Origin: Flavobacterium urocaniciphilum | GTDB taxonomy: Bacteria > Bacteroidota > Bacteroidia > Flavobacteriales > Flavobacteriaceae | NCBI RefSeq assembly: GCF_900110615.1 | Contig: NZ_FOEI01000002.1 | Location: 434,001-498,000 of the forward strand | Direction of reading: 5' to 3' | Length of the DNA: 64,000 nucleotides | In this document: positions 1 through 64,000 of the stretch, piece by piece | Layout: each line of letters begins with the position of its first letter | Numbering within the stretch: the stretch's first letter is position 1 | The notes under the pieces: model-generated | What the model was told of the DNA's origin: nothing | The model's database searches: none | Seen by the model: only the letters and a program-made list of their open reading frames with translations | Program-made: the position numbers and the translations under genes

Positions 1-1
1 A

Positions 2-511
2 ACGATTACTGTTGCAACAATTTCAGGTTCTTCTACACAAGTTATTAATGGTGGTATTGCTACTGATGTAACTATTGAAGATATCGTTGTTACTTCAAAT
101 GGTACTGTTACTTGGTACGCGTCTGCTTCTGATGCTGCTGCAAATATTAATCCATTACCGGCTGGAACAGTATTGAATAATGGCGACATTTATTATGGTG
201 TTACAAATATTGGTTCTTGTAGAAGTACTGTTTTAGCAGTAACGGTAACAGTAGTTTTAGGAACTGAAAGTTTCGATTTAAATGAATTGAATTACTATCC
301 AAACCCTGTTCAAGAAATGTTTAATATCAAGTATAATAGAAATATTACAGATATTCAAATTTTTGATTTATCAGGAAGAATGGTGAAATCACTTCAGCCA
401 AACACAGATATGGTAGAAATTAATTTAAGAGAATTATCTTCTGCAATGTATATTGTAAAATTAAAATCTGAAGATAATAAGCAAACTGAAATTAAAATTG
501 TTAAAAAATAA
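2..511 (+). CDS. T9SS type A sorting-domain protein, C-terminal part (5' end outside window)
   Basis: The reading frame is open from the first bases of the window, so this is the end of a larger secreted protein; the internal TTG at 173 is not a credible start. About 169 residues remain. The last ~75 residues are a type IX secretion C-terminal domain: a YYPNP motif, a beta-strand segment DIQIFDLSGRMV, an MYIVKL strand and a basic KIVKK end. Such domains direct export across the outer membrane by the Por/T9SS machinery and are then usually removed. The part before it is Ser/Thr/Val-rich and resembles Ig-like surface-protein linkers. The function of the missing passenger cannot be judged. Confidence 0.85.
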   Translation, partial: TITVATISGSSTQVINGGIATDVTIEDIVVTSNGTVTWYASASDAAANINPLPAGTVLNNGDIYYGVTNIGSCRSTVLAVTVTVVLGTESFDLNELNYYPNPVQEMFNIKYNRNITDIQIFDLSGRMVKSLQPNTDMVEINLRELSSAMYIVKLKSEDNKQTEIKIVKK

Positions 512-533
512 TTTCAAAGTATTATAATTTAAG

Positions 534-566
534 ATGGACTAGCCTTTTGGTTAGTCCATTTTTTTT
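534..566 (+). terminator. Rho-independent terminator of the T9SS protein gene
   Basis: A 10-11 bp stem (TGGACTAGCC paired with GGTTAGTCCA, one G-U pair) with a TTTT loop is followed by eight T residues. It lies 23 bases after the stop codon at 511. Confidence 0.85.
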
Positions 567-573
567 ACTTTTG
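566..573 (+). promoter_or_regulatory. Bacteroidetes -7 promoter element for the GNAT gene
   Basis: TACTTTTG matches TAnnTTTG exactly, directly after the preceding terminator and 25 bases before the ATG at 599. No clear -33 TTG at the usual spacing. Confidence 0.5.
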
Positions 574-598
574 ATTTAAATTATAATGAAACATAAAA

Positions 599-1096
599 AT
601 GTTACAATTAAGGAAAATTGAAAAAGATGAATTGTCAATAATAAAAGATTTGGCATATGAAATTTGGCCAGATACTTATAAAGAGATTTTATCTGAAGAG
701 CAATTAAACTATATGTTAGAAAAATTTTATTCTATTGATAATTTAGAAAGTCAAATGAATAATGGTCAGATTTTCGAATTGTTATTTGAAGAAAGTCAAA
801 TATTAGGTTTTGTGGCTTATGAATTCAATTGTAACCAATCAGATAAATTAAAAATTCATAAAATTTATTTGTTGCCAGGAACTCAAGGAAAAGGATTTGG
901 AAAATTTATGATAGATCAAATCATTAGTGGAGCTAAAAACAACAATCAAAAAGGAATTTTTTTAAATGTAAATAAATATAATAAAGCAAAATTCTTTTAT
1001 GAAAAAATCGGATTTATAATTGTAAAAGATGAGGTAATTGATATTGGGAATAATTATGTAATGGATGATTATGTAATGGAGTATGTTTTCAAATAA
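599..1096 (+). CDS. GNAT family N-acetyltransferase
   Basis: A 165-residue single-domain GNAT protein, which transfers the acetyl group of acetyl-CoA to an amine; the substrate cannot be told from sequence. The acetyl-CoA pyrophosphate loop (motif A) is visible as Q96-G-K-G99-F-G101 after the strand KIYLLP, and motif B as NKYNKAKFFYEKIGF around residues 125-139, the classic 'neighbour, bad luck, same residue' helix of the family. Length is typical. It stands alone between a terminator and a 165-base gap and has its own -7 element, so it is probably monocistronic. No signal peptide, so cytosolic. Confidence 0.85.
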   Translation: MLQLRKIEKDELSIIKDLAYEIWPDTYKEILSEEQLNYMLEKFYSIDNLESQMNNGQIFELLFEESQILGFVAYEFNCNQSDKLKIHKIYLLPGTQGKGFGKFMIDQIISGAKNNNQKGIFLNVNKYNKAKFFYEKIGFIIVKDEVIDIGNNYVMDDYVMEYVFK

Positions 1097-1237
1097 AATC
1101 ATTTCAAAAAATATAAAGCTATAGAAATCAAGGTTTAATTGGTCTCTTTTTTTTGTTTTTCGCTGGTATTTAAAGCGTTACGAAAATTGTAGTTCTTTTG
1201 TAGTAGTCGATTTCTTATTTTTTAGAATTAGTTTTTA

Positions 1238-1245
1238 TTCATTTG
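1238..1245 (+). promoter_or_regulatory. Possible -7 element for the fibronectin-type T9SS protein
   Basis: TTCATTTG matches TAnnTTTG at 7 of 8 positions and lies about 35 bases before the preferred ATG at 1280. The stretch 1097-1261 otherwise holds only AT-rich sequence. Confidence 0.3.
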
Positions 1246-1279
1246 CGCCATAATTAATTAAATGAATAAAAATTATATC

Positions 1280-3055
1280 ATGAAAAAAATTACTTTACTT
1301 TTATTGATGATGTTTAGTACTGTCTTTTACGGACAATTAAGTAACTATACATTTACTCAAACTGCAGGAACTTATACACCTGTAACAACACCAATAACAG
1401 TTATTAATGGAAATGTAGATTCTGCCGTTTCTCCTTTAACAAATATTGGATTCAATTTTATTTTAGACGGAACATCATTTACTCAATTTTCTGCTACATC
1501 AAATGGATATATTAGATTAGGTGTAACAGGAAGTACAACTGCATATACTCCAATTAGTTCAATTGGTCAAGGTCCAGCGATTGCTTTTTTTGCAAGAGAT
1601 GGTAAAACGAATGGAGCAGTAGTTTATGAATTAACAGGTTCAGCGCCAAATAGAGTTTTAACTATCGAATATCCTAATTATTTTATTGATTGGTCTGCAA
1701 CAGGTAATACTTTATCAGCTCAAATCAAACTTTATGAAGGAACAAATAAAATTGAAATCGTATATGGAGCTTCTGCTAAAGTAAGTTCTTTTACTGGTCA
1801 AGTAGGTTTAGTTTCAAATACTAATAATAATTATTCAAACAGAACAACAACTACAGATTGGTCGGCAAGTGCTAATGGAGGAAGTAATGCAAGTACTATG
1901 ACTTGGTCTGCAACTGTAGGTCCTGCAAACGGATTAACATATACTTGGAATCCACCAACATGTTTAGGTCCAACTAGTTTAAATGCAAGTAATTTAAATA
2001 CGAATGATGCAACATTAAATTGGACTGCTTCAACAAGTAATCCTTCAAATAATTATGATGTATATTGGAGTACTTCAAATACTGCTCCAACGGGTTCTAC
2101 AACACCTTCGGCTTCAAATGTTACTTCTGGTTATATTGCAACAGGTTTAAATCCAGCAACAACATATTATTGGTGGGTAAGGGCTAATTGTGGAAGTGGT
2201 GATACAAGTGTTTGGGTTTCGGGAACTAGTTTTATTACAAACTGTGCTTCAGAAATTGCACCAACAGCATTACAAAATTTTGAAACATTTACTGGTACAG
2301 CTCCAAGTCCAATTTGTTGGTCTGAAGCAACTGGTGTAATCGCTCCAAACTCTATTTTAACGTATACAGATAGTCAATGGCGTTTAAAAACAAATGGATT
2401 TGCAAATATTAGTGCTGCAAATAAAGGTGCTTCAATTAATTTATTTAATAATAAAAAAGAATGGTTAATTTCTAATGCTATCGATTTAGGTTCAAATCCT
2501 GGAGATTACCAATTAAGATATAAATACGCAGTAACTTCTTATAATGGAACTGCTGCTCAAACTACATTAGGTTCACATAGTATTAGTGTTATTATTTCTA
2601 CAGATGGTGGAACTACATGGTCTGATTCAAATTTAATTAATTTATATACTGGACCTGGAAGTTTTTCAAATACAGGTGTAGATGAAATTGTACCGCTTAA
2701 TGGTTATAGCGGAGTAGTAAAAATTGCATTTGTAGCTACTGCTTCTAATACAACAACAGATGTCGATTTTCATATTGATGATTTTGTAATTGAACCAAAT
2801 GCATTAAGTTCTGAAAATATTGTTTCCGATTTAAATGCTATTGTTTTTGTAAAAGATAATCAGATTACTATTTCAACTGGAAATTTATCAATGAATACTA
2901 TTACAGTTTATGATTTACAAGGAAGAACATTAATTTCTAAAAATGGAATGAATACTTCAAATGTAGTTTTAAATGAATTAACAGTTAATAATCAGATGGT
3001 TTTAGTTGAAATTCAAACTGAAAAAGGGAAAGTAACTAAAAAGGTTATTTTATAA
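1280..3055 (+). CDS. Secreted T9SS cargo protein with fibronectin type III domain
   Basis: A 591-residue exported protein. The start at 1280 gives a clean signal peptide (MKK followed by a hydrophobic stretch ending FYGQ); an in-frame ATG at 1262 adds six residues and cannot be excluded. Residues ~15-225 form a beta-rich N-terminal region, ~229-320 a fibronectin III domain (LNWTAS...YDVYWS...TYYWWVRA), ~330-510 a jelly-roll-like region resembling cleaved-adhesin/MAM-type domains, and the last ~75 residues a T9SS sorting domain (ITVYDLQGRTL...KVTKKVIL). Such proteins are surface-exposed or released; an adhesive or matrix role is inference only. It is a single-gene unit closed by a hairpin terminator. 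Confidence 0.85.
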   Translation: MKKITLLLLMMFSTVFYGQLSNYTFTQTAGTYTPVTTPITVINGNVDSAVSPLTNIGFNFILDGTSFTQFSATSNGYIRLGVTGSTTAYTPISSIGQGPAIAFFARDGKTNGAVVYELTGSAPNRVLTIEYPNYFIDWSATGNTLSAQIKLYEGTNKIEIVYGASAKVSSFTGQVGLVSNTNNNYSNRTTTTDWSASANGGSNASTMTWSATVGPANGLTYTWNPPTCLGPTSLNASNLNTNDATLNWTASTSNPSNNYDVYWSTSNTAPTGSTTPSASNVTSGYIATGLNPATTYYWWVRANCGSGDTSVWVSGTSFITNCASEIAPTALQNFETFTGTAPSPICWSEATGVIAPNSILTYTDSQWRLKTNGFANISAANKGASINLFNNKKEWLISNAIDLGSNPGDYQLRYKYAVTSYNGTAAQTTLGSHSISVIISTDGGTTWSDSNLINLYTGPGSFSNTGVDEIVPLNGYSGVVKIAFVATASNTTTDVDFHIDDFVIEPNALSSENIVSDLNAIVFVKDNQITISTGNLSMNTITVYDLQGRTLISKNGMNTSNVVLNELTVNNQMVLVEIQTEKGKVTKKVIL

Positions 3056-3074
3056 TTGTATTTTTTATTAAAAG

Positions 3075-3104
3075 AAAAGCCGTATTGAAAAATACGGCTT
3101 TTTT
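3075..3104 (+). terminator. Terminator, probably bidirectional
   Basis: A 12 bp stem (AAAAGCCGTATT with AATACGGCTTTT) around a GAAA tetraloop, flanked by A and T tracts, between convergent genes. It can serve the T9SS gene ending at 3055 and rluF ending at 3133. Confidence 0.9.
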
Positions 3105-3132
3105 GATTTTATAAAAGTTTTGAAAATTGTAA

Positions 3133-3921
3133 TTATCGATTTCTTTTATCGTAATTTCTACTTCCATAATTGGTTTTCTTTTCACGTAATATACTCGCTT
3201 CTTCCGTTTTACTTGATGGTTCAATAAGAGAATTCAATTCGGTGATTTCTTTTTCAGTTAATTCACGATATTTTCCAACAGGTAAATCTAATGTGATATT
3301 AATGATACGGATTCTTTTTAAAGTTGTTACTTCATAATCTAAATATTCACACATTCTTCGAATTTGTCTATTTAAACCTTGTGTTAAAACAATTTTAAAC
3401 ACAAACTGACTAACTTTTTCTACTTTACATTTTTTAGTTACTGTATCTAAAATTGGTAAACCATTACTCATTTGCTTAATGAAAGTATCCGTAATTGGTT
3501 TGTTCACTGTAACGATGTATTCTTTTTCGTGATTGTTTCTAGCGCGTAAAATTTTGTTTACAATATCTCCATCGCTAGTCATAAATATTAAACCTTCACT
3601 GGCTTTATCTAATCTTCCAATTGGGAAAATGCGCTCAGGATAATTGATATAATCAACTATGTTATCTTTTATACTTGTATTGGTAGTACACTCAATTCCG
3701 GCAGGTTTATGGAAAGATAAATAGATGTGTTTTTTATTGGCATTAGTAACAAGTTCACCGTTTACACGAACTTCATCACCAGGCGCAACTTTTGTTCCTA
3801 ATTCAGGGGTTTTTCCGTTAATCGTAATTCTGCCTTCTTCTAATAATCTATCGGCTTCTCTACGAGAACAAAACCCAGATTCGGATAAATATTTATTAAT
3901 ACGTACTAATTGTTCTTGCAT
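3133..3921 (-). CDS. rluF: 23S rRNA pseudouridine(2604) synthase RluF
   Basis: A 262-residue RsuA/RluB/E/F-family pseudouridine synthase; RluF converts U2604 of 23S rRNA to pseudouridine. An S4 RNA-binding domain ([21 protein letters not shown]) fills residues 6-55. The catalytic domain carries the signature [11 protein letters not shown] with the nucleophilic Asp at about residue 105. The segment [15 protein letters not shown] and the [26 protein letters not shown] block follow E. coli RluF far more closely than RluB or RluE. The tail is short and basic ([15 protein letters not shown]). No later Met is usable, so the start at 3921 is firm, although a strong promoter lies so close that the transcript may be leaderless. 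Confidence 0.9.
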
Positions 3922-3925
3922 TTGG

Positions 3926-3956
3926 CAAAGGTAGTTAAAGCGAGCTTGTGAAACAA
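3926..3956 (-). promoter_or_regulatory. rluF promoter (TTG-N20-TACCTTTG), nearly touching the start codon
   Basis: On the minus strand TTG (3956-3954), 20 bases, then TACCTTTG (3933-3926) gives both Bacteroidetes promoter elements. The -7 box ends only four bases before the ATG at 3921, so transcription should begin at or within a few bases of the initiation codon. Confidence 0.6.
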
Positions 3957-3981
3957 TCTTTTTTTATTTCTAGTATTAAAG

Positions 3982-4011
3982 CAAAAAAAATCCCGATGAA
4001 AATCGGGATTT
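3982..4011 (-). terminator. Terminator after the coiled-coil zinc-ribbon-like gene
   Basis: A 10 bp stem (AAATCCCGAT with ATCGGGATTT) with a GAAA loop, followed on the minus strand by eight T residues. Confidence 0.9.
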
Positions 4012-4019
4012 AATTTTTA

Positions 4020-4799
4020 TTACATTTTAGCGAAAAGCTTTTCCATTTTTTCTCTTTCCTCATCAGCTAAAACACTGTCAACTAAAATACGTCCACTGTG
4101 TTCGTCTGTTAAGATTTTCTTTCTACCAGCAATTTCCATTTGAGTTTGTGGTGGAATTGTAAAGAAAGAACCAGCAGAAGCACCACGTTCAATAGAAACA
4201 ACAGCTAAACCGTTTCTAACGCTTCCTCTTATTCTATCATAAGCATTTAATAAACGCTCCTCGATTTTTTCTCTGTACTCTTTAGATTTTTCAGATAAGA
4301 AATTTTCGTCTTTTTCTGTTTCAGCCATAATATCACTTAATTCAGCTTTTTTATGTTTTAAGTGATTTTGTTTGCTGTCTAATTTTTCTTTAGTTTGAGC
4401 AACAACTTCTTTTTTGTTTTCGTAAGAAGCTTTCATTTCTTTAATGTGCTTTTCAGCTAATTGAATTTCAAGTTCTTGAAACTCGATTTCTTTAGATAAA
4501 GAATTGAATTCTCTGTTGTTACGAACATTTTTTTGTTGTTCAGAATATTTCTTAATTGATGTTTTAAAATCATCAATATTATTCTTTTTTTCCTTGATTT
4601 GGTGGTCAATTGAACCTAAATCTTCGTTTAATTTTTCTAAACGCTTTGTTAATCCAGCTACTTCATCTTCTAAATCTTCCACTTCTAAAGGTAATTCACC
4701 TCTTACATTTCTAATTTCATCAATTTTAGAATCGATTAACTGTAAAGCATAAATTGCTCTTAACTTTTCTTCTACGCTTAGTTCTTTTGTATTTGCCAT
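4020..4799 (-). CDS. Coiled-coil protein with cysteine-less C4 zinc-ribbon-like C-terminus
   Basis: A 259-residue protein, almost wholly helical from residue ~10 to ~190 with long runs of Lys/Glu heptads, consistent with the hairpin coiled coil of the zinc-ribbon/coiled-coil family (CT398/CdsZ-like). The C-terminal block GSFFTIPPQTQMEIAGRKKILTDEH...GRILVD aligns with the family's zinc ribbon, but the four metal-binding cysteines seen elsewhere are absent. It lies 4 bases after the Nif3-like gene on the same strand, an arrangement common in Bacteroidetes, so the two are probably co-transcribed. Likely cytosolic; exact role unknown. Confidence 0.8.
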   Translation of the reverse strand: MANTKELSVEEKLRAIYALQLIDSKIDEIRNVRGELPLEVEDLEDEVAGLTKRLEKLNEDLGSIDHQIKEKKNNIDDFKTSIKKYSEQQKNVRNNREFNSLSKEIEFQELEIQLAEKHIKEMKASYENKKEVVAQTKEKLDSKQNHLKHKKAELSDIMAETEKDENFLSEKSKEYREKIEERLLNAYDRIRGSVRNGLAVVSIERGASAGSFFTIPPQTQMEIAGRKKILTDEHSGRILVDSVLADEEREKMEKLFAKM

Positions 4800-4803
4800 A
4801 TTG

Positions 4804-5895
4804 TTAAAAATATTTAACCGGATTTGTATTTACTTCTGATAAAATGATTGCAAAATTAGTGATTTTTTCTTTAAGATAATCAACAATATAATTTTTTGTA
4901 TATCTTTCACTTTCAAAATGTCCAATATCTGCCAAAAGTAGCTTGTTTTCGGCTTCATAAAATTGATGATATTTTAAATCGGCAGTCAAAAAAGCATCCG
5001 CACCAGCTGAAATTGCATTTTTTATTGCAAAACTTCCACTTCCGCCTAAAACAGCAACTTTTTTTATTTCTTTATTCAAAAAGGCACTGTGTCTAATGCC
5101 ACCACATTCCATTTTTTCCTTTACATAGTTTAGAAAATCATGTTCTTTCATCGGTTGATCTAATTCACCGATCATGCCTAAACCGATATTTTGATGGGCA
5201 TTTTCAATGTTGTAAACTTCATAAGCTACTTCTTCATAAACATGATGCGTGAAAAGTGCTTTTAAAATATTCTTTTGAAGATGTTTCTCAAATATGACTT
5301 CAATTTTAATTTCTTGAGATTCTACAAATTCAAATCGGTCTCCATATTCAGGGTTGCTGTTTTCATTACCCATATAGGTTCCAATTCCTGAACTGTTAAA
5401 ACTACAATCTTCATAATTTCCAATGTTTCCAGCGCCAGCTTCAAACAATGCATTTCTTAATTTTTCTGCATTATCAGGCTGTGTATAGGTAATTAACTTT
5501 TGAATAAAATTTTGTTTAGGAATCAATATTTTGGTGTTTCTTAATTTTAATGCGTCCGAAAATATTTTATTAACTCCTTTTTGATGATTATCCAAAGCAG
5601 TATGAATGGCGTAAATGGCTATGTCGTTCTTAATAGCTTTTAAAACCGCACGTTCAACATAATTTTTACCCGTAATTTTCTTCAATCCTGAAAAAAGAAT
5701 TGGGTGGAAGCAAACGATCAGATTACATTTTTTATCAATAGCTTCATCAATAACTTCTTCCAAAGCATCATGACAAACTAAAATTCCTGTTATGTCATTT
5801 GAATGCCCGACTAATAATCCAACATTGTCAAAATCTTCGGCATAAGCTAATGGTGCTAATTCTTCCAAATATTTTGTGATTTCTGATAATTGCAT
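4804..5895 (-). CDS. Nif3-like dinuclear metal centre protein (YqfO type)
   Basis: A 363-residue member of the Nif3/YbgI/YqfO family, longer than ~250-residue relatives because it carries the central PII/CutA-like insertion (about residues 130-230) typical of YqfO. Metal-site motifs are present: FHPILF (H64), HTALD (H98, D102) and GHFESE (H326, E330). The usual double His of HHP is Phe63-His64 here. The family forms hexameric toroids with a two-metal site; proposed links include GTP cyclohydrolase I-like activity, but the biochemical role is not settled. It heads an operon with the downstream coiled-coil gene and is divergent from lpxK. Confidence 0.85.
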   Translation of the reverse strand: MQLSEITKYLEELAPLAYAEDFDNVGLLVGHSNDITGILVCHDALEEVIDEAIDKKCNLIVCFHPILFSGLKKITGKNYVERAVLKAIKNDIAIYAIHTALDNHQKGVNKIFSDALKLRNTKILIPKQNFIQKLITYTQPDNAEKLRNALFEAGAGNIGNYEDCSFNSSGIGTYMGNENSNPEYGDRFEFVESQEIKIEVIFEKHLQKNILKALFTHHVYEEVAYEVYNIENAHQNIGLGMIGELDQPMKEHDFLNYVKEKMECGGIRHSAFLNKEIKKVAVLGGSGSFAIKNAISAGADAFLTADLKYHQFYEAENKLLLADIGHFESERYTKNYIVDYLKEKITNFAIILSEVNTNPVKYF

Positions 5896-5919
5896 GAGTT
5901 TTGTAAAATTTTATTATTT

Positions 5920-5927
5920 CAAAGATA
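5920..5927 (-). promoter_or_regulatory. -7 promoter element for the Nif3-like gene
   Basis: TATCTTTG on the minus strand is an exact TAnnTTTG match, 24 bases before the ATG at 5895, in the short divergent gap with lpxK. Confidence 0.5.
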
Positions 5928-5947
5928 AAAAAACTTATTTTCGTAGT

Positions 5948-6958
5948 ATGAATTTATTAAGAAAAATACTTTTTCCTGTCGGATTTATATATTGGTTGGT
6001 GACTTTCATTAGAAATTGGTTGTACGATATAAATTTCTTTAAAAGCAAAAGTTACAATTTGCCTGTTATTGCTATTGGAAATTTGAGTGTAGGCGGTACT
6101 GGAAAAACGCCACATACCGAATATCTTATCCGATTATTAAAAGCTAATTATAAAGTCGCTGTTTTGAGTCGTGGTTATAAAAGAAGTACAAAAGGTTTTG
6201 TGTTGGCGGATTCAGCAATTTCTGCTGCTGAATTGGGAGATGAATCGTATCAAATTTTTTCTAAATTTCCAGATGTTACGGTTGCAGTTTGTGAAAATAG
6301 ACAAATCGGAATTGAAACGCTTATTTCAAATTCAAAACCAGATATTATTTTATTAGACGATGCCTTTCAACATAGAAAAGTAAAAGCTGGTTTTTATGTA
6401 TTGCTAACGGCTTATGATGATTTATTTTCAGATGATTATATTTTGCCTTTCGGAAATTTGAGAGAAAGCGCAATTGGAAAAAAACGGGCAGATTTGGTAA
6501 TTGTAACTAAATGTCCACCTTCAATTTCTATTCAAGAACAAGATCTTGTGAAGAAGAAATTAAGTTTTGATGGACCAGTGTTTTTTACATCAATTGAGTA
6601 TGATGAAAATGTATATAGTCAAACAGAGGTTGTAAAAGTTGCAGAATGTAAGCAAAATGAAAAACTAATTGTAGCTGGAATTGCCAAACCTGAATATTTT
6701 GTTGATCATTTACAATCGGAAAAAGATATTGTGAAAATTTATCCTGATCATCATAATTTTTCAGAAAATGAATTGTCGGAATTAAAAGAACTGACTCAGA
6801 ATTTGAATTTAATTACGACTGAAAAAGATTATGTAAGATTAAAAGGGAAAGTAAATGATGTCAAACTTTATTACCTGCCTATTCAATCAAAATTCATAAA
6901 AGAAGCTGATTTATTTAATGAAACCATAAACAATTGGGTTAAAAATTATTTAACGTAA
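5948..6958 (+). CDS. lpxK: Tetraacyldisaccharide 4'-kinase
   Basis: A 336-residue LpxK, which phosphorylates the 4' position of the tetraacyl disaccharide to give lipid IVA in lipid A synthesis, at the inner membrane. An N-terminal hydrophobic helix (KILFPVGFIYWLVTF) precedes the P-loop GNLSVGGTGKTP at about residue 45, and LLDDAFQHRKV is the family's conserved metal/catalytic segment. I use the ATG at 5948: upstream in-frame codons back to 5876 would overlap the divergent Nif3-like gene, and LpxK normally begins just before this hydrophobic helix. Its 3' end overlaps the convergent kinase gene by 13 bases. Confidence 0.9.
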   Translation: MNLLRKILFPVGFIYWLVTFIRNWLYDINFFKSKSYNLPVIAIGNLSVGGTGKTPHTEYLIRLLKANYKVAVLSRGYKRSTKGFVLADSAISAAELGDESYQIFSKFPDVTVAVCENRQIGIETLISNSKPDIILLDDAFQHRKVKAGFYVLLTAYDDLFSDDYILPFGNLRESAIGKKRADLVIVTKCPPSISIQEQDLVKKKLSFDGPVFFTSIEYDENVYSQTEVVKVAECKQNEKLIVAGIAKPEYFVDHLQSEKDIVKIYPDHHNFSENELSELKELTQNLNLITTEKDYVRLKGKVNDVKLYYLPIQSKFIKEADLFNETINNWVKNYLT

Positions 6959-9114
6959 GCGTTTATCGTTTTGTAGAAATGTTCAGGATTGAAAGGTTTA
7001 GTAATTACTTCGTTCATTCCGAAAGAAAGTAACATTTCTCTATTCTCGTTTAATGAAATCGCAGTTAAAGCAATTACTGGAATTTCTTGGTTGAATTCTC
7101 GTATTTTTTCTGTTGCAATAGTACCGTTAATTCCAGGTAAATGAACATCCATTAAAACTAAGTCAAACTTATTATTTTTAACAGCTAAAATTGCATCTTC
7201 ACCATTATCAATAACAGTACAAATCATTCCTTTGTTTTCAACCATTTTTTTAGTTATCATTTGGTTGATTTTGTTGTCTTCAACTAATAAAACATATTTA
7301 TCTTTTAGGTTGTCAAAAGAATCGCTATTTTCAATAATACGATTAGGAGAATTGATTTTTTTAGCTTTTTCAAATTCTAAATTGAAATTGAATTTAGTTC
7401 CTTTATTTACTTCACTTTCTAAATGAATTTCTGTGTTTAAAAGCTCCATAATTTTCTTTACAATGGCTAACCCTAAACCAGTTCCTCCATATGTTCTGTT
7501 GATTTCAACCGATCCTTGAGAAAAACTATCGAAAATATTAGATATTTTATCGGCTGGAATTCCAATTCCGTTATCTTGAACAATGAAATTTAAAGTGATG
7601 TTGTTTTTTGATTCATTTACAACTTCAATTTTTAAGGTTACATCACCATTTTTCGTAAACTTAATAGCGTTATTAATTAAGTTAATTAAAACTTGAGATA
7701 ATTTTGTTGGGTCGCCTAAAAAATATTCGTTGCCATTGGTGTTCATTTCTAATTTGAAATTAACCTCATTTTTAACGATAAATTCATTAAAGGATTGTTT
7801 GATGTTATTGATCAATTCAATAAGATTAAATTCAATTTTTTCTACATGAATATTAGTTGATTCTAAACGGTTAATTTCTAAGATATCATTAATAAAATTA
7901 AGTAAATAATTACCTGAAAATTCTAACGATTTTAAGTAGTTTAACTGACTAACTTTTGGTTTTTCTTGTAGTAATAAATAGGTAATTCCATTAATAGCGT
8001 TTAATGGAGTTCTAAGTTCGTGACTTACCGTTGACATAAATTCAGCTCTTGCTTTAGAAGCTCTTTCTGCTTTTTCTTTTTGTTCGATAAGTTCTTTGTT
8101 TTTTTCTTGTAAAATCTTGTACGTATTGTTTCTAATTTTATTGTTTTTGTATAAAGAAAAACTCAATAAAGATAGAATCGCAATTAATACGATACTCATA
8201 ATACTTATTAATCGTGAAAAACGTATCGATTTTAATTGATTGTTTTTTTCCTTTTCTAAACGCTCAACAACTTCTAATTGATTATCATGAGTTTTTTTAT
8301 TTACTAATAAATCAGTTTCGAAATTATTTGAATTTTTATTTTTTTCAAGATTTAAATATTTTTTTAAATAGAAGCTAGAAGATTCAAAATCGCCATTTTT
8401 TTCACTGATAGCAATTAAATTCGTCAATATTTTTTTCTTAGAAATACGTAAAGAACTTTTTTCAATCATATCATAAGCTCTTTTGGAATATTCAAAAGCT
8501 TTGTCGTAATCTTTTTTGGAATAATAAATATTGCTTAATTGATACAATGCTTCAATTTTACTGTTTTCAACATCATTAGCATCGTTTACAATTTTTTTGA
8601 AAGTAGTAATTGCATCATCTAATTTGTTCGTTGCCTTTTGTGTTAAACCTTTTTGTAGTTCAATTAAAGGTAATGCATCATCTAAATTTAATTGGTTGTA
8701 AATTTGATACGATTTATCAAAGTAAAGTTTAGCAATTTTGAAATTCTTTTTTTCTAAATACAGTTCTCCTAAAGAATAGTTGGTTTTAGCAACTTTAGAA
8801 GTAACTATTTTATTAATTTCATAATAATTAGAACATTTGATAAAGTATAAAATAGCTTGGTCGTAATTTTTATTTTCTAATTCTATGTTTCCTAAAAAAT
8901 AAAAACAATCATATAAAGCTTCTTTGTTGTTTGTAGCTTTAGAATACTTTATGGCTAAATTGGTATAATTTATAGCGTCTTCTGAATTGTGTTTTTCTTC
9001 AAAGCTATAATTGGCAAGTTCTAAATAATAATTTATGCTATCTGCTTTGTTCTTCAGATTTTGAGAATAGGCGAAATATGTAATAAAAGAAAGTAAAAAG
9101 AGTATTTTTTTCAT
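6946..9114 (-). CDS. Hybrid sensor histidine kinase/response regulator with periplasmic TPR repeats
   Basis: A 722-residue hybrid two-component protein. Order: signal peptide (1-18, ending YSQN); TPR-like helical repeats ~20-270 in the predicted periplasm; coiled coil ~275-295; one membrane segment ~303-322; second coiled coil; HisKA with FMSTVSHELRTPLN (phospho-His H365); HATPase_c with the N box NNAIKFTKNGD, DNGIGIP and GGTGLGLAI; receiver ~606-720 with acidic VEDN, phospho-acceptor D656 (LVLMDVHLP) and conserved Lys in ITKPF. No HPt domain and no partner gene adjoin it, so its output is unknown. The gene appears monocistronic. The TPR sensor suggests it reads a protein or peptide signal (inference). 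Confidence 0.88.
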   Translation of the reverse strand: MKKILFLLSFITYFAYSQNLKNKADSINYYLELANYSFEEKHNSEDAINYTNLAIKYSKATNNKEALYDCFYFLGNIELENKNYDQAILYFIKCSNYYEINKIVTSKVAKTNYSLGELYLEKKNFKIAKLYFDKSYQIYNQLNLDDALPLIELQKGLTQKATNKLDDAITTFKKIVNDANDVENSKIEALYQLSNIYYSKKDYDKAFEYSKRAYDMIEKSSLRISKKKILTNLIAISEKNGDFESSSFYLKKYLNLEKNKNSNNFETDLLVNKKTHDNQLEVVERLEKEKNNQLKSIRFSRLISIMSIVLIAILSLLSFSLYKNNKIRNNTYKILQEKNKELIEQKEKAERASKARAEFMSTVSHELRTPLNAINGITYLLLQEKPKVSQLNYLKSLEFSGNYLLNFINDILEINRLESTNIHVEKIEFNLIELINNIKQSFNEFIVKNEVNFKLEMNTNGNEYFLGDPTKLSQVLINLINNAIKFTKNGDVTLKIEVVNESKNNITLNFIVQDNGIGIPADKISNIFDSFSQGSVEINRTYGGTGLGLAIVKKIMELLNTEIHLESEVNKGTKFNFNLEFEKAKKINSPNRIIENSDSFDNLKDKYVLLVEDNKINQMITKKMVENKGMICTVIDNGEDAILAVKNNKFDLVLMDVHLPGINGTIATEKIREFNQEIPVIALTAISLNENREMLLSFGMNEVITKPFNPEHFYKTINAYVK

Positions 9115-9153
9115 TTTTATTTACATATCGCTAATAGTTAGAATGTGTTAAAA

Positions 9154-10158
9154 TTAGTAATTTTTTTTAGATAAAAAAACTATTAAGTCTATTAAACGAG
9201 ATGAATAGCCAATTTCGTTGTCGTACCAACCTACAATTTTGACCATTTTATCAATTACTGAAGTCAATTGTGCATCAAAAACACATGAATTCGGATTGTT
9301 TATTACATCAACTGAAACTATTGGGTCTTCTGTATATGAAAGTATGTTTTTTAGTTCGTTTTCCGAAGCTTTTTTGAAGGCTGCGTTAATTTCTTCTATG
9401 GAAACTTGTCTTTTTACATTGAAGGTAATATCAGTTAAAGATCCGTCTGGAACCGGAACACGAATACCACAACCTCCAATTTTTCCATCTAATTCAGGGA
9501 AAATTTTAGTAATAGCTTTTGCCGCACCAGTTGTAGTTGGTATGATAGATTGTGAAGCACCTCTAGCACGTCTTAAATCTTTATGGGGTTGATCGTGTAA
9601 ACTTTGATCAGTAGTGTAGGAGTGAACCGTAGTAATATAAGCTTGCTCAATACCGCATAATTCTTGAATTATTTTAAGCATTGGCGCCGCATTATTGGTG
9701 GTACAACTCGCATTTGAAATGATTTTTTCAGAACCATCTAAAATGTGTTCGTTTACACCTAATACTACTGTTTTAATGTTGTCATCTTCTGGTGGAGCAG
9801 ATAAAATTACTTTTTTTGCGCCTGCAGAAATATGTAATTGTGCCGATTCTATTGTTTTGAATTTTCCAGTCGCTTCAATTACGAAATCAATATCTAAATC
9901 TTTCCAAGGTAATTTAGTAATATCACTTTCATGGAAAAATTGAAACTGTAAGTCACCAACAAGTAATGTTTCTTTATTTGTTGAAACATTCTCTTGCAAT
10001 ACTCCATGAATACTGTCGTATTTAACTAAGTGACTCATGGTTTTGATATCGGCAATATCATTTATAGCAATAACTTCAATATTTGGGTGATTTAGAAGTA
10101 AACGAAATAAGTTTCTTCCAATTCTTCCAAAGCCATTTATTGCAACACGTATTTTCAA
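9154..10158 (-). CDS. gap: Glyceraldehyde-3-phosphate dehydrogenase, type I
   Basis: A 334-residue GAPDH: reversible oxidative phosphorylation of glyceraldehyde-3-phosphate to 1,3-bisphosphoglycerate in glycolysis/gluconeogenesis. The Rossmann motif NGFGRIGR is at residues 8-15, the catalytic SNASCTTN gives C152, and H179 lies in TTVHSYT. Asp34 in AINDI is the residue that normally selects NAD+ over NADP+. WYDNEIGYSSRLIDL near the end is the family signature. Full length. Its -7 element lies inside the end of upstream lipA, so it may be expressed both alone and by read-through. Confidence 0.95.
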   Translation of the reverse strand: MKIRVAINGFGRIGRNLFRLLLNHPNIEVIAINDIADIKTMSHLVKYDSIHGVLQENVSTNKETLLVGDLQFQFFHESDITKLPWKDLDIDFVIEATGKFKTIESAQLHISAGAKKVILSAPPEDDNIKTVVLGVNEHILDGSEKIISNASCTTNNAAPMLKIIQELCGIEQAYITTVHSYTTDQSLHDQPHKDLRRARGASQSIIPTTTGAAKAITKIFPELDGKIGGCGIRVPVPDGSLTDITFNVKRQVSIEEINAAFKKASENELKNILSYTEDPIVSVDVINNPNSCVFDAQLTSVIDKMVKIVGWYDNEIGYSSRLIDLIVFLSKKNY

Positions 10159-10202
10159 ATTTTATTATTGAGATATTGATGAATTTAATTTAACTAATGT
10201 TT

Positions 10203-10210
10203 CAAAATTA
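10203..10210 (-). promoter_or_regulatory. -7 promoter element for gap
   Basis: TAATTTTG on the minus strand matches TAnnTTTG exactly. It overlaps the lipA stop codon and sits about 45 bases before the gap ATG. Confidence 0.45.
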
Positions 10211-11074
10211 GTGAATATGTTTTTCTGCATGATAAGAAGAACGAACTAATGGTCCGCTTTCAACATGAATGAAACCTAATTCTTTTCCAATTTTTTCATA
10301 TTTAGCAAATTGTTCAGGAGTAATAAATTCTTTAACTGGTAAATGCTTTTTACTTGGTTGTAAATATTGACCAATTGTTACTACATCAACTTTAGCATCT
10401 TTAAGATCGTGTAACGTCTGGATTACTTCTTCTTCTGTTTCACCTAAACCTAACATGATACCCGATTTCGTTCTGTTTAAACCTTGTTCTTTTAAGTATT
10501 TTAAAACGGCTAAACTTCTGTCGTATTTTGCTTGAATTCTAACTTCACGCGTTAATCTTCTTACCGTTTCAATATTATGAGAAACTACTTCTGGAGCTAC
10601 TTCAATAATTTTGTCTAAATGTTTTTCGCTTCCTTGAAAATCAGGAATTAAAGTTTCTAAAGTAGTTTTTGGATTCATTCTTCGGATAGCTTTTACAGTT
10701 TCTGCCCAAATAATAGTTCCCATATCTTTTAAATCATCTCTATCTACACTAGTAATTACAGCATGTTTGATATTCATGATTTTGATAGAACGCGCTACTT
10801 TTTCAGGTTCTTCCCAATCAACATTTTCAGGGCGACCTGTTTTCACCCCACAAAATCCACAAGAACGAGTACAAATATTTCCTAAAATCATAAATGTTGC
10901 TGTTCCTTCACCCCAACATTCACCCATGTTTGGGCAACTACCAGAAGCACAAATGGTGTTTAATTTGTATTTGTCAACTAAACCTCTTAGTTCTGTATAT
11001 TTTTGTCCAACGGGTAATTTTACTCGTAACCATTTTGGTTTTGGTGTTGGTGGAAAAACACTATCTGTAGCCAT
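10208..11074 (-). CDS. lipA: Lipoyl synthase
   Basis: A 288-residue radical SAM enzyme that inserts two sulfurs into octanoyl groups on lipoyl domains of 2-oxoacid dehydrogenases and the glycine cleavage system. Both iron-sulfur clusters are readable: the auxiliary cluster from C42, C47, C53 ([12 protein letters not shown]) and the SAM cluster from C68, C72, C75 (CTRSCGFC). The C-terminal VRSSYHAE carries the conserved RSSY serine that ligates the sacrificial cluster. Full length. Located directly upstream of gap on the same strand with a 49-base gap. Confidence 0.95.
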
Positions 11075-11098
11075 ATTTTATTCTAAATAAATCTGATG

Positions 11099-11106
11099 CA
11101 AATATA
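11099..11106 (-). promoter_or_regulatory. -7 promoter element for lipA
   Basis: TATATTTG on the minus strand, exact TAnnTTTG, followed by GCATC and 24 bases before the ATG at 11074. The rest of 11107-11222 is AT-rich with no other recognisable feature. Confidence 0.55.
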
Positions 11107-11222
11107 CAAAACACAAAAACAATAAATTCATATGTTTAGATTATATTTTTTTATGGTAACATATCCATCCTTTATACTAATTTGTTTTTTGCTAACGCTA
11201 TGTTTTCTTGATGTGATTTCAT

Positions 11223-11258
11223 AAAAAAACCACAAAATAAAATGTACTTTGTGGTTTT
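11223..11258 (-). terminator. Terminator of the tonB-like gene
   Basis: An 11 bp stem (AAAACCACAAA with TTTGTGGTTTT) with an 11-base loop, followed on the minus strand by a T-rich tract, about 25 bases after the stop codon at 11284. Confidence 0.8.
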
Positions 11259-11283
11259 TAGTAATTAAGATGTAGTTGTAATA

Positions 11284-12117
11284 TTATTCTTCTTCGATTT
11301 CTCTTAAATCTATTTTAATTGAAAAAGTACGCTCGCTATTTACAGCTTTACCATCAACCATTCCTGGAGACCATTTTTTGTTCATGGCTTTTAAAACTCT
11401 AATCGCTTCTTTTTCAAAAGCTATATCTGCATTGTTAACCATTCTAATATCAGTCATAGAACCATCTTTAGCAATTGTAAACACTAAGCTAATTGTTAAG
11501 AAATCTTTGTTGAAATTTGCAGGAACCTTGTAATTATCCGCGACAAAATTTCTAAACTTATCAATTCCACCTGGAAATTTAGCTTCAACACCTAACACTC
11601 CTTTATAAATACTATTTCCTGTTCCTTCCGTATTACTTGGTGTAGATGGAGTAGAAACTGTTCCGTTTGGCGTTCCAGCAGGTCCAGGATTTCCATTTGG
11701 ATCACCATTTGGATTGTATGGCGTACTTGGAGTTGGGTTTACTGGCTCTTTTACAGGTTCAACCACAGTACGATCTACTATTCTTGGAGGAACATTTGTA
11801 TCCGGCGTTAGGTTTTTTATTGGATTTGGTGTTCCTTTTGTTTTTGGTTTTTCTGGCTCTATTTTGTTTTTAATTTGTTTAATGACTACAACAGTTGGAT
11901 CAGGTAATTTAGGTGCGTCAGGTTTTATAGGTTTAACATCGTCTGTAGTAAATGAAAATAATCCTAAACAAATGGCTCCAAATCCAATTCCGAAAAATAA
12001 GGCTTTTAAAGTTGTTGTATCGCTTTCTTTTCTTAATCTGTAAGCGCCGTAAGCTTTGTTACGATCTTCGAAGGCTACTTCTAGCCAACTGTCTCTTTGT
12101 ACGTTGAAATTTGACAT
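11284..12117 (-). CDS. Energy transducer TonB
   Basis: A 277-residue TonB-like protein that couples inner-membrane proton-motive force to TonB-dependent receptors. The cytoplasmic start FEDRNKAYGAYRLRK is the segment common to flavobacterial TonB proteins. It is followed by one membrane helix (~36-56), a Pro/Lys-rich spacer (~62-170) rich in KPDAP, EPEKPKT and NPNGDPNGNPG motifs, and a TonB_C domain (~180-272) with the FPGG and GMVDGKAV signatures. No exbB/exbD adjoin it. Monocistronic, with its own promoter element and terminator. Antisense reading frames over the Pro-rich part are artefacts of the repeats. Confidence 0.9.
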   Translation of the reverse strand: MSNFNVQRDSWLEVAFEDRNKAYGAYRLRKESDTTTLKALFFGIGFGAICLGLFSFTTDDVKPIKPDAPKLPDPTVVVIKQIKNKIEPEKPKTKGTPNPIKNLTPDTNVPPRIVDRTVVEPVKEPVNPTPSTPYNPNGDPNGNPGPAGTPNGTVSTPSTPSNTEGTGNSIYKGVLGVEAKFPGGIDKFRNFVADNYKVPANFNKDFLTISLVFTIAKDGSMTDIRMVNNADIAFEKEAIRVLKAMNKKWSPGMVDGKAVNSERTFSIKIDLREIEEE

Positions 12118-12177
12118 AATATAAAGTTTTTAAGATTGATATTTGCGTATATTATAAATCTTAATAAAAAATCGTGC

Positions 12178-12185
12178 CAAAAATA
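12178..12185 (-). promoter_or_regulatory. -7 promoter element for the tonB-like gene
   Basis: TATTTTTG on the minus strand, exact TAnnTTTG, 60 bases before the ATG at 12117; this implies a leader of about 55 bases. Confidence 0.5.
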
Positions 12186-12209
12186 CAATGAATGAATAAT
12201 TTTATTGAA

Positions 12210-13454
12210 TTATTCTGTATAATCTAAGTCAATATCGTGAGTTTCTGCAATCGTTAAAGTCGCGTAAATAGCCAATAGAAACACAATTATTCCAACGATT
12301 ATTGCGCTGTTAATTACGCCAGAAGTTGGTTTAAAAAAATCGAAACCAATTAACATTACGGGTAATAATCCTCGTACCATATTCGGAATGGTAGTTGCAG
12401 CTGTACTTCTAATATTGGTTCCGAATTGTTCTGCACCAACCGTTACAAACATCGCCCAATAACCTGTTCCTAATCCGAACCACGCACAGAAAAAGTAATA
12501 TGCATTCTCAGTTTTTGCAAATCCAGATAATAATAATGCTACACCAACAATAGTGAAAAGGATCATGTAAAAAATAGCTTTTTTTCTTGATTTTAAGTAA
12601 TGAGATAAAAATCCGCTCGCAAAATCACCAGCAGAAATTCCAATATAACCCCACATGATGGCTTTACCAGGAACTAAGTTTTCAATTCCCATAGCATCTG
12701 CAAACTGATTCGCCATCAAAGCTAAAATACCAATACAATACCAAGTAGGTAAACCAATTAAAATACATTTAACATATTTTATAAATCGATCTTTTGAATT
12801 GAATAACATGAAGAAATTACCTTTTTCAACAGAAGTATCGTGTTCAATGTCTTTATAAATTCCTGATTCGGATACACTTACTCTTAATACCAATAAAGCT
12901 AAACCTAAAGCACCGCCAATAAAATATGAAGTTGTCCATTCTGAAGTCATTTGAACCGTTAATTGAGCAACAACAGCTCCTAATAATCCAAATCCAGCTA
13001 CTATTGAAGTTCCAATAGCGCGTAAACTTTTTGGTAAAGATTCGGATACTAAAGTAATTCCGGCACCTAATTCGCCAGCTAAACCTATTCCGGCAATGAA
13101 ACGTAATGCAGCATAAATTCCAACAATATTTTCTTGAGGAAATTGTGGTAAAAATCCGCATGCAATATTCGCTAATGAATACACTAATATTGAACCAAAT
13201 AAAACCGAAAGACGTCCTTTTTTATCGCCTAAAATTCCCCAAAGAATTCCACCTAACAATAATCCAGTCATTTGCCAATTGATAATGGTTGTGCCTGCTT
13301 CGTCAACGTTAACACCTAATGAATTTAAACTCGGAACACGAACAATTCCGAAAAGTAATAAATCATAAATGTCTACAAAATAACCTAATGCTGCAATGAC
13401 AACAGGGATTGAAAAAAGATGTTTTAGTTTTTCAGAAAAAGTAAAGTTTTCCAT
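12210..13454 (-). CDS. MFS transporter (metabolite:H+ symporter type)
   Basis: A 414-residue major facilitator with about 12 hydrophobic helices. The first helix holds GYFVDIYDLLLFG and the loop between helices 2 and 3 carries GDKKGRLSVLFGS, matching the sugar-phosphate/metabolite symporter group (D-x-x-G-R-R/K-x signature). Helix 4 has RFIAGIGLAGELGAGITLVSE, again typical of the metabolite:H+ symporter set. The substrate cannot be inferred and the neighbours give no hint. The promoter element is unusually clear, so it is probably a single-gene unit although sigma and glycosyltransferase genes lie upstream on the same strand. Confidence 0.85.
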   Translation of the reverse strand: MENFTFSEKLKHLFSIPVVIAALGYFVDIYDLLLFGIVRVPSLNSLGVNVDEAGTTIINWQMTGLLLGGILWGILGDKKGRLSVLFGSILVYSLANIACGFLPQFPQENIVGIYAALRFIAGIGLAGELGAGITLVSESLPKSLRAIGTSIVAGFGLLGAVVAQLTVQMTSEWTTSYFIGGALGLALLVLRVSVSESGIYKDIEHDTSVEKGNFFMLFNSKDRFIKYVKCILIGLPTWYCIGILALMANQFADAMGIENLVPGKAIMWGYIGISAGDFASGFLSHYLKSRKKAIFYMILFTIVGVALLLSGFAKTENAYYFFCAWFGLGTGYWAMFVTVGAEQFGTNIRSTAATTIPNMVRGLLPVMLIGFDFFKPTSGVINSAIIVGIIVFLLAIYATLTIAETHDIDLDYTE

Positions 13455-13473
13455 TGGTTTAATAAAGTTTTGC

Positions 13474-13481
13474 CAAACCTA
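13474..13481 (-). promoter_or_regulatory. -7 promoter element for the MFS gene
   Basis: TAGGTTTG on the minus strand, exact TAnnTTTG, 19 bases before the ATG at 13454. Confidence 0.5.
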
Positions 13482-13506
13482 ATGAAAATTTTTATGAAGT
13501 AAAAAT

Positions 13507-14070
13507 CTATTTTCCGCTTATAATTTCGGCTAATAATTTTTTAGCACGAAGTAATTTTATTTTGATGTTATTCAATGGCTCATTCAATTGTTCGGCCATA
13601 TCTTGATAGCTCATTTCTTGAAAATAACGCAATTGTATAACTTCTTGATAAGCAGGTTTTAACTGTTTAATTTGTTGTAAAAGTTTAGATAAGTTTTGTT
13701 CGGTGATGATAGTGTCTTCAACAGTCGGAGTGTCGTCTAAAACTTGATTCGCAATACTGTCTTCTTCGTCGGTAATTTCTAGAAATAGCGTTGATTTTTT
13801 CTTGCGAAGCATATCAATATGTACATTTTTCGCAATAGTAATTAACCAAGTGTTGAAACCAAATTCCGGATTGTAAGTACTAATTTTATCAAATGCTTTT
13901 GCAAAAGTTTCAATTACAATGTCGTCTGTATCAGTTTCGTTTTCAGTACGTTTAAGCATGTAGCCATACACTTCATTCCAATAATAATCGAGAAGAAACG
14001 TAAAAGCAACTTGATCGCCTTGTTTTGCTTTTTGAATGTATTTTAATATTTTTTCTTGTTTTACTTCCAA
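13507..14070 (-). CDS. ECF-type RNA polymerase sigma factor
   Basis: A 187-residue sigma-70 family protein with only regions 2 and 4. Region 2 (~24-92) shows DDIVIETFAKAFDKI and FNTWLITIAKNVHIDMLRKKK; region 4 (~128-180) has LKPAYQEVIQLRYFQEMSYQDMAEQLNEPLNNIKIKLLRAK as a helix-turn-helix. Such factors redirect RNA polymerase to a small regulon. It has no FecR-like or RskA-like anti-sigma gene next to it, which is unusual. Its ATG overlaps the end of the upstream glycosyltransferase gene by 10 bases, so translation is likely coupled and both are made from one mRNA. Confidence 0.9.
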   Translation of the reverse strand: MEVKQEKILKYIQKAKQGDQVAFTFLLDYYWNEVYGYMLKRTENETDTDDIVIETFAKAFDKISTYNPEFGFNTWLITIAKNVHIDMLRKKKSTLFLEITDEEDSIANQVLDDTPTVEDTIITEQNLSKLLQQIKQLKPAYQEVIQLRYFQEMSYQDMAEQLNEPLNNIKIKLLRAKKLLAEIISGK

Positions 14071-15176
14071 TGTACCGGTTTAAAAATCAGGTTTGTAAAA
14101 AAAACTCTGATTTGTGTAAAAATTAAAATGATTTCAAAAATTGGATACCAAACTATAATGTCTTTTTCGTTTAATTTCGCAGCTCCGTAACCTAAAACTA
14201 TCCAATTAAAAATATATCGGAAGCCTAAAACACTTGCTACAATAATCCAATTATATTGGAAAGATAACAAAATTATTGCCAAAGTAATGCAAAGAACTTG
14301 TGAAATAAAAAATAAAGCTAATTGAAACTTGTCAAAACCTTTATAGTGCTTTGCAGTTGATACGTGTCTTCTTTTTTGTAAAAACCAATCTTTATAGGTT
14401 GTTTTTGGTTTAGAATACGTAAAACCTTCAGGGTTGTAACAAAGTGCAGTATTGGCTTTATTAGCTGCTTCATTAATGAATAAATCGTCATCACCTGAAC
14501 GTACTCGGATGTGATTGATAAAGCCATTTACATTAAAAAACTCCGATTTTTTATACGCTAAATTTCTGCCAACACCCATATAAGGTTTTCCAATTTTCGC
14601 CCAAGAAAAATATTGTATAGCGGTTAAAACGGTTTCGTAACGGATGATTTTGTTTAAAAATGAACCTTTAATTTTTTCATATCCACCATAACCTAAAACG
14701 ATGGTTTTTTTGAAAGAAAAATGCGATGTCATTTCGGTAATCCAATTTTCGGAATTCGGACAACAATCGGCATCAGTGAATAATAAATATTCGTTTTTAG
14801 AGGCTTTTATTCCTAAAGTTAATGCGAATTTTTTGTTTCCCCAAAACGCTTCATTATTTTTAACTTTAACTAATTTAATAAACGAATATTGTTTTTCATA
14901 TTCTTCTAATAAATCAAGTGTTTCATCGCTAGAAGCATCGTCAATTAAGACTAATTCGTAGTTTGGGTAATTTTGAGAAACTAAAATAGGTAAAATCTTT
15001 TTCAGATTTTCGTATTCATTTTTGGCGCAAACCAGTACAGAAACAGGAATGCTTTTTGGAGTGTCTTTCTTTGGTTGAACAAATGAAAAACGACTAAAAA
15101 CAACCGATTGATAAATGAATTGAATGACAAAAAATACTAAAAATGCAATAAAAAGTATAAATAAAATTGTTTCCAT
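14061..15176 (-). CDS. Glycosyltransferase family 2, membrane-anchored
   Basis: A 371-residue GT-A fold transferase. An N-terminal membrane helix (3-28) is followed by the GT2 domain: VLVCAKNEYENL, LVLIDDASSDET, the metal-binding DAD at ~135-137 (FTDADCCP), and GDDDLF at ~238. A QKRRHVS segment stands in place of the usual QxxRW, then two or three C-terminal membrane helices. The layout resembles processive or lipid-linked sugar transferases of the inner membrane; donor and acceptor are unknown. It heads a two-gene unit with the ECF sigma factor. Confidence 0.85.
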   Translation of the reverse strand: METILFILFIAFLVFFVIQFIYQSVVFSRFSFVQPKKDTPKSIPVSVLVCAKNEYENLKKILPILVSQNYPNYELVLIDDASSDETLDLLEEYEKQYSFIKLVKVKNNEAFWGNKKFALTLGIKASKNEYLLFTDADCCPNSENWITEMTSHFSFKKTIVLGYGGYEKIKGSFLNKIIRYETVLTAIQYFSWAKIGKPYMGVGRNLAYKKSEFFNVNGFINHIRVRSGDDDLFINEAANKANTALCYNPEGFTYSKPKTTYKDWFLQKRRHVSTAKHYKGFDKFQLALFFISQVLCITLAIILLSFQYNWIIVASVLGFRYIFNWIVLGYGAAKLNEKDIIVWYPIFEIILIFTQIRVFFTNLIFKPVHWK

Positions 15177-15195
15177 GTTTCTCTTAAAAGTTGTG

Positions 15196-15226
15196 CAAAT
15201 TTAGGCTTAATTGTTTACAATTTCAA
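15196..15226 (-). promoter_or_regulatory. Promoter of the glycosyltransferase-sigma operon
   Basis: On the minus strand TTG (15226-15224), 20 bases, then TAAATTTG (15203-15196), 19 bases before the ATG at 15176. Both Bacteroidetes elements are present. Confidence 0.6.
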
Positions 15227-15280
15227 GTTTAATTTTTTGGTTAAAAGCTAGAATAAAATGTATTTACTATTTTGAATATA

Positions 15281-15315
15281 GTAAATCATAAATCGTAACT
15301 CCCAAATCGTAAATT
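15281..15315. repeat. Degenerate heptad array 3' of murB
   Basis: Five contiguous 7-base units on the plus strand beginning GTAAATC, ATAAATC and GTAACTC, in strict phase from 15281 up to the murB stop codon at 15314-15316. A short hairpin (TTTACTAT 15263-15270 with ATAGTAAA 15278-15285) adjoins it. Same periodicity as the arrays at 16371, 23001 and 50463. Confidence 0.6.
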
Positions 15316-16327
15316 AAATCACATTTACTTCCGCTTCAATTTCAATTCCGAATTTTTCTTTAACTGTATTTTGTACATTTTGCGCCACTGCCCAAATTTC
15401 ACTTCCAGTTGCTTTACCGTAGTTAACTAAAACTAATGCTTGTTTGGTGTGAATTCCTGCATCGCCAAAACGTTTTCCTTTAAAACCGGCTTGTTCAATT
15501 AACCAACCAGCAGGTACTTTAACTTGAGTTTCCGAAACAGGATAATGCGGCATTTCTGGATAATTTGCTTTTGCTTTTTCGTAAATTTCAATTGGAACAA
15601 TCGGATTTTTAAAGAAACTTCCGCTGTTTCCTAATTCTTTTGGATTCGGTAATTTGCTTTCACGAATCGCAATCACGGCTTTACTAACATCTTGAATTGT
15701 TGGGTTTTCAATACCCATTTTTTCCAATTCAGTATCAATAGCACCATAAGAAGTGTTCAGTTTATGATTGTTTTTGCTTAATTTGAAAACAACAGATAAT
15801 ATTACATATTGATTTTTCAATTCGCCTTTAAATACACTTTCTCTATATCCGAATTGACAAGCCTCTTTGTCGAAAGTTGTAATTTCTTGTGTTTGGATAT
15901 TCATCGCATCGCAAGAAACAAACGTATCTTTAATTTCTACGCCATACGCACCAATGTTTTGGATAGGAGTTGCGCCAACATTACCCGGAATTAAAGATAA
16001 ATTCTCAATTCCACCATAATTATTTTGGATGCAATGCATAACAAATTCGTGCCAAACTTCACCAGCGTTTCCTTTTACCCAAACGTAATTATCGTCTTCT
16101 TTTACAACTTCAATACCTTTGTTATTGATGTGTAGAACTAATGCGTCGATGTTTTGAGTTAACAACATGTTGCTTCCACCGCCTAAAATAAATAACTTTT
16201 TATTTTGGTTTTCTTTTAATACTTCTGCTAATTCATTTGGAGAATTTACTTCGCAAAATTCAGTTGCAAATGCTTCAATTCCGAAAGTGTTGTATTTTTT
16301 TAACGATTGTTGTTTGGTGATATTCAT
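15314..16327 (-). CDS. murB: UDP-N-acetylenolpyruvoylglucosamine reductase
   Basis: A 337-residue type I MurB (FAD enzyme) that reduces UDP-GlcNAc-enolpyruvate to UDP-MurNAc, the second committed step of peptidoglycan synthesis. FAD-binding motifs GGGSNMLL (~49-56) and IPGNVGATPIQNIGAYG (~112-128) are clear. Domain 3 has the ELGNSGSFFKNP segment with the catalytic Ser, and the C-terminal EIEAEVNVI holds the proton-relay Glu. Length is typical of the E. coli-like class. It sits between two heptad-repeat intergenic elements and is downstream of the rhodanese-thioredoxin gene. Confidence 0.95.
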   Translation of the reverse strand: MNITKQQSLKKYNTFGIEAFATEFCEVNSPNELAEVLKENQNKKLFILGGGSNMLLTQNIDALVLHINNKGIEVVKEDDNYVWVKGNAGEVWHEFVMHCIQNNYGGIENLSLIPGNVGATPIQNIGAYGVEIKDTFVSCDAMNIQTQEITTFDKEACQFGYRESVFKGELKNQYVILSVVFKLSKNNHKLNTSYGAIDTELEKMGIENPTIQDVSKAVIAIRESKLPNPKELGNSGSFFKNPIVPIEIYEKAKANYPEMPHYPVSETQVKVPAGWLIEQAGFKGKRFGDAGIHTKQALVLVNYGKATGSEIWAVAQNVQNTVKEKFGIEIEAEVNVI

Positions 16328-16370
16328 GTTTTTTGTGAATAGTAATTAATGATAATGAAAAGCTATATTA

Positions 16371-16405
16371 CTTGGCTCTTTATACTTTTTACTTTTTTCT
16401 TACAA
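16371..16405. repeat. Degenerate heptad array 3' of the rhodanese-thioredoxin gene
   Basis: Read on the plus strand, CTT recurs exactly every 7 bases at 16371, 16378, 16385, 16392 and 16399 (for example CTTTATA, CTTTTTA, CTTTTTT). The array reaches into the stop codon of the minus-strand gene ending at 16400. On the minus strand it reads as TAAAAAG-like units also found at 23001-23042. Confidence 0.6.
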
Positions 16406-17089
16406 TTGTTTTCTCAAATCTTCTTCAGAAACAAATTCGTTTTTAAAAAAGGTTTGTTTTCCGTTCTTAATAACTATTACAACAGGTAAACCTTGATAAC
16501 CTAATGCATTAAATAACGATTTGTTGGCATCGGCATCAATTCTATGAACGATTACTTTTTCTGCCATTTCTGTGCTGATTTTATCTAAATATGGAGCCAT
16601 TTTTTTACAAGGACCACACCATTTTGCATAAAAATCAATCACAACTGTTTTGTCAGAAACCATTAATTTCTTGTATTCTTCTTGTGTCATTCCCGACCAT
16701 ACGGCATTTGTTCTCGGATTTGCTTTTTCCCAAGCCATATATCCACCATCTAATTCAATGATGTTTTTGAAGCCTAATTCCGCTAAATGATTAGCTGCTT
16801 TTTTACTTCTTCCACCAGACAAACAATATACAAAAACAGGTTTAGATTTGTCTAATGTTGCCACTCCAGCATCAAAATTATCACCGTTCCAGTTTACATT
16901 TTTAGCATCTGCAATTTTACCATTGGCATATTCTTCTGGTGTTCTAACGTCTAAAATTTGTGCTTCTTCTGTTTTTATAATCAAATCTTTAAATTCTGTG
17001 GCATTTATGCTTTTGTAATTTTGACTATTCGTGCAGCTTATTGATAAGAAAAAGATAGCAATTGCTAATATGTTTTTAATGTTTTTCAT
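16400..17089 (-). CDS. Rhodanese-thioredoxin fusion lipoprotein
   Basis: A 229-residue exported protein with a lipobox-like signal (LSIS-C19), so probably a periplasm-facing lipoprotein. Residues ~27-125 form a rhodanese domain with LDVRTPEEYANGKI and the active loop VYCLSGGRS (C89). Residues ~130-229 form a thioredoxin fold with WCGPC (C158, C161) and cis-Pro202 in GLPVV. The fusion suggests persulfide transfer and its reduction in one polypeptide, or a disulfide-handling role; the substrate is unknown. It lies 3 bases after recF on the same strand and is followed by a heptad array and murB. Confidence 0.88.
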   Translation of the reverse strand: MKNIKNILAIAIFFLSISCTNSQNYKSINATEFKDLIIKTEEAQILDVRTPEEYANGKIADAKNVNWNGDNFDAGVATLDKSKPVFVYCLSGGRSKKAANHLAELGFKNIIELDGGYMAWEKANPRTNAVWSGMTQEEYKKLMVSDKTVVIDFYAKWCGPCKKMAPYLDKISTEMAEKVIVHRIDADANKSLFNALGYQGLPVVIVIKNGKQTFFKNEFVSEEDLRKQL

Positions 17090-17092
17090 AAT

Positions 17093-18172
17093 TTAAATAT
17101 TGAATATTTTATAACTTTTATGGGTTTGTTTGATAATGTTTTCTGTTCGATCGGCATGAGTATCGGAAATAAAAATTTGTCCGAATACATCATCATTTAC
17201 CATGTTTACAATCTGTTGAACTCTGAAAGCGTCTAATTTATCAAAAATATCATCAAATAACAAAATTGGTAAGGTTTTCGTATGTTTTTTGATGAAATCG
17301 AATTGCGCTAATTTCAAAGCGATTAAAAATGATTTTTGTTGACCTTGAGATCCAAATTTCTTTATAGGAAAATCAGTAATGTTAAATAAAATATCATCTT
17401 TATGAATTCCAACCGTAGTATATTGAGTAATTCTATCTTTTTGAAGGTTTTGATGTAATAAATTATCTAAAGAATCAAGGTGTAATTGACTGTCGTATTC
17501 AATGGAAACTTTTTCAGCATTTTCCGAAATGATTTCATATAATTCTTGAAAAACCGGTACAAATTGTTCTAAAAACTCTTTTCTTTTTTTGTAAATAACG
17601 TGTCCGAATTCTGAAAGTTGTTCATTATAGATACTCAAATTATCAGCATCAAAAACTTGGTTCAAAGCAAAATACTTTAGTAGTGCATTGCGTTGTTGCA
17701 AGGTTTTCTGATAATTAATTAAGGTGTTTAAATAGGTAACATCAAAAGTAGAAATTACATTGTCGATGAATTTTCTTCTGGTTTCGCTTCCTTCAATAAT
17801 TAAATCGGTATCACTTGGCGAGATAATTACAATCGGAATTAAACCGATGTGTTCTGAAAACTTATCGTAAATTTTTCCATTGCGTTTTAAGATTTTCTTT
17901 TGCGCTTTTTTGTAACTACAGATTATTTGTTCGGTACGATTTTCTTTTTCGAATGTTCCATCGATTACAAAAAATTCTTCACCATGTTTGATGTTTTGCG
18001 TAGAAAGCGGATTAAAATAACTTTTTCCAAAAGCCAAATGATAAATAGCATCTAATATGGTGGTTTTGCCAATGCCGTTTTTACCTACTATAGCATTAAT
18101 CTTGCTTTCAAATTCGAATGAATTATCGGCAATATTTTTATAATTAAGTAAGGATAGCTTTTTTAAAATCAC
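17093..18172 (-). CDS. recF: DNA replication and repair protein RecF
   Basis: A 359-residue SMC-like ATPase that helps load RecA at gapped DNA together with RecO and RecR. The N-terminus [36 protein letters not shown] contains the Walker A at ~30-37. The C-terminal half has the ABC signature-like [17 protein letters not shown] and the Walker [15 protein letters not shown]. Full length. Divergent from the TPR gene at 18309 with a 136-base intergenic region carrying promoter elements for both. The rhodanese-thioredoxin gene follows closely and may be co-transcribed. Confidence 0.95.
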
Positions 18173-18215
18173 GTTATTCGAACTTGAAAAGTGTGTTTAT
18201 TTTTACTTTAGAGTA

Positions 18216-18223
18216 CAAATGTA
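18216..18223 (-). promoter_or_regulatory. -7 promoter element for recF
   Basis: TACATTTG on the minus strand, exact TAnnTTTG, 43 bases before the ATG at 18172. Confidence 0.5.
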
Positions 18224-18276
18224 AGTTCAAATTTTAAAAATATAATAAAAGAACTTTTAAATTTAAATAAAAATTA

Positions 18277-18284
18277 TATTTTTG
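18277..18284 (+). promoter_or_regulatory. -7 promoter element for the TPR gene and ribH
   Basis: TATTTTTG followed by CACCTC, exact TAnnTTTG, 24 bases before the ATG at 18309. The downstream CACCTC is shared with the ffh promoter. Confidence 0.6.
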
Positions 18285-18308
18285 CACCTCTAACAAAATT
18301 TAAGTTAA

Positions 18309-19103
18309 ATGGCAACATATAATAAAAGAGGTTATAAAGCCCCAAAACCAGAAGTAGAAAAAGAACCTGCGTTTGATACAACAGTAGAAGATATTAATGT
18401 AAACGAAAACGAAAGCACAACTGCCGGTGTTTTTAATACATTAGACGAAACTGCAAACAAAACAGAAGAGTGGGTAATTAAAAATCAAAAAGCTATTTTA
18501 GGTGTAATTGGTGCAATAGCAGTTGTTACTTTAGGATATATTTTATTTAACAAATTTGTATCTACTCCAAAAGAGGAAGAAGCATTTAAAGAAATGAATC
18601 AAGCGCAAATGTATTTTCAACAAGCGGTTGATGCTACAGAAAAACAAGATTCTTTATTTAAATTATCTTTAAAAGGTGGTGAAGGAAAATTAGGTTTTGA
18701 AGGAGTTATCGCTGAGTATTCAGGGACTAAAGCAGCAAACTTAGCGGAATATTCTGCTGGTATGGCTTCTTTACATTTAAAAGATTTTAACAAAGCTATT
18801 GAGCATTTAGATAACTTTTCTACTAGTGATGTGAATTTAAAAGCTTTAGCTATTGGTGCAAAAGGTGATGCAAATGCTGAATTAAATAAAAATGAAGAAG
18901 CGTTAAAATTATATGTTGAAGCAGCTAATGTTTCTGAAAATGATTATGCTACTCCAAGATATTTATTAAAAGCGGCTAACATGGCAATCTTTTTAAAGAA
19001 AAATGATGAGGCTTTAGGATATTTAAAAACTATCAAAGAGAAATATGAAACGTCTCAAGAAGGTAGTTCAGTTGATGCTTTAATTGCTACTTTAGAAAAA
19101 TAA
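18309..19103 (+). CDS. Tetratricopeptide-repeat membrane protein (YfgM-like)
   Basis: A 264-residue protein with a charged cytosolic N-terminus (1-57), one membrane helix (~59-80, AILGVIGAIAVVTLGYILF) and a C-terminal helical domain with TPR-like pairs (~95-260; LAEYSAGMASLHLKDFNKAIEHL, DANAELNKNEEALKLYVEAA, NMAIFLKKNDEALGYLKTI). The layout matches YfgM-like ancillary proteins that work with the SecYEG translocon and periplasmic chaperones; that role is inferred from architecture only. Its stop codon overlaps the ribH start (TAATG), so the genes are translationally coupled. Confidence 0.8.
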   Translation: MATYNKRGYKAPKPEVEKEPAFDTTVEDINVNENESTTAGVFNTLDETANKTEEWVIKNQKAILGVIGAIAVVTLGYILFNKFVSTPKEEEAFKEMNQAQMYFQQAVDATEKQDSLFKLSLKGGEGKLGFEGVIAEYSGTKAANLAEYSAGMASLHLKDFNKAIEHLDNFSTSDVNLKALAIGAKGDANAELNKNEEALKLYVEAANVSENDYATPRYLLKAANMAIFLKKNDEALGYLKTIKEKYETSQEGSSVDALIATLEK

Positions 19104-19588
19104 TGGCAACAGAAAATAAAAATTTATCTCAATACGATAAAAACACAATCCCAAACGCGAAAGATTTTCGGTTTGGGATTGTTGTTTCAGAGTGGAACGA
19201 CAACGTTACCGAAGGTTTGTATAATGGTGTAGTTTCTGCATTAACAGATTGTGGTGCATTAACAGAAAACATTACAAGATGGAATGTTCCGGGTAGTTTC
19301 GAATTAATATTTGGAGCACGTCAAATGCATGAAAAATTGGAATTAGATGCTGTAATCGTAATCGGTTGTGTAATAAAAGGTGAAACCATGCACTTTGAAT
19401 TTGTATGTGAAGGCGTTACGCAAGGCATGAAAGATTTGAATTTGTTATATGATGTTCCAACAATCTTTTGTGTGTTAACAGATAATAATATGCAACAATC
19501 TATTGATAGAAGTGGAGGGAAGCACGGGAATAAAGGTGTGGAAGCCGCAATAGCTGCTATTAAGATGATTGATTTAAATAGAAAATAA
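19103..19588 (+). CDS. ribH: 6,7-dimethyl-8-ribityllumazine synthase
   Basis: A 161-residue lumazine synthase, which condenses 5-amino-6-ribitylaminouracil with 3,4-dihydroxy-2-butanone 4-phosphate in riboflavin synthesis and usually assembles as pentamers or 60-mers. Motifs: FGIVVSEWN, NVPGSFELIFGA, VIGCVIKGETMHFEFVCEGVTQG (active-site His in the KGETxHF segment) and PTIFCVLTDNNMQQSIDRSGG. Full length. It starts in a TAATG overlap with the preceding TPR gene and ends in a bidirectional terminator. Confidence 0.95.
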   Translation: MATENKNLSQYDKNTIPNAKDFRFGIVVSEWNDNVTEGLYNGVVSALTDCGALTENITRWNVPGSFELIFGARQMHEKLELDAVIVIGCVIKGETMHFEFVCEGVTQGMKDLNLLYDVPTIFCVLTDNNMQQSIDRSGGKHGNKGVEAAIAAIKMIDLNRK

Positions 19589-19592
19589 AAAT

Positions 19593-19622
19593 AAAAGTCC
19601 CGATTGTATCGGGACTTTTTTA
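19593..19622 (+). terminator. Bidirectional terminator between ribH and the DUF6624 gene
   Basis: GTCCCGAT (19597-19604) pairs with ATCGGGAC (19608-19615), extended by A and T tracts on both sides, between convergent genes. Confidence 0.9.
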
Positions 19623-20207
19623 TTTCGACCAACCTACTTGCTTGCGCCAAATTTCAAATTGTAGTTGTTTTTGTTCCCAATCTGAAGGTGGATTTTCTTT
19701 TTCTATTTTAGCTTCGTTTCTTAAATGCGAGGTTTGTTGTTCTAAAGTATTCAAATGAAGCTTTTTTCTTCTTTCGTTAACTTTGTCTAAATCATCAAAT
19801 GGAGCTGGATTTAAAACTCCATTTTCATCCCAATCAAATTGAGTTCCATATAGTTGAGGTTTGTGTTCGAAAAAATGAATACGATCTTCTAAATAAGCAA
19901 TATGAATTGGGTTGATGTCTTTTTTTTCTTTTTTCATTAACGACAAACACGATTTCATAAAAACGGGTAAGCTGATGGCGTGTTGAATAATTAACCAAGC
20001 GGCATCGTAGGCTTCTTGACCTACTTTTTGAACGGTTGGAAAACCAATTTCTTTGATGATGTGCTTAAGTTTTCGGGCATTATCGATATGGATTTTTTCC
20101 ATTTCTGCATGATAATCTTCCGTTAGTAAATTTTCTTCCAGAAGATGTATCCTAAAATTTAAATCTTTTTCTTTTAATCTAATTATGGCATCGCTATAAT
20201 TCTTCAT
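19620..20207 (-). CDS. DUF6624 family protein
   Basis: A 195-residue protein of unknown function. The segment AYLEDRIHFFEHKPQLYGTQFDWDENGVLNP is the hallmark of DUF6624 proteins, and the preceding VGQEAYDAAWLIIQHA...FMKSCLSLMKK helix pair also fits. It has no signal peptide, membrane helix or recognisable catalytic motif. Its end touches the shared terminator with ribH. No operon partner on the minus strand, so probably monocistronic; I found no good promoter match upstream. Confidence 0.75.
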   Translation of the reverse strand: MKNYSDAIIRLKEKDLNFRIHLLEENLLTEDYHAEMEKIHIDNARKLKHIIKEIGFPTVQKVGQEAYDAAWLIIQHAISLPVFMKSCLSLMKKEKKDINPIHIAYLEDRIHFFEHKPQLYGTQFDWDENGVLNPAPFDDLDKVNERRKKLHLNTLEQQTSHLRNEAKIEKENPPSDWEQKQLQFEIWRKQVGWSK

Positions 20208-20297
20208 AGTTGAAATTTTTTACAAAATACAAAAAAATATGTTATTAAATTATGTTAAGAACATTGCTTTTATGATATTTTTTCATCTTAATTTCAT

Positions 20298-20305
20298 TAA
20301 ATTTG
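20298..20305 (+). promoter_or_regulatory. -7 promoter element for mutL
   Basis: TAAATTTG, exact TAnnTTTG, 32 bases before the mutL ATG at 20338. Confidence 0.5.
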
Positions 20306-20337
20306 TCGTTTAACCCTTTATAACTTATAACAGATTA

Positions 20338-22200
20338 ATGTCTGGAATTATTCAATTATTACCTGATCATGTAGCGAATCAAATTGCGGCTGGAGAAGTG
20401 GTTCAAAGACCCGCTTCAGTGGTAAAAGAGCTTATTGAAAATGCTGTAGATGCAAAAGCAACCGAAATTAAACTTATTGTAAAAGATGCTGGAAAAACTT
20501 TAATTCAAGTCATCGATAATGGTTCTGGAATGAATGTTACAGATGCCCGTTTATGTTTCGAACGACATGCCACATCTAAAATACGCCATGCAGAAGATTT
20601 ATTTGCCTTACATACCAAAGGATTTCGTGGTGAAGCATTAGCTTCTATCGCTGCAGTTGCGCATGTAGAATTGAAAACCAAACAAGAACAAGAAGAGTTA
20701 GGTATTCATATCATCATTGAAGGTAGTAAATTGGTCACTCAAGATGTAGCGGTTTTACCTAAAGGTACCTCTTTTTTAGTTAAAAATCTTTTTTTCAATA
20801 TTCCAGCACGTCGTAATTTTTTAAAATCGGATAATGTAGAATTGAAACACATTATTGACGAGTTTGAACGTGTTGCTTTAGCACATCCTAACATTAGTTT
20901 TACCATGATTAGTAATGGGAGTGAAGTGTTTAATTTACCAAGTTCTAATTACCGCCAACGAATTGTAAATATTTTTGGAGGAAAAACGAATGAAAAATTA
21001 GTTCCTGTTACAGAAGAAACAGAAATTTTAAAAATTAGTGGATTTGTTGGAAAACCAGAATTTTCAAAGAAAAATCGTTCGGAACAGTTTTTTTTAGTTA
21101 ATGATCGATTCATTAAAAGTCCGTTTCTGCATCATGCTATTATGAGTGCCTATGAAGGATTGCTTAAAGATAATAATCAGCCGAGTTATTTTTTATATTT
21201 AGAAGTTCCGCCTCATACGATAGATATTAATATTCATCCTACTAAAACTGAAGTGAAGTTTGATGATGAACAAGCTTTATACGCAATTTTACGTTCTACT
21301 GTTAAACATAGTTTAGGAATGTTTAATGTGGCGCCAGTTTTAGATTTTGAACGCGACGCAACATTGGATGTTCCGTATCATTATAAAGACAAAGTTTTGG
21401 ATACACCAATTATACAAGTGGATAGTACTTTTAATCCATTTGCAATTGAAACTGAACCTAAAAAATCATATTCATCGGGTACTTCAAGTTCATCAGTTTC
21501 TTATACAAAGAATACAATTTCTCAGCCAAGTTGGGAAAGTTTATATACCGATTTAAAGCAGGACACTTTTGAAGTGGCTTCTGTGAGTTTTGAAAACGAA
21601 GTAGTGGCTAGTAAACTTTTTGATGAAGAAATTGTGGAAAGTCAGACTTTAATGTATCAATTCAATAGAAAGTACATAATAAAAAGTATGAAATCGGGCT
21701 TGTTGGTTATTCATCAAAATCGTGCACATCAGCGCATTTTATATGAACAATTCTTAACGAATATTACAGTACTTCATGCTTCTAGTCAACAATTGTTATT
21801 TCCTTTAGAAATTCAATTTTCAAGAGAAGAAATGATGTATTTGAAAGAAATACAGCCTAATTTAGAAGGAATTGGTTTTGCTTTTGAAAAGATGGGATTA
21901 GATGTAGCTGTAATTTCCGGATTGCCTGCTCAAATTGCTGATACTGAAGTGAATTCAATTTTACATGATTTGATTTATAATTTACAAGAAAACCTACCAG
22001 AAGATAGTTTTTCTTTAACCGATAGTATTTCAAAATTTATGGCTAGGAGTGTAGCTGTAAAAACGGGTAAGTATTTAAATACTGCCGAATTAGAAAATAT
22101 AGTAAATGGGTTATTTGCTTGTAAAGATCCAAATGTATCGCCATTTAACAAACCTATTTTTATTACATTAACCACAGAAGATTTAGATAAAAGATTTTAA
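20338..22200 (+). CDS. mutL: DNA mismatch repair protein MutL
   Basis: A 620-residue GHKL ATPase of methyl-independent or methyl-directed mismatch repair. The N-terminal ATPase is complete: QIAAGEVVQRPASVVKELIENAVDA (E31, N35), DNGSGM (60-65), TKGFRGEALASI (93-104). A variable linker spans ~345-420 and a C-terminal dimerisation domain follows. In the C-terminal domain the endonuclease motif DQHA-x2-E-x4-E appears as HQNRAHQRILYE (459-470) and the CPHGRP-like motif as SPFNKP, so the nicking active site looks lost. It heads a probable operon with two rhomboid genes and an EEP-family gene (gaps 2, 59 and 2 bases). Confidence 0.95.
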   Translation: MSGIIQLLPDHVANQIAAGEVVQRPASVVKELIENAVDAKATEIKLIVKDAGKTLIQVIDNGSGMNVTDARLCFERHATSKIRHAEDLFALHTKGFRGEALASIAAVAHVELKTKQEQEELGIHIIIEGSKLVTQDVAVLPKGTSFLVKNLFFNIPARRNFLKSDNVELKHIIDEFERVALAHPNISFTMISNGSEVFNLPSSNYRQRIVNIFGGKTNEKLVPVTEETEILKISGFVGKPEFSKKNRSEQFFLVNDRFIKSPFLHHAIMSAYEGLLKDNNQPSYFLYLEVPPHTIDINIHPTKTEVKFDDEQALYAILRSTVKHSLGMFNVAPVLDFERDATLDVPYHYKDKVLDTPIIQVDSTFNPFAIETEPKKSYSSGTSSSSVSYTKNTISQPSWESLYTDLKQDTFEVASVSFENEVVASKLFDEEIVESQTLMYQFNRKYIIKSMKSGLLVIHQNRAHQRILYEQFLTNITVLHASSQQLLFPLEIQFSREEMMYLKEIQPNLEGIGFAFEKMGLDVAVISGLPAQIADTEVNSILHDLIYNLQENLPEDSFSLTDSISKFMARSVAVKTGKYLNTAELENIVNGLFACKDPNVSPFNKPIFITLTTEDLDKRF

Positions 22201-22202
22201 TT

Positions 22203-22991
22203 ATGTTTAATAATATGACACCGGTTGTTAAGCAACTATTAATCATTAATGTTATAGTTTTTGCTTTGAGTCAATTTATGACTCAGAACTATGATAGTTT
22301 AGCTTTATATTATTTCGAAAGTGAAAAGTTTCGTTTTTGGCAACCATTTACACATATGTTCATGCACGCCCCAATGCCAAATTTTGCTCACATATTGTTT
22401 AATATGTTTGCGTTGGTTTCGTTTGGTTCAGCTTTAGAACATTATTGGGGAGGAAAAAAATTCTTGTTTTTTTATATTGCATGCGGATTAGGAGCTGCAG
22501 CAGTACAAACAGGAATGAATTATTATGAAATACATCAAGTAGTAGATCAATTAAAAATTTCTCCACAAGATTTACAAGTTATTTTTGATACTCCTTTAAA
22601 AGACGTATTTGATTCAAATGGTCATTCTATAGGGAAAGTAGATGAAATATTAACAAAAGCGAATTGTACTCAAGCTGACTTTGATAAACTATCTGTTATG
22701 TATGGAAGTTGCGTTGGAGCATCAGGAGCTATTTATGGTTTACTAGTGGCATTTGCGTTTATGTTCCCATTAGCTGAATTAATGATGTTATTCATTCCTG
22801 TGCCAATAAAAGCAAAATATTTTGTACCGATTATTGTTGGATTAGATTTGTTTTCAGGTACAACAGGTTTTTCAATTTTCTCTGGTGGTGGAAATATAGC
22901 CCATTTTGCTCACGTTGGAGGAGCATTAACCGGCTTTATTTTGATGATGGTTTGGCGCAATAAGAAGTTTAACCATACGAGATGGAATTAG
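22203..22991 (+). CDS. Rhomboid family intramembrane serine protease (first of two)
   Basis: A 262-residue rhomboid, a membrane-embedded protease cleaving transmembrane substrates. Catalytic Ser174 is in VGASGAIYG and His237 in FAHVGGALTG; the HILFN segment (~63-67) supplies the oxyanion-loop residues. Six hydrophobic helices are visible. An unusual soluble insertion of about 55 residues (~110-165, with KISPQDLQVIFDTPLKD and a Cys-containing TKANCTQADF) separates two helices just before the GASG segment. It starts 2 bases after mutL and is followed by a heptad-repeat gap and a second rhomboid gene. Confidence 0.92.
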   Translation: MFNNMTPVVKQLLIINVIVFALSQFMTQNYDSLALYYFESEKFRFWQPFTHMFMHAPMPNFAHILFNMFALVSFGSALEHYWGGKKFLFFYIACGLGAAAVQTGMNYYEIHQVVDQLKISPQDLQVIFDTPLKDVFDSNGHSIGKVDEILTKANCTQADFDKLSVMYGSCVGASGAIYGLLVAFAFMFPLAELMMLFIPVPIKAKYFVPIIVGLDLFSGTTGFSIFSGGGNIAHFAHVGGALTGFILMMVWRNKKFNHTRWN

Positions 22992-23000
22992 TGTTTTAAA

Positions 23001-23042
23001 TTTCAAGTAAAAAGAGCTAAGTAAAAAGTAAAAATATTCAAG
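23001..23042. repeat. Degenerate heptad array between the two rhomboid genes
   Basis: Six contiguous 7-base units, five of them ending in AAG (at 23007, 23014, 23021, 23028 and 23042), for example TAAAAAG, AGCTAAG and TAAAAAG again. It fills nearly the whole gap between the genes ending at 22991 and starting at 23051. Confidence 0.65.
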
Positions 23043-23050
23043 ATATATAA

Positions 23051-23884
23051 ATGAGCATATTTAACGATTTAAAACAACAATACAAATTTGGAGATGTTCC
23101 ACAGAAATTAATTTTTATTAATGTCTTAGTGTTTTTTGTAAGTATTGTTTTCTTTTTTCAATTCAGATTTGGGGCTTTTAATTACCCTACATGGCTTGCT
23201 TTATCATCGGATTATAAAGAAGCCGTGTTTTTTCCATGGACGTTATTGACCTATATTTTTTTGCATTCAGGTCCGTTTCATTTATTGTTCAATATGATTT
23301 TTCTGTTCTTCATTGGAAATTTGTTTTATACTTTTTTCAATACCAGACAATTTTTAACGGTTTACTTTTTAGGTGGTTTTTTTGGTGGAATTTTTTATCT
23401 ATTGTATAGTTATTTATTTGGGCATTCAAGTTTTTTGGTGGGGGCAAGTGGTTCAGTAATGGCTATTTTTATTGCAGTAGCAACTTATTCACCAAGTATG
23501 CCAATTCGAATGCCTTTCATTGGATATGTTAAACTTTGGCAGGTAGCTGTTTTTTATGTTTTTGTAGATGTTTTATACTTGTTGTCTGATAATACAGGTG
23601 GACATATAGCGCATTTGTCTGGAAGTTTAATGGGTTATATTTTTTCAGTTTTAATGTTAAGAGGTATTGATATCAGTAAAATATTTGCTTGGGAAAAGAA
23701 AAAAAATACTACATTTAAAAAAGTTTATAAAAATAAACCAGAGAAAAAATATCAATCTGTGCGTGTAAAAGATGTAAATGTTACGCAACGTCAGATTGAT
23801 GAAATATTGGATAAAATTAGTAAGTCGGGTTACGATAGCTTAACAAAAGAAGAAAAAGAATTTTTATTTAAAGAAAATAAATAA
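23051..23884 (+). CDS. Rhomboid family intramembrane serine protease (second of two)
   Basis: A 277-residue rhomboid with six membrane helices. Catalytic Ser134 lies in VGASGSVMA and His188 in GHIAHLSGSLMG; FHLLFNM at ~76-82 gives the conserved His/Asn loop. After the last helix comes a cytosolic tail of about 70 residues, Lys-rich then ending DVNVTQRQIDEILDKISKSGYDSLTKEEKEFLF, matching the DUF6576-type C-terminal extension of Bacteroidetes rhomboids. It is only loosely similar to the preceding rhomboid and lacks its insertion, so this is not a recent duplication. The next gene begins 2 bases downstream. Confidence 0.92.
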   Translation: MSIFNDLKQQYKFGDVPQKLIFINVLVFFVSIVFFFQFRFGAFNYPTWLALSSDYKEAVFFPWTLLTYIFLHSGPFHLLFNMIFLFFIGNLFYTFFNTRQFLTVYFLGGFFGGIFYLLYSYLFGHSSFLVGASGSVMAIFIAVATYSPSMPIRMPFIGYVKLWQVAVFYVFVDVLYLLSDNTGGHIAHLSGSLMGYIFSVLMLRGIDISKIFAWEKKKNTTFKKVYKNKPEKKYQSVRVKDVNVTQRQIDEILDKISKSGYDSLTKEEKEFLFKENK

Positions 23885-23886
23885 GC

Positions 23887-24930
23887 GTGTTTAAAGGATT
23901 GTCATTTATATCAAAATCCATGTTGTTTTTTAATGTAGTATTAGCAATTACTACGTTAATGGCTTATTTGTTGCCTTTTTTGGCCCCTAAATGGTTTCCT
24001 TTCTTAAGTGTTTTAACGTTGTTTTTACCCTTTTTTTTGGTGCTTAATTTACTTTTTTTCTTGTATTGGTTCATTCAATTGAAAAAATACATTTTTGTTT
24101 CTGGTTTAGTTCTTTTGTTGGGTATTACATTCATTAATAAATTTTATAATTTACAAGGAACGGAATTGCCAAAATCTGAAAATGATTTCACGGTTATGAG
24201 TTATAACGTTCGATTGTTTAATAAATTCAATTGGAACCAAAAAGCAAATATTCCTGCACAAATAGCCAAATTAGTTGAAGATAAAAATCCAGATATTTTA
24301 TGCATTCAAGAGTATTCTGATTTTGAAAAGACAAGATTTTCAAATTATAAATACAAACAAATCTTTAAAGAAGGGAAAAATATTATTGTTGGTAATGCTA
24401 TTTTTTCAAAATTTAAAATTATAGATAAAGGCGTAATCAATTTTCCTGAATCTAATAATAATGCAGTTTTTGCAGATATTGTGAAAGATAAAGATACAAT
24501 TCGAGTGTACAGCATGCATTTGCAATCCATTAAAATAAGTACTGAAATTGGAGATGAACAAATTCAAAAAATTGATGAATCTAAAACTAAATCAATTTTC
24601 AGAAAAATAAGTGATGCTTTCACGAAACAACAAGAACAAGCTTTGCTTTTAAAAGCTCATTTTAAAGATTGTGAATACAAAAAAATTATTTGTGGTGATA
24701 TGAATAATAGTGCTTTTTCTTTCGTTTATAGAACGATAAAAGGACCCATGCAAGATACTTTTGAAACCAATGGTTCCGGCTTTGGAAAGACATATAATTT
24801 TAATTATTATCCAGCACGTATCGATTACATTTTTGCAGATAAAAACATTCAAATTAAAAGTTTTGAAACTTTAAATGATTTCTATAATAGTGATCATTTT
24901 CCTTTAATTTCGAGGTTGGAAATTAAATAA
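23887..24930 (+). CDS. Endonuclease/exonuclease/phosphatase family protein, membrane-anchored
   Basis: A 347-residue protein starting at GTG 23887, 2 bases after the rhomboid stop. Three N-terminal hydrophobic helices (~10-80) precede an EEP-fold domain: MSYNVRLFNKFNW, DILCIQEYSDF (metal-binding Glu), VYSMHLQSI, ICGDMNNSAFSFVYR (Asp/Asn), RIDYIFAD and NSDHFPLIS (catalytic Asp-His). The fold hydrolyses phosphodiesters in nucleic acids, inositol phosphates or lipids; membrane anchoring with the catalytic domain probably outside the cytosol suggests a non-DNA substrate (inference). Its 3' end overlaps the convergent pentapeptide gene by 8 bases. Confidence 0.88.
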   Translation: MFKGLSFISKSMLFFNVVLAITTLMAYLLPFLAPKWFPFLSVLTLFLPFFLVLNLLFFLYWFIQLKKYIFVSGLVLLLGITFINKFYNLQGTELPKSENDFTVMSYNVRLFNKFNWNQKANIPAQIAKLVEDKNPDILCIQEYSDFEKTRFSNYKYKQIFKEGKNIIVGNAIFSKFKIIDKGVINFPESNNNAVFADIVKDKDTIRVYSMHLQSIKISTEIGDEQIQKIDESKTKSIFRKISDAFTKQQEQALLLKAHFKDCEYKKIICGDMNNSAFSFVYRTIKGPMQDTFETNGSGFGKTYNFNYYPARIDYIFADKNIQIKSFETLNDFYNSDHFPLISRLEIK

Positions 24931-25489
24931 TATCTAAATCGTACTGATTTAAAAGTCCGCTTAAATTTTCATTGGAAAACTTCGTTTTACTAAGCTTGTT
25001 ATTTTCTGGGTTGATAGAAAAATGAATGGCTGTTGTGAAATCTGTTTTTTCTAAATTGGTGTTTTCGAAAATAGATTTTGATAAATCGCACGAATCAAAT
25101 TTTACATTAGATAAATTACAATTTGTAAAATCGACATCAATAATTTTAGAATTAATGAATTTTGAATTCTTTAAATTCATTTTGAAAAAAGAACAAACCT
25201 GTAAAACTGAATTTTCAAAAGATACTTCAAATAAAAAATCATTACAATATTCAAATTGAAAACCAACTAATGTACATTCTTTAAAGATTACTTCTTTAAA
25301 TGAGGTGTTGCTAATATTTGGAGTTTCGAAGTTACAATTAATAAATTCGCAATTGATAAACGAACTATTAGATAGGATTGTTTTACTGAAGTTACAAGAA
25401 TTAAAAACACATGAATCGTATTCGCCTGTTTCAAATAATTCAGTAGAATAATTGATTTTATTAAATGTTGTATCGAATAGTAGTTTCAT
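24923..25489 (-). CDS. Pentapeptide-repeat protein
   Basis: A 188-residue protein made of degenerate A(D/N)LxX-type five-residue repeats (SCVFNSCNFSKTILSNSSFINCEFINCNF and onward to ~SIFENTNLEKTDF), predicted to form a right-handed quadrilateral beta helix. Cysteine and asparagine are abundant at repeat positions. Function unknown; some relatives mimic DNA and protect gyrase, but nothing here proves that. I start at the ATG at 25489: the frame extends to 25543, but that extension contains the terminator of the upstream gene and encodes only a Lys/Phe-rich stretch. No signal peptide from this start. Confidence 0.8.
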   Translation of the reverse strand: MKLLFDTTFNKINYSTELFETGEYDSCVFNSCNFSKTILSNSSFINCEFINCNFETPNISNTSFKEVIFKECTLVGFQFEYCNDFLFEVSFENSVLQVCSFFKMNLKNSKFINSKIIDVDFTNCNLSNVKFDSCDLSKSIFENTNLEKTDFTTAIHFSINPENNKLSKTKFSNENLSGLLNQYDLDII

Positions 25490-25496
25490 AAGAATA

Positions 25497-25522
25497 AAAA
25501 AAACTGCTTTAAAAGCAGTTTT
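25497..25522 (-). terminator. Terminator of the DUF4369 lipoprotein gene
   Basis: CTGC paired with GCAG, extended by A/T pairs, then a run of eight T on the minus strand, 8 bases after the stop codon at 25530. It sits just upstream of the pentapeptide gene start. Confidence 0.75.
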
Positions 25523-25529
25523 GAATATT

Positions 25530-26246
25530 TTAATTTTCTTCAATTGATTTTCTCTCTTTTACCCATTTAGCTAATTCTTTACCATATAAAGATTTTGCTG
25601 CTTTTGGACTTAAAGTTTTATTAATTGTATCTAATAATTTGATGTGCGCATCTGGAATCTCAGTAAGAGCAATATAAGGAGAAACTTCAAATTTAGAATT
25701 TACTAATGCAAAATTTGCAGTAGTGATATATCTTCTAACTTTCAGTTTTTCTTTTTGAGTTTCAATATCTTTATTTGCTTCAACTTTATTTGCTAAGTTG
25801 TTTTTGATTTCTTTTTCTACTAAATCTAAATTTTCATTGTTTAATTTCGATTTAATTTTTAAGAATTTTTCATACACTTTTTGATTTTCAGAACCTGTAA
25901 TTTTTGCACTGGCAAAAAATTCCTTTAAAGTTGTGTTTAAAGTCATTTTTCCTGGTTCTGCAAAAAGGTGGATACTGTTATCAATCGAACTAGTAGTTCC
26001 TCTATCTAAAAATACATATAACATTTGTGGTTCATCAATTTGAAATTTTGTTTGAAATTCAGATTCACCACTAATAGTAATTGTGTCTAAAATTACTAAA
26101 CTCGTATCTTTTAATTGTTGAATGTATAATTTTCCTTGTTTTAAACCTTCTACTTTTCCAGTTAATTCTACATTTCCTGTTTTGTTAGTTGATTTACTAC
26201 AAGCTAATACTACTAAAGCAACGGTTAGTATAAGTAATTTTTTCAT
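25530..26246 (-). CDS. DUF4369 domain lipoprotein
   Basis: A 238-residue lipoprotein (MKKLLILTVALVVLAC-SKS). Residues ~25-125 (VELTGKVEGLKQGKLYIQQLKDTSLVILDTITISGESEFQTKF...YVFLDR) match the DUF4369 domain that normally sits in front of a thioredoxin domain in Bacteroidetes TlpA-like disulfide reductases. Here there is no thioredoxin domain and no CxxC; a Lys/Glu-rich helical C-terminus of ~100 residues takes its place. Function unknown. It has its own terminator and is separated from the M61 peptidase by another. Confidence 0.75.
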   Translation of the reverse strand: MKKLLILTVALVVLACSKSTNKTGNVELTGKVEGLKQGKLYIQQLKDTSLVILDTITISGESEFQTKFQIDEPQMLYVFLDRGTTSSIDNSIHLFAEPGKMTLNTTLKEFFASAKITGSENQKVYEKFLKIKSKLNNENLDLVEKEIKNNLANKVEANKDIETQKEKLKVRRYITTANFALVNSKFEVSPYIALTEIPDAHIKLLDTINKTLSPKAAKSLYGKELAKWVKERKSIEEN

Positions 26247-26275
26247 GTTTCATTTTTATAAGATTGCAAAGAAAA

Positions 26276-26312
26276 TAAAAAAAACCTCAAAATAATAGTA
26301 TTTTGAGGTTTT
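26276..26312 (-). terminator. Terminator of the M61 peptidase gene
   Basis: A 14 bp perfect stem (AAAACCTCAAAATA with TATTTTGAGGTTTT) with a 4-base loop, followed on the minus strand by a long T tract; 22 bases after the stop codon at 26334. Confidence 0.9.
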
Positions 26313-26333
26313 TGTATATAAAATTATAAGGTT

Positions 26334-28199
26334 TTATCCTTTTAACCAAGCGTTTTTAAGTGCTTCTTTAGTTTTGTCTGAAGCAATAAATCCAGCTTTT
26401 TCTTCTTTAGGTAAAACAATTTTTCCTGATAACGTTAATTCGTTTCCGTCTCTTTTTACTTTTACAGTAATATTGTCACCTTCTTTCCAAGTTTCACTAG
26501 ACATAATTAAATCGTAAATATTATCTAAGTTATATTCTGTGTTATTGAAAGCTAATAATGCATCATTACCTTTTACGCCTAAACTGCTTAAGAAAATGTT
26601 ATTGCTCACATCTGGTAAAGCTTTAATTTGTTTCGTTGCTTTATCTACTGTTACTAATGGAATACGTCCTTCTTTTAAGAATGGATTTCCAGGAACCATA
26701 GTTTTAGCATTTACAACACCCATTTTTGCGAAAAATTCATTGTAAGGAATTGGAGTTTCACCCGCTACATATTTGTTTAAGAATTCTCCAATTTGAGGAT
26801 AGGTAATTCTAGTTATTGTTGCGAATAAATCTTCATCGTTGAAAGGTTTGTTGCTTCCGTATTCGTTTGATAAATCTTGCATTAAGTTTAAAATACCTTT
26901 CTGACCATTGCTTAATTCTCTTAATTGAATATCAATACACATAGCTATTAATGCTCCTTTTTGATACACGTTTAAGTATTGATCTTTATAGGGTTGTTCT
27001 AAAACGTTTTTACTCATTTTAGTAAAACTCATTTTATCATTCATCGAATTTGCTTCCTCGATTTTTCCAGCCATTCTTTTGTAGAAATCTTCCTCTGAAA
27101 TTAATCCTTGATTTACTTGGAATAAATTAGCGAAATATTCTGTAATTCCTTCATACATCCATAAATGTTCAGACATTTTAGGTTTGTTGAAATCGAAATA
27201 ATGAATTTCTCTTGAATGTACACTTAAAGGAGTTACAATGTGGAAAAACTCGTGAGAAACAACGTCTTTTAATTGTTCTTGTAACGCTTCTAAAGGCATC
27301 ATTTCTGGCATAACTACCGTTGTTGAAGTCATGTGTTCAAGCGCTCCAAATCCTTTAGCGTCTTTAGCAGCCATGTCTGATAAATACAATAAAACAGTGT
27401 ATTTTTTGTTTGCATTGAATTTTCCTAAGAACTTCTTTTGAGCTCTCATGAACTTTTCCGTTTCTGGAGTAATATCTGCCGCTTTGTGTTTTCCATTCGG
27501 AGAATAAACACTGATAACAATATCCATTCCTTCAACATTAAATTCCGTTACATCTGGTTTAGTATACATCATTGGATTGTCTACTAATTCTGCATATCTT
27601 GCCGTTTTGAAAACGTCTACTTCTTTACTCGTATCAGTATCCACTAAAGATGTTGCTCCCCACATGTTCGCAGGATGTTTAACTTCAACTGTATAAGGTA
27701 ATTCCGATTTTCCTTCAAAATATCCAACGAAACCATGTGTGTTTAAAACGAAATTTTCTCCAGCTTTTATATTAGTTCCTGCTGGTGAAAAAATATCATC
27801 ACTTTCTCCAAAACCTGCGCCGCCTTCTGTATCATATGTATCATTAACCAAATAAGTTACTTTAGCCAATTTTGTAGCATCGTAAATGGTATATGAATTT
27901 TCATCCATTTTAGCAATTTTCAAAGGTTTTCCTTTGCTATCGTATGCTTTTACATTTTCAACATATCTTCCGTAATTATCTTCTGAATATGTTCCAGGAA
28001 CAATTTTAGGGATATTAAAAGTGGTAGTTTCTGTTGTAATTGTTGGATTTGTAATAGTTACTTGAACTTTGTCGTCTTTTACATTAACTAAATCGATACT
28101 TACAGAAACATAGTTTTTAGTAGTAGTAGACGCTACATTTGAAGTTTTGCAGCTCATTAAGAAAAAAGCAAAACCAATAGTCATTAATATTTTTTTCAT
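26334..28199 (-). CDS. M61 family metallopeptidase (glycyl aminopeptidase-like) lipoprotein
   Basis: A 621-residue zinc peptidase with a lipoprotein signal (FFLMSC17). An N-terminal beta domain (~30-215) precedes a gluzincin catalytic domain: HEFFH gives H316, E317 and H320, and E350 in MYEGITEYF is the third zinc ligand. GFGALEHMTST just upstream is also characteristic of M61. A C-terminal PDZ-like region spans ~480-600 (FLSSLGVKGNDALLAFNNTEYNLDNIYDLI). Family members remove N-terminal Gly or Ala and may act on peptidoglycan-derived or dietary peptides; the substrate here is unknown. Probably monocistronic. Confidence 0.9.
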   Translation of the reverse strand: MKKILMTIGFAFFLMSCKTSNVASTTTKNYVSVSIDLVNVKDDKVQVTITNPTITTETTTFNIPKIVPGTYSEDNYGRYVENVKAYDSKGKPLKIAKMDENSYTIYDATKLAKVTYLVNDTYDTEGGAGFGESDDIFSPAGTNIKAGENFVLNTHGFVGYFEGKSELPYTVEVKHPANMWGATSLVDTDTSKEVDVFKTARYAELVDNPMMYTKPDVTEFNVEGMDIVISVYSPNGKHKAADITPETEKFMRAQKKFLGKFNANKKYTVLLYLSDMAAKDAKGFGALEHMTSTTVVMPEMMPLEALQEQLKDVVSHEFFHIVTPLSVHSREIHYFDFNKPKMSEHLWMYEGITEYFANLFQVNQGLISEEDFYKRMAGKIEEANSMNDKMSFTKMSKNVLEQPYKDQYLNVYQKGALIAMCIDIQLRELSNGQKGILNLMQDLSNEYGSNKPFNDEDLFATITRITYPQIGEFLNKYVAGETPIPYNEFFAKMGVVNAKTMVPGNPFLKEGRIPLVTVDKATKQIKALPDVSNNIFLSSLGVKGNDALLAFNNTEYNLDNIYDLIMSSETWKEGDNITVKVKRDGNELTLSGKIVLPKEEKAGFIASDKTKEALKNAWLKG

Positions 28200-28242
28200 T
28201 ACTTATATTTTTACTGATATGTATATGTTTAAGTAAAATTGT

Positions 28243-28278
28243 TACAAAAAAAGAATCCCGAATTGCTCGGGATTCTTT
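28243..28278 (-). terminator. Terminator of the TIGR03643 gene
   Basis: AAAGAATCCCGA pairs with TCGGGATTCTTT, followed by T residues on the minus strand, directly after the stop codon at 28279. Confidence 0.88.
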
Positions 28279-28563
28279 TTAGTCGAATTTATTTTTAATA
28301 TAATATTTACTATCTAAATCGTCGTCGTCATCAAAATCATTAAACTTTTGAGGTTTTGGTTTTGGTTTTCCGGCTGCAACTTTCTTTTTCCAAAGTTCAA
28401 AATTGTCTTTGGATAATTTTTTGCGCATCATTTCCGTAACTTCATTTTCTGAAATTCCGAATTCTTCTTTTATTACTTCAAAAGGTTTTCTTTCCTCTTG
28501 AGCCATACTAATCACTCTTTCGATTTCTTCTTGTGATAGTTCTACCTTTTTACTTTTTTTCAT
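28279..28563 (-). CDS. TIGR03643 family protein
   Basis: A 94-residue protein. Residues ~10-65 (EEIERVISMAQEERKPFEVIKEEFGISENEVTEMMRKKLSKDNFELWKKKV) match the small TIGR03643 family, whose helix-turn-helix-like profile hints at nucleic-acid binding but whose function is not established. The C-terminus is a KPKPKPQ spacer followed by an acidic FDDDDDLDSKYY tail, an extension many relatives lack. Monocistronic with a strong terminator at its stop codon. A 99-base AT-rich gap separates it from alkB. Confidence 0.8.
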   Translation of the reverse strand: MKKSKKVELSQEEIERVISMAQEERKPFEVIKEEFGISENEVTEMMRKKLSKDNFELWKKKVAAGKPKPKPQKFNDFDDDDDLDSKYYIKNKFD

Positions 28564-28662
28564 TAGTCGAAAAGTACCATTAATGTTATTTATAATCTTG
28601 TATCAAATGACATTCCAATATTAATAAAAAAATATATTTCGAAGAAAAAAAAATGAAAAAAA

Positions 28663-29268
28663 TTATTTTATTTGTCGAAATGTTAAATTTATCCTCTGAT
28701 TCTTAGGGCTTGAAGATTTTGGTATTTGATGTTTGTAATGAATTTGAGAGCCGTTTTTCATTACTAATAAGCTTCCGTGTTGTAAAGTAAGGGTTTGTTT
28801 AATTTCTTTTCTTGTATTGTGTTTGATTTGAAATTGTCTTTCTTCACCTAAACTAACAGAAGCAATAATAGGATCTCGGCCTAATTCTTTCTCATTATCG
28901 GCATGCCATCCGTTACTGTCTTTTTCATTTCGATACAAGTTGAGTAAAACTGTTGTAAAATGTTCGTTGATGGTATTTTCAATTTCATCTTTAATAAACA
29001 TTAAAGTTTCATTAAAAGGATGTGGTTGCATTACAATATTTGAATAACCATAAGGTTTTCCTTCATTTCCGTACAAAGCAGTTAATCGAGGTTGAAGAAT
29101 TTTTTTTCCAAAAATTGTAATTTCATCGTGTTGCCATTTTGTTTCTTTCAAGAGCTTTTCAAAAAGTAAATTCGCTTTATTAGTATCGAAGAAATTCGGA
29201 TAGTAGATAAATTCCGCATCGGGTAAATTTAAATAAATAGGTTCTTCGTTAAAAAATAAATTAGACAT
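28663..29268 (-). CDS. AlkB-like alpha-ketoglutarate-dependent dioxygenase
   Basis: A 201-residue Fe(II)/2-oxoglutarate dioxygenase of the AlkB group, which removes alkyl lesions (1-methyladenine, 3-methylcytosine) from DNA or RNA. The iron facial triad is H122 and D124 (GWHADNE) plus H180 (YKHQIPK); R192 and R198 in QRINLTFRQI bind 2-oxoglutarate. The arrangement NLYRNEKDSNGWHAD is closest to the ALKBH2/3-like branch rather than E. coli AlkB. Full length. A strong hairpin terminator ends at the base before its start codon, so its expression may rely on read-through from aqpZ. Confidence 0.88.
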   Translation of the reverse strand: MSNLFFNEEPIYLNLPDAEFIYYPNFFDTNKANLLFEKLLKETKWQHDEITIFGKKILQPRLTALYGNEGKPYGYSNIVMQPHPFNETLMFIKDEIENTINEHFTTVLLNLYRNEKDSNGWHADNEKELGRDPIIASVSLGEERQFQIKHNTRKEIKQTLTLQHGSLLVMKNGSQIHYKHQIPKSSSPKNQRINLTFRQIK

Positions 29269-29269
29269 A

Positions 29270-29296
29270 AAAAAAGCGATGAAAATTTCACCGCTA
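29270..29296 (-). terminator. Terminator after aqpZ, abutting the alkB start codon
   Basis: On the minus strand AGCGGTGA pairs with TCATCGCT (one G-U pair) around a short A/T loop, followed by seven T residues ending at 29269-29270, immediately before the ATG at 29268. Confidence 0.75.
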
Positions 29297-29323
29297 ATTT
29301 AATTAATTGATTTTGATTCTTAT

Positions 29324-30025
29324 TTATTCTTTTTCTTGTAACAGGTTTTTATAGATAAATCCTGCTATTATTGCTCCTAAAATAGGTGCTACCCAAAATA
29401 ACCAAACTTGGGTTAAAGGTTCGCCACCCGCAAATAATGCTTGAGATAATGAACGTGCAGGGTTTACAGAGGTATTGGTTATTGGAATACTAACTAAATG
29501 AATTAGTGTTAAACCTAATCCAATTGCAATTCCTGCGAATTTTCCGTTTGCAAATTTGTCTGTTGCTCCTAAAATAATCAAAAGGAAAAATAGGGTCAAT
29601 ACAAATTCGGCAGTAAAAGCGGCCATCGTTGAATAACCTTGTGGTGAAAAAGCATCAAATCCATTTGAAGCAAAAGCCCCCGCTTTAGTATTGTCTATTT
29701 GAAAACCATCTTTTCCAGATAAAATGTAGAATAAAGTTCCGGCTGCAGCAATTGCTCCAACACATTGAGAAACGATATAAGGTACAATTTCTTTGGCTTC
29801 AAATCTTCCGCCAGCCCACAATCCTAATGTTACTGCGGGATTAAAATGTCCGCCTGAAATGTGTCCAACTGCATAAGCCATTGTTAAAACAGTTAAACCA
29901 AATGCCAAGGAAACACCCATAAATCCGATTCCTAAATCTGGAATTCCAGCTGCAAATAATGCGCTACCACAACCTCCAAAAACAAGCCAATACGTTCCGA
30001 AAAACTCTGCAAATAATTTTCTCAT
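29324..30025 (-). CDS. aqpZ: Aquaporin Z family water channel
   Basis: A 233-residue MIP-family channel of the inner membrane. Six membrane helices and two half-helices carry the paired NPA boxes: HFNPAVTLG (~61-69) and [13 protein letters not shown] (~187-199). Selectivity-filter positions look aquaporin-like (Arg after the second NPA box). The start [25 protein letters not shown] is diagnostic of AqpZ. Water is the expected substrate. It is followed by a terminator and alkB. Confidence 0.92.
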
Positions 30026-30132
30026 AGTAAATAGTTTAATTTTACAATTAATGTAAAAAGGTTAGTTATACTAATTTACTAAAAAAACAGAGTAGAGTAG
30101 TTACTTGATAATAAACTTATTAACAAGAAATA

Positions 30133-31029
30133 TTAACTATTTTTTTTCGAGAAGTTAATGTTCATGATAACAATGGCTAATATAATTAACAAAATACCAA
30201 TCCATTGCCAAAGCACAACTTTCTCTTTTAAAAGTAAAAATGCCATCATTACCGAAACAGGTAATTCTAAAGAAGCGACTATACTTCCTAATCCAATTCC
30301 TGTATGTGGAAAACCAGCATTTAAAAGCATTGGAGGAATTATTGTTCCGAATAACGCTAAGAATAAACCGTATTTTCCAAAGATTTCTATATTAAAAGTT
30401 CCTGTTTGAGTATAAATACTGAACGCAAAAACAATTACGGCACCACCTAATAACATGTATAAACTTCTTTGAGCAGAAGAAATACCAAGAGCAATTTTGT
30501 TTGCAGTAAACATAGTTGTTGTAAATGAGGCTGCTGCAAGCATTCCCCAAAAAATTCCTCTCCAATCTAAGTTAAATTGACCCGTGTATAATTTAGTTGC
30601 TAAAGCAGTTCCAATTAATACAATAATTACAGAAACAACTTTTTGAATAGAAGGTGCTTTTTTGTCTAAAATCCATTCTAATAAAACACCCATCCATACC
30701 GTTTGCATTAATAAAACAATAGCTATTGAAACATCAATATAACGAACACATAAGTAATAAAATACACTAGTCATTCCTAAAGAAGTTCCTGCAATCATTA
30801 AATGAAATATGTTCTTCGGACTTGCTTTTACAACTTTTTCTTTGTTGTTAAATTTTTGAAAGGCATTAATAATTAAAACCCCAATTATTCCATATATAAA
30901 TTGTGAAGAAGTTACTTCTGCGGTTGAAAATCCATCTTTGTAGGCTAATTTTACAAAAGTGGCTAACATACCATAACTTGTTGCGCCTAAGGCAACTAAA
31001 AAAACTCCCTTTAATACACTATTTTTCAT
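30133..31029 (-). CDS. EamA/DMT family transporter
   Basis: A 298-residue protein with ten hydrophobic helices arranged as two EamA repeats (~8-145 and ~158-292), typical of drug/metabolite transporters of the inner membrane. Recognisable repeat ends are SVFYYLCVRYIDVSIAIVLLMQTVWMGVLLEWIL and GIGLGSIVASLELPVSVMMAFLLLKEKVVLWQWIGILLIILAIV, the latter being the classic EamA closing helix pair. Substrate unknown. Monocistronic with an exact -7 element upstream. Confidence 0.85.
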   Translation of the reverse strand: MKNSVLKGVFLVALGATSYGMLATFVKLAYKDGFSTAEVTSSQFIYGIIGVLIINAFQKFNNKEKVVKASPKNIFHLMIAGTSLGMTSVFYYLCVRYIDVSIAIVLLMQTVWMGVLLEWILDKKAPSIQKVVSVIIVLIGTALATKLYTGQFNLDWRGIFWGMLAAASFTTTMFTANKIALGISSAQRSLYMLLGGAVIVFAFSIYTQTGTFNIEIFGKYGLFLALFGTIIPPMLLNAGFPHTGIGLGSIVASLELPVSVMMAFLLLKEKVVLWQWIGILLIILAIVIMNINFSKKNS

Positions 31030-31051
31030 TTTTATTTTTTTAAAAAGCCGA

Positions 31052-31059
31052 CAAAGATA
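31052..31059 (-). promoter_or_regulatory. -7 promoter element for the EamA transporter
   Basis: TATCTTTG on the minus strand, exact TAnnTTTG, 22 bases before the ATG at 31029. Confidence 0.5.
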
Positions 31060-31107
31060 GTTTTAAAACTTTAAAAGAGTAGTATTAGGTGAAAAATTTT
31101 CAGTTTA

Positions 31108-31137
31108 AAAAAAAAAGCCCAACAAAAATGTTGGGCT
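31108..31137 (-). terminator. Terminator of the unknown lipoprotein gene
   Basis: GCCCAACA pairs with TGTTGGGC (loop AAAA), followed on the minus strand by about ten T residues, 24 bases after the stop codon at 31161. Confidence 0.9.
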
Positions 31138-31160
31138 CAGAGTTCAAAAAAATAATGTAC

Positions 31161-31991
31161 TTATAAAGTTACATTGTATGTTACATCATTAGGATTATGG
31201 TAATAAGTGGCTAAATTGTCACATTCGTTATTTCCGAAATCTAACACACCATCTAATACGGTTCCTTGTAAATTTAATTGACCTTGTGAAATATAGTTAC
31301 AAGAATATTTTTTTATTAAAGGTTGAATTACTGTTGAAGTTAACGAAGAACCATTTGGTCTATTAACCGTATGCGTTCCTGAAATTACTTCGTAAATATT
31401 GTCTGCAAGAATTACAGTTGTAACTCCGGCTGTTTGTCTAACAGTTCTTGTTCCAGAATGTGTAAAGTATACTCCATTTGGGAAAGTTATTTTACCATTT
31501 GTAACTGTTCTCGTCCATTGTGGAGTAGATGCATTTGTAGTTTGATTTGTGTAAACAACAGTTCCTTCTATCTTTTTAAGATTTACATAATAGTTATTTC
31601 TTTCAATTGTCATTGTTGATCCATTTGCCATTACATAACCTGAAAGTGTAATCGTTAATATTCCAGAACGTGTTACGCCGTTTTGCGTACATCCTGTTCC
31701 AAAATCAATAGTAATTATTTTAGGAAATACACCAGGTGTTGTATTGTTTACTGAAACTGTAGCACAACTCGGAACGGTATTGATTTCGTTTGCTGTTCTG
31801 CTTGAAAAACCTCCATTACTACTAGCAACTTCAATTCCAGCATTAAAGTCTAACTCACTTGTAAAATCTGCAATCATTGAAGTAGTTACCATTTCACTGT
31901 CAACATTTTCAGATTGTAGCACTTCTTCCCTTGAACATGAAGCAACTAAAATTGCCATCAATGCGAAAACATATGTTTTTAAGTTTTTCAT
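31161..31991 (-). CDS. Lipoprotein of unknown function
   Basis: A 276-residue lipoprotein: signal peptide ending ILVASC, then SREE, acidic residues right after the lipid-bearing Cys as in the flavobacterial lipoprotein export signal, which would favour surface display. The mature part is Thr/Asn/Val-rich and strongly beta (TITLSGYVMANGSTMTIERNNYYVNLKKIEGTVVYTNQ and similar), with four scattered Cys that could form two disulfides (SCATVS, GCTQNG, SCNY, ECDNL). Similar proteins are common in Flavobacteriaceae but uncharacterised. Single-gene unit with a strong terminator. Confidence 0.75.
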   Translation of the reverse strand: MKNLKTYVFALMAILVASCSREEVLQSENVDSEMVTTSMIADFTSELDFNAGIEVASSNGGFSSRTANEINTVPSCATVSVNNTTPGVFPKIITIDFGTGCTQNGVTRSGILTITLSGYVMANGSTMTIERNNYYVNLKKIEGTVVYTNQTTNASTPQWTRTVTNGKITFPNGVYFTHSGTRTVRQTAGVTTVILADNIYEVISGTHTVNRPNGSSLTSTVIQPLIKKYSCNYISQGQLNLQGTVLDGVLDFGNNECDNLATYYHNPNDVTYNVTL

Positions 31992-32043
31992 GATAAATAG
32001 TTTTTTAGGATTATGAGATTAGACTAAGGTAATCAAAAAAGGT

Positions 32044-32946
32044 TTAATCTGTTTTAAATTTATCTAAAAATAATGATAATTTTTTGGCTCCTTTTTCATT
32101 TAAATGATCTGCGTCATAAAAATCATTTTTGTTGTAATTATTTGAATGCATGAGATTTATGTATGTGCAATTTGAATTAGTTATAGCTAAATTGTTTATT
32201 ACTTTATGTGTTTTTTCTAACTGAATTTGATTTAAATTTTTGTAATATGAAGAATGTGTTGGAGTTGTGATAAAAATTATTGATATGTTTTTTTTATGAC
32301 AAAGACTGATGATTTTCTGTAGGGTTTTTAAATTGTCATCAAGCAAATCAAAATTCTTAGCAGTATGTTTTTTAGCAGTAAATTCTCCTTTAAATTCTTT
32401 TTTATCTTTAGAATTGAAATTGGTTCCCCAGCCTAAATTAGAAGAAGTTATGAATGATTTGTGTAATACATAATGTTTTATAGTTTTTTTAAGATTCGAT
32501 TTAATGTCGCTATTTAAAATTTCAAATTGATTGTTTAGATCTGTTTTTATTGGGAAATCATAATATAAAACATAATTTTTCATACGCCATTTTTCAATGT
32601 CAGTTTCCAAGGTTTCAAATAAACTGAAATATGAAATTGGTATGATTACTGTTTTTAAGTTTTTAAATTTAGATTCATAGGTTTTTAATATTTCATAATC
32701 TAAATCCAACGATTGGGAAACATAAGCAGCATTAAAGGTTTTTTTAGAAAAGTAATTAGGGTTTATGCCATAAAAAGTATGTGAACTCCCTAAAATTAAA
32801 GTGTTAATTTCACTTGCATTTTTATCTAAATATTCTTTTTTAAGTTGATAGTCGTTTGGAATTTTGCGTAAAGAAATTTCCAATACCAATAGAAAAATAA
32901 TAATTGGAAGTATGATTTTTAAAACATATATGAGAAACTTTTTCAT
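32044..32946 (-). CDS. Membrane-anchored SGNH-like protein
   Basis: A 300-residue protein with one N-terminal membrane helix (~5-25) and a soluble domain presumably outside the inner membrane. The domain opens with INTLILGSSHTFYGINP, where GSSH stands at the nucleophile (block I) position of SGNH hydrolases, and closes with NDFYDADHLNEKGAKKLS, a DxxH pair matching block V. This fits DUF1574/DltD-like SGNH proteins that modify envelope glycans; the substrate is unknown. I use the ATG at 32946, which overlaps the preceding stop as TAATG; the in-frame ATG at 32958 would add four residues. Last gene of a six-gene minus-strand operon. Confidence 0.7.
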   Translation of the reverse strand: MKKFLIYVLKIILPIIIFLLVLEISLRKIPNDYQLKKEYLDKNASEINTLILGSSHTFYGINPNYFSKKTFNAAYVSQSLDLDYEILKTYESKFKNLKTVIIPISYFSLFETLETDIEKWRMKNYVLYYDFPIKTDLNNQFEILNSDIKSNLKKTIKHYVLHKSFITSSNLGWGTNFNSKDKKEFKGEFTAKKHTAKNFDLLDDNLKTLQKIISLCHKKNISIIFITTPTHSSYYKNLNQIQLEKTHKVINNLAITNSNCTYINLMHSNNYNKNDFYDADHLNEKGAKKLSLFLDKFKTD

Positions 32947-33461
32947 TAAGAAATCCAATTGTTTTTATCCAATTTATATATAACATGTGTTTTTTGAGTT
33001 TCGCTTATTAAAACTTTATCCAATAAAATGGCACCTAATTTTTCAACAGCTTTTCGAGAGCGAAAATTCGATTCTCCAATATGAAAAATGATGGTATCTA
33101 CAAATTTAAAAGCATAATTTATCATTAGGTTTTTTACAGAACGATTGTAAGGTGTGCCCCAATATTTCCTATCGATAAAAGTATAACCTATTGCAACAGA
33201 TTTATCAGTTTCATTCAAGTCATAAAAGGAAGTTTTACCAATTACATTGTTGGTTTTGATATCAATAATTTTAAAACCAGAATGAAAATCAATAATTTTT
33301 ATAAAAAGCTTATAAAAAATTTCCTTTTTATATCGATCACTTTCTGGATGTTGTTCCCATACTAATTCATCTGAAGCAATGTGGTATAATTCTTCAAAAT
33401 CATTTTCCGAAAGTGGAACTAATTGAACTAAATCATTTGATAATGTAGGTTGAAGATGCAT
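32946..33461 (-). CDS. GNAT family N-acetyltransferase (RimJ/RimL type)
   Basis: A 171-residue acetyltransferase of the RimJ/RimL-like group. It begins MHLQPTLSNDLVQLVPLSENDFEELYHIASDELVWEQHP, a typical start for this branch, and has YTFIDRKYWGTPYNRSVKNLMINYAF in place of the acetyl-CoA loop, with ESNFRSRKAVEKLGA as the C-terminal motif. The usual GxG of motif A is changed to WGTPYNRS, as in several RimL-like proteins. Substrate unknown. Both junctions are TAATG overlaps (with the PD40 gene upstream and the SGNH-like gene downstream). Confidence 0.82.
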   Translation of the reverse strand: MHLQPTLSNDLVQLVPLSENDFEELYHIASDELVWEQHPESDRYKKEIFYKLFIKIIDFHSGFKIIDIKTNNVIGKTSFYDLNETDKSVAIGYTFIDRKYWGTPYNRSVKNLMINYAFKFVDTIIFHIGESNFRSRKAVEKLGAILLDKVLISETQKTHVIYKLDKNNWIS

Positions 33462-34378
33462 TACAATTTTATCTGGTATTTATAAATTCGACTCAAACCA
33501 TTTTCGTATTTATTGATTTCTTTTTCAAAATCTTCCATCGTTTTGAAGCCCAAATTAGTAGTCGAATTGCGTTTACTTGTAAAATATAAAGTCTCGGTTT
33601 TCGCATCGTAAAACGGACAATAATCCATTAAATTTGAATTGACTTCAAGGCCCATATTTCTAGATAAATCCCATTCGCCATTTTGATTTTTATAACTGAT
33701 AAATAAATCGCCACTACCTAAACCTCCAACTCTATTATAACCAGTGAAAATCAAGAATCTTTCATCTGGAGATACAAAAGCATTGAATTCATATCCTGCA
33801 GAATTAATATTTAAACCTAAAGTTGTGGGTTCAGAATACTTGTTGTTTTCCCATTTACTGAAAAATATATCGTCTTTCCCTAAAGATTTTTGCCCGTCGG
33901 AAGTGAAATAGATATTTCCGTTTTTAGCTAAAGAAGGATAAAATTCATTATTAGTTGTATTAACTGGAGCTCCTAAATTTTTTGGTTTCGACCATTCGCT
34001 TTTTAATGTTGTTCTTTCCACATACCAAATGTCATAATCTTTTGGTTTTGTAATAGAATCGTGTAAAGATCTATTGGAAGAAAAGTATAATTTTAATCCA
34101 TCTGCTGATAAAAAAGGTTCGATGTCTCTAAATTTTCCTGTGAAATTCATCAATTTTGGTTCGATCCATTTTTTATTTTCTTTTTTGGAATAGGCAATTA
34201 CAGAAACTTCTTCATTGGTATTTTGAACAGTAAAATAAATTTCATCTTGATTAGAAGAAAGTGCCAAATCTCTTACGTTGATGTATTTTTTCAGAAAATC
34301 AAAAGCAGCAACAGGCTTAGTCGTTTCTTGTGAAAATCCGAATACAGTTACAAAAAGTAAAAATATTTTTTTTATCAT
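33461..34378 (-). CDS. PD40/TolB-like beta-propeller protein, exported
   Basis: A 305-residue protein with a signal peptide (MIKKIFLLFVTVFGFSQE). The mature part is a beta propeller built from PD40/WD40-like units, visible as FLSADGLKLYFSSNRS, FYPSLAKNGNIYFTSDG, AFVSPDERFLIFTGYNR and CPFYDAKTETLYFTSKRN. Such domains occur in TolB and in OmpA-fusion proteins of Bacteroidetes; here it stands alone without a peptidoglycan-binding domain. Probably periplasmic and a protein-binding scaffold (inference). Overlaps the next gene by TAATG. Confidence 0.8.
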   Translation of the reverse strand: MIKKIFLLFVTVFGFSQETTKPVAAFDFLKKYINVRDLALSSNQDEIYFTVQNTNEEVSVIAYSKKENKKWIEPKLMNFTGKFRDIEPFLSADGLKLYFSSNRSLHDSITKPKDYDIWYVERTTLKSEWSKPKNLGAPVNTTNNEFYPSLAKNGNIYFTSDGQKSLGKDDIFFSKWENNKYSEPTTLGLNINSAGYEFNAFVSPDERFLIFTGYNRVGGLGSGDLFISYKNQNGEWDLSRNMGLEVNSNLMDYCPFYDAKTETLYFTSKRNSTTNLGFKTMEDFEKEINKYENGLSRIYKYQIKL

Positions 34379-34382
34379 AGTT

Positions 34383-34772
34383 TTATTTTTTTGAAGCTAG
34401 TGCAATTACATGTCCGTCAAAATCGGCTAAATAACCAACTGTATCGCCCCAATCTCTCGGAGAAATCGGATTAATTAATGTTGCGCCAGCGTTTAAAAGT
34501 CTAGGAAATTGTTCTTCTAAATTCTCTATAGTTAAATATAATTCACAGCGTGGAATTCCGTTTCCATTTTCTGGATGAGGTAATGTAGGAGAAACAATTT
34601 TTGCAATTCCATCATTAGGCATTAAACCAATTTTTGTAAATTCATTTAAAGTGAATTCAGTCATTCCAGGCACATGAAGCGTTGGTGCTTGCTGGAACAT
34701 CAATTCATAAAAAGCTTTGCTCTTTTCTTGGTTGGAAACGTATAGAATGAATTCTAAATGGTTGATTTGCAT
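34383..34772 (-). CDS. VOC (glyoxalase/bleomycin-resistance) family protein
   Basis: A 129-residue vicinal-oxygen-chelate fold protein with two beta-alpha-beta-beta-beta modules: residues 1-60 (LEFILYVSNQEKSKAFYELMF) and 74-127 (RCELYLTIENLEEQFPRLLNAGATLINP...VGYLADFDGHVIALA). Candidate metal ligands are H5, E77 and H121. The GxxxGYLADFDGHVIAL ending is diagnostic of the family. Substrate unknown; such stand-alone VOC proteins include glyoxalases, dioxygenases and resistance proteins. 4 bases from the PD40 gene and 3 from the YdeI-like gene, so part of the same operon. Confidence 0.85.
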   Translation of the reverse strand: MQINHLEFILYVSNQEKSKAFYELMFQQAPTLHVPGMTEFTLNEFTKIGLMPNDGIAKIVSPTLPHPENGNGIPRCELYLTIENLEEQFPRLLNAGATLINPISPRDWGDTVGYLADFDGHVIALASKK

Positions 34773-34775
34773 ATG

Positions 34776-35342
34776 TTATCTCGACTTTTTATTTTGTTCA
34801 CAAAGAGAAATAATTTCTAAAATTCTATTTTGTCTGGTTTCTTCTCTTTTTGCTTGATTGAGCCAATATAAGTAGCTTTTTCGATACGTTTTACTAAAAT
34901 TATGATAATTTTCTTCTGCAATTTTATTTTTGTCGAAAGCTGTTTGTAAATCTGATGGAATTTCTAAATTCTCTACGGCATCTAAGCTTTCCCAAGAACC
35001 ATTTTGTTTAGCAATTTCAATTTTTTTTAATCCGCTTTCGTGCATTAAATTATTGGCAATCAATTCGTCAATGTAATTTTTGTTGACTTTACTCCAAACA
35101 CTTTTGTCTTTTCTGGGTGTGAAGGTTTGTTTTCTGCGTTCATCATCAATTTTTCGAACGGTAGAATCAATCCAACCATAACAAATGGCTACTTTAACAG
35201 CTTCTTCCCATCGCATGCTTTCCATTTCGCTGTCTACTTTGTAAAAGATAAGTTCTACAACAGTATGTGTTGCATGATTTTCATGTAGCCATTCGCGCCA
35301 TTCTGTATGGTTTTTAAAATAGAGTAATGGTTTGTTCGTCAT
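34776..35342 (-). CDS. YdeI/OmpD-associated family protein
   Basis: A 188-residue YdeI-like protein. Key blocks are EWREWLHENHATHTVVELIFYK near the start, EAVKVAICYGWIDSTVRKIDDERRKQTFTPRKDKSVWSKVNKNYIDELI in the centre and FSKTYRKSYLYWLNQAKREETRQNRILEII at the end. The family (sometimes called bacteriocin-protection proteins) has no settled biochemical function. Cytosolic by sequence. Third gene counted back from the operon end, between the VOC gene and an exported unknown. Confidence 0.85.
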   Translation of the reverse strand: MTNKPLLYFKNHTEWREWLHENHATHTVVELIFYKVDSEMESMRWEEAVKVAICYGWIDSTVRKIDDERRKQTFTPRKDKSVWSKVNKNYIDELIANNLMHESGLKKIEIAKQNGSWESLDAVENLEIPSDLQTAFDKNKIAEENYHNFSKTYRKSYLYWLNQAKREETRQNRILEIISLCEQNKKSR

Positions 35343-35352
35343 TTTGATTAAA

Positions 35353-35934
35353 TTAATAAACCCAGTTATTTATGTAAGTGTAAAACTGGTATATACCATC
35401 AATCTTTTTTAATAAGATTGATTGACCGCTGTCGTTTCCAAATCGTATTACAATAATTGCATATGTTTTTGAAAAAGAAAAATATGGCCTAGTAACATAA
35501 ATTGGAAATTTAGACCAATTATTAAATCTATTATTGAAAGTATTTATTTCGTCTTTAAGAACTTGTTGTTCTTCAGGGTTTGTTATGTTTAATGATTTGT
35601 TTACTTTTTTAAAATTTAAAGTTTCAATGTTATGATCGACTAAATATTTTGATTTCAATTCTTCATTTGACCATAATTTGACTTGGTTGAAGTTGATAAC
35701 TTTAGGAAAATCATTTCTTAAAATACTATCATTATCCAAGTTTAAAATATTCGAATCGGATTCTTTTATTTTGTGTTTTAATTCTGTGTAAACATCACCA
35801 CCCATATTAAAATTCAAAGGAATGTTACTAAAAATAAAACCTTTGTTTTTTAATATAGAATCTAAAACGATATTTTCCTGGGTAAAAGCAATATTTATAA
35901 AGAATAAAAATATAATCAGACTTAATTTTTTCAT
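35353..35934 (-). CDS. Exported protein of unknown function
   Basis: A 193-residue protein I do not recognise. It has a clear signal peptide (MKKLSLIIFLFFINIAFTQE) and no lipobox, so it is probably periplasmic or secreted. The mature part is mixed alpha/beta with many Asn and Lys and ends in a beta-rich region (IYVTRPYFSFSKTYAIIVIRFGNDSGQSILLKKIDGIYQFYTYINNWVY). Its LWSNEELKSKY and RPYFSF segments suggest a small all-beta fold, but no family can be named. It is the first gene of the six-gene minus-strand cluster that runs to 32044. Confidence 0.65.
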   Translation of the reverse strand: MKKLSLIIFLFFINIAFTQENIVLDSILKNKGFIFSNIPLNFNMGGDVYTELKHKIKESDSNILNLDNDSILRNDFPKVINFNQVKLWSNEELKSKYLVDHNIETLNFKKVNKSLNITNPEEQQVLKDEINTFNNRFNNWSKFPIYVTRPYFSFSKTYAIIVIRFGNDSGQSILLKKIDGIYQFYTYINNWVY

Positions 35935-35951
35935 GTTTAATATTTTTTCAA

Positions 35952-35990
35952 ATAAAAAAATCCTGCAGTGTTCAATATTCTTACAGGATT
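35952..35990 (-). terminator. Terminator after sodC
   Basis: AATCCTG pairs with CAGGATT around an 18-base loop, followed on the minus strand by seven T residues. Its arms are near copies of the terminator upstream of sodC at 36562-36599. Confidence 0.65.
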
Positions 35991-36003
35991 GATTTGTTGT
36001 AAA

Positions 36004-36528
36004 TTATCTAATTATAGCCGAACAAGCAATTCTTCCACCAGCATTTCCAGTTGGTTGTGTAACGAAATCATCGGCATTTTGATGTACAATTAAACCTTTG
36101 TTTAAAATGTCTTTGGTTTGATCGCCACATCCAATGCACCATTCGTCAGTTTCTAAAGAAATAAAGCCATGTCCGTTTTGGTCGGCTTCGAAATTTCCTA
36201 TATCACCTTTATGGCATTCGCCAGAATTCCATTTTCCGTGTTTTTTGAAAGTTGGATTCCAATGTCCTCCAGAAGATGCAGCATCAACGCTTGAACAATC
36301 TGCTTTTTCATGTATGTGAATAGCGTGTGTTCCAGGTGTAAGTCCTGAAATATGTGCCTCAAATCTTACTTTCCCATTTTTCTCTTTAAATGTTGCAAAA
36401 CCAGAAACATTACTGTTGCTTTTTGGTTCTAAAGTAATTTTCAATTCGTTTCCAATTGTATCGGTTGATGGTTTGCAACTGCTTATTACCATACATAATA
36501 ATCCGATTCCTAAATATAAAGTTTTCAT
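36004..36528 (-). CDS. sodC: Cu/Zn superoxide dismutase lipoprotein
   Basis: A 174-residue Cu/Zn SOD converting superoxide to oxygen and hydrogen peroxide in the periplasm. A lipoprotein signal ends VISSC18. Metal ligands are readable: Cu by H71, H73 (HAIHIHE), H89 and H149 (VHQNADDF); Zn by H89 (GGHWNP), H97, H106 and D109 (CHKGDIGNF). The disulfide pair is C78/C169 (ADCSS, RIACSAI) and Arg166 in AGGRI guides superoxide. Extra cysteines C105, C131 and C134 (EWCIGCGDQ) form a CxxC not found in the usual enzyme. Flanked by two related terminators. Confidence 0.92.
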   Translation of the reverse strand: MKTLYLGIGLLCMVISSCKPSTDTIGNELKITLEPKSNSNVSGFATFKEKNGKVRFEAHISGLTPGTHAIHIHEKADCSSVDAASSGGHWNPTFKKHGKWNSGECHKGDIGNFEADQNGHGFISLETDEWCIGCGDQTKDILNKGLIVHQNADDFVTQPTGNAGGRIACSAIIR

Positions 36529-36561
36529 AATTCGTCAATTAAAATAATAGTTAAAGGTAAT

Positions 36562-36599
36562 AAAAAAATCCTGTAAGAATTTTACTTTCTTACAGGATT
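36562..36599 (-). terminator. Terminator after htpG
   Basis: A 13 bp perfect stem (AATCCTGTAAGAA with TTCTTACAGGATT) and seven T residues on the minus strand, 22 bases after the stop codon at 36622. Confidence 0.92.
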
Positions 36600-36621
36600 C
36601 TGAATTTATAAAAGTGATTTT

Positions 36622-38505
36622 TTATTTCAACGTTTCAAAACTTCTTTTCACAAAAGCTGTTAGTTCTTCACCTTTTAATAAACCTTGCGATAATTTTGCC
36701 AAATCTAAAGCGTTTTTAACTAATTCTTTCTGAGCTGATTCATCTGCGTTTAAGATAGTAGTCGCTAATTCTGAGTTTGAGTTCACTACTAAATTATACA
36801 TTTCAGGGAAATTGCCCATTCCGAACATTCCGCCACCGCCAGTTTGACTCATTTCTTTCATTCTTCTCATGAATTCTGGTTGTGTAATAATAAAAGGAGA
36901 AGAAGTGCTGTCTAATGCTTCTAATTGAACAGTATAATTTTCTTTTGGAACAATTGTTTCTAAAGTCGTTTTCAATTTTTCTTTTTCTTCTTCCGATAAT
37001 TTAGAAATTTGTTCGTCTTCTTTCTTAATTAATTTATCGATATGATCTGCATCTACACGAGCAAAAGTTAAGTTCTCATTATCAGCTTCTAATTTTTGAA
37101 TTAAATGCGAAACAATAGGAGAATCTAATAGTAAAACTTCATAACCTTTTTCTTTAGCAATGTCAATATAACTGTGTTGTGCATCTTTATCAGAAGCATA
37201 TAACACAACTAATTTGCCATCTTTATCTGTTTGATTAGCAGTAATGGCTTCTTTTAATTCTGCCAAAGTATAATATTTGTTATCTGTAGTTGGATACAAT
37301 ACGAAATCGCCAGCTTTTTCATAAAACTTTGGCTCAGAAAGCATTCCGTATTCTAAAACTACTTTAATATCGTTCCATTTTGCTTCAAAATCTTCACGGT
37401 TTTCATTGAATAACGATTTTAATTTATCGGCAACTTTACGTGTAATGTAATTTGAAATCTTCTTAACATTTCCATCAGCTTGTAAATACGAACGAGATAC
37501 GTTTAATGGAATATCTGGAGAATCAACAACACCTTTTAGCATCATCAAAAATTCTGGAACGATTCCTTCTACATTATCAGTAACAAAAACCTGATTTTGA
37601 TATAATTGAATTTTGTCTTTTTGAATTTGTAAATCAGCCGCTAATTTTGGGAAATATAAAATTCCTGTCAAGTTAAAAGGATAATCTACATTTAAATGAA
37701 TGTTGAATAAAGGTTCTTCAAATTGCATTGGATACAATTCTCTGTAAAAACTTTTATAATCTTCATCTTTTAAATCAGAAGGTTGTTTCGTCCAAGCCGG
37801 ATTTGTATTATTGATAAAGTTATCTACATCGATGTATTCTGGTTTGTAATCGTCTCCTGCATTTTCAGGTTTTGGAAGCGCTTCTTTTTTAGTGCCAAAT
37901 TTAATCGGAATAGGCATGAACTTATTGTACTTAGTCAACAATTCACGGATTTTAAACTCTTCTAAAAACTCTAAAGAATCTTCTGCAATATGAAGAATAA
38001 TTTCTGTTCCTCTATCCGTTTTTGTATGTGCTTCTAATGTGAATTCAGGGCTACCATCACATGTCCAATGAGCAGCTGGCTCATCTTTAAATGATTTTGT
38101 AATGATTTCCACTTTTTCAGCTACCATAAAAGCCGAGTAAAATCCTAATCCGAAATGACCAATAATTCCAGCGTCTTTAGCAGAATCTTTGTATTTGTCA
38201 AGGAATTCTTCTGCACCTGAAAAAGCAACCTGATTGATATATTTTTCAACTTCATCAGCCGTCATACCTAAACCTTGATCGATAATGTGAAGTTTTTTCC
38301 CTTCTTTGTCTATTTTGATTTCAATAATCGGATTTCCATATTCTGTTTTAGCTTCACCAATACTTGTTAAATGTTTTAATTTTAAAGTTGCATCGGTAGC
38401 ATTTGAAACCAATTCGCGTAAGAAAATTTCATGATCACTATATAGAAATTTCTTAATTAAGGGAAAGATGTTTTCTACTGAAACATTAATTTTTCCTGTT
38501 GACAT
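36622..38505 (-). CDS. htpG: Molecular chaperone HtpG (Hsp90)
   Basis: A 627-residue bacterial Hsp90, a dimeric ATP-dependent cytosolic chaperone. The N-terminal GHKL ATPase has IFLRELVSNATDATLKL (catalytic Glu and Mg-binding Asn), IDQGLGMTADEV and GHFGLGFYSAFMV (the ATP lid). The middle domain has the conserved Arg in SRSYLQADGNVKKISNYITRKVADKL, and the C-terminal dimerisation domain ends AFVKRSFETLK. Full length and collinear with E. coli HtpG. Monocistronic; I saw no CIRCE-like operator upstream. Confidence 0.95.
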   Translation of the reverse strand: MSTGKINVSVENIFPLIKKFLYSDHEIFLRELVSNATDATLKLKHLTSIGEAKTEYGNPIIEIKIDKEGKKLHIIDQGLGMTADEVEKYINQVAFSGAEEFLDKYKDSAKDAGIIGHFGLGFYSAFMVAEKVEIITKSFKDEPAAHWTCDGSPEFTLEAHTKTDRGTEIILHIAEDSLEFLEEFKIRELLTKYNKFMPIPIKFGTKKEALPKPENAGDDYKPEYIDVDNFINNTNPAWTKQPSDLKDEDYKSFYRELYPMQFEEPLFNIHLNVDYPFNLTGILYFPKLAADLQIQKDKIQLYQNQVFVTDNVEGIVPEFLMMLKGVVDSPDIPLNVSRSYLQADGNVKKISNYITRKVADKLKSLFNENREDFEAKWNDIKVVLEYGMLSEPKFYEKAGDFVLYPTTDNKYYTLAELKEAITANQTDKDGKLVVLYASDKDAQHSYIDIAKEKGYEVLLLDSPIVSHLIQKLEADNENLTFARVDADHIDKLIKKEDEQISKLSEEEKEKLKTTLETIVPKENYTVQLEALDSTSSPFIITQPEFMRRMKEMSQTGGGGMFGMGNFPEMYNLVVNSNSELATTILNADESAQKELVKNALDLAKLSQGLLKGEELTAFVKRSFETLK

Positions 38506-38633
38506 AATTATAAATTATTTAATTAAACATTTTTACGAAAATGGAATAGTCAAATTAAATACCAAACGAATATATTGTGACAAATTGTCTGATGTTTATT
38601 TGAAATTAATGTGACTTATAAAATAAATTTCGA

Positions 38634-38641
38634 TAACTTTG
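38634..38641 (+). promoter_or_regulatory. -7 promoter element for the lipocalin-like/OmpA operon
   Basis: TAACTTTG, exact TAnnTTTG, 27 bases before the ATG at 38669. Confidence 0.55.
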
Positions 38642-38668
38642 TAAGACTAATACTAAAATAATAACTCT

Positions 38669-39151
38669 ATGAAAAAAACTGTATTTATTATGGTTATGTC
38701 GATTTTAGCATTGGCATGTAAGCCTCAACAATCGGTAACTAGTACAAAATTGGACAATAAGTCGGAAAGAATGATTAAAGGAGATTGGATTATTTCTTCT
38801 GTAAAATATGTTGGTTCAGATGTATTTAAGGTTACTTCATTTAACATAGCAGATTCTAAATGCTTCGAAGAAAGTTTATGGACGTTTGTGTCGAATAACA
38901 ATACTGGAGAAATGGTTTTAAATAAAGCAAATTGTGCTGCTTATGGAAGTCAGATTACTTGGTATGTTAATAAAGACGGGAACTTTGTTATGAAGTTTTT
39001 AAGTGAAGGTCTAAAAGCGAAGCACACGCCAAGTGGTTATGTTTTAAGAATTGCCAATCAAACAGAAACGTCGTTTCAATTAATCGATAGAGCTGCTGTA
39101 GGAAGTAATAGTGCAGAAATAGTATATCAATTTGAAAAAATGAGTAATTAA
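38669..39151 (+). CDS. Lipocalin-like lipoprotein
   Basis: A 160-residue lipoprotein (signal ending SILALAC17). The body MIKGDWIISSVKYVGSD...SLWTFVSNNNTGEMVLNK...ITWYVNKDGNFVMKFL...GYVLRIANQTETSFQLIDR is an eight-strand pattern typical of the lipocalin-like domain found in many Bacteroidetes lipoproteins. Ligand unknown; envelope-anchored. Two bases separate it from the OmpA-family gene, so both are one operon, a pairing common in flavobacteria. Confidence 0.8.
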   Translation: MKKTVFIMVMSILALACKPQQSVTSTKLDNKSERMIKGDWIISSVKYVGSDVFKVTSFNIADSKCFEESLWTFVSNNNTGEMVLNKANCAAYGSQITWYVNKDGNFVMKFLSEGLKAKHTPSGYVLRIANQTETSFQLIDRAAVGSNSAEIVYQFEKMSN

Positions 39152-39153
39152 TT

Positions 39154-39849
39154 ATGAAAAAGAATATTGCAATCGGATTGAGTTTAGTGTTACTAAGTTC
39201 GTCTTGTTTTACAAGTTGTAAAGCCGTTAAAAATTCAAATAACACTCAAAAAGGTGCTGTAATTGGTGCCGCAGGTGGTGCTGTTTTAGGAGCTGTTTTG
39301 GGTAATAATTTAGGAAAAGGTGGAAAAGGAGCTTTAGGTGCTGTTATCGGTGGTGTTGTAGGTGGTGTTGCTGGTGGATTAATTGGAAGAAAAATGGATA
39401 AGCAAGCACGTGAAATTCAAGAACAATTACCAGGAGCACAAGTTGAAAGAGTAGGAGAAGGGATTAAATTAGTTTTAGGTGAAAATGCAGTTCGTTTCGA
39501 TTTTAATAAATCTACATTAACTTCTACAGCTAAAGCCAATTTAGATAAATTAGTTCCTGTTTTTAAAAATTATCCAGATACGGATATTAAAATTTACGGT
39601 TATACTGATAGTAAAGGAGAAGACGCTTATAATTTAAATTTATCGGATCAAAGAGCTGCAGCTGTTAAAAGTTATTTATCTAGCAAAGGTTTAGTGAGTT
39701 CTCGTTTTACAATTATGGGAATGGGTGAAGCAGATCCTGTAGATTCAAATGAAACAGAAGCAGGAAGAGCAAACAATAGAAGAGTAGAGTTTGCTATTTT
39801 AGCCAATGATAAAATGATTGAAGATGCTAAGAAAGAAGCAGGAAACTAA
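39154..39849 (+). CDS. OmpA family lipoprotein with glycine zipper
   Basis: A 231-residue protein. The signal ends in SSSC or FTSC (either Cys could be lipidated). Residues ~33-80 are a glycine-zipper segment (AVIGAAGGAVLGAVLGNNLGKGG, ALGAVIGGVVGGVAGGLIG) that probably sits in the outer membrane. Residues ~108-220 form an OmpA_C domain binding peptidoglycan: VRFDFNKSTLT, KIYGYTDSKGEDAYNLNLSDQRAAAVKSYL and EAGRANNRRVEFAI carry the diaminopimelate-binding Asp and Arg. Role: linking outer membrane and cell wall. Operon with the lipocalin-like gene and a bidirectional terminator. Confidence 0.9.
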   Translation: MKKNIAIGLSLVLLSSSCFTSCKAVKNSNNTQKGAVIGAAGGAVLGAVLGNNLGKGGKGALGAVIGGVVGGVAGGLIGRKMDKQAREIQEQLPGAQVERVGEGIKLVLGENAVRFDFNKSTLTSTAKANLDKLVPVFKNYPDTDIKIYGYTDSKGEDAYNLNLSDQRAAAVKSYLSSKGLVSSRFTIMGMGEADPVDSNETEAGRANNRRVEFAILANDKMIEDAKKEAGN

Positions 39850-39873
39850 AATCTGCTTTTAACTTTTGAACAT

Positions 39874-39906
39874 AAAAAAAGAGGAACATTGTTCCTCTTT
39901 TTTTTA
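39874..39906 (+). terminator. Bidirectional terminator
   Basis: GAGGAAC pairs with GTTCCTC, extended by long A and T tracts on both sides, between the convergent OmpA-family and beta-barrel genes. Confidence 0.9.
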
Positions 39907-39919
39907 TTATAAATATAAA

Positions 39920-40510
39920 TTATTCACCGAATTTATAGGCAACACCAATTGAAGCATTATACATAATTCCGGTAAATGAATTTGGTGCTTGAGTGTAAGC
40001 TAATTCACCGTTGAAAAAATAATGCTGTGAAACATTAAACAATGCTGAAAAATCAGCTGTTAAATATAGTTTTTCTGCCACTTCAAATCTTGGAGTAATT
40101 CCAATTACAACATTAAATAAATGGTCAGTATTTACATATTCTGGTATATCTGATTTTAAAACTGAAACACCACCACCTGCATGTGCAATTACATTAAAAG
40201 GTTTTAATGCTGCACGAGTATCTGCTAAAGTACTAAGGTTAATAACTCCTTGAGCAGTAAATCTTGTATTGGTTGTTCCTGTTTTCATCCCTCTTAAATC
40301 ATTTTGAATAGAAAATTCATCCATTCCAAAATCGACTTTAGCTCCGAAAACTTCATCAAAATCATAAGTTACACCTGCTCCAATATGAGTCATGCCGTTA
40401 TATTTTGGATCATAAGATCCATTTAAACCATAATTGACTTCAATACCATATTGCGCACTCGCGAAAAAAGAACTAGAAACTAGTAGTAAAGTAAATATTT
40501 TTTTAATCAT
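39920..40510 (-). CDS. Outer membrane beta-barrel protein
   Basis: A 196-residue protein with a signal peptide (MIKKIFTLLLVSSSFFASAQ) followed by alternating amphipathic strands that start YGIEVNYGLNGSYDP and end YNASIGVAYKFGE, consistent with an eight-stranded OmpA/OmpW-like barrel. Gly and aromatic residues at strand ends and the absence of Cys support this. Function unknown. Divergent from the ABC gene with only 60 bases between coding regions. Confidence 0.8.
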   Translation of the reverse strand: MIKKIFTLLLVSSSFFASAQYGIEVNYGLNGSYDPKYNGMTHIGAGVTYDFDEVFGAKVDFGMDEFSIQNDLRGMKTGTTNTRFTAQGVINLSTLADTRAALKPFNVIAHAGGGVSVLKSDIPEYVNTDHLFNVVIGITPRFEVAEKLYLTADFSALFNVSQHYFFNGELAYTQAPNSFTGIMYNASIGVAYKFGE

Positions 40511-40527
40511 TGTTAGTTAATTTTTAA

Positions 40528-40535
40528 TAATTTTG
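40528..40535 (+). promoter_or_regulatory. -7 promoter element that fixes the ABC gene start
   Basis: TAATTTTG, exact TAnnTTTG. Transcription would begin near 40540, downstream of the in-frame GTG at 40537, so the ATG at 40573 is the usable start. Confidence 0.55.
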
Positions 40536-40572
40536 GGTGCCGCAAGATATAAAAAAAAAATTCACAATTCAG

Positions 40573-41499
40573 ATGCTTTCAATAAAAATCGATAAATTTT
40601 CTTACTTTGATAATGAAATACTTAAAAATGTAGTGTTTTCATTAAAATCTGGACAACATTTGTCTTTAATTGGAGAAAGTGGATGTGGAAAAAGTACCTT
40701 ATTAAAATTAATTTATGGTTTAATTGACTGCGATCATGGAGAAATATTTTGGAATGATATTCAAGTTTTAGGTCCGAAGTTTAATTTAATACCAGGAATG
40801 CCATTTATGAAGTATTTGGCACAAGATTTCGATTTGATGCCCTTTATTACAGTTGGTGAAAATGTAGGGAAGTTTTTATCGAATTTTTTTCCAGAAGAAA
40901 AGCAACATCGAATTGATGAGTTATTAGCTTTAGTTGAAATGACCGAATTCAAACATATCAAAGCAAAATATTTGAGTGGCGGACAAATGCAACGCGTGGC
41001 CTTAGCTCGAGTATTAGCGCAAGAACCTGAAGTGTTGTTACTTGATGAGCCTTTTTCGCATATAGACAATTTTAGAAAAAACGATTTACGTCGAAAAATT
41101 TTTAATTACTTAAAAGAAAAACAAATTACCACATTAGTAGCCAGTCATGATATTAATGATATATTTTCATTTTCAGATGAAATCATTGTATTGAAAAATA
41201 ATACAATTTTAGAACATGGTAGTCCGTCTGAATTATATCATAATCCAAAAAACAAATATACAGCTGCGCTTTTCGGAGAAGTAAATGAAATTGAAATTGA
41301 TGGAAAAGTTCACTTAGTTTATCCGAATCAATTGCAAATTGTAGATAAATCTGAAATTAAAGTTGAAGTAGTAAAATCGTATTTTAAAGGTAAATATTAT
41401 TTAATAGAAACTCAATTCCAAAATCAAATTCTCTTTTTGGAAAATGAAAAAGCACTATTAAAAGGCACTACGATATATTTAAAAAAAATAGGCTTGTAA
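40573..41499 (+). CDS. ABC transporter ATP-binding protein
   Basis: A 308-residue ATPase. Walker A is GESGCGKST (~34-42), the Q loop is in YLAQDFDLMPF, the signature LSGGQMQRVALARVLA starts at ~134, Walker B is VLLLDEPF (~154-161), and the switch His is in VASHDINDIFSFSDE. The ~75 residues after the ATPase core (VHLVYPNQLQIVDKSEIKVEVVKSYFKGKYYLIET) resemble a TOBE-like domain, as in Fe3+, sulfate, molybdate or polyamine importers. No permease or binding protein adjoins it, so the transported substrate is unknown. Start chosen at 40573 because the promoter element lies just before the upstream GTG. Confidence 0.85.
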   Translation: MLSIKIDKFSYFDNEILKNVVFSLKSGQHLSLIGESGCGKSTLLKLIYGLIDCDHGEIFWNDIQVLGPKFNLIPGMPFMKYLAQDFDLMPFITVGENVGKFLSNFFPEEKQHRIDELLALVEMTEFKHIKAKYLSGGQMQRVALARVLAQEPEVLLLDEPFSHIDNFRKNDLRRKIFNYLKEKQITTLVASHDINDIFSFSDEIIVLKNNTILEHGSPSELYHNPKNKYTAALFGEVNEIEIDGKVHLVYPNQLQIVDKSEIKVEVVKSYFKGKYYLIETQFQNQILFLENEKALLKGTTIYLKKIGL

Positions 41500-41520
41500 A
41501 TTTTACAAGCCTATTTTTTT
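41484..41520 (+). terminator. Bidirectional terminator overlapping the ABC gene stop
   Basis: TAGGCTTGTAAA pairs with TTTACAAGCCTA; the stem includes the ABC stop codon (41497-41499). A tracts precede and T tracts follow, so it can also serve the S9 peptidase gene ending at 41523. Confidence 0.88.
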
Positions 41521-41522
41521 AT

Positions 41523-43940
41523 TTAGTTTTTTAAATATTTTTCTAAAAACTGATCTTGTTCCCATAATAAGTGTAAAATATTGTCTTTAGCCGCGTAACC
41601 ATGACTTTCTTTTGGTAATAAAACCAATCTTACTGGTGCACCTAAACCTTTTAAAGCTTGGAAATAACGTTCCGATTGTAGTGTAAACGTTCCAGGATTA
41701 TTATCCGCATCACCGTGAACTAATAATAATGGTGTTTTCATTTTATCAGCTGAATTAAATGGCGACATTCCCGAATACACTTCTGGTACATCCCAAAAAT
41801 TACGTTGCTCACTTTGGAATCCAAATGGTGTTAAAGTTCTGTTGTAAGCCCCACTACGTGCAATTCCACAAGCAAATAAATTAGAATGTGTTAATAAGTT
41901 TGCTGTCATGAAAGCGCCATAACTGTGTCCGCCAACCGCAACTTTTTTTCTATTGATGAAACCTAATTTGTCCACTGCATCAATTGCAGCTTCTGCATTT
42001 GCAACTAATTGAGGAATAAAAGTATCGTTAGGTTCTGTTTTGTCTTCTCCAATAATTGGGAAAGAAGCATCATCTAAAACGGCATATCCTTTAGTTACCC
42101 AATATACAAATGAGCCATAGTTTGGAAATGTAAATTCATTTGGGTTTTTATCACTTTGTCCAGCCGAGTTTTTATCTTTAAATTCTGCAGGATACGCCCA
42201 AATTAATAATGGAAGTTTCTCTTTTTTAGCAGTTCTATCGTAGTTTGCAGGTAAATACAACGTTCCAGAAAGTTCTACTCCGTCTTTTCTTTTGTATTTG
42301 ATTACTTCTTTGTAAACGTTTTTAATACTTGCAAATGGATTCGCGAAAGCTGTAATTTGTGTCAAACTATTTTTAGATTTAATGTTTCTCATGTAATAGT
42401 TTGGATACTCATTTTTCGATTGAAGCATTACTAATACTTCTCCTTTTTTGAAATCTTCAATAGATAATAAATCTTCTTTTTTGTCTTTATAAGTTGAAGT
42501 GTATAAACGTTTCGTTTTTTGCGTTTTTAAATTGAATTCATCAATGAATGGGAATTGGCCGTCTTTTGTAAATCCATCTCCAATTAAATATGCATTATCG
42601 TTTTCAATAGCTAATACATATTTGTTGAATTCATTTCTTTTGGTTTCAAAATTTCCTGGATCAGAATAAATATCTTGAGAATTTCTATCCGAAATAATTT
42701 TTGCCTCAGCATTTACATTTGAAGGATTAACTAAATACGTTTTTGTATTTCTTGTGTCGTACCAGCTGTCAAAAACAATAGCATAATTATCGTTACCCCA
42801 CATGATTCCTCCATAACGTTGTTTAGTTTTAAAGAAAGAAGTAGGATTGTTTGTAAATGGAGCTTCCCAAACAAAAATTTCATCTCTATATGGAACGTTT
42901 TTAGATTGATCGCCTTCGTCTAAAGCTTCAACAAATGCCAATGTAGCCGGTTTGTCGTTTCTCCAAGACATGCTTCTTTTTCCTTTACGAACTGAAGAAA
43001 AACCTTTTGGCATAATTTCATTTAAAGGAACTTCGTTAACCACTTTAATTTCTTTTCCATTATTATCATATACAATTGTTTTTTGAGGAAATCTACTTAA
43101 AGGAACAATGTAAGAAAATGGTTTTTGAATAGTAGTTAACATTAAATATTTTCCATCAGGAGAAAAGCTTTCACCAGCATAAATATCTGCAGATTTGAAT
43201 AATTCAGCTTTTCCTGATAATGAAATTTTATATAATTCTGAAGTAACTAATGATTCAAAATTCGCTTCATCAGTTTTGTTTTTTAATAAATCTTGAAACG
43301 TTCTGTTTTGTGATTTTGAACCGTCAGATGTTGAAACCGTTGGTCCTTTAGGTAAATCTTTTTTACTATCTATTAAAGGCATTCTGTTTTTTGGAAGCAC
43401 TTTTACCAAAAGCGTTTCGTTGTCGTTCATCCAGTTGAATGGACTTCCTAAATTGGCGTTTAAATTATCTGCAGTAATTCGAGTTGCATTTGCAGTAACA
43501 ACGTCAATTACCCATAATTCAACACCATTTTTAGTCGTATTTGTAAATGCAATTTTCTTTTCATTTGGCGACCAGCTTACATTTGTAATAAGTGCATTTT
43601 CAGGTAAACCTTTAACTTGAATTTCGTTTTTGTCTTTTACTTTTCTTAATTTCAAGTTATTGATATAGGTAACGGTACTTGAAATATTAGTAACCGGATT
43701 TACGCGTAATCCACCTAAACGCATTTCTTCCTGATTTAAATCGTCTAGTGTTTTATAAGTGTTTCTGTAACTTAATAAAAGGTATTCTTTTTTCGAATCC
43801 ATATTTACAGAAGGCGCACGTTGGTAATCGGCTAGTTCTAAAATTTCTTTTGATGGTTTTTGATAGGTTACATTTTCCTGAGCAAAACCGGTATAAAAAG
43901 TAAATGTTAGCACTGCTAAAGCAAAGAATTTCATTTTCAT
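41523..43940 (-). CDS. S9 family peptidase (prolyl oligopeptidase type), exported
   Basis: An 805-residue serine peptidase with a signal peptide (MKMKFFALAVLTFTFYTGFAQ). Residues ~60-540 form a beta-propeller-like region with repeats such as SWSPNEKKIAFTN and ESFSPDGKYLMLTT. Residues ~555-805 form the alpha/beta-hydrolase domain: nucleophile S673 in GGHSYGAFM, D746 in HGDADNNPG, and H780 in KESHGYAA. The overall order resembles glutamyl-/dipeptidyl-peptidase-like S9 enzymes that trim oligopeptides in the periplasm. Monocistronic. Confidence 0.9.
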   Translation of the reverse strand: MKMKFFALAVLTFTFYTGFAQENVTYQKPSKEILELADYQRAPSVNMDSKKEYLLLSYRNTYKTLDDLNQEEMRLGGLRVNPVTNISSTVTYINNLKLRKVKDKNEIQVKGLPENALITNVSWSPNEKKIAFTNTTKNGVELWVIDVVTANATRITADNLNANLGSPFNWMNDNETLLVKVLPKNRMPLIDSKKDLPKGPTVSTSDGSKSQNRTFQDLLKNKTDEANFESLVTSELYKISLSGKAELFKSADIYAGESFSPDGKYLMLTTIQKPFSYIVPLSRFPQKTIVYDNNGKEIKVVNEVPLNEIMPKGFSSVRKGKRSMSWRNDKPATLAFVEALDEGDQSKNVPYRDEIFVWEAPFTNNPTSFFKTKQRYGGIMWGNDNYAIVFDSWYDTRNTKTYLVNPSNVNAEAKIISDRNSQDIYSDPGNFETKRNEFNKYVLAIENDNAYLIGDGFTKDGQFPFIDEFNLKTQKTKRLYTSTYKDKKEDLLSIEDFKKGEVLVMLQSKNEYPNYYMRNIKSKNSLTQITAFANPFASIKNVYKEVIKYKRKDGVELSGTLYLPANYDRTAKKEKLPLLIWAYPAEFKDKNSAGQSDKNPNEFTFPNYGSFVYWVTKGYAVLDDASFPIIGEDKTEPNDTFIPQLVANAEAAIDAVDKLGFINRKKVAVGGHSYGAFMTANLLTHSNLFACGIARSGAYNRTLTPFGFQSEQRNFWDVPEVYSGMSPFNSADKMKTPLLLVHGDADNNPGTFTLQSERYFQALKGLGAPVRLVLLPKESHGYAAKDNILHLLWEQDQFLEKYLKN

Positions 43941-44089
43941 ATTTGTGTGTTTTTCAAGTGTTGAATTTAAAAATTAGTGTAATTAATTTATAGTTTGTTA
44001 CATTTTTTAACGATAAATTGTTGTTAAAAGTATTTTTATTAATAAAAAAAGTATAACTTTATAATTATTAACCTTAAATATAAAATAAA

Positions 44090-44413
44090 ATGGGAAAATT
44101 TGTAGTTAGACAAACTCCAACTGGAATTAAATTTGACTTAAAAGCTGGCAATGGTCAAGTAATATTAACAAGTGAAGTATATACAACAAAAGCAGCTTGT
44201 TTAAATGGAATTGAATCAGTGAAGAAAAATTCTCAAGAAGATTCAAGATTTGAAAGATTAGATTCTAAAAATGGTAAACCATATTTCAATTTAAAAGCTA
44301 CAAATGGCCAAGTTATTGGAACAAGTGAATTATATGAATCAGTTGCAGCAAGAGATAACGGAATTGAGTCTGTTAAGAAAAATGCAGCAGATGCAGAAAC
44401 TACAGAAGAATAA
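44090..44413 (+). CDS. YegP-like DUF1508 tandem-repeat protein
   Basis: A 107-residue protein of two nearly identical ~48-residue DUF1508 units: FVVRQTPTGIKFDLKAGNGQVILTSEVYTTKAACLNGIESVKKN and the second one from FERLDSKNGKPYFNLKATNGQVIGTSELYESVAARDNGIESVKKN. Each folds as a small beta-beta-beta-alpha motif and the tandem forms a pseudo-dimer. Function not established. It ends in an acidic tail DAETTEE. Single-gene unit with a terminator. A weak -7 match (TAACTTTA, 44053-44060) lies about 30 bases upstream. Confidence 0.9.
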   Translation: MGKFVVRQTPTGIKFDLKAGNGQVILTSEVYTTKAACLNGIESVKKNSQEDSRFERLDSKNGKPYFNLKATNGQVIGTSELYESVAARDNGIESVKKNAADAETTEE

Positions 44414-44431
44414 TTTTTTATAAAAATAAAT

Positions 44432-44460
44432 TAAAGCTCGATATTTATCGGGCTTTTTTT
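44432..44460 (+). terminator. Terminator of the YegP-like gene
   Basis: AAGCTCGAT pairs with ATCGGGCTT (one G-U pair) followed by seven or more T residues. The same stem sequence recurs at the folD terminator (59136-59167). Confidence 0.85.
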
Positions 44461-44499
44461 ATCTATTGTTTATTATTTTATGGAAATGATAAAAAATGG

Positions 44500-44507
44500 T
44501 AAATTTG
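44500..44507 (+). promoter_or_regulatory. -7 promoter element for fabH
   Basis: TAAATTTG, exact TAnnTTTG, 23 bases before the ATG at 44531. Confidence 0.55.
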
Positions 44508-44530
44508 TATTCAATAACTAATAGAATTTT

Positions 44531-45538
44531 ATGTATCATTCAAAAATATCAGGATTAGGCTATTATGTGCCGGAAAATGTTGTAACAAACGATGATTTAT
44601 CAAAAATAATGGACACTAATGACGCTTGGATTCAGGAAAGAACCGGAATTAAAGAGCGTCGTCATGTTGTTAGAGGTGAAGATACTACAACCTCAATGGG
44701 TGTAAAAGCTGCTGAAATTGCTATTCAACGAGCTAATATTGCTAAAGAAGATATCGATTTTGTGATATTCGCAACATTATCACCCGATTATTACTTTCCA
44801 GGTCCAGGAGTTTTAGTACAACGCGATTTAGGGTTAAGAACAGTTGGAGCTTTAGATGTAAGAAATCAGTGTTCTGGATTTGTTTACGCTTTATCGATTG
44901 CAGATCAATATATCAAAACGGGAATGTATAAAAACATCTTAATCATTGGATCTGAAGTGCATTCAACTGGTTTAGATATGACCGATAGAGGTCGAGGTGT
45001 TTCGGTAATTTTTGGAGATGGTGCAGGAGCAGCTGTACTTTCAAGAGAAGAAGATGTAACGAAAGGAATTTTATCAACGCATTTACATTCTGAAGGACAA
45101 CATGCTGAAGAATTAGCCTTAATTGCACCAGGAATGGGTAAACGTTGGATTACAGATGTTATTGCGGATAACGATCCAAATGATGAAAGTTATTATCCAT
45201 ATATGAACGGACAGTTTGTATTTAAAAATGCAGTTGTACGTTTCAGTGAAGTAATAAACGAAGGATTACAAGCTAATAATTTGCAAGTTTCAGATATTAA
45301 TATGTTAGTGCCTCATCAAGCGAATTTGAGAATTTCTCAGTTTATTCAACAGAAATTCCAATTGTCAGATGATCAAGTGTATAATAACATTATGAATTAC
45401 GGAAACACTACCGCTGCCTCTATTCCGATTGCATTAACAGAAGCTTGGGAAAAAGGAAAAATTAAAAGTGGTGATTTAGTAGTGTTAGCCGCTTTTGGTT
45501 CAGGATTTACTTGGGGAAGTGCTATAATTCGTTGGTAA
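44531..45538 (+). CDS. fabH: Beta-ketoacyl-ACP synthase III family protein
   Basis: A 335-residue KAS III-type thiolase-fold enzyme; FabH condenses acetyl-CoA (or branched primers) with malonyl-ACP to start fatty acid synthesis. The catalytic triad is C114 (VRNQCSGFVYAL), H262 (VPHQANLRI) and N292 (NYGNTTAASIP). A ~25-residue insertion around 190-228 (HAEELALIAPGMGKRWITDVIADNDPNDESYYPYMNG) is longer than in E. coli FabH and is typical of the second flavobacterial paralogue. It could therefore serve a specialised lipid instead of bulk synthesis; the symbol is given at family level. The DinB-like gene follows with no gap. Confidence 0.85.
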   Translation: MYHSKISGLGYYVPENVVTNDDLSKIMDTNDAWIQERTGIKERRHVVRGEDTTTSMGVKAAEIAIQRANIAKEDIDFVIFATLSPDYYFPGPGVLVQRDLGLRTVGALDVRNQCSGFVYALSIADQYIKTGMYKNILIIGSEVHSTGLDMTDRGRGVSVIFGDGAGAAVLSREEDVTKGILSTHLHSEGQHAEELALIAPGMGKRWITDVIADNDPNDESYYPYMNGQFVFKNAVVRFSEVINEGLQANNLQVSDINMLVPHQANLRISQFIQQKFQLSDDQVYNNIMNYGNTTAASIPIALTEAWEKGKIKSGDLVVLAAFGSGFTWGSAIIRW

Positions 45539-45985
45539 ATGAAAGATTTTTACTTAGATAAATTTCAATATACTTTTGATAAGAATCAGGAAATGATTGC
45601 TTATTTGTGTGAAAATGAATCTTTGTTGAATGAGAAAATTCATTTTTTAATTTCACATATTTTAAATGCTCATGAAATTTGGATGACAAGAATTTTGAAA
45701 GTTCCAACCCAATTTGGAGTTTGGCAATTGCAAGAGTATTCGAATATGACTAAAATTGACAAAGAAAACTTCGATTTAACGAAGCAAATTTTGGAGAGTA
45801 AAGATTTGAATGAAAAAGTCGATTACAAAACTTCAACAGGTGAATTTTATAGTAATGTTTTGCACGAATTATTATTCCACGTTGTAAACCATTCTTCGTA
45901 TCATAGAGCGCAAATTAATTCAGAATTAAAAAGCTTAGGTTTGAAACCTTTAATCACCGATTACGTATTTTACAAAAGACAATAA
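45539..45985 (+). CDS. DinB-like four-helix metal protein
   Basis: A 148-residue DinB/YfiT-like protein whose ATG directly follows the fabH stop codon. The metal triad of the fold is visible as H45 (ILNAHEIWMTRI), H118 and H122 (LLFHVVNHSSYHRAQI). Family members include thiol-dependent S-transferases (for example bacillithiol- or mycothiol-dependent enzymes) and proteins of unknown function; the thiol cannot be told here. Cytosolic. It ends in a strong terminator and is most likely co-transcribed with fabH. Confidence 0.85.
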   Translation: MKDFYLDKFQYTFDKNQEMIAYLCENESLLNEKIHFLISHILNAHEIWMTRILKVPTQFGVWQLQEYSNMTKIDKENFDLTKQILESKDLNEKVDYKTSTGEFYSNVLHELLFHVVNHSSYHRAQINSELKSLGLKPLITDYVFYKRQ

Positions 45986-46020
45986 AAAAACGTCCCGATT
46001 ATTTCGGGACGTTTTTTTTT
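45983..46020 (+). terminator. Bidirectional terminator between the DinB-like and receptor genes
   Basis: AACGTCCCGA pairs with TCGGGACGTT, with A tracts before and nine T residues after, between convergent genes. Confidence 0.92.
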
Positions 46021-46058
46021 AAGATATTTTTGAATCACTATTTGTAAATTGAAAAGAA

Positions 46059-48461
46059 TTAAAACATTCCACCACCACCTTGAGTTTCTTGCTTATCTCT
46101 TTGTTTTCTTTGTAATTCTTTGTTTTTACCACCACCAAAGTTGTAGTTTAATCCAACATAGAACGTTCTACTTTCCCAATGGAATTCACCATTTTGTTGG
46201 TATGGAATATTACCATTGAATCCGAAATGCATTAAGTTAAACATGTCGTTATATCTAGCGGTAAGAGTTCCTTTTCCTTTTAATATTGTGTAGTTAGCGC
46301 CTAAATCAACTCTGTACATTGGAGTTCTTAAGAATTGTAATCCTAAATCACGACCTCTATACATAGCAAATAAATTGAATTTTAACGATTTTGTTGCTGT
46401 GAATGTATTGTTTAATCTGGTATTGAATAAAGTAACGTCAATTTCTTTATTTTCTGGTTGGTTTGTTACAATATTTGTTACTGTTCCTCTAACCGTTTTA
46501 AAGTAAACATCTGCACTAGCATTTGTAGACCACCATTTAGTTAATTTTAAATTAGCATTAATTTCGGCACCCATCGATTGGTTGTTATCGAAGTTGTCAA
46601 AAGATAAAATGTTTTGGTTATTATTTTGTGGATTTGGATAAATAACTCTAGAAATTTCATCATTAATTTGACGGTAAAATACTGCTGATGTCACCGATCC
46701 AATTTTTAAAATTTTCGTATAATTAATTTCGAATGAATTTGTAAACTGAGGCTCTAAAGCTGGATTTCCTCTTGATTCCATTAAAGGTGTAGTCCACTCT
46801 CTAATTGGATTAATTTGTCCGATACTCGGGCGGTCAACTCTTCTTGTATAGTTAACGTTGAATGTATTTGTATCGTCTAATTTATAACTTAAATAAGCAG
46901 AAGGATAAGCAGTGAAAATATCATCTTTAACAGCTGTGTTTTCGTAAAAATCAGGATTACTTTCGTTTTTAGTAAATCTTGCATATAAGTTGTATTGCTC
47001 AATTCTTACACCAACTTGTGCACTAAATTTTCCGAATGTTTTGCTATAGTTTCCATAAACAGCATGAATGTTTCTATTGAATGCAAAAGGATTGTTAGCG
47101 TAGAATGGTAACGATTCATTATAGAATGAATTTTGTCCGTCTTGAATTCTGCTTTCGTATCCTAATTCTAATTTTGCTTTTTCACTTAACGGATTAACAT
47201 AATCAATGTTAAATTGCGTATAATTTGTTTTGTTGAAAATGTCATTTAATTGATATGTTCCGTTAGTATAATAATTCGAAACATCTTCATTTGAAGTTTT
47301 AGAATAGTTTAACTGAAAATCAATTGTTTCACCTTGTTTTTTGAATAAATGTTTATAAGCTAAATCATACGTTTGATTTACACTTCCTGCATTATTATCA
47401 TTTAATTGTAATTCATCTGTGTTTGATGGGTTATCATAATCAATTTCTGTTCTAGAAATTCCTTTTCCGTCTGTTACATTCCAGTTTGTAAAAAATGAAA
47501 TGGTGTTTTTGTCATTAATATAATAATCAGCACCTGCTTTAATTAAGTGCGAAGTATTAGTATTGTCAAAACTAAATTTTTGATAATTTTCTAAAGTAGG
47601 TCTTTCACTATCCACAAAACCGTAGTTAGCATTTTTACCATGGTTAAAACCGTAGTTAGTGTAGAAATTTACTTTCCCAACTTTATAATTTAAATTTAAA
47701 GATTGATTCGTTTTCGGTGTTTTTCCAAAAGTAACACCCGAAGTAATGTTTCCATTAAAACCTGTTTGTGTGTTCTTATTTAAAATGATATTGATGATAC
47801 CACTGTTTCCTTCTGGATTGTATTTTGCTGAAGGATTAGTAATTAATTCAACTTGTTTGATAGAAGCAGAAGGAATTTGTTGTAATAACTGTCCGGCATC
47901 AATATTTGAAGGTTTTCCGTCAATTAATACACGTACATTTGAATTTCCACGTAAGCTTAATTCTTTGGTTTGTGGATCAACACTTACGGTTGGAATATTA
48001 TTAAAAATCTCAGATGCTGTTGTTCCAGAAGCAATTAAGTCTTTACCAATAGTAACAACTTTACGATCTGCTTTTTGTTCAATAGTTGAACGTTCTTTAA
48101 CAATAGTAACCGCTTCAATTGATTTTGCATCAGAAACTAAGGCTAAATTTCCAAGATTTATTTGAGAATTTCCTTCAGATAAATTAAGTTCTTTAGTGAT
48201 ATTGATGTATCCAACATAGTTTACTTGTAAAACTAGAGGTTTTAATTCAAGGTTTTTAATTTCAAAACTTCCATCTTCTTTTGTAGTAACTACAGCAACT
48301 GATTTTGTTCCATCTGTAATTTTTACAGTTGAATAACTCATCGGTTCTTTAGTAGAATTGTCAATGATTTTACCTGTAACAATTCCGGAGTTTGGTTGCT
48401 GAGCCACTAAATTTGTAGTGTAAATCAGCAAAAATGCGAATAAAAATTTAATTGATTTCAT
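46059..48461 (-). CDS. TonB-dependent receptor (outer membrane beta-barrel, CarboxypepD_reg N-terminus)
   Basis: An 800-residue outer membrane receptor. The ATG at 48461 gives a signal peptide (MKSIKFLFAFLLIYTTNLVAQ); the frame runs back to 48530 but that part precedes the promoter element. Order: CarboxypepD_reg-like domain ~25-110 (GIVTGKIIDNSTKEPMSYSTVKITDG), plug ~120-210 (TASEIFNNIPTVSVDPQTKELSLRGNSNVRVLIDGKPS), then a barrel of the OMP_b-brl_3 type with many aromatic strands. The C-terminus is an unusual Gln/Lys/Gly tail (QRKQRDKQETQGGGGMF). No SusD partner, so polysaccharide uptake is unlikely; substrate unknown. Confidence 0.9.
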   Translation of the reverse strand: MKSIKFLFAFLLIYTTNLVAQQPNSGIVTGKIIDNSTKEPMSYSTVKITDGTKSVAVVTTKEDGSFEIKNLELKPLVLQVNYVGYINITKELNLSEGNSQINLGNLALVSDAKSIEAVTIVKERSTIEQKADRKVVTIGKDLIASGTTASEIFNNIPTVSVDPQTKELSLRGNSNVRVLIDGKPSNIDAGQLLQQIPSASIKQVELITNPSAKYNPEGNSGIINIILNKNTQTGFNGNITSGVTFGKTPKTNQSLNLNYKVGKVNFYTNYGFNHGKNANYGFVDSERPTLENYQKFSFDNTNTSHLIKAGADYYINDKNTISFFTNWNVTDGKGISRTEIDYDNPSNTDELQLNDNNAGSVNQTYDLAYKHLFKKQGETIDFQLNYSKTSNEDVSNYYTNGTYQLNDIFNKTNYTQFNIDYVNPLSEKAKLELGYESRIQDGQNSFYNESLPFYANNPFAFNRNIHAVYGNYSKTFGKFSAQVGVRIEQYNLYARFTKNESNPDFYENTAVKDDIFTAYPSAYLSYKLDDTNTFNVNYTRRVDRPSIGQINPIREWTTPLMESRGNPALEPQFTNSFEINYTKILKIGSVTSAVFYRQINDEISRVIYPNPQNNNQNILSFDNFDNNQSMGAEINANLKLTKWWSTNASADVYFKTVRGTVTNIVTNQPENKEIDVTLFNTRLNNTFTATKSLKFNLFAMYRGRDLGLQFLRTPMYRVDLGANYTILKGKGTLTARYNDMFNLMHFGFNGNIPYQQNGEFHWESRTFYVGLNYNFGGGKNKELQRKQRDKQETQGGGGMF

Positions 48462-48503
48462 ATGATTTGTTTGATTGATTTCAAATTTTTTTGAAATGGG
48501 GTG

Positions 48504-48511
48504 CAAATGTA
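48504..48511 (-). promoter_or_regulatory. -7 promoter element for the TonB-dependent receptor
   Basis: TACATTTG followed by CACCCC on the minus strand, exact TAnnTTTG, 42 bases before the ATG at 48461. It lies inside the frame upstream of that ATG, arguing against a longer protein. Confidence 0.55.
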
Positions 48512-48644
48512 ATTTCACTTGAATTAACATTAAAATTTTGAATGTTAATTGTTTCTTAATTCTTCAAATTGTTATTATTTTATTGCATTAGACTTACAAA
48601 CTATTTTTTTGTTACAAATCGACTTACAGTTTCACTAAAAATAG

Positions 48645-48652
48645 TATCTTTG
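48645..48652 (+). promoter_or_regulatory. -7 promoter element for argS
   Basis: TATCTTTG followed by CAC, exact TAnnTTTG, 19 bases before the ATG at 48672. Confidence 0.6.
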
Positions 48653-48671
48653 CACGCTAAAATTTAAGATT

Positions 48672-50456
48672 ATGACACTACAAGAAATTCTTACTTCTGA
48701 AATACAAAAAGCAGTTTCTAAATTGTTCGATATTTCTATTGATAGAGTTGAATTTCAATCAACAAAAAAAGATTTTGAAGGCGATATCACTATGGTTGTT
48801 TTTCCTTTAGTTAAAGTATTAAAAGGAAATCCAGTTGAAATCGGTACGAAAATTGGTGAATATTTAGTTGAAAATGTAGCGGAAGTATCTAGGTTTAATG
48901 TAGTGGCAGGATTTTTAAATCTTGTAATTGCAGATGAATTTTATTTCAATTTCTTTAATGGAATAAAAAATAATGCTCAATTCGGATTTGTTGCACCAAA
49001 AGAAGGTGAAAAAGCAGTAATGGTTGAGTATTCTTCTCCAAATACAAATAAACCGTTGCATTTAGGTCATATCAGAAATAATTTATTGGGTTATTCCGTT
49101 GCGGAAATTATCAAAGCATCAGGTAAAAAAGTATATAAAACGCAAATTATCAACGATCGTGGAATTCACATTTGTAAGTCGATGTTGGCTTGGCAAAAAT
49201 TCGGAAACGGACAAACGCCAGCTTCTACAGGTTTAAAAGGTGATAAATTGGTTGGTAATTTTTATGTAGAATTTGATAAGGCTTATAAAGCAGAAATTAA
49301 TGCTTTAATGGCTGAAGGTAAAACGGAAGAAGAAGCTAAAAAACAAGCTCCATTAATTTTAGAAGCGCAACAAATGCTTTTAGATTGGGAAAATGGTAAA
49401 CCTGAAGTTATTGAACTATGGAAAACCATGAACCAATGGGTGTACGATGGATTTGAAGTAACTTATAAAAACTTAGGTGTCGATTTCGATAGTTATTATT
49501 ACGAAAGTAATACGTATTTATTAGGAAAAGATGTAGTAGAAGATGGTTTAAATCGTGGTGTATTCTTTAGAAAAGATGATGGTTCGGTTTGGATTGATTT
49601 AACGGCTGATGGTTTAGACGAAAAAATAGTTTTACGTTCAGATGGTACTTCAGTTTATATGACTCAAGATATCGGAACAGCTATTCAACGTGTTAAAGAT
49701 TATGCAGATGTTGGTGGAATGGTTTATACGGTTGGAAACGAACAAGATTACCATTTTAAAGTGTTATTCTTAATTCTTAAAAAATTAGGATACGATTGGG
49801 CACAACATTTGTATCATTTATCATACGGTATGGTGGAATTACCAACCGGAAAAATGAAATCTCGTGAAGGTACAGTTGTAGATGCAGATGATTTAATGGC
49901 TGAAATGACTACAACAGCACAAGCTATTTCTGAAGAATTAGGGAAATTAGACGGATATAACGACGAAGAAAAAGCAAGTTTATATAAAACAATTGGTTTA
50001 GGTGCGTTAAAATATTATATGTTAAAGGTTGATCCGAAAAAACAAATGATGTTTAATCCAGAAGAATCAGTTGATTTTAACGGAAACACTGGACCTTTCA
50101 TTCAATATACATACGCTCGTATTCAATCGATTTTAAGAAAAGCGGATTTTGAATATAAAAACGTAAGTACTTCTAATGGTTTAGAAATGCACGAAAAAGA
50201 AAAAGAATTAATCAAACAAGTTCAATTGTTTCCAGATGTAATTCAAAGTGCAGCTGACAACCATAGTCCGGCTTTAATTGCAAATTATACATACGATTTA
50301 GTAAAAGAATTTAATTCTTTCTATCAAAATGTATCGATTTTAGGAGAAGACAATATGGATAAAAAGATTTTTAGAGTTCAATTGTCTTATGTTGTTGGAA
50401 ATACAATTAAAAATGCATTCGGATTATTAGGAATCAATGTTCCAGAACGTATGTAA
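48672..50456 (+). CDS. argS: Arginine--tRNA ligase
   Basis: A 594-residue class I aminoacyl-tRNA synthetase charging tRNA-Arg. The N-terminal additional domain (~1-110) recognises the tRNA D loop. The catalytic HIGH motif is SSPNTNKPLHLGHIRNN (~122-138) and the KMSKS-like motif is KMKSREGTVVDADDL. The C-terminal DALR anticodon-binding domain contains NTGPFIQYTYARIQSILRKA and ends NAFGLLGINVPERM, the family terminus. Full length. It is followed by a heptad-array/hairpin region and then a different operon. Confidence 0.95.
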   Translation: MTLQEILTSEIQKAVSKLFDISIDRVEFQSTKKDFEGDITMVVFPLVKVLKGNPVEIGTKIGEYLVENVAEVSRFNVVAGFLNLVIADEFYFNFFNGIKNNAQFGFVAPKEGEKAVMVEYSSPNTNKPLHLGHIRNNLLGYSVAEIIKASGKKVYKTQIINDRGIHICKSMLAWQKFGNGQTPASTGLKGDKLVGNFYVEFDKAYKAEINALMAEGKTEEEAKKQAPLILEAQQMLLDWENGKPEVIELWKTMNQWVYDGFEVTYKNLGVDFDSYYYESNTYLLGKDVVEDGLNRGVFFRKDDGSVWIDLTADGLDEKIVLRSDGTSVYMTQDIGTAIQRVKDYADVGGMVYTVGNEQDYHFKVLFLILKKLGYDWAQHLYHLSYGMVELPTGKMKSREGTVVDADDLMAEMTTTAQAISEELGKLDGYNDEEKASLYKTIGLGALKYYMLKVDPKKQMMFNPEESVDFNGNTGPFIQYTYARIQSILRKADFEYKNVSTSNGLEMHEKEKELIKQVQLFPDVIQSAADNHSPALIANYTYDLVKEFNSFYQNVSILGEDNMDKKIFRVQLSYVVGNTIKNAFGLLGINVPERM

Positions 50457-50462
50457 TATAAA

Positions 50463-50539
50463 GTTAGAATTTAGAATTCAGAAGTTAGAAGTTTCAATTT
50501 TTATGTTCTGAATTCTAAATATTGAATTCTAAATTTTTA
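50463..50539. repeat. Palindromic heptad array between argS and the SGNH gene
   Basis: Eleven contiguous 7-base units (for example GTTAGAA at 50463 and 50484, ATTCTAA at 50512 and 50526). The first half is phased on GAA and the second on its complement, so the array folds: TTTAGAATTCAGAA (50470-50483) is perfectly complementary to 50506-50519 across a 22-base loop. It fills the gap after argS and covers the TTG at 50522. Confidence 0.7.
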
Positions 50540-50545
50540 AAAAAA

Positions 50546-52003
50546 GTGAATCAAAACAAACCATATTTTTTTCAAGCTTGGGCAATTGTATGTATTGCAA
50601 TTCTTTCATTTATTGGATTTAAGTCGTTTTTACCAAAAAAATTATTTCCTGAAAGTTCAAATAACAAAAATGTTGTTGTAGATAGTTTAATGCTTGACGC
50701 AGTAGCGGAAGGTGGAAACTTGAGTGAAGAAGATACGCTTTCAAACAAAACCATAAAATTCGTTTCGAACCCGTTAGGAATTCAGTTTTCTGATGAAAAA
50801 TTTGAGCAATACAAAGGATATCAATATTTGATTCCTTTTTTTGAAAAATTATATCAGTTAGAAACGAATAAAAAAGGAAAAGCGCGTATTGCTTATTTTG
50901 GAGATTCCATGACGGATGGCGATATGATTGTGCAAGATGTTCGTACACAATTTCAAAGTATTTTTGGTGGAGAAGGAGTTGGTTTTGTAAATATTACCTC
51001 AGAATCTGCCGGTTCACGTGGTTCAATTCTTCATGAATATTCTCAAAATTGGAAAGCACAATCGTATTTAAAAACAAAAAGTCCATTGCGCTCTTTTGGT
51101 GTAAACGGTTCGGTGTTTTTTGCGAAAGACACGGCTAATACAACTTGGGTAAAATACAAAGCGGGAAGAAATCGTTTTTCTACAACTTTAAATAATCCTA
51201 CGGTTTTTTATGGAAGTTCGAAAAATAAAAAAGCCTGCATTCGTCAGATAATTGGAAAAGATACAATTTATAAAAAATTAAGTCCAAATTCAATATTGAA
51301 CGCTACTCAAGTTGCGGGTGATGTTAAAAATGTAAAAGTCAACTTTATTAATGCAGATTCGATTCCATTTTACGGATTTAACTTCGATAATGGAAAAGGA
51401 ATTCATGTTGATAATTTCTCTTCAAGAGGAAATTCTGGATTGCCATTAAGTACTTTTAATGTTGATTTAATGAATGCATTCCAACAAAAATTAGGATACG
51501 ATTTAATCATCCTTCAATTTGGAACGAATGTATTAAACTATGGTTCGTTAAATTATACTTGGTATGAACGAAAAATGACTTCAGTTGTAAATCATTTAAA
51601 AGAATGTTTTCCAGGTGCAGCTATATTAATTATTTCTACTGCAGATAAATCTACCAAATACGATATGCAAATGAAATCCGATTCTGCTGTCGTGCCGTTA
51701 ACATTAGCACAAAAACGTTATGCTGTAAAAGCCGAATCTGGTTTTGTGAATTTATACACCTTGATGGGTGGAGACGGTTCAATGGTTAAATGGGTAGAAA
51801 ATGTTCCGGTAAGAGCCAATAAAGATTATACGCATTTTAATCATAGAGGAGCGAAAGAAATTGCTCAATTAATTTATAAGCAAATCGATACAGGTTATCA
51901 AGAATACAAGCGATTAAGAGCGATTGCTACGAAAAAAGCAAAGCCTAAAAAGGTTGTTAAAGATTCTAGTTTGCCAGTAAAAAATGATACAATTAATGAA
52001 TAA
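50546..52003 (+). CDS. SGNH/GDSL-like exported protein (first of two)
   Basis: A 485-residue protein with an N-terminal membrane anchor or signal (~9-28). I use the GTG at 50546 because the in-frame TTG at 50522 lies within the heptad array. The SGNH blocks are AYFGDSMTDGD (Ser ~121, block I), IILQFGTN (~322-328, block III) and DYTHFNHRGA (D427, H430, block V). A long beta-rich insertion separates blocks I and III, as in AlgX/PatB-like acetyl-handling enzymes. With the next SGNH gene and an MBOAT gene it forms a probable glycan O-acetylation operon. The C-terminal ~25 residues are Lys-rich. Confidence 0.8.
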   Translation: MNQNKPYFFQAWAIVCIAILSFIGFKSFLPKKLFPESSNNKNVVVDSLMLDAVAEGGNLSEEDTLSNKTIKFVSNPLGIQFSDEKFEQYKGYQYLIPFFEKLYQLETNKKGKARIAYFGDSMTDGDMIVQDVRTQFQSIFGGEGVGFVNITSESAGSRGSILHEYSQNWKAQSYLKTKSPLRSFGVNGSVFFAKDTANTTWVKYKAGRNRFSTTLNNPTVFYGSSKNKKACIRQIIGKDTIYKKLSPNSILNATQVAGDVKNVKVNFINADSIPFYGFNFDNGKGIHVDNFSSRGNSGLPLSTFNVDLMNAFQQKLGYDLIILQFGTNVLNYGSLNYTWYERKMTSVVNHLKECFPGAAILIISTADKSTKYDMQMKSDSAVVPLTLAQKRYAVKAESGFVNLYTLMGGDGSMVKWVENVPVRANKDYTHFNHRGAKEIAQLIYKQIDTGYQEYKRLRAIATKKAKPKKVVKDSSLPVKNDTINE

Positions 52004-53429
52004 GTTTATATATATATTACTTTTTTCAACTATAGGGTTTTCTCAAACGGATTCTCTTAAAGTTGAAATGGATTCTGTTACAACACCTTTAGATTCTTCA
52101 AAATTTGAAGCTTTTAATAATGTCATTTACAATGAAAATGCATTGGACAAAGTTTTTGAAAAATTATATTTATTAGAAGAAAATCAGGATCGTAAAGTTA
52201 GAATTGTTCATATTGGTGATTCTCATATTCAAGCGGATTTATTTACAGGAAAAATTAGAACTAGATTGCAACAAGTTTTTGGTAATGCAGGTTTCGGATT
52301 TACTTTTCCATACAGTTTAGCGGGTACAAATAATAGTGCTCCAATTCGTTTTACAGGTTCTGGTGGTTTTTCTGCATCAAGAAATTTATATGCTGATGCT
52401 TCAAAACCAGTAGGATTAAGTGGGATTTCTTTTCAGCCAAAACAAAAAGATTTTCATATCGATATGTTAGTGAAAGATGCTAAATACGATTTTACAAAAT
52501 TGAAAATCATATCTCCTAATAATGCGAATATTTTTAAAGTAGCTTTTGCTAAAAAAGGAATTCCTACTCAAGAAAAAGTTGCGGTGGTAACTCCAGCAAC
52601 TTCTTCTCATAAAGTAAAACCGGGTGAAGTTTTAGGTGTAATTGCGGATAAATATAATATTTCATTAAAACAGTTGAAGTCGGCTAATGGCTTAACTTCT
52701 GATAATATTCGAGATGGGAAAATTTTAAAAATTCCTGGTGGAAAATCGGTTACAACTTACAAAACGGTTACAACTGTTAAATACATTTACGAACCAATCG
52801 CTTTAGAAAATACGCCGATTTCAAATAATTATAATTCTACTACACCAATTGATAAGATTACTATTATTGGTGATGAAAATACTTCCGATTTTGCCTTAAA
52901 TGGTTTGATTTTGGAAAATGAAAATCCAGGTATAACATATAGTGGTATTGGTGTTAATGGCGCAAAAAGTAGTGATTATAATAAGTTTCCATTGTTTTTT
53001 GAACAATTACCAGCATTAGAAGCAGATTTATTTGTTATTTCTTTAGGTACAAACGAAAGTTTCGACAAACAAGATTTAGCAACTTATTATGGGAATTTAA
53101 AAACCATGATTGATGGAATTAAACAAAAATGTCCTGAAGCATCTGTATTAGTTACGACTTCACCACCTTCTGTATTACATAGAAAGGCGCAAAATATTTA
53201 CATTGAAAAATACGCTGAAAAAATAATAGAAAATGCTAAAGTGGATAATTTTGCGGTTTGGAATTTATTAGACATTTTCGGTGGAAATAAAAGTATCAAT
53301 ATAAATTCAAGAATGGGATTAATGGCAAAAGATAAAGTACATTATTCTAATGCAGGATATGAGAAACAAGGAGAATTGTTTTTTGATGCATTCATTCAAT
53401 CATACGAATTATATAAATCTGAAAAATAA
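51996..53429 (+). CDS. SGNH/GDSL-like exported protein with embedded LysM domain (second of two)
   Basis: A 477-residue secreted protein starting at 51996, overlapping the previous stop codon by 8 bases (an ATG at 51984 would add four residues before the signal peptide). The signal ends TIGFSQT. Block I is HIGDSHIQAD (S76), then a beta domain to ~200, a LysM domain at ~204-248 (HKVKPGEVLGVIADKYNISLKQLKSANGL...GKILKIP), block II GVNGAKSSDY (~319), block III SLGTNES (N353) and block V KDKVHYSNAG (D446, H449). LysM binds GlcNAc-containing glycans such as peptidoglycan, pointing to the wall as the site of action. Confidence 0.85.
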   Translation: MNKFIYILLFSTIGFSQTDSLKVEMDSVTTPLDSSKFEAFNNVIYNENALDKVFEKLYLLEENQDRKVRIVHIGDSHIQADLFTGKIRTRLQQVFGNAGFGFTFPYSLAGTNNSAPIRFTGSGGFSASRNLYADASKPVGLSGISFQPKQKDFHIDMLVKDAKYDFTKLKIISPNNANIFKVAFAKKGIPTQEKVAVVTPATSSHKVKPGEVLGVIADKYNISLKQLKSANGLTSDNIRDGKILKIPGGKSVTTYKTVTTVKYIYEPIALENTPISNNYNSTTPIDKITIIGDENTSDFALNGLILENENPGITYSGIGVNGAKSSDYNKFPLFFEQLPALEADLFVISLGTNESFDKQDLATYYGNLKTMIDGIKQKCPEASVLVTTSPPSVLHRKAQNIYIEKYAEKIIENAKVDNFAVWNLLDIFGGNKSININSRMGLMAKDKVHYSNAGYEKQGELFFDAFIQSYELYKSEK

Positions 53430-53435
53430 GAAGTA

Positions 53436-55109
53436 GTGTTGCAAGATTGGTTCAGTAAAAATATTGGAGTAATTACTCCTGAAATTATAAAAAGTTGGTT
53501 TGTATACGATAAAGACGCGCCTTTATTGTTCAATACGGGCTTGTTTTTAGGTTTGTTCTTGGTTTTCTATTTTTGGTATATTTTACTTAGAAAAGCAAAT
53601 ACATTGAGAATGGTATATGTAATTCTATTCTCTTTATTTTTCTATTATAAATCAAGTGGTATTTACTTTTTATTATTATTAGGATCTGCCGTTGTCGATT
53701 ATAATTTAGGTAATTTAGTGCATCGAACATCGAGCATAATTAATAAAAGATTGTGTCTTACTTTTAGTATTATCTTAAATTTAGGATTTTTAGGATATTT
53801 CAAATACAGTAACTTTATTGTAGATATTACCAATAATCTTACGGGTGGAAAAATGGCATTTTTTGATGTGATTTTACCGGTTGGAATTTCATTTTATACC
53901 TTTCAATCGATTAGTTATATAATAGAGATTTATCGTAAAGAAATTGAACCAACGAAACGATTTGTAGATTACTTATTTTTCGTATCGTTTTTCCCTCAAT
54001 TAGTAGCCGGACCAATTGTACGTGCAAAAGATTTCTTACCGCAAATTTATCAGAAATTAAATGTCACTCAGGACGATATCAATAGAGCTTTTCTTTTGAT
54101 AATTGGTGGTTTAATTAAAAAAACAATCATCTCAGATTATATTTCCATTAACTTCGTAGATCGTGTTTTCGATTTGCCAAATGCTTATACGCCTTTTGAA
54201 AATTTAATGGCTTCTTACGGATACACCATTCAAATTTATTGTGATTTCTCTGGATATTCTGATATGGCAATTGGTGTTGCTTTGTTATTAGGATTTAAAT
54301 TACCTACGAACTTCTTAACACCATATAAATCGGCATCTATTACGGAGTTTTGGCGTCGTTGGCACATTTCGTTATCCACTTGGTTAAAAGACTTCTTGTA
54401 TATTTCTGTAGGTGGAAATCGTCATGGAACTTTTGCTGGATTCTTATTTCCGGGATTGTTTTTTGTTGGATTAATTATTTGGGGAATTTCATTCTCTGCA
54501 ACGAGTAATATTCCTTTAATTATAGCGGTTTCATCGGCAATTTTATTTGCTTTAACCTTCTTGCTTTCTAAAGATAGAGAAAGAACAATGTATACCAATG
54601 TGAACTTAATGACTACCATGTTGTTAGGTGGGTTATGGCATGGAGCAAGTTTGCGTTTCATCATTTGGGGAGCTTTACATGGATTAGCATTAGCTGTTCA
54701 CAAAATATTTTTAGAACATTATCCACCTGTGAAAAGAAAGATTACTTTTTTTACGCCTTTTTTAAAGACTTTTTCAATTGTTGTTACGTTTCATTTTGTA
54801 GCTTTTTGTTGGATATTCTTCAGAGCAAAAGATTTTCCTACAGCTTTACAGGTTATAGAAAATATCGGAAAAGTTACTTTCGACTTTAACCAATGGTTAA
54901 TTATCGCACAAGGATATAAAAATGTATTTATCTTAATGTTTTTAGGATATTTCTGGCATTATATTCCTCAGAAAGTAATTGTGGCCATACAAAATGTTTT
55001 CATTTCAATGCCGTTAATTACTAAAGCTATTGTGTTAGGATTGATTTTTTGGTTGGTATTTGCAACAGCTTCTGCAGGTCCGCAACCATTTATATACTTC
55101 CAGTTTTAG
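53436..55109 (+). CDS. MBOAT family O-acyltransferase (AlgI/PatA type)
   Basis: A 557-residue polytopic membrane protein with about 12 helices, starting at GTG 53436 (TTG at 53439 is the only close alternative), 6 bases after the SGNH-LysM gene. The AlgI-type signature is clear: FVSFFPQLVAGPIVRAKDF, YCDFSGYSDMAIGVALLLGF, SITEFWRRWHISLSTWLKDFLYI and the catalytic-His region LGGLWHGASLRFIIWGALHG. Such proteins move acetyl groups from cytosolic donor across the inner membrane to periplasmic transferases (AlgI with AlgJ/X; PatA with PatB). The SGNH neighbours are the expected partners. Confidence 0.9.
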   Translation: MLQDWFSKNIGVITPEIIKSWFVYDKDAPLLFNTGLFLGLFLVFYFWYILLRKANTLRMVYVILFSLFFYYKSSGIYFLLLLGSAVVDYNLGNLVHRTSSIINKRLCLTFSIILNLGFLGYFKYSNFIVDITNNLTGGKMAFFDVILPVGISFYTFQSISYIIEIYRKEIEPTKRFVDYLFFVSFFPQLVAGPIVRAKDFLPQIYQKLNVTQDDINRAFLLIIGGLIKKTIISDYISINFVDRVFDLPNAYTPFENLMASYGYTIQIYCDFSGYSDMAIGVALLLGFKLPTNFLTPYKSASITEFWRRWHISLSTWLKDFLYISVGGNRHGTFAGFLFPGLFFVGLIIWGISFSATSNIPLIIAVSSAILFALTFLLSKDRERTMYTNVNLMTTMLLGGLWHGASLRFIIWGALHGLALAVHKIFLEHYPPVKRKITFFTPFLKTFSIVVTFHFVAFCWIFFRAKDFPTALQVIENIGKVTFDFNQWLIIAQGYKNVFILMFLGYFWHYIPQKVIVAIQNVFISMPLITKAIVLGLIFWLVFATASAGPQPFIYFQF

Positions 55110-55170
55110 TTTGTAATTTTTGTTACACTGATTTTTAAGTAAGTTTAGTACATTTACTGAAATAATTTTT

Positions 55171-55374
55171 ATGAAGAAAATGTTATTTAGTAATTGGCAT
55201 TTTATGCGTTATTTCAGAATTGCAATTGCTTTGTTTTGCTTTTATACTGCTTACGAACAAAGTCAATGGTATTTTGCAGCTTTTGGAGTTTTCTTTTTGT
55301 TTCAAGCAATTTTTAATCTAGGATGCGGAAATAACAATTGTAATTTACCAAGTAATAAAGATAAAAATGAGTAA
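55171..55374 (+). CDS. Small two-helix membrane protein with Cys-rich end
   Basis: A 67-residue protein with two membrane helices (~12-30 and ~33-50) and the ending NLGCGNNNCNLPSNKDKNE, where two Cys face one side of the membrane. It resembles the DUF2892/YgaP-type membrane module that often accompanies rhodanese and thioredoxin genes. Its 3' end overlaps the thioredoxin gene by 8 bases. Function unknown; a role in membrane sulfur or redox transfer is inferred from context. Confidence 0.75.
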   Translation: MKKMLFSNWHFMRYFRIAIALFCFYTAYEQSQWYFAAFGVFFLFQAIFNLGCGNNNCNLPSNKDKNE

Positions 55375-55669
55375 GTTTCAAGAATTAATTAATGGAGAAA
55401 AACCGGTTTTAATCGACTTTTTTGCAACTTGGTGTGGTCCTTGTCAGGTATTAGCGCCCATATTAGTTGAAGCAAAAGAATCACTTGGAGATACTGTTGC
55501 AATTATAAAAGTTGATGTGGATAAAAATCAGGAAGTAGCGGCACAATTTCAAGTACGTGGTGTTCCAACAATGATTTTATTTCAGAATGGAAAAATGTTA
55601 TGGAGACAATCTGGAGTTGTTTCTAGTAATGAATTAGTGAGTATTATTAAACAGAAAGTTAATGTTTAA
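55367..55669 (+). CDS. trxA: Thioredoxin
   Basis: A 100-residue thioredoxin without signal peptide, so cytosolic. The active site is FFATWCGPCQVLAPI (C22 and C25) with cis-Pro in VRGVPTMILF and the usual C-terminal GVVSSNELVSII. It is slightly shorter than E. coli TrxA. It overlaps both neighbours by 8 bases (start in the small Cys membrane protein, stop in the DUF6132 gene), making an unusually tight trio and suggesting it serves the membrane partners, not general metabolism. Symbol given at family level. Confidence 0.88.
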   Translation: MSKFQELINGEKPVLIDFFATWCGPCQVLAPILVEAKESLGDTVAIIKVDVDKNQEVAAQFQVRGVPTMILFQNGKMLWRQSGVVSSNELVSIIKQKVNV

Positions 55670-55847
55670 AAAATATAAACTCACTTTAATTGGTGTAATT
55701 ATTGGTGGCGTTTTAGGATATTTATACTATTTATTCATAGGATGTGCATCTGGAACTTGTAAAATTACTTCAAACCCTTTAAATAGTTCTTTGTATTTTG
55801 CCTTAATGGGAGGTTTGTTGTTTAGTTTTTTTGAAAAGAAATCGTAA
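55662..55847 (+). CDS. DUF6132 family membrane protein
   Basis: A 61-residue protein with two membrane helices (~8-27 and ~43-58) joined by a short loop CASGTCKITSNPLNSS containing two Cys, the conserved DUF6132 core (CxSGTCxITSNP). Function not established; members occur next to thioredoxin and rhodanese genes. The two cysteines in the inter-helix loop could take part in thiol exchange with the adjacent thioredoxin (inference). Overlaps trxA by 8 bases. Confidence 0.82.
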   Translation: MFKKYKLTLIGVIIGGVLGYLYYLFIGCASGTCKITSNPLNSSLYFALMGGLLFSFFEKKS

Positions 55848-55904
55848 CATATTGTAACTAGTTTAATTTAAATGTTTTAGATAATAAAACGCATTGATTT
55901 TCGT

Positions 55905-55912
55905 TAACTTTG
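55905..55912 (+). promoter_or_regulatory. -7 promoter element for the CSDDDD lipoprotein
   Basis: TAACTTTG, exact TAnnTTTG, 20 bases before the ATG at 55933; supports that start over in-frame codons further upstream. Confidence 0.55.
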
Positions 55913-55932
55913 TTATACTAAACTCAAAAATT

Positions 55933-56397
55933 ATGAATAAATTAAAATTAATTTCAGCTTTTATAGCAATTTTTATGCTATTTATTCCAACAGCTTGTAG
56001 TGATGATGATGATACTCAAAGTACATCAGTTGATCCTACACCTGTAATCAATACAATAAATAATGGTACTTGGAGGATTACCCTTTATAACGATTCAGGA
56101 ACCGTAGAAACTACAAATTTTACTGGATATAATTTTACATTTGGACCAAGTAGTGTATTAACAGCGATAAATGGTTCTACAACAGTAACAGGTACATGGT
56201 CTGTAACCTCAGATAATAGTGGAGATGACAGTCCAAGTAATGATTTAGATTTTAATATTGCTTTTGCAACGCCAGCTAATTTTGCTGAGCTTACAGATGA
56301 TTGGAATATTATCTCATACACATCTACAAAAATTGAATTAATTCACGTAAGTGGAGGTGGAGGTGGAACAGATTATTTAACTTTTGAAAAAAATTAA
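55933..56397 (+). CDS. Small lipoprotein with surface-export-like signal
   Basis: A 154-residue lipoprotein. The signal ends LFIPTAC and is followed by SDDDD, an acidic run matching the lipoprotein export signal of Bacteroidetes that sends lipoproteins to the cell surface. The mature part is a short Thr/Ser/Asn-rich beta protein (NTINNGTWRITLYNDSGTVETTNFTGYNFTFGPSS..TVTGTWSVTSDNSGDDSPSNDLDFNIAF..ELTDDWNIISYTSTKIELIHV) resembling a lipocalin-like barrel. Function unknown. The start is set at 55933 because upstream codons precede the promoter. Monocistronic. Confidence 0.75.
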   Translation: MNKLKLISAFIAIFMLFIPTACSDDDDTQSTSVDPTPVINTINNGTWRITLYNDSGTVETTNFTGYNFTFGPSSVLTAINGSTTVTGTWSVTSDNSGDDSPSNDLDFNIAFATPANFAELTDDWNIISYTSTKIELIHVSGGGGGTDYLTFEKN

Positions 56398-56481
56398 GAT
56401 AATTTTATCATTTTGAAATTCAAAAATTTATATATTTGAAATTCAATAACAAAAAAGAAGTTTAATTTTAAAATACATATC

Positions 56482-56670
56482 ATGAAAAAAGTATTGTCAA
56501 TTGTTGCTTTAATGGCATTTATGGTTTCTTCAGCTGCTGTAGTTGATTTCAAAGAAAAAGAAAAAGAAAAGAAAAAAGCTACTACAGAAAAAAAATCTTG
56601 TTGTTCAGATAAAAAAGCATCTGCAACTGCTACTGCAACAACTAAAAAATCTTGTTGTTCAAAAAAATAA
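56482..56670 (+). CDS. Tiny exported Lys-rich peptide with two Cys-Cys motifs
   Basis: A 62-residue product: a 19-22 residue signal peptide (MKKVLSIVALMAFMVSSAA) followed by a mature ~40-mer made of Lys/Glu-rich sequence and two copies of KKSCCS, at ~37-42 and ~55-60, separated by an ASATATATTK linker. No family is recognisable. Paired cysteines in a basic periplasmic peptide suggest metal (Cu, Zn or Cd) binding or disulfide-linked assembly, but neither is shown. It has its own terminator. Base composition is strongly A-rich, like its neighbours. Confidence 0.7.
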   Translation: MKKVLSIVALMAFMVSSAAVVDFKEKEKEKKKATTEKKSCCSDKKASATATATTKKSCCSKK

Positions 56671-56694
56671 TAAGTGCATTTTAGATAAAAAATT

Positions 56695-56723
56695 AACCGT
56701 TTATGAAAATAAGCGGTTTTTTT
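56695..56723 (+). terminator. Terminator of the CC-pair peptide gene
   Basis: AACCGTTTA pairs with TAAGCGGTT (one G-U pair) with a 6-base loop, followed by a T tract. Confidence 0.78.
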
Positions 56724-56756
56724 ATTTCTATAAATAGAAGTTTATAAAACCGCACT

Positions 56757-56786
56757 TTGTTACTTGCCAACTTTACCTTATATTTG
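56757..56786 (+). promoter_or_regulatory. Promoter of ffh
   Basis: TTTG (56757-56760), 18 bases, then TATATTTG (56779-56786) followed by CACCTC: both Bacteroidetes promoter elements, 25 bases before the ATG at 56812. Confidence 0.7.
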
Positions 56787-56811
56787 CACCTCATTAAAAA
56801 GTTGAATTATT

Positions 56812-58149
56812 ATGTTTGATAATCTTACCGATAAGTTAGATAAAGCATTTCATATATTAAAAGGACACGGTAAAATTACCGATGTAAATGTAGCGGATAC
56901 CTTAAAAGAAGTTCGTCGTGCATTATTAGATGCCGATGTTAACTTTAAAATAGCTAAAGATTTTACTACTCGTGTAAAAGAAAAAGCGATTGGTGAAAAT
57001 GTATTAACTACTTTACAACCAGGACAATTAATGGTTAAGATCGTTAAAGACGAATTAACTGAATTAATGGGTGGTGATGTAGCGGGTGTAAATTTATCTG
57101 GAAATCCTTCTGTAATTTTAATGTCAGGTTTACAAGGATCGGGTAAAACAACTTTCTCTGGTAAATTAGCCAACTTTTTAAAAACTAAGAAACAAAAGAA
57201 TCCTTTACTTGTAGCGTGTGATATTTACCGTCCAGCGGCGATTAATCAGTTGCATGTTGTTGGAGATCAAATTGGTGTTGAAGTATATTCAGAACCAGAA
57301 AATAAAAATGCTGTTTCAATTGCAGAAAACGCTATTAAGCATGCAAAAGCAAATGGATTCAATGTGGTTATCATCGATACGGCTGGTCGTTTAGCTGTTG
57401 ATGAAGAAATGATGAACGAAATTGCTAATGTTCATCAAGCGGTAAAGCCTCAAGAAACATTGTTTGTGGTTGATGCAATGACAGGGCAAGATGCTGTTAA
57501 TACTGCAAAAGCATTCAACGATAGATTAGATTTTGATGGAGTTATTTTAACGAAATTAGATGGTGATACTCGTGGTGGAGCTGCAATTTCAATTAAATCT
57601 GTTGTAAACAAACCAATTAAATTTATTGGTACAGGTGAGAAGATGGACGCTATTGATGTGTTCTATCCAGATCGTATGGCGGATAGAATTCTTGGAATGG
57701 GAGACGTTGTGTCTTTAGTTGAAAGAGCTCAAGAGCAATATGATGAAGAAGAAGCAAGAAAATTACAAAAGAAAATTGCTAAAAATGAATTCGGTTTCGA
57801 CGATTTCTTAACTCAAATTCAACAAATTAAGAAAATGGGTAGCATGAAAGATTTAGTTGGAATGATACCTGGTGCTGGAAAAGCATTAAAAGATGTTGAA
57901 ATACAAGATGATGCTTTCAAACATATTGAAGCAATTATCCAATCGATGACTCCAAAAGAAAGATCAAAACCTTCTATAATTGATATGAAAAGAAAAACGC
58001 GTATCGCAAAAGGTGCGGGTAGAAAAATAGAAGAAGTAAACCAATTGATGAAGCAATTTGATCAAATGAGCAAAATGATGAAAATGATGCAAGGTGGTGG
58101 CGGAAAGAACCTTATGAAAATGATGGGTGGAATGAAAGGCATGAACTAA
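56812..58149 (+). CDS. ffh: Signal recognition particle protein Ffh
   Basis: A 445-residue SRP54 GTPase that, with 4.5S RNA, targets nascent membrane and secreted proteins to SecYEG. The N domain (1-85) holds ALLDADVNFKIAKDF. The G domain has SGLQGSGKTTFSGKLA (G1), DTAGRLAVDEEMMNE (G3), TKLDGDTRGGAAIS (G4) and the ALLDADV/GGAAIS contact motifs with FtsY. The Met-rich M domain (~325-445) ends MMKMMQGGGGKNLMKMMGGMKGMN and binds signal sequences and RNA. Full length, strong promoter, own terminator. Confidence 0.97.
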   Translation: MFDNLTDKLDKAFHILKGHGKITDVNVADTLKEVRRALLDADVNFKIAKDFTTRVKEKAIGENVLTTLQPGQLMVKIVKDELTELMGGDVAGVNLSGNPSVILMSGLQGSGKTTFSGKLANFLKTKKQKNPLLVACDIYRPAAINQLHVVGDQIGVEVYSEPENKNAVSIAENAIKHAKANGFNVVIIDTAGRLAVDEEMMNEIANVHQAVKPQETLFVVDAMTGQDAVNTAKAFNDRLDFDGVILTKLDGDTRGGAAISIKSVVNKPIKFIGTGEKMDAIDVFYPDRMADRILGMGDVVSLVERAQEQYDEEEARKLQKKIAKNEFGFDDFLTQIQQIKKMGSMKDLVGMIPGAGKALKDVEIQDDAFKHIEAIIQSMTPKERSKPSIIDMKRKTRIAKGAGRKIEEVNQLMKQFDQMSKMMKMMQGGGGKNLMKMMGGMKGMN

Positions 58150-58155
58150 TATATA

Positions 58156-58183
58156 AAGGCGCAATTTACTTGCGTCTTTTTTT
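58156..58183 (+). terminator. Terminator of ffh
   Basis: AAGGCGCAA pairs with TTGCGTCTT (one G-U pair), 4-base loop, followed by T residues. Confidence 0.82.
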
Positions 58184-58224
58184 ATGAAATTTATAATAAA
58201 ACAACACAACAAATAAAAAACAGA

Positions 58225-59100
58225 ATGGAATTATTAGACGGTAAGAAAGTATCTGAAGACATTAAAAATGAAATTGCTGCTGAAGTAGCAAAAATGAAAG
58301 AAAATGGAGAAAAAGTTCCTCATTTAGCAGCAATTATTGTAGGTAGTGATGGAGCAAGTTTAACGTATGTTGGAAGTAAAGTAAAAGCTTGTGAAAGAGT
58401 TGGTTTTGAATCGACTTTAATTAAAATGCCAAGCACAACTTCAGAAAAAGAATTACTTAAAAAAATTGAAGAGTTAAATCAGGACGATAATATTGATGGT
58501 TTTATTGTTCAATTACCATTGCCTCCACAAATTGATACTCAAAAAATATTAATGGCTATTGATCCTTCAAAAGATGTTGATGGGTTTCATCCGGAAAATT
58601 TCGGAAAAATGGCTTTAGATATGAGTACATTTATTCCTGCAACTCCATTTGGAATATTAGAATTATTAGAAAGATATAACGTTCAAACGCAAGGTAAACA
58701 TACTGTTGTAATTGGTAGAAGTCATATTGTTGGTAGACCAATGAGTATTTTAATGGGAAGAAAAGGGTTTCCTGGAAATTCAACTGTAACGGTTACCCAT
58801 ACCCATACAAAAAACATCAATCAAATTACATCTCAAGCAGATATTATTATTTCAGCATTAGGCGTGCCTAATTATTTAAAAGCGGAAATGATTAAAGATG
58901 ATGCGGTAATTATTGATGTTGGTATTACTCGTGTTGTTGATGAAACTACAGAAAAAGGATATAAAATTGTAGGAGATGTTGATTTTGAAAATGTTTCCAA
59001 AAAGGCATCGTATATTACTCCAGTTCCAGGAGGTGTAGGTCCGATGACTATTGCAATGTTGCTTAAAAATACATTAATCGCAAGAGAAAATAGAAAATAA
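58225..59100 (+). CDS. folD: Methylenetetrahydrofolate dehydrogenase/cyclohydrolase FolD
   Basis: A 291-residue bifunctional enzyme interconverting 5,10-methylene-, methenyl- and 10-formyl-tetrahydrofolate with NADP+, feeding purine and formyl-Met synthesis. Conserved blocks are YVGSKVKACERVGF (catalytic Lys), IDGFIVQLPLPPQID, DPSKDVDGFHPEN, VIGRSHIVGRPMSILM (NADP loop) and ITPVPGGVGPMTIAMLL at the C-terminus. Full length. Located after ffh, with a terminator between, so probably transcribed on its own. Confidence 0.96.
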   Translation: MELLDGKKVSEDIKNEIAAEVAKMKENGEKVPHLAAIIVGSDGASLTYVGSKVKACERVGFESTLIKMPSTTSEKELLKKIEELNQDDNIDGFIVQLPLPPQIDTQKILMAIDPSKDVDGFHPENFGKMALDMSTFIPATPFGILELLERYNVQTQGKHTVVIGRSHIVGRPMSILMGRKGFPGNSTVTVTHTHTKNINQITSQADIIISALGVPNYLKAEMIKDDAVIIDVGITRVVDETTEKGYKIVGDVDFENVSKKASYITPVPGGVGPMTIAMLLKNTLIARENRK

Positions 59101-59135
59101 GAATTTTAATTTATTTAGGTAAAGTTAATTTTAAT

Positions 59136-59167
59136 AAAAAAGCTCGATTTTATATCGGGCTTTTTTT
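59136..59167 (+). terminator. Bidirectional terminator after folD
   Basis: AAAGCTCGAT pairs with ATCGGGCTTT (one G-U pair), A tract before and seven T after, overlapping the stop codon of the minus-strand membrane protein gene at 59166. Confidence 0.88.
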
Positions 59168-59861
59168 ATACAGTATGTTTTGTGTTTTCTGCTTCTTTTA
59201 AAATTAAAAACTTATAAAAAGTAAAGTGAGATAATCCATAAAAGAAAATAACCATCTGATAAATTGCTTCACTTTTAATGTAAAATTTATTGATGAAAAA
59301 TGCACCTATTTGTATAATAAAGAAAATGGAACTGATTAATAACCAATAGCCTTTTAAATCGAAATTTTTGTTATAGTGAATTATCGCAATTCCTCCCATA
59401 AACGAAGTAATTAAGGCGTTTAATAGCCAGATTAACAATGAGTCACCTAATGAATACATTACTAATTCTATGATGTATAAATATAGAATAAAAAAAGGTA
59501 AACTAGCTAAAATTATAGCTTTTCTGTTTGATTTGTTAATTAAAGGGAGCAAAAGGATTAAAAGACAAATTTTAAAACCAATTGAAGCAAAACTGCCGTA
59601 TAAAAACAAATCTTGATTACTTGTTGCAAATAGTATGGATGCGGTTTGATAAAGTAGTAATCCAAATAAATAAATAAAATTGGTTTTTCCAGTAAGTAAA
59701 TATAAGAGGATTAAAATTGGGATTCTGCAAAACCAAAATATTGTTTCAATTGATTTGTATTCTAAAATTGAAGAAAGGCTATATAGTACTAAATTCACAA
59801 AATAAATTGCAGTTAGTAAAAAGATTATATTCTTATATTTTGATACGTCTATATTAATCAA
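59166..59861 (-). CDS. Multi-pass membrane protein (possibly YhhN/lysoplasmalogenase-like)
   Basis: A 231-residue protein with about eight hydrophobic helices (for example IIFLLTAIYFVNLVLYSLSSIL, PILILLYLLTG, ICLLILLLPLI, LPFFILYLYIIELVMYSL, LLIWLLNALITSFMGG and YWLLISSIFFIIQIGAFFINKFYI). The length, helix count and C-terminal YQMVIFFYGLSHFTFYKFLI resemble YhhN/TMEM86 family proteins, but the motifs are weak and I would not assign lysoplasmalogenase activity from them. No partner gene. The protein is shadowed by the folD terminator at its 3' end. Confidence 0.6.
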   Translation of the reverse strand: MINIDVSKYKNIIFLLTAIYFVNLVLYSLSSILEYKSIETIFWFCRIPILILLYLLTGKTNFIYLFGLLLYQTASILFATSNQDLFLYGSFASIGFKICLLILLLPLINKSNRKAIILASLPFFILYLYIIELVMYSLGDSLLIWLLNALITSFMGGIAIIHYNKNFDLKGYWLLISSIFFIIQIGAFFINKFYIKSEAIYQMVIFFYGLSHFTFYKFLILKEAENTKHTV

Positions 59862-59961
59862 AAGTTTTAAAATGTTGGTTTTGACAAAAAAGGGATAAGT
59901 TTTGTTTGAAATATAAAGATAGTTTTAAAATCCCATATGTCAAAATTTTGAGAGAATAGAT

Positions 59962-60004
59962 AAAAAATAAAACACCCTTAAATTGTAATAATTTAAGGGT
60001 GTTT
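59962..60004 (-). terminator. Terminator of the PID-CTERM-like peptide gene
   Basis: AACACCCTTAAAT pairs with ATTTAAGGGTGTT (13 bp, loop TGTAATA), followed on the minus strand by T-rich sequence, 18 bases after the stop codon at 60022. Confidence 0.85.
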
Positions 60005-60021
60005 ATAGTTTTTAAATGTTA

Positions 60022-60225
60022 TTATTTTAAAAAAGACATTTTCTTTTTATTTATGATAAAATAAGCAAAAGCAATTCCTACTACTGCTAACCAAATAATT
60101 TGAGTATTAATTGGAGCTGCTGGTGGATCTGGATCAGCAGGTGGATCAACAGGTTGAGCTGTTGCTAAAAAACTCATTAATGTTATAAAAACAGTTGAGT
60201 ATAGTTTTAGTAAATTTAATTTCAT
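60022..60225 (-). CDS. Short exported peptide with PID-CTERM-like sorting end
   Basis: A 67-residue product: signal peptide (1-23, ending FLATAQ), a Pro/Asp-rich linker (PVDPPADPDPPAAPI), then PINTQ, a membrane helix (~43-58, IIWLAVVGIAFAYFII) and a basic NKKKMSFLK tail. This tripartite end matches the PID-CTERM protein-sorting signature of Flavobacteriia (here PIN rather than PID). After processing almost nothing but the linker would remain. Function unknown. Monocistronic with a clear promoter element and terminator. Confidence 0.75.
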   Translation of the reverse strand: MKLNLLKLYSTVFITLMSFLATAQPVDPPADPDPPAAPINTQIIWLAVVGIAFAYFIINKKKMSFLK

Positions 60226-60260
60226 TATATTTTAGGTTTGGGGTTTTTATTGAATGCGAA

Positions 60261-60268
60261 CAAATTTA
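60261..60268 (-). promoter_or_regulatory. -7 promoter element for the PID-CTERM-like gene
   Basis: TAAATTTG on the minus strand, exact TAnnTTTG, 35 bases before the ATG at 60225. Confidence 0.5.
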
Positions 60269-60382
60269 TAAAAAAAATCGATAAAAAAAACTCTAAATTA
60301 AAATTCTGATAAATTATTAGAAGAATATCCTTTTAATTAGCTATTAAATTTCTAAATTTTTAGTTAATATATCATCAATTAG

Positions 60383-60412
60383 TTGTTTAATTGTAATCAT
60401 TTCATATTTTTG
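60383..60412 (+). promoter_or_regulatory. Promoter of the periplasmic foldase operon
   Basis: TTG (60383-60385), 19 bases, then TATTTTTG (60405-60412), 29 bases before the ATG at 60442; both elements at canonical spacing. Confidence 0.65.
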
Positions 60413-60441
60413 CTTGTTGCAAATAAAACCATAACAAAACA

Positions 60442-62409
60442 ATGAAAATTCAAAACATTTTTATACTATTATTTTTATCATTTTTCGCAAATTCATTTGC
60501 TCAAAAAGAGAAAGAGGTTCTTTTTACAATCGATAATAATTCTTACTATACCGATGAATTCAAAAGAATTTATTTAAAAAATTTAGATTTAGTAAAAGAC
60601 GATTCTCAAAAAGATTTAAATCAATATTTAGATTTGTTCATTGGATATAAATTAAAAGTTAGCAAAGCTTATAAATTGGGTTTGCAAAACGGTGTTAAGT
60701 ATCAAAATGAATTGAGTTCTTACAGAAATCAATTGTCAAAATCTTACTTAAATGATTCAAAAGTTACGAATCAATTAATTGAAGAAGCTTATAATAGAGG
60801 TTTGAAAGAAGTTAAAGCTTCTCATATATTAATTTCAGTAGATGAAAATGTTAAAGGTGCAGATACTTTAGCATTTTATAATAAAGCTTTAGAATTAAAA
60901 AAGAGAATTGAAAAAGGTGAAAGTTTTGAAACGGTTGCAGTAGCTAATTCTCAAGATCCTTCAGTGGCTGATAACAAAGGAAATTTAGGCTATTTTTCAG
61001 CTTTTAGAATGGTATATCCATTTGAATCTGCGGCATACAAAACGAAAGTAGGTCAAATTTCAAATCCTGTTAGAACACGATTTGGTTATCATATTATTAA
61101 GGTTACCGATATTAGAGATAATCAAGGTGAAGTTTCTGTAGCTCATATCATGATTTTAAAACCTACTGAAAATTCAGAAGAAGCTAAAAATAAAGCTAAA
61201 CAAACAATTGAAGATATTTATAAAAAATTAACGCAAGGGGAAAGTTTTGAAGCTTTAGCAGCACAGTTCTCTGAAGATAAATCAACTTCTCAACGTGGTG
61301 GTCAAATGCAACGTTTTGGTACAGGGCAATTAAGTTCTGAAGCTTTTGAAAATGTTGCTTTTTCACTTAAAAATAAAGGAGATTATTCTAAACCTTTTGA
61401 TTCAGGTTTTGGATGGCATATTGTAAAACTAATTGAAAAACATCCAGTAAAAACATTTGATGATTCTAAAGCAGAATTAGAATCAAAAATTAAAAGAGAC
61501 GAGCGTTCAATTATCATAACAAATACACTGGCAACAAAATTAAAGTCGAAATACTCTTTTGAAAGAAATGAAGCCCAATTTAAAAATGTAGAAAAAGTTG
61601 TAAATGATAATATTTATAGTCAAACTTGGGAAGTGCCAACTAAAAATGAAACACTTTCAGGAGAAATTGCTACTGTAGATAAAAACAAAAAGTTAAGTAC
61701 AACTACTTTCTTAAATTATATTCAATCGCAACAAAAAAACAAACTTACAACTAAGCCAGTAAAGAAATTAGTTTCTGAATTATATGATTCATGGAAGTCG
61801 GAACAATTAATCGCTTATTATAATGAAAATTTAGAAAATGAGTTTCCAGATTTCAAAAATATAATGAATGAGTATAGAGACGGTTTATTGTTGTTTGATT
61901 TAATGGAAAAAGAAATCTGGACAAAATCTAAAAATGACACTATCGGATTAGAAAATTTTTACAATGCTAATAAAGAAAAATATACTTGGAAAGAACGATA
62001 TGATGTTGATATTTTGTCATCAACAGACGAAAAAGTAATTGAAAAAGCTAAGAAATTATTAAAGTCTGGAAAATCAATTGAAGAAATCAAAGCTAAATTA
62101 AATCAAGATAATAAAGTTGCCATCATGGTAAAATCTGGATTGTATGAAAGTGATTATGAAACATTGAAAAAAATGCCAGTAATTAATAAAGGAATCAACA
62201 ATTCTTTTAAAGATGGAAATTATTTCTTTTTAGTAAATGTAAAATCAATTAAAGCTGCTGGAATTAAATCGTTTGATGAATGTAAAAGCCGTGTAATTAA
62301 TGATTATCAGCAACATCTTGAGGCAACTTGGGTAGATGATTTGAAAAAAGAATTTACTGTAAAAATCAATCAGGATGTGTTTGAGAAAACAAAACAACAA
62401 TTAAAATAA
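60442..62409 (+). CDS. Peptidylprolyl isomerase with two parvulin domains (SurA/PpiD-like)
   Basis: A 655-residue periplasmic foldase with a signal peptide (ending FFANSFAQ). An N-terminal SurA-like helical part (~22-120) precedes two PpiC/parvulin domains at ~125-224 (KASHILIS...DPSVADNKGNLGYFSAFRMVYPFESAAY...FGYHIIKV) and ~232-334 (VAHIMILK...FSEDKSTSQRGGQMQRFGTGQL...GFGWHIVKL). A long C-terminal region with a degenerate third unit (KYTWKERYDVDILSS...KSIEEIKAKLNQD) follows. It catalyses prolyl isomerisation and chaperones outer membrane proteins. First gene of a three-gene foldase operon. Confidence 0.9.
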   Translation: MKIQNIFILLFLSFFANSFAQKEKEVLFTIDNNSYYTDEFKRIYLKNLDLVKDDSQKDLNQYLDLFIGYKLKVSKAYKLGLQNGVKYQNELSSYRNQLSKSYLNDSKVTNQLIEEAYNRGLKEVKASHILISVDENVKGADTLAFYNKALELKKRIEKGESFETVAVANSQDPSVADNKGNLGYFSAFRMVYPFESAAYKTKVGQISNPVRTRFGYHIIKVTDIRDNQGEVSVAHIMILKPTENSEEAKNKAKQTIEDIYKKLTQGESFEALAAQFSEDKSTSQRGGQMQRFGTGQLSSEAFENVAFSLKNKGDYSKPFDSGFGWHIVKLIEKHPVKTFDDSKAELESKIKRDERSIIITNTLATKLKSKYSFERNEAQFKNVEKVVNDNIYSQTWEVPTKNETLSGEIATVDKNKKLSTTTFLNYIQSQQKNKLTTKPVKKLVSELYDSWKSEQLIAYYNENLENEFPDFKNIMNEYRDGLLLFDLMEKEIWTKSKNDTIGLENFYNANKEKYTWKERYDVDILSSTDEKVIEKAKKLLKSGKSIEEIKAKLNQDNKVAIMVKSGLYESDYETLKKMPVINKGINNSFKDGNYFFLVNVKSIKAAGIKSFDECKSRVINDYQQHLEATWVDDLKKEFTVKINQDVFEKTKQQLK

Positions 62410-62410
62410 T

Positions 62411-63259
62411 ATGAAGTTAATCTGGAGTTTTATTGGTTTGTTTTTTTTGGTTTCTTGTAATAATGAAGCTAAAAAAGATAAGTCTGAAGCTGTAGCCAGA
62501 GTTAATAATGAATATTTGTACCAATCGGATTTAGAAAATTTAGTTCCACAAGGTACATCGAAACAAGATAGTATTGCTATTGTAAAAGATTTTATTAAAC
62601 GTTGGGCTACGCAACAATTATTGATGGATAATGCAACTAAAAACATCAATAAAAGTAAACAAATGGAGCTCGATAAATTAATAAATCAATACAAAATTGA
62701 TTTGTATTCAAAAGCTTACTTGGAAGATTTAGTGGTAACAAAAATAGATACCGTTATTACTGATCAGGAAATTGAAAATTATTATAATAAGTACAAAAAT
62801 AATTTTAAAGCCAATAGTCCTTTAGTAAAATTGAGATATATTAATTTAGTTAAAGGAAATAATAAGTTGCAAACGATTAGAGCAAAGTTTTCCAATTTTT
62901 CAAAAAAGGATAAGAAAGATTTACAAAACTTAGCTATTCAGTTTAAAAGTTATGCTTTTAATGATAGTATTTGGGTTGATATAGAGCAAGTATACGAACG
63001 TTTGCCTTTTGTGAATCAAGATAATGTAATTAAGTATATAAGTGCCGGAATGTCGTATCAATATCCAGATTCAACATCAATTTGGCTAGTAAAAGTAAAA
63101 GATGTAGTACCAAAAAATAGTGTAGTGCCTCTGCAATATATCAAACCAACAATTAAACAAGTTATTTTAAATAACAGAAAAACAGATTTAATAAATAAAA
63201 TTCAAACAGAAATAACAAATGACGCCATTAAAGACAATGATTTCGAAATTTTTAAATAA
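62411..63259 (+). CDS. SurA-like lipoprotein without a parvulin domain
   Basis: A 282-residue lipoprotein (signal ending GLFFLVSC16, then NNEAKKDK). Residues ~25-110 (AVARVNNEYLYQSDLENLVPQGTSKQDSIAIVKDFIKRWATQQLLMDNA) match the SurA N-terminal chaperone segment. The rest (VITDQEIENYYNKYKNNFKANSPLVKLRYINL...IRAKFSNF) is similar to the linkers of parvulin foldases but has no isomerase domain. It probably acts as a membrane-anchored chaperone partner. It starts 1 base after the upstream foldase gene and overlaps the next one by 23 bases. Confidence 0.82.
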   Translation: MKLIWSFIGLFFLVSCNNEAKKDKSEAVARVNNEYLYQSDLENLVPQGTSKQDSIAIVKDFIKRWATQQLLMDNATKNINKSKQMELDKLINQYKIDLYSKAYLEDLVVTKIDTVITDQEIENYYNKYKNNFKANSPLVKLRYINLVKGNNKLQTIRAKFSNFSKKDKKDLQNLAIQFKSYAFNDSIWVDIEQVYERLPFVNQDNVIKYISAGMSYQYPDSTSIWLVKVKDVVPKNSVVPLQYIKPTIKQVILNNRKTDLINKIQTEITNDAIKDNDFEIFK

Positions 63260-64000
63260 AACAAACCTTTTAATATTAGCCTTTTTGCTTTTTTCAGTAG
63301 CAAACTTTGCTCAAAAGAAACAAAAAGTGGATGGTGTTGCTGCAGTCGTTGGCGATTTTATCGTATTAGATTCTGATATTGATTTGATGTATTTAGAATT
63401 AAAAACGCAAGGTGTAGATGTAAGCAAAATTACACGTTGCGAATTACTTGGAAAACAATTAGAAGATAAGTTATACGCTCATCAGGCTATTCAAGATAGT
63501 ATTAAAGTTACTGACGATGAAGTTCAGGAATTTATGAAAAATCAAATGAGTACGTTTGTAGAACAATTAGGTTCTCCAGAAAAAGTATATGCTTATTTTA
63601 AGAAAAAAGATGAACAAGATTTTAATAGTTATTTTTCTGAAATTGTAAGACAAAATAAATTAACGTCTCAAATGCAAAGAAAAATTGTAGGAGATGTAAC
63701 TGTAACACCAGAGGAAGTTAAACAATTTTTCAATGGAATTCCTAAAGATGAAATTCCTACTATTGGTGCAGAAGTAGAAATCTCTCAAATTGTTATAAAG
63801 CCTGAAGTAACTAAAGAAGATAAACAAAAAGTTATCGATAAATTAAATGAAATTAGAAACGATGTATTGAATAATGGTGCGAGTTTTTACAGTAAAGCAG
63901 TAATTTACACAGAAGACGAATCATCTATTTCAAGTGGTGGTTTTTATAAAATGAATAAGAAAACACAATTTGTTAAAGAATTTAAAGATGTTGCTTTTCG
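63237..64000 (+). CDS. SurA-like peptidylprolyl isomerase, N-terminal part (3' end outside window)
   Basis: The frame from the ATG at 63237 is open to the window end (254 whole codons), overlapping the previous gene by 23 bases. It begins with a signal peptide (MISKFLNKTNLLILAFLLFSVANFAQ), then the SurA N-terminal chaperone domain (VDGVAAVVGDFIVLDSDIDLMYLEL...CELLGKQLEDKLYAHQA). The first parvulin domain starts at EVEISQIVIKPEVTKEDKQ and reaches TEDESSISSGGFYKM before the edge. This is the closest of the three to classical SurA, which escorts unfolded outer membrane proteins to the Bam complex. Confidence 0.88.
   Translation, partial: MISKFLNKTNLLILAFLLFSVANFAQKKQKVDGVAAVVGDFIVLDSDIDLMYLELKTQGVDVSKITRCELLGKQLEDKLYAHQAIQDSIKVTDDEVQEFMKNQMSTFVEQLGSPEKVYAYFKKKDEQDFNSYFSEIVRQNKLTSQMQRKIVGDVTVTPEEVKQFFNGIPKDEIPTIGAEVEISQIVIKPEVTKEDKQKVIDKLNEIRNDVLNNGASFYSKAVIYTEDESSISSGGFYKMNKKTQFVKEFKDVAF

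Follow-up and report, generated by a model that had tools for sequence, protein, structure and literature searches.

Heptad arrays with a preferred polarity at gene boundaries of Flavobacterium, viewed from a mirror-image pair between argS and an SGNH hydrolase gene

The 89-nt gap between argS and the downstream SGNH hydrolase gene of Flavobacterium urocaniciphilum (50457-50545 of the window, the 64,000-nt stretch of DNA analyzed here) is phased in steps of seven bases. This raises the question of what kind of element it contains and whether that element is confined to this locus.

Two mirror-image arrays behind argS

Identity at lag 7 amounted to 0.68 over 50460-50535, with 0.65 at lag 14 and 0.64 at lag 21, and the remaining lags up to 24 gave 0.17-0.46. 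The gap is the strongest lag-7 site in the window and the sole place with at least 24 of 35 lag-7 matches; its score was reached by none of 200 shuffles of the same gap. An initial annotation had read it as eleven 7-base units following each other without a break from 50463. The phasing is real, but Tandem Repeats Finder returned two separate period-7 arrays, 50461-50493 and 50506-50535, and excluded 50494-50505 from both, so that the eleven units are actually two arms and an AT-rich turn (Table 1). The first array consists of GTTAGAA-type units and the second of near-complements; GTTAGAA, TTTAGAA and TTCAGAA occur in the gap with their near-complements, and the units GTTTCAA and TTTTTAT match neither arm. 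The stop-side array starts 4 nt past the argS stop codon and reads on the minus strand as AACTTCT-like units with the 3' end toward argS. The second arm points at the SGNH start, which is 10 nt off.

Table 1. Features of the window discussed in the text (positions of the window; a dot marks features given without a strand).
Feature	Position	Strand	Basis
argS, arginyl-tRNA synthetase	48672..50456	+	ORF; Pfam tRNA-synt_1d, DALR_1, Arg_tRNA_synt_N
Stop-side heptad array, AGTTAGA type on argS sense strand	50461..50501	+	lag-7 segment, Tandem Repeats Finder
AT-rich turn between arms	50502..50505	.	direct reading; first-arm end blurred
Start-side heptad array, ATTCTAA/ATTGAAT type, reads toward SGNH gene	50506..50535	+	Tandem Repeats Finder period 7, score 32; inverted repeats
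SGNH/GDSL-type hydrolase gene, likely GTG start 50546	50546..52003	+	homology; Pfam Lipase_GDSL_2
Heptad array, AAATCGT type, at gene edge	15274..15315	+	lag-7 stretch, score 19
Heptad array, AAAAAGT type	16378..16401	+	Tandem Repeats Finder; lag-7 segment
Weak lag-7 stretch upstream of argS	48530..48564	.	score 19, near noise level

As to the flanking genes, the nearest named genome for ArgS among the matches listed was F. difficile (87%). The SGNH protein matched Pfam Lipase_GDSL_2 with an E of 2e-6, under the cut-off of that family. Its start was placed by the ORF tool at TTG 50522, inside the heptad array; relatives favour GTG 50546, from where residue 1 is matched in three of them (G011, G009, G033). 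In two contigs titled as metagenome-assembled genomes of Klebsiella pneumoniae (L056) and Candidatus Nitrotoga (L072), ArgS was 77-78% identical to that of F. urocaniciphilum, which suggests that these bins are probably contaminated or mislabelled.

The arms are mirror images. The GAA-phased half, the complementary half and the stem of 14-15 bp that had been annotated were all recovered, 50470-50483 pairing with 50506-50519 in a perfect 14-bp match. An inverted-repeat search gave 84% complementarity over 25 nt for the arms, and the RNA fold of the gap had a predicted energy of -22.4 kcal/mol (z -4.9). The palindrome results from the head-to-head meeting of a stop-side and a start-side array, and the site belongs as a mirror-image double to a set of polar heptad arrays at gene boundaries. 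By inspection, palindromes made up of stop-side and start-side arrays in one gap also occur at two other loci (L014 and L005), and the pheS gap of F. urocaniciphilum is AGT-phased, then ACT-phased. The palindromic turn emphasized earlier is therefore present here but is not the conserved feature of the arrays.

If the hairpin itself mattered, it might act between the two genes in termination, attenuation or RNA processing. The fold z of about -5 is in favour of this, as is the lower frequency of terminator-like hairpins at heptad stops (17/72) than at other stops (197/487; pooled Fisher p 0.006; 2/16 against 86/243 in an earlier version of the count). By set, however, the p values were 0.77, 0.04 and 1.0, the sole significant set containing orthologs. 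Replacement of terminators by arrays is thus a weak candidate, and the somewhat lower frequency of such hairpins is compatible both with an effect of the arrays on transcript ends and with none. Furthermore, the gap has no GC-rich stem with a T tract and no terminator-like sites were detected in 50300-50800, in agreement with the initial view that a terminator does not explain it. A comparison of 43 argS loci, which yielded 21 distinct gaps of at least 40 nt, gave a fold z <= -2 in just 6 of the 21 and lag-7 P <= 0.05 in 13 of the 21. A conserved hairpin as a general feature was rejected on this basis, and we regard a hairpin function at this locus as barely credible.

Other candidates were dismissed as well. 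A known RNA family was rejected since none of the 13 Rfam matches in the window at E <= 10 overlaps or lies near 50457-50545. A three-frame stop cassette, suggested by 7 not being a multiple of 3, was dropped because many units have no stop codon. The TAnnTTTG sequence, which is the -7 consensus of the Bacteroidota sigma-A promoter (PMC9723704), is absent from the gap. The remark that this is not a normal promoter thus holds for the site itself, but elsewhere arrays often abut ordinary sigma-A promoters.

A family of arrays and its placement at gene boundaries

BLAST of the gap against the F. urocaniciphilum genome gave 53 places at E <= 10, some sites being counted on both strands, and 17 at E < 0.001 including the gap itself. 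Lag-7 autocorrelation was compared with shuffled controls on part of the genome, 864 kb composed of 40 stretches and the window. The excess in intergenic DNA was clear, 39 segments versus 2.0 after shuffling, which supports the dispersed 7-mer-phased family that the initial annotation had suspected. Multiples of seven were also enriched (29 versus 1.3 at lag 14, 13 versus 0.3 at lag 21), as was lag 8 (14 versus 2.0); the largest values among the remaining lags were 7 versus 1.3 at lag 12 and 7 versus 2.0 at lag 16. Coding DNA gave 10 versus 5 at lag 7. Tandem 7-nt units are over-represented relative to other unit lengths in this genome, as is characteristic of heptanucleotide repeats. Unit types include AACTTCT, AAATTCT, AAAAAGT, AAATCGT, AAACAAT, AATCACT and AAATCCC, among others. 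In the AACTTCT type 28 of 45 arrays have 5 units, 35 bp being the commonest size, and AAMTTCY units are reused at 29 intergenic arrays. Around argS, in 80 loci of other species and the window, lag 7 was found in 26 of 318 regions with 3.3 expected.

The genes beside the arrays have no common functional theme, as judged by Pfam on 8 of 27; the names of the array-adjacent genes beyond these 8 are those we presume them to carry. A regulon was accordingly rejected. One stop-side array follows a biotin carrier gene (Pfam Biotin_lipoyl; L003), which we take to be accB, and loci of four other species (L244, L246, L247, L249) have the same flank. Long intergenic arrays with a period of 8, of AACAAAGN and AGTTACTG types, were noticed at L176:4359-4506, L173:8463-8593 and L161:14606-14677, and lag-8 arrays of this genome contain ACTTTG. 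In the argS gap of two other loci (L031 and L213) an 8-nt-phased CTTTGCGC CTTAGTGC CTTCGTGG lies 3' of the heptad array; 8-nt phrases of this kind may occur in other phyla as well.

On the strand that carries ACT or a close variant once per 7 nt, the 3' end of an array tends to abut a gene boundary, as defined by a simple ORF caller. The boundary may be a start codon, a sigma-A -7 box or, where the gene runs the opposite way, its stop codon. Among the 45 AACTTCT arrays of F. urocaniciphilum, 33 had no TAnnTTTG box up to 70 nt from their 3' end; in the others it lay 1, 2, 2, 2, 3, 3, 3, 3, 5, 6, 40 and 50 nt away. Removal of 3 coding arrays left 42 intergenic ones, of which 11 had a box at -3 to +8 nt of the 3' end and 2 had one on the other side. 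When arrays were placed at random, with the gap preserved and not its base composition, the mean was 1.9 and the maximum 7 in 2000 trials. With any boundary counted within 8 nt, the tolerance used in all polarity counts except those in distant Bacteroidota (13 nt), and one gap of >600 bp also removed, 29 of 41 arrays abutted at the 3' end (10.4 expected) and 12 of 41 at the 5' end (9.5 expected). Arrays abutting only at the 3' end numbered 25 and those only at the 5' end 8 (p 0.005).

A 19-nt pattern, AACTTCTAACTTCTAACTT, occurred in 13 of 60 genomes including F. urocaniciphilum. In the 12 relatives, 36 of 50 intergenic arrays abutted at the 3' end (9.3 expected) and none at the 5' end (9.0 expected), in a set from which 2 of 52 arrays were dropped as coding, with one array of genome G005 doubled, orthologous loci repeated and about half of the arrays from G005. 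Reduced to one array per locus (38), still from non-independent related species, 27 abutted only at the 3' end and 0 only at the 5' end (p 1.5e-8). When arrays were detected by periodicity and given the orientation of their core, the 3' versus 5' counts were 13 versus 3 in F. urocaniciphilum and 9 versus 1 elsewhere, the latter set including F. urocaniciphilum locus L181 and repeated orthologs; arrays of ambiguous orientation had no polarity (2 versus 1 and 2 versus 3). A 3-mer count made without assuming a motif pointed the same way: of all 3-mers, ACT had the largest excess of lag-7 repeats, and this excess lay in the 3' half of gaps. Relative to the mean of lags 5, 6, 8 and 9, ACT counts in that half were 81 versus 26 in F. 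urocaniciphilum and 158 versus 18 in related genomes, and in the 5' half 26 versus 14 and 21 versus 9.5, the related set including F. urocaniciphilum loci L208, L211 and L313 as well as repeated orthologs.

About 5% of boundaries carry an array. In the F. urocaniciphilum sample arrays followed 21 of 378 stops (1.0 expected) and preceded 8 of 172 -7 boxes (1.3 expected) and 15 of 271 box-less starts (0.3 expected); start-side arrays, here and in relatives, end 1-7 nt ahead of start codons. In 60 related argS loci the counts were 14 of 171 stops (0.0 expected), 5 of 107 -7 boxes (0.3 expected) and 2 of 103 box-less starts, which with 1.0 expected are not enriched. Since few promoters carry arrays, the mean lag-7 profile over TAnnTTTG boxes (249 in F. 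urocaniciphilum, 191 in relatives) was almost flat. The orientation of the neighbouring gene was rejected as a selector of array-bearing boundaries, both for stops (17/285 tandem, 5/110 convergent) and for starts (13/285 tandem, 4/182 divergent).

Persistence at pheS and argS and arrays beyond the genus

A combination of array and promoter, AACTTCTAACTT-N(0-14)-TAnnTTTGC, was present in 56 of 398 genomes of the genus (100 places among the matches listed), and the reversed control gave 0 matches in the same 398 genomes. Counted from AACTT to TA, the spacing leaves a remainder of 5 on division by 7 in 57 of 91 places and in 36 of 58 distinct strings; the array-to-box spacing is phase-locked. One promoter with this pattern recurs in many species, and in 20 of 20 inspected, all picked for their motif match, it precedes the same gene, which encodes PheS (Pfam Phe_tRNA-synt_N). 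Unselected pheS loci were collected as well, 6 of 29 in the genus and 9 of 17 outside it lacking a found start motif or box. Among the genus loci with a box, 14 of 23 had lag-7 P <= 0.017 with differing units (AACTTCT, AACTTTA, AACTTGA, CTGTAAA, TTTTCAC and CATCTCA among others); lag 7 was not seen at the other 9 of the 23, nor at 8 of 8 box-bearing pheS loci outside the genus. The phase to the box differs among these unit types.

Divergence of the pheS array was 0.073, compared with 0.129 for the flank, in 25 non-independent pairs with alignable flank, and the array was the more divergent part in 3 of the 25. This lower divergence is partly due to the selection of sequences for containing part of the array. 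Of the differences within pheS arrays, 48 of 64 fell on heptad positions 6 and 7. Outside the seed, mismatches at positions 1-7 were 6, 3, 5, 2, 2, 7 and 22 in pheS arrays (45 units) and 18, 6, 6, 5, 7, 3 and 17 in other Flavobacterium arrays (42 units), positions 1 and 7 being the freer ones in arrays of the AACTTCT type. At the argS locus the units likewise differed among the 13 gaps with significant lag 7. The proposed comparison of orthologous loci thus held up in that the position of the array is often kept while its unit sequence changes, and the counter-argument of identical sequence under coding-like constraint does not apply to such a locus. Arrays persist at the pheS promoter and at the argS 3' end while their units change.

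These promoter arrays could be upstream elements or series of degenerate -7 boxes that RNA polymerase reads directly. TAACTTC resembles TAnnTTTG, the spacing to TAnnTTTGC is tight, the array is kept at pheS and ACTTTG occurs inside the lag-8 arrays. Against such direct reading, the site in the window has no -7 box, arrays are equally frequent after stops, before -7 boxes and before box-less starts in the F. urocaniciphilum counts given above, and the phase to the box varies by unit type at pheS. We consider a pure promoter element decidedly improbable.

Beyond the genus, heptads with ACT gave 5542 matches in 148 Bacteroidota genomes, long arrays being counted several times, versus 4451 for the reversed TCA pattern (p 0.15). 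Since the reversed pattern is also common, ACT is not a phylum-wide bias or core. TCA outnumbered ACT in four genomes (G564, G566, G559, G530), where the dominant cores are thus different ones. No lag-7 excess was present in 18 kb of intergenic sequence sampled from other genera and families. In three genomes from a different family of this class, arrays consist of ACTG followed by three nearly free bases. Mismatch between units was 0.09 at position 4 and 0.49, 0.64 and 0.64 at positions 5-7, none of positions 4-7 having been used to find the arrays; this result comes from 20 regions hand-picked from the listed ACT places of these three genomes, and only there are positions 5-7 free. Polarity was present as well. 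After omission of 4 and 3 coding arrays, respectively, and of off-locus gaps and gaps >1200 bp, 13 arrays abutted only at the 3' end and 0 only at the 5' end in the three genomes (22 arrays, 20 loci), and 10 versus 1 in six further Bacteroidota genomes (16 arrays, 30 loci). Stop codons made up 12 of 14 and 11 of 11, respectively, of the boundaries abutted. Two further features were noticed in genome G525: a higher-order repeat on contig C2:603-1060, where the first three ACT heptad arrays (603, 710, 817) are spaced 107 nt apart, and a mirror composite at L409, resembling that of the window, in which each of two convergent genes has its own stop-side array.

The arrays could also be neutral heptanucleotide repeats that arise by polymerase slippage in 7-nt steps and survive in unconstrained DNA, hence at gene edges, an idea that PMC4692102 and PMC4679880 attribute to Mrazek (2007). 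The dominance of period 7 fits this origin, as do the likeness of units within an array along with their difference among species at the same locus, and the lack of a functional theme among adjacent genes. Some arrays are indeed near-perfect copies, as slippage would produce, three in relatives reaching 15-18 units. In the 20 hand-picked regions of the three distant genomes, however, neighbouring units share ACTG and not the next three bases, which slippage by itself leaves unexplained. Slippage in free space furthermore predicts no polarity, contrary to the 27:0 and 13:0 ratios of only-3' to only-5' arrays, and leaves the phase lock to the -7 box unaccounted for. Reuse of AAMTTCY at 29 intergenic arrays would need dispersal beyond local slippage. 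A purely neutral origin therefore appears somewhat unlikely.

Possible function and relation to known heptamer repeats

Control could also take place at the RNA level, with the arrays as mRNA sites near starts for a post-transcriptional regulator such as S1, a cold-shock protein or a CsrA-like protein. Sites of this kind were proposed for the TAACTGA repeats of Beggiatoaceae (PMC4679880), which contain ACT as their core and are for the most part oriented in the same way, and some of our arrays end 1-7 nt before a start codon. But 11 of 42 intergenic arrays in F. urocaniciphilum end at a -7 box and so lie upstream of the transcript of that promoter. Moreover, stop-side arrays, which predominate in distant Bacteroidota (12/14 and 11/11), give the complementary RNA. 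Both points make recognition of DNA more likely than recognition of RNA, and an RNA-level role is very improbable.

Our tentative preference, held at somewhat less than an even chance, is that a heptad array is a cis-acting directional boundary element that functions at the DNA level. This reading is favoured since slippage does not explain the polarity, the free positions beside a fixed core and the phase to the -7 box, and because an RNA-level role misfits the arrays upstream of -7 boxes. A putative directional, head-to-tail oligomer would contact the core once per 7 bp, and a track about five sites long could mark or insulate the edge of a gene or promoter. Candidate effects would be the blocking of transcription that enters or leaves, or assistance to the promoter. 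Against a single DNA-binding protein speak the change of units at one locus and the several unit types per genome, which would be unusual. The boundary reading is further weakened by the low share of boundaries with an array (about 5%), the 9 of 23 genus pheS promoters lacking lag 7, the lack of enrichment at box-less starts in related argS loci, the missing polarity of ambiguously oriented arrays, the lack of a phylum-wide ACT core and the mixed TAACTGA orientations in Microcystis (PMC4679880). The conserved sites occur in genetically tractable Flavobacterium, so that function can be tested at defined promoters such as that of pheS.

A search of open-licence papers gave no description of heptad arrays in Flavobacterium, and passages of PMC6414381 and PMC4060949 contained nothing relevant, but similar repeats are known elsewhere. 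The STRR heptanucleotides of cyanobacteria and long 7-nt simple sequence repeats are over-represented tandem units in intergenic DNA, and the Flavobacterium arrays resemble them in this respect. The polarity, core conservation and promoter phase found here go unmentioned for these repeats in the sections of PMC4692102 and PMC4679880 drawn on here.

Closer parallels are the G-rich heptamers GGGAATC of Xanthomonas and GGGGA(C/T)T of Nostoc (Rehm 2015, PMC4692102). As described there, these heptamers come as a rule in four units and lie mostly in intergenic DNA, close to the ORF on their 5' side irrespective of how that ORF is oriented: antisense ahead of start codons, sense behind stop codons. 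The associated genes share no functional theme, inverted pairs are frequent in Xanthomonas and few in Nostoc, and the paper closes by leaving the function of such repeats open. Period 7, intergenic position, about 4 units, inverted pairs and the lack of a theme are shared with Flavobacterium, whose arrays also follow the rule that the purine strand is antisense before starts and sense after stops. Unlike the heptamers of PMC4692102, however, the Flavobacterium arrays have an ACT/AGT core, abut the sigma-A -7 box and change unit identity at conserved positions. Nor does 50457-50545 contain GG on the plus strand or any CC, and it is thus without the four GGG tracts of G-quadruplex heptamers. Because the arms in the window and the AACTTCT type have no GGG, they cannot form quadruplexes; the rarer AAATCCC type of F. 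urocaniciphilum has GGG on one strand. G-quadruplexes cannot be the general cause of heptad arrays.

The TAACTGA direct repeats of Beggiatoaceae, some Cyanobacteria and five Bacteroidetes (MacGregor 2015, PMC4679880) share with our arrays the ACT core and heptads that are oriented toward and adjoin start codons. In Table 1 of that paper 147 of 170 sets are oriented toward the start codon, and the largest class ends 1 nt ahead of the start. It also gives mixed orientations in a Microcystis sample and one Bacteroidetes species with one reverse set right behind a stop codon. In contrast to the one fixed TAACTGA unit of PMC4679880, Flavobacterium has several unit types, those of the window not being TAACTGA, and many of its arrays lie outside the transcript. 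Starts dominate among the TAACTGA repeats, whereas stops dominate in the arrays of distant Bacteroidota.

It is conceivable, though rather unlikely, that the arrays of Flavobacterium, Xanthomonas, Nostoc and Beggiatoaceae form one class in which about five 7-bp steps mark gene edges. They would then be read by a directional oligomer, assembled head to tail and so far overlooked, or by the transcription machinery; as the specificity of the factor drifted, the units would change but the step length of 7 bp, the polarity and the location would persist. The comparison also means that neither G-quadruplex formation nor translation control suffices as a general explanation, and it gives heptameric repeats a common geometry, with one end at a gene edge and the strand fixed, together with a core that has free positions next to it.
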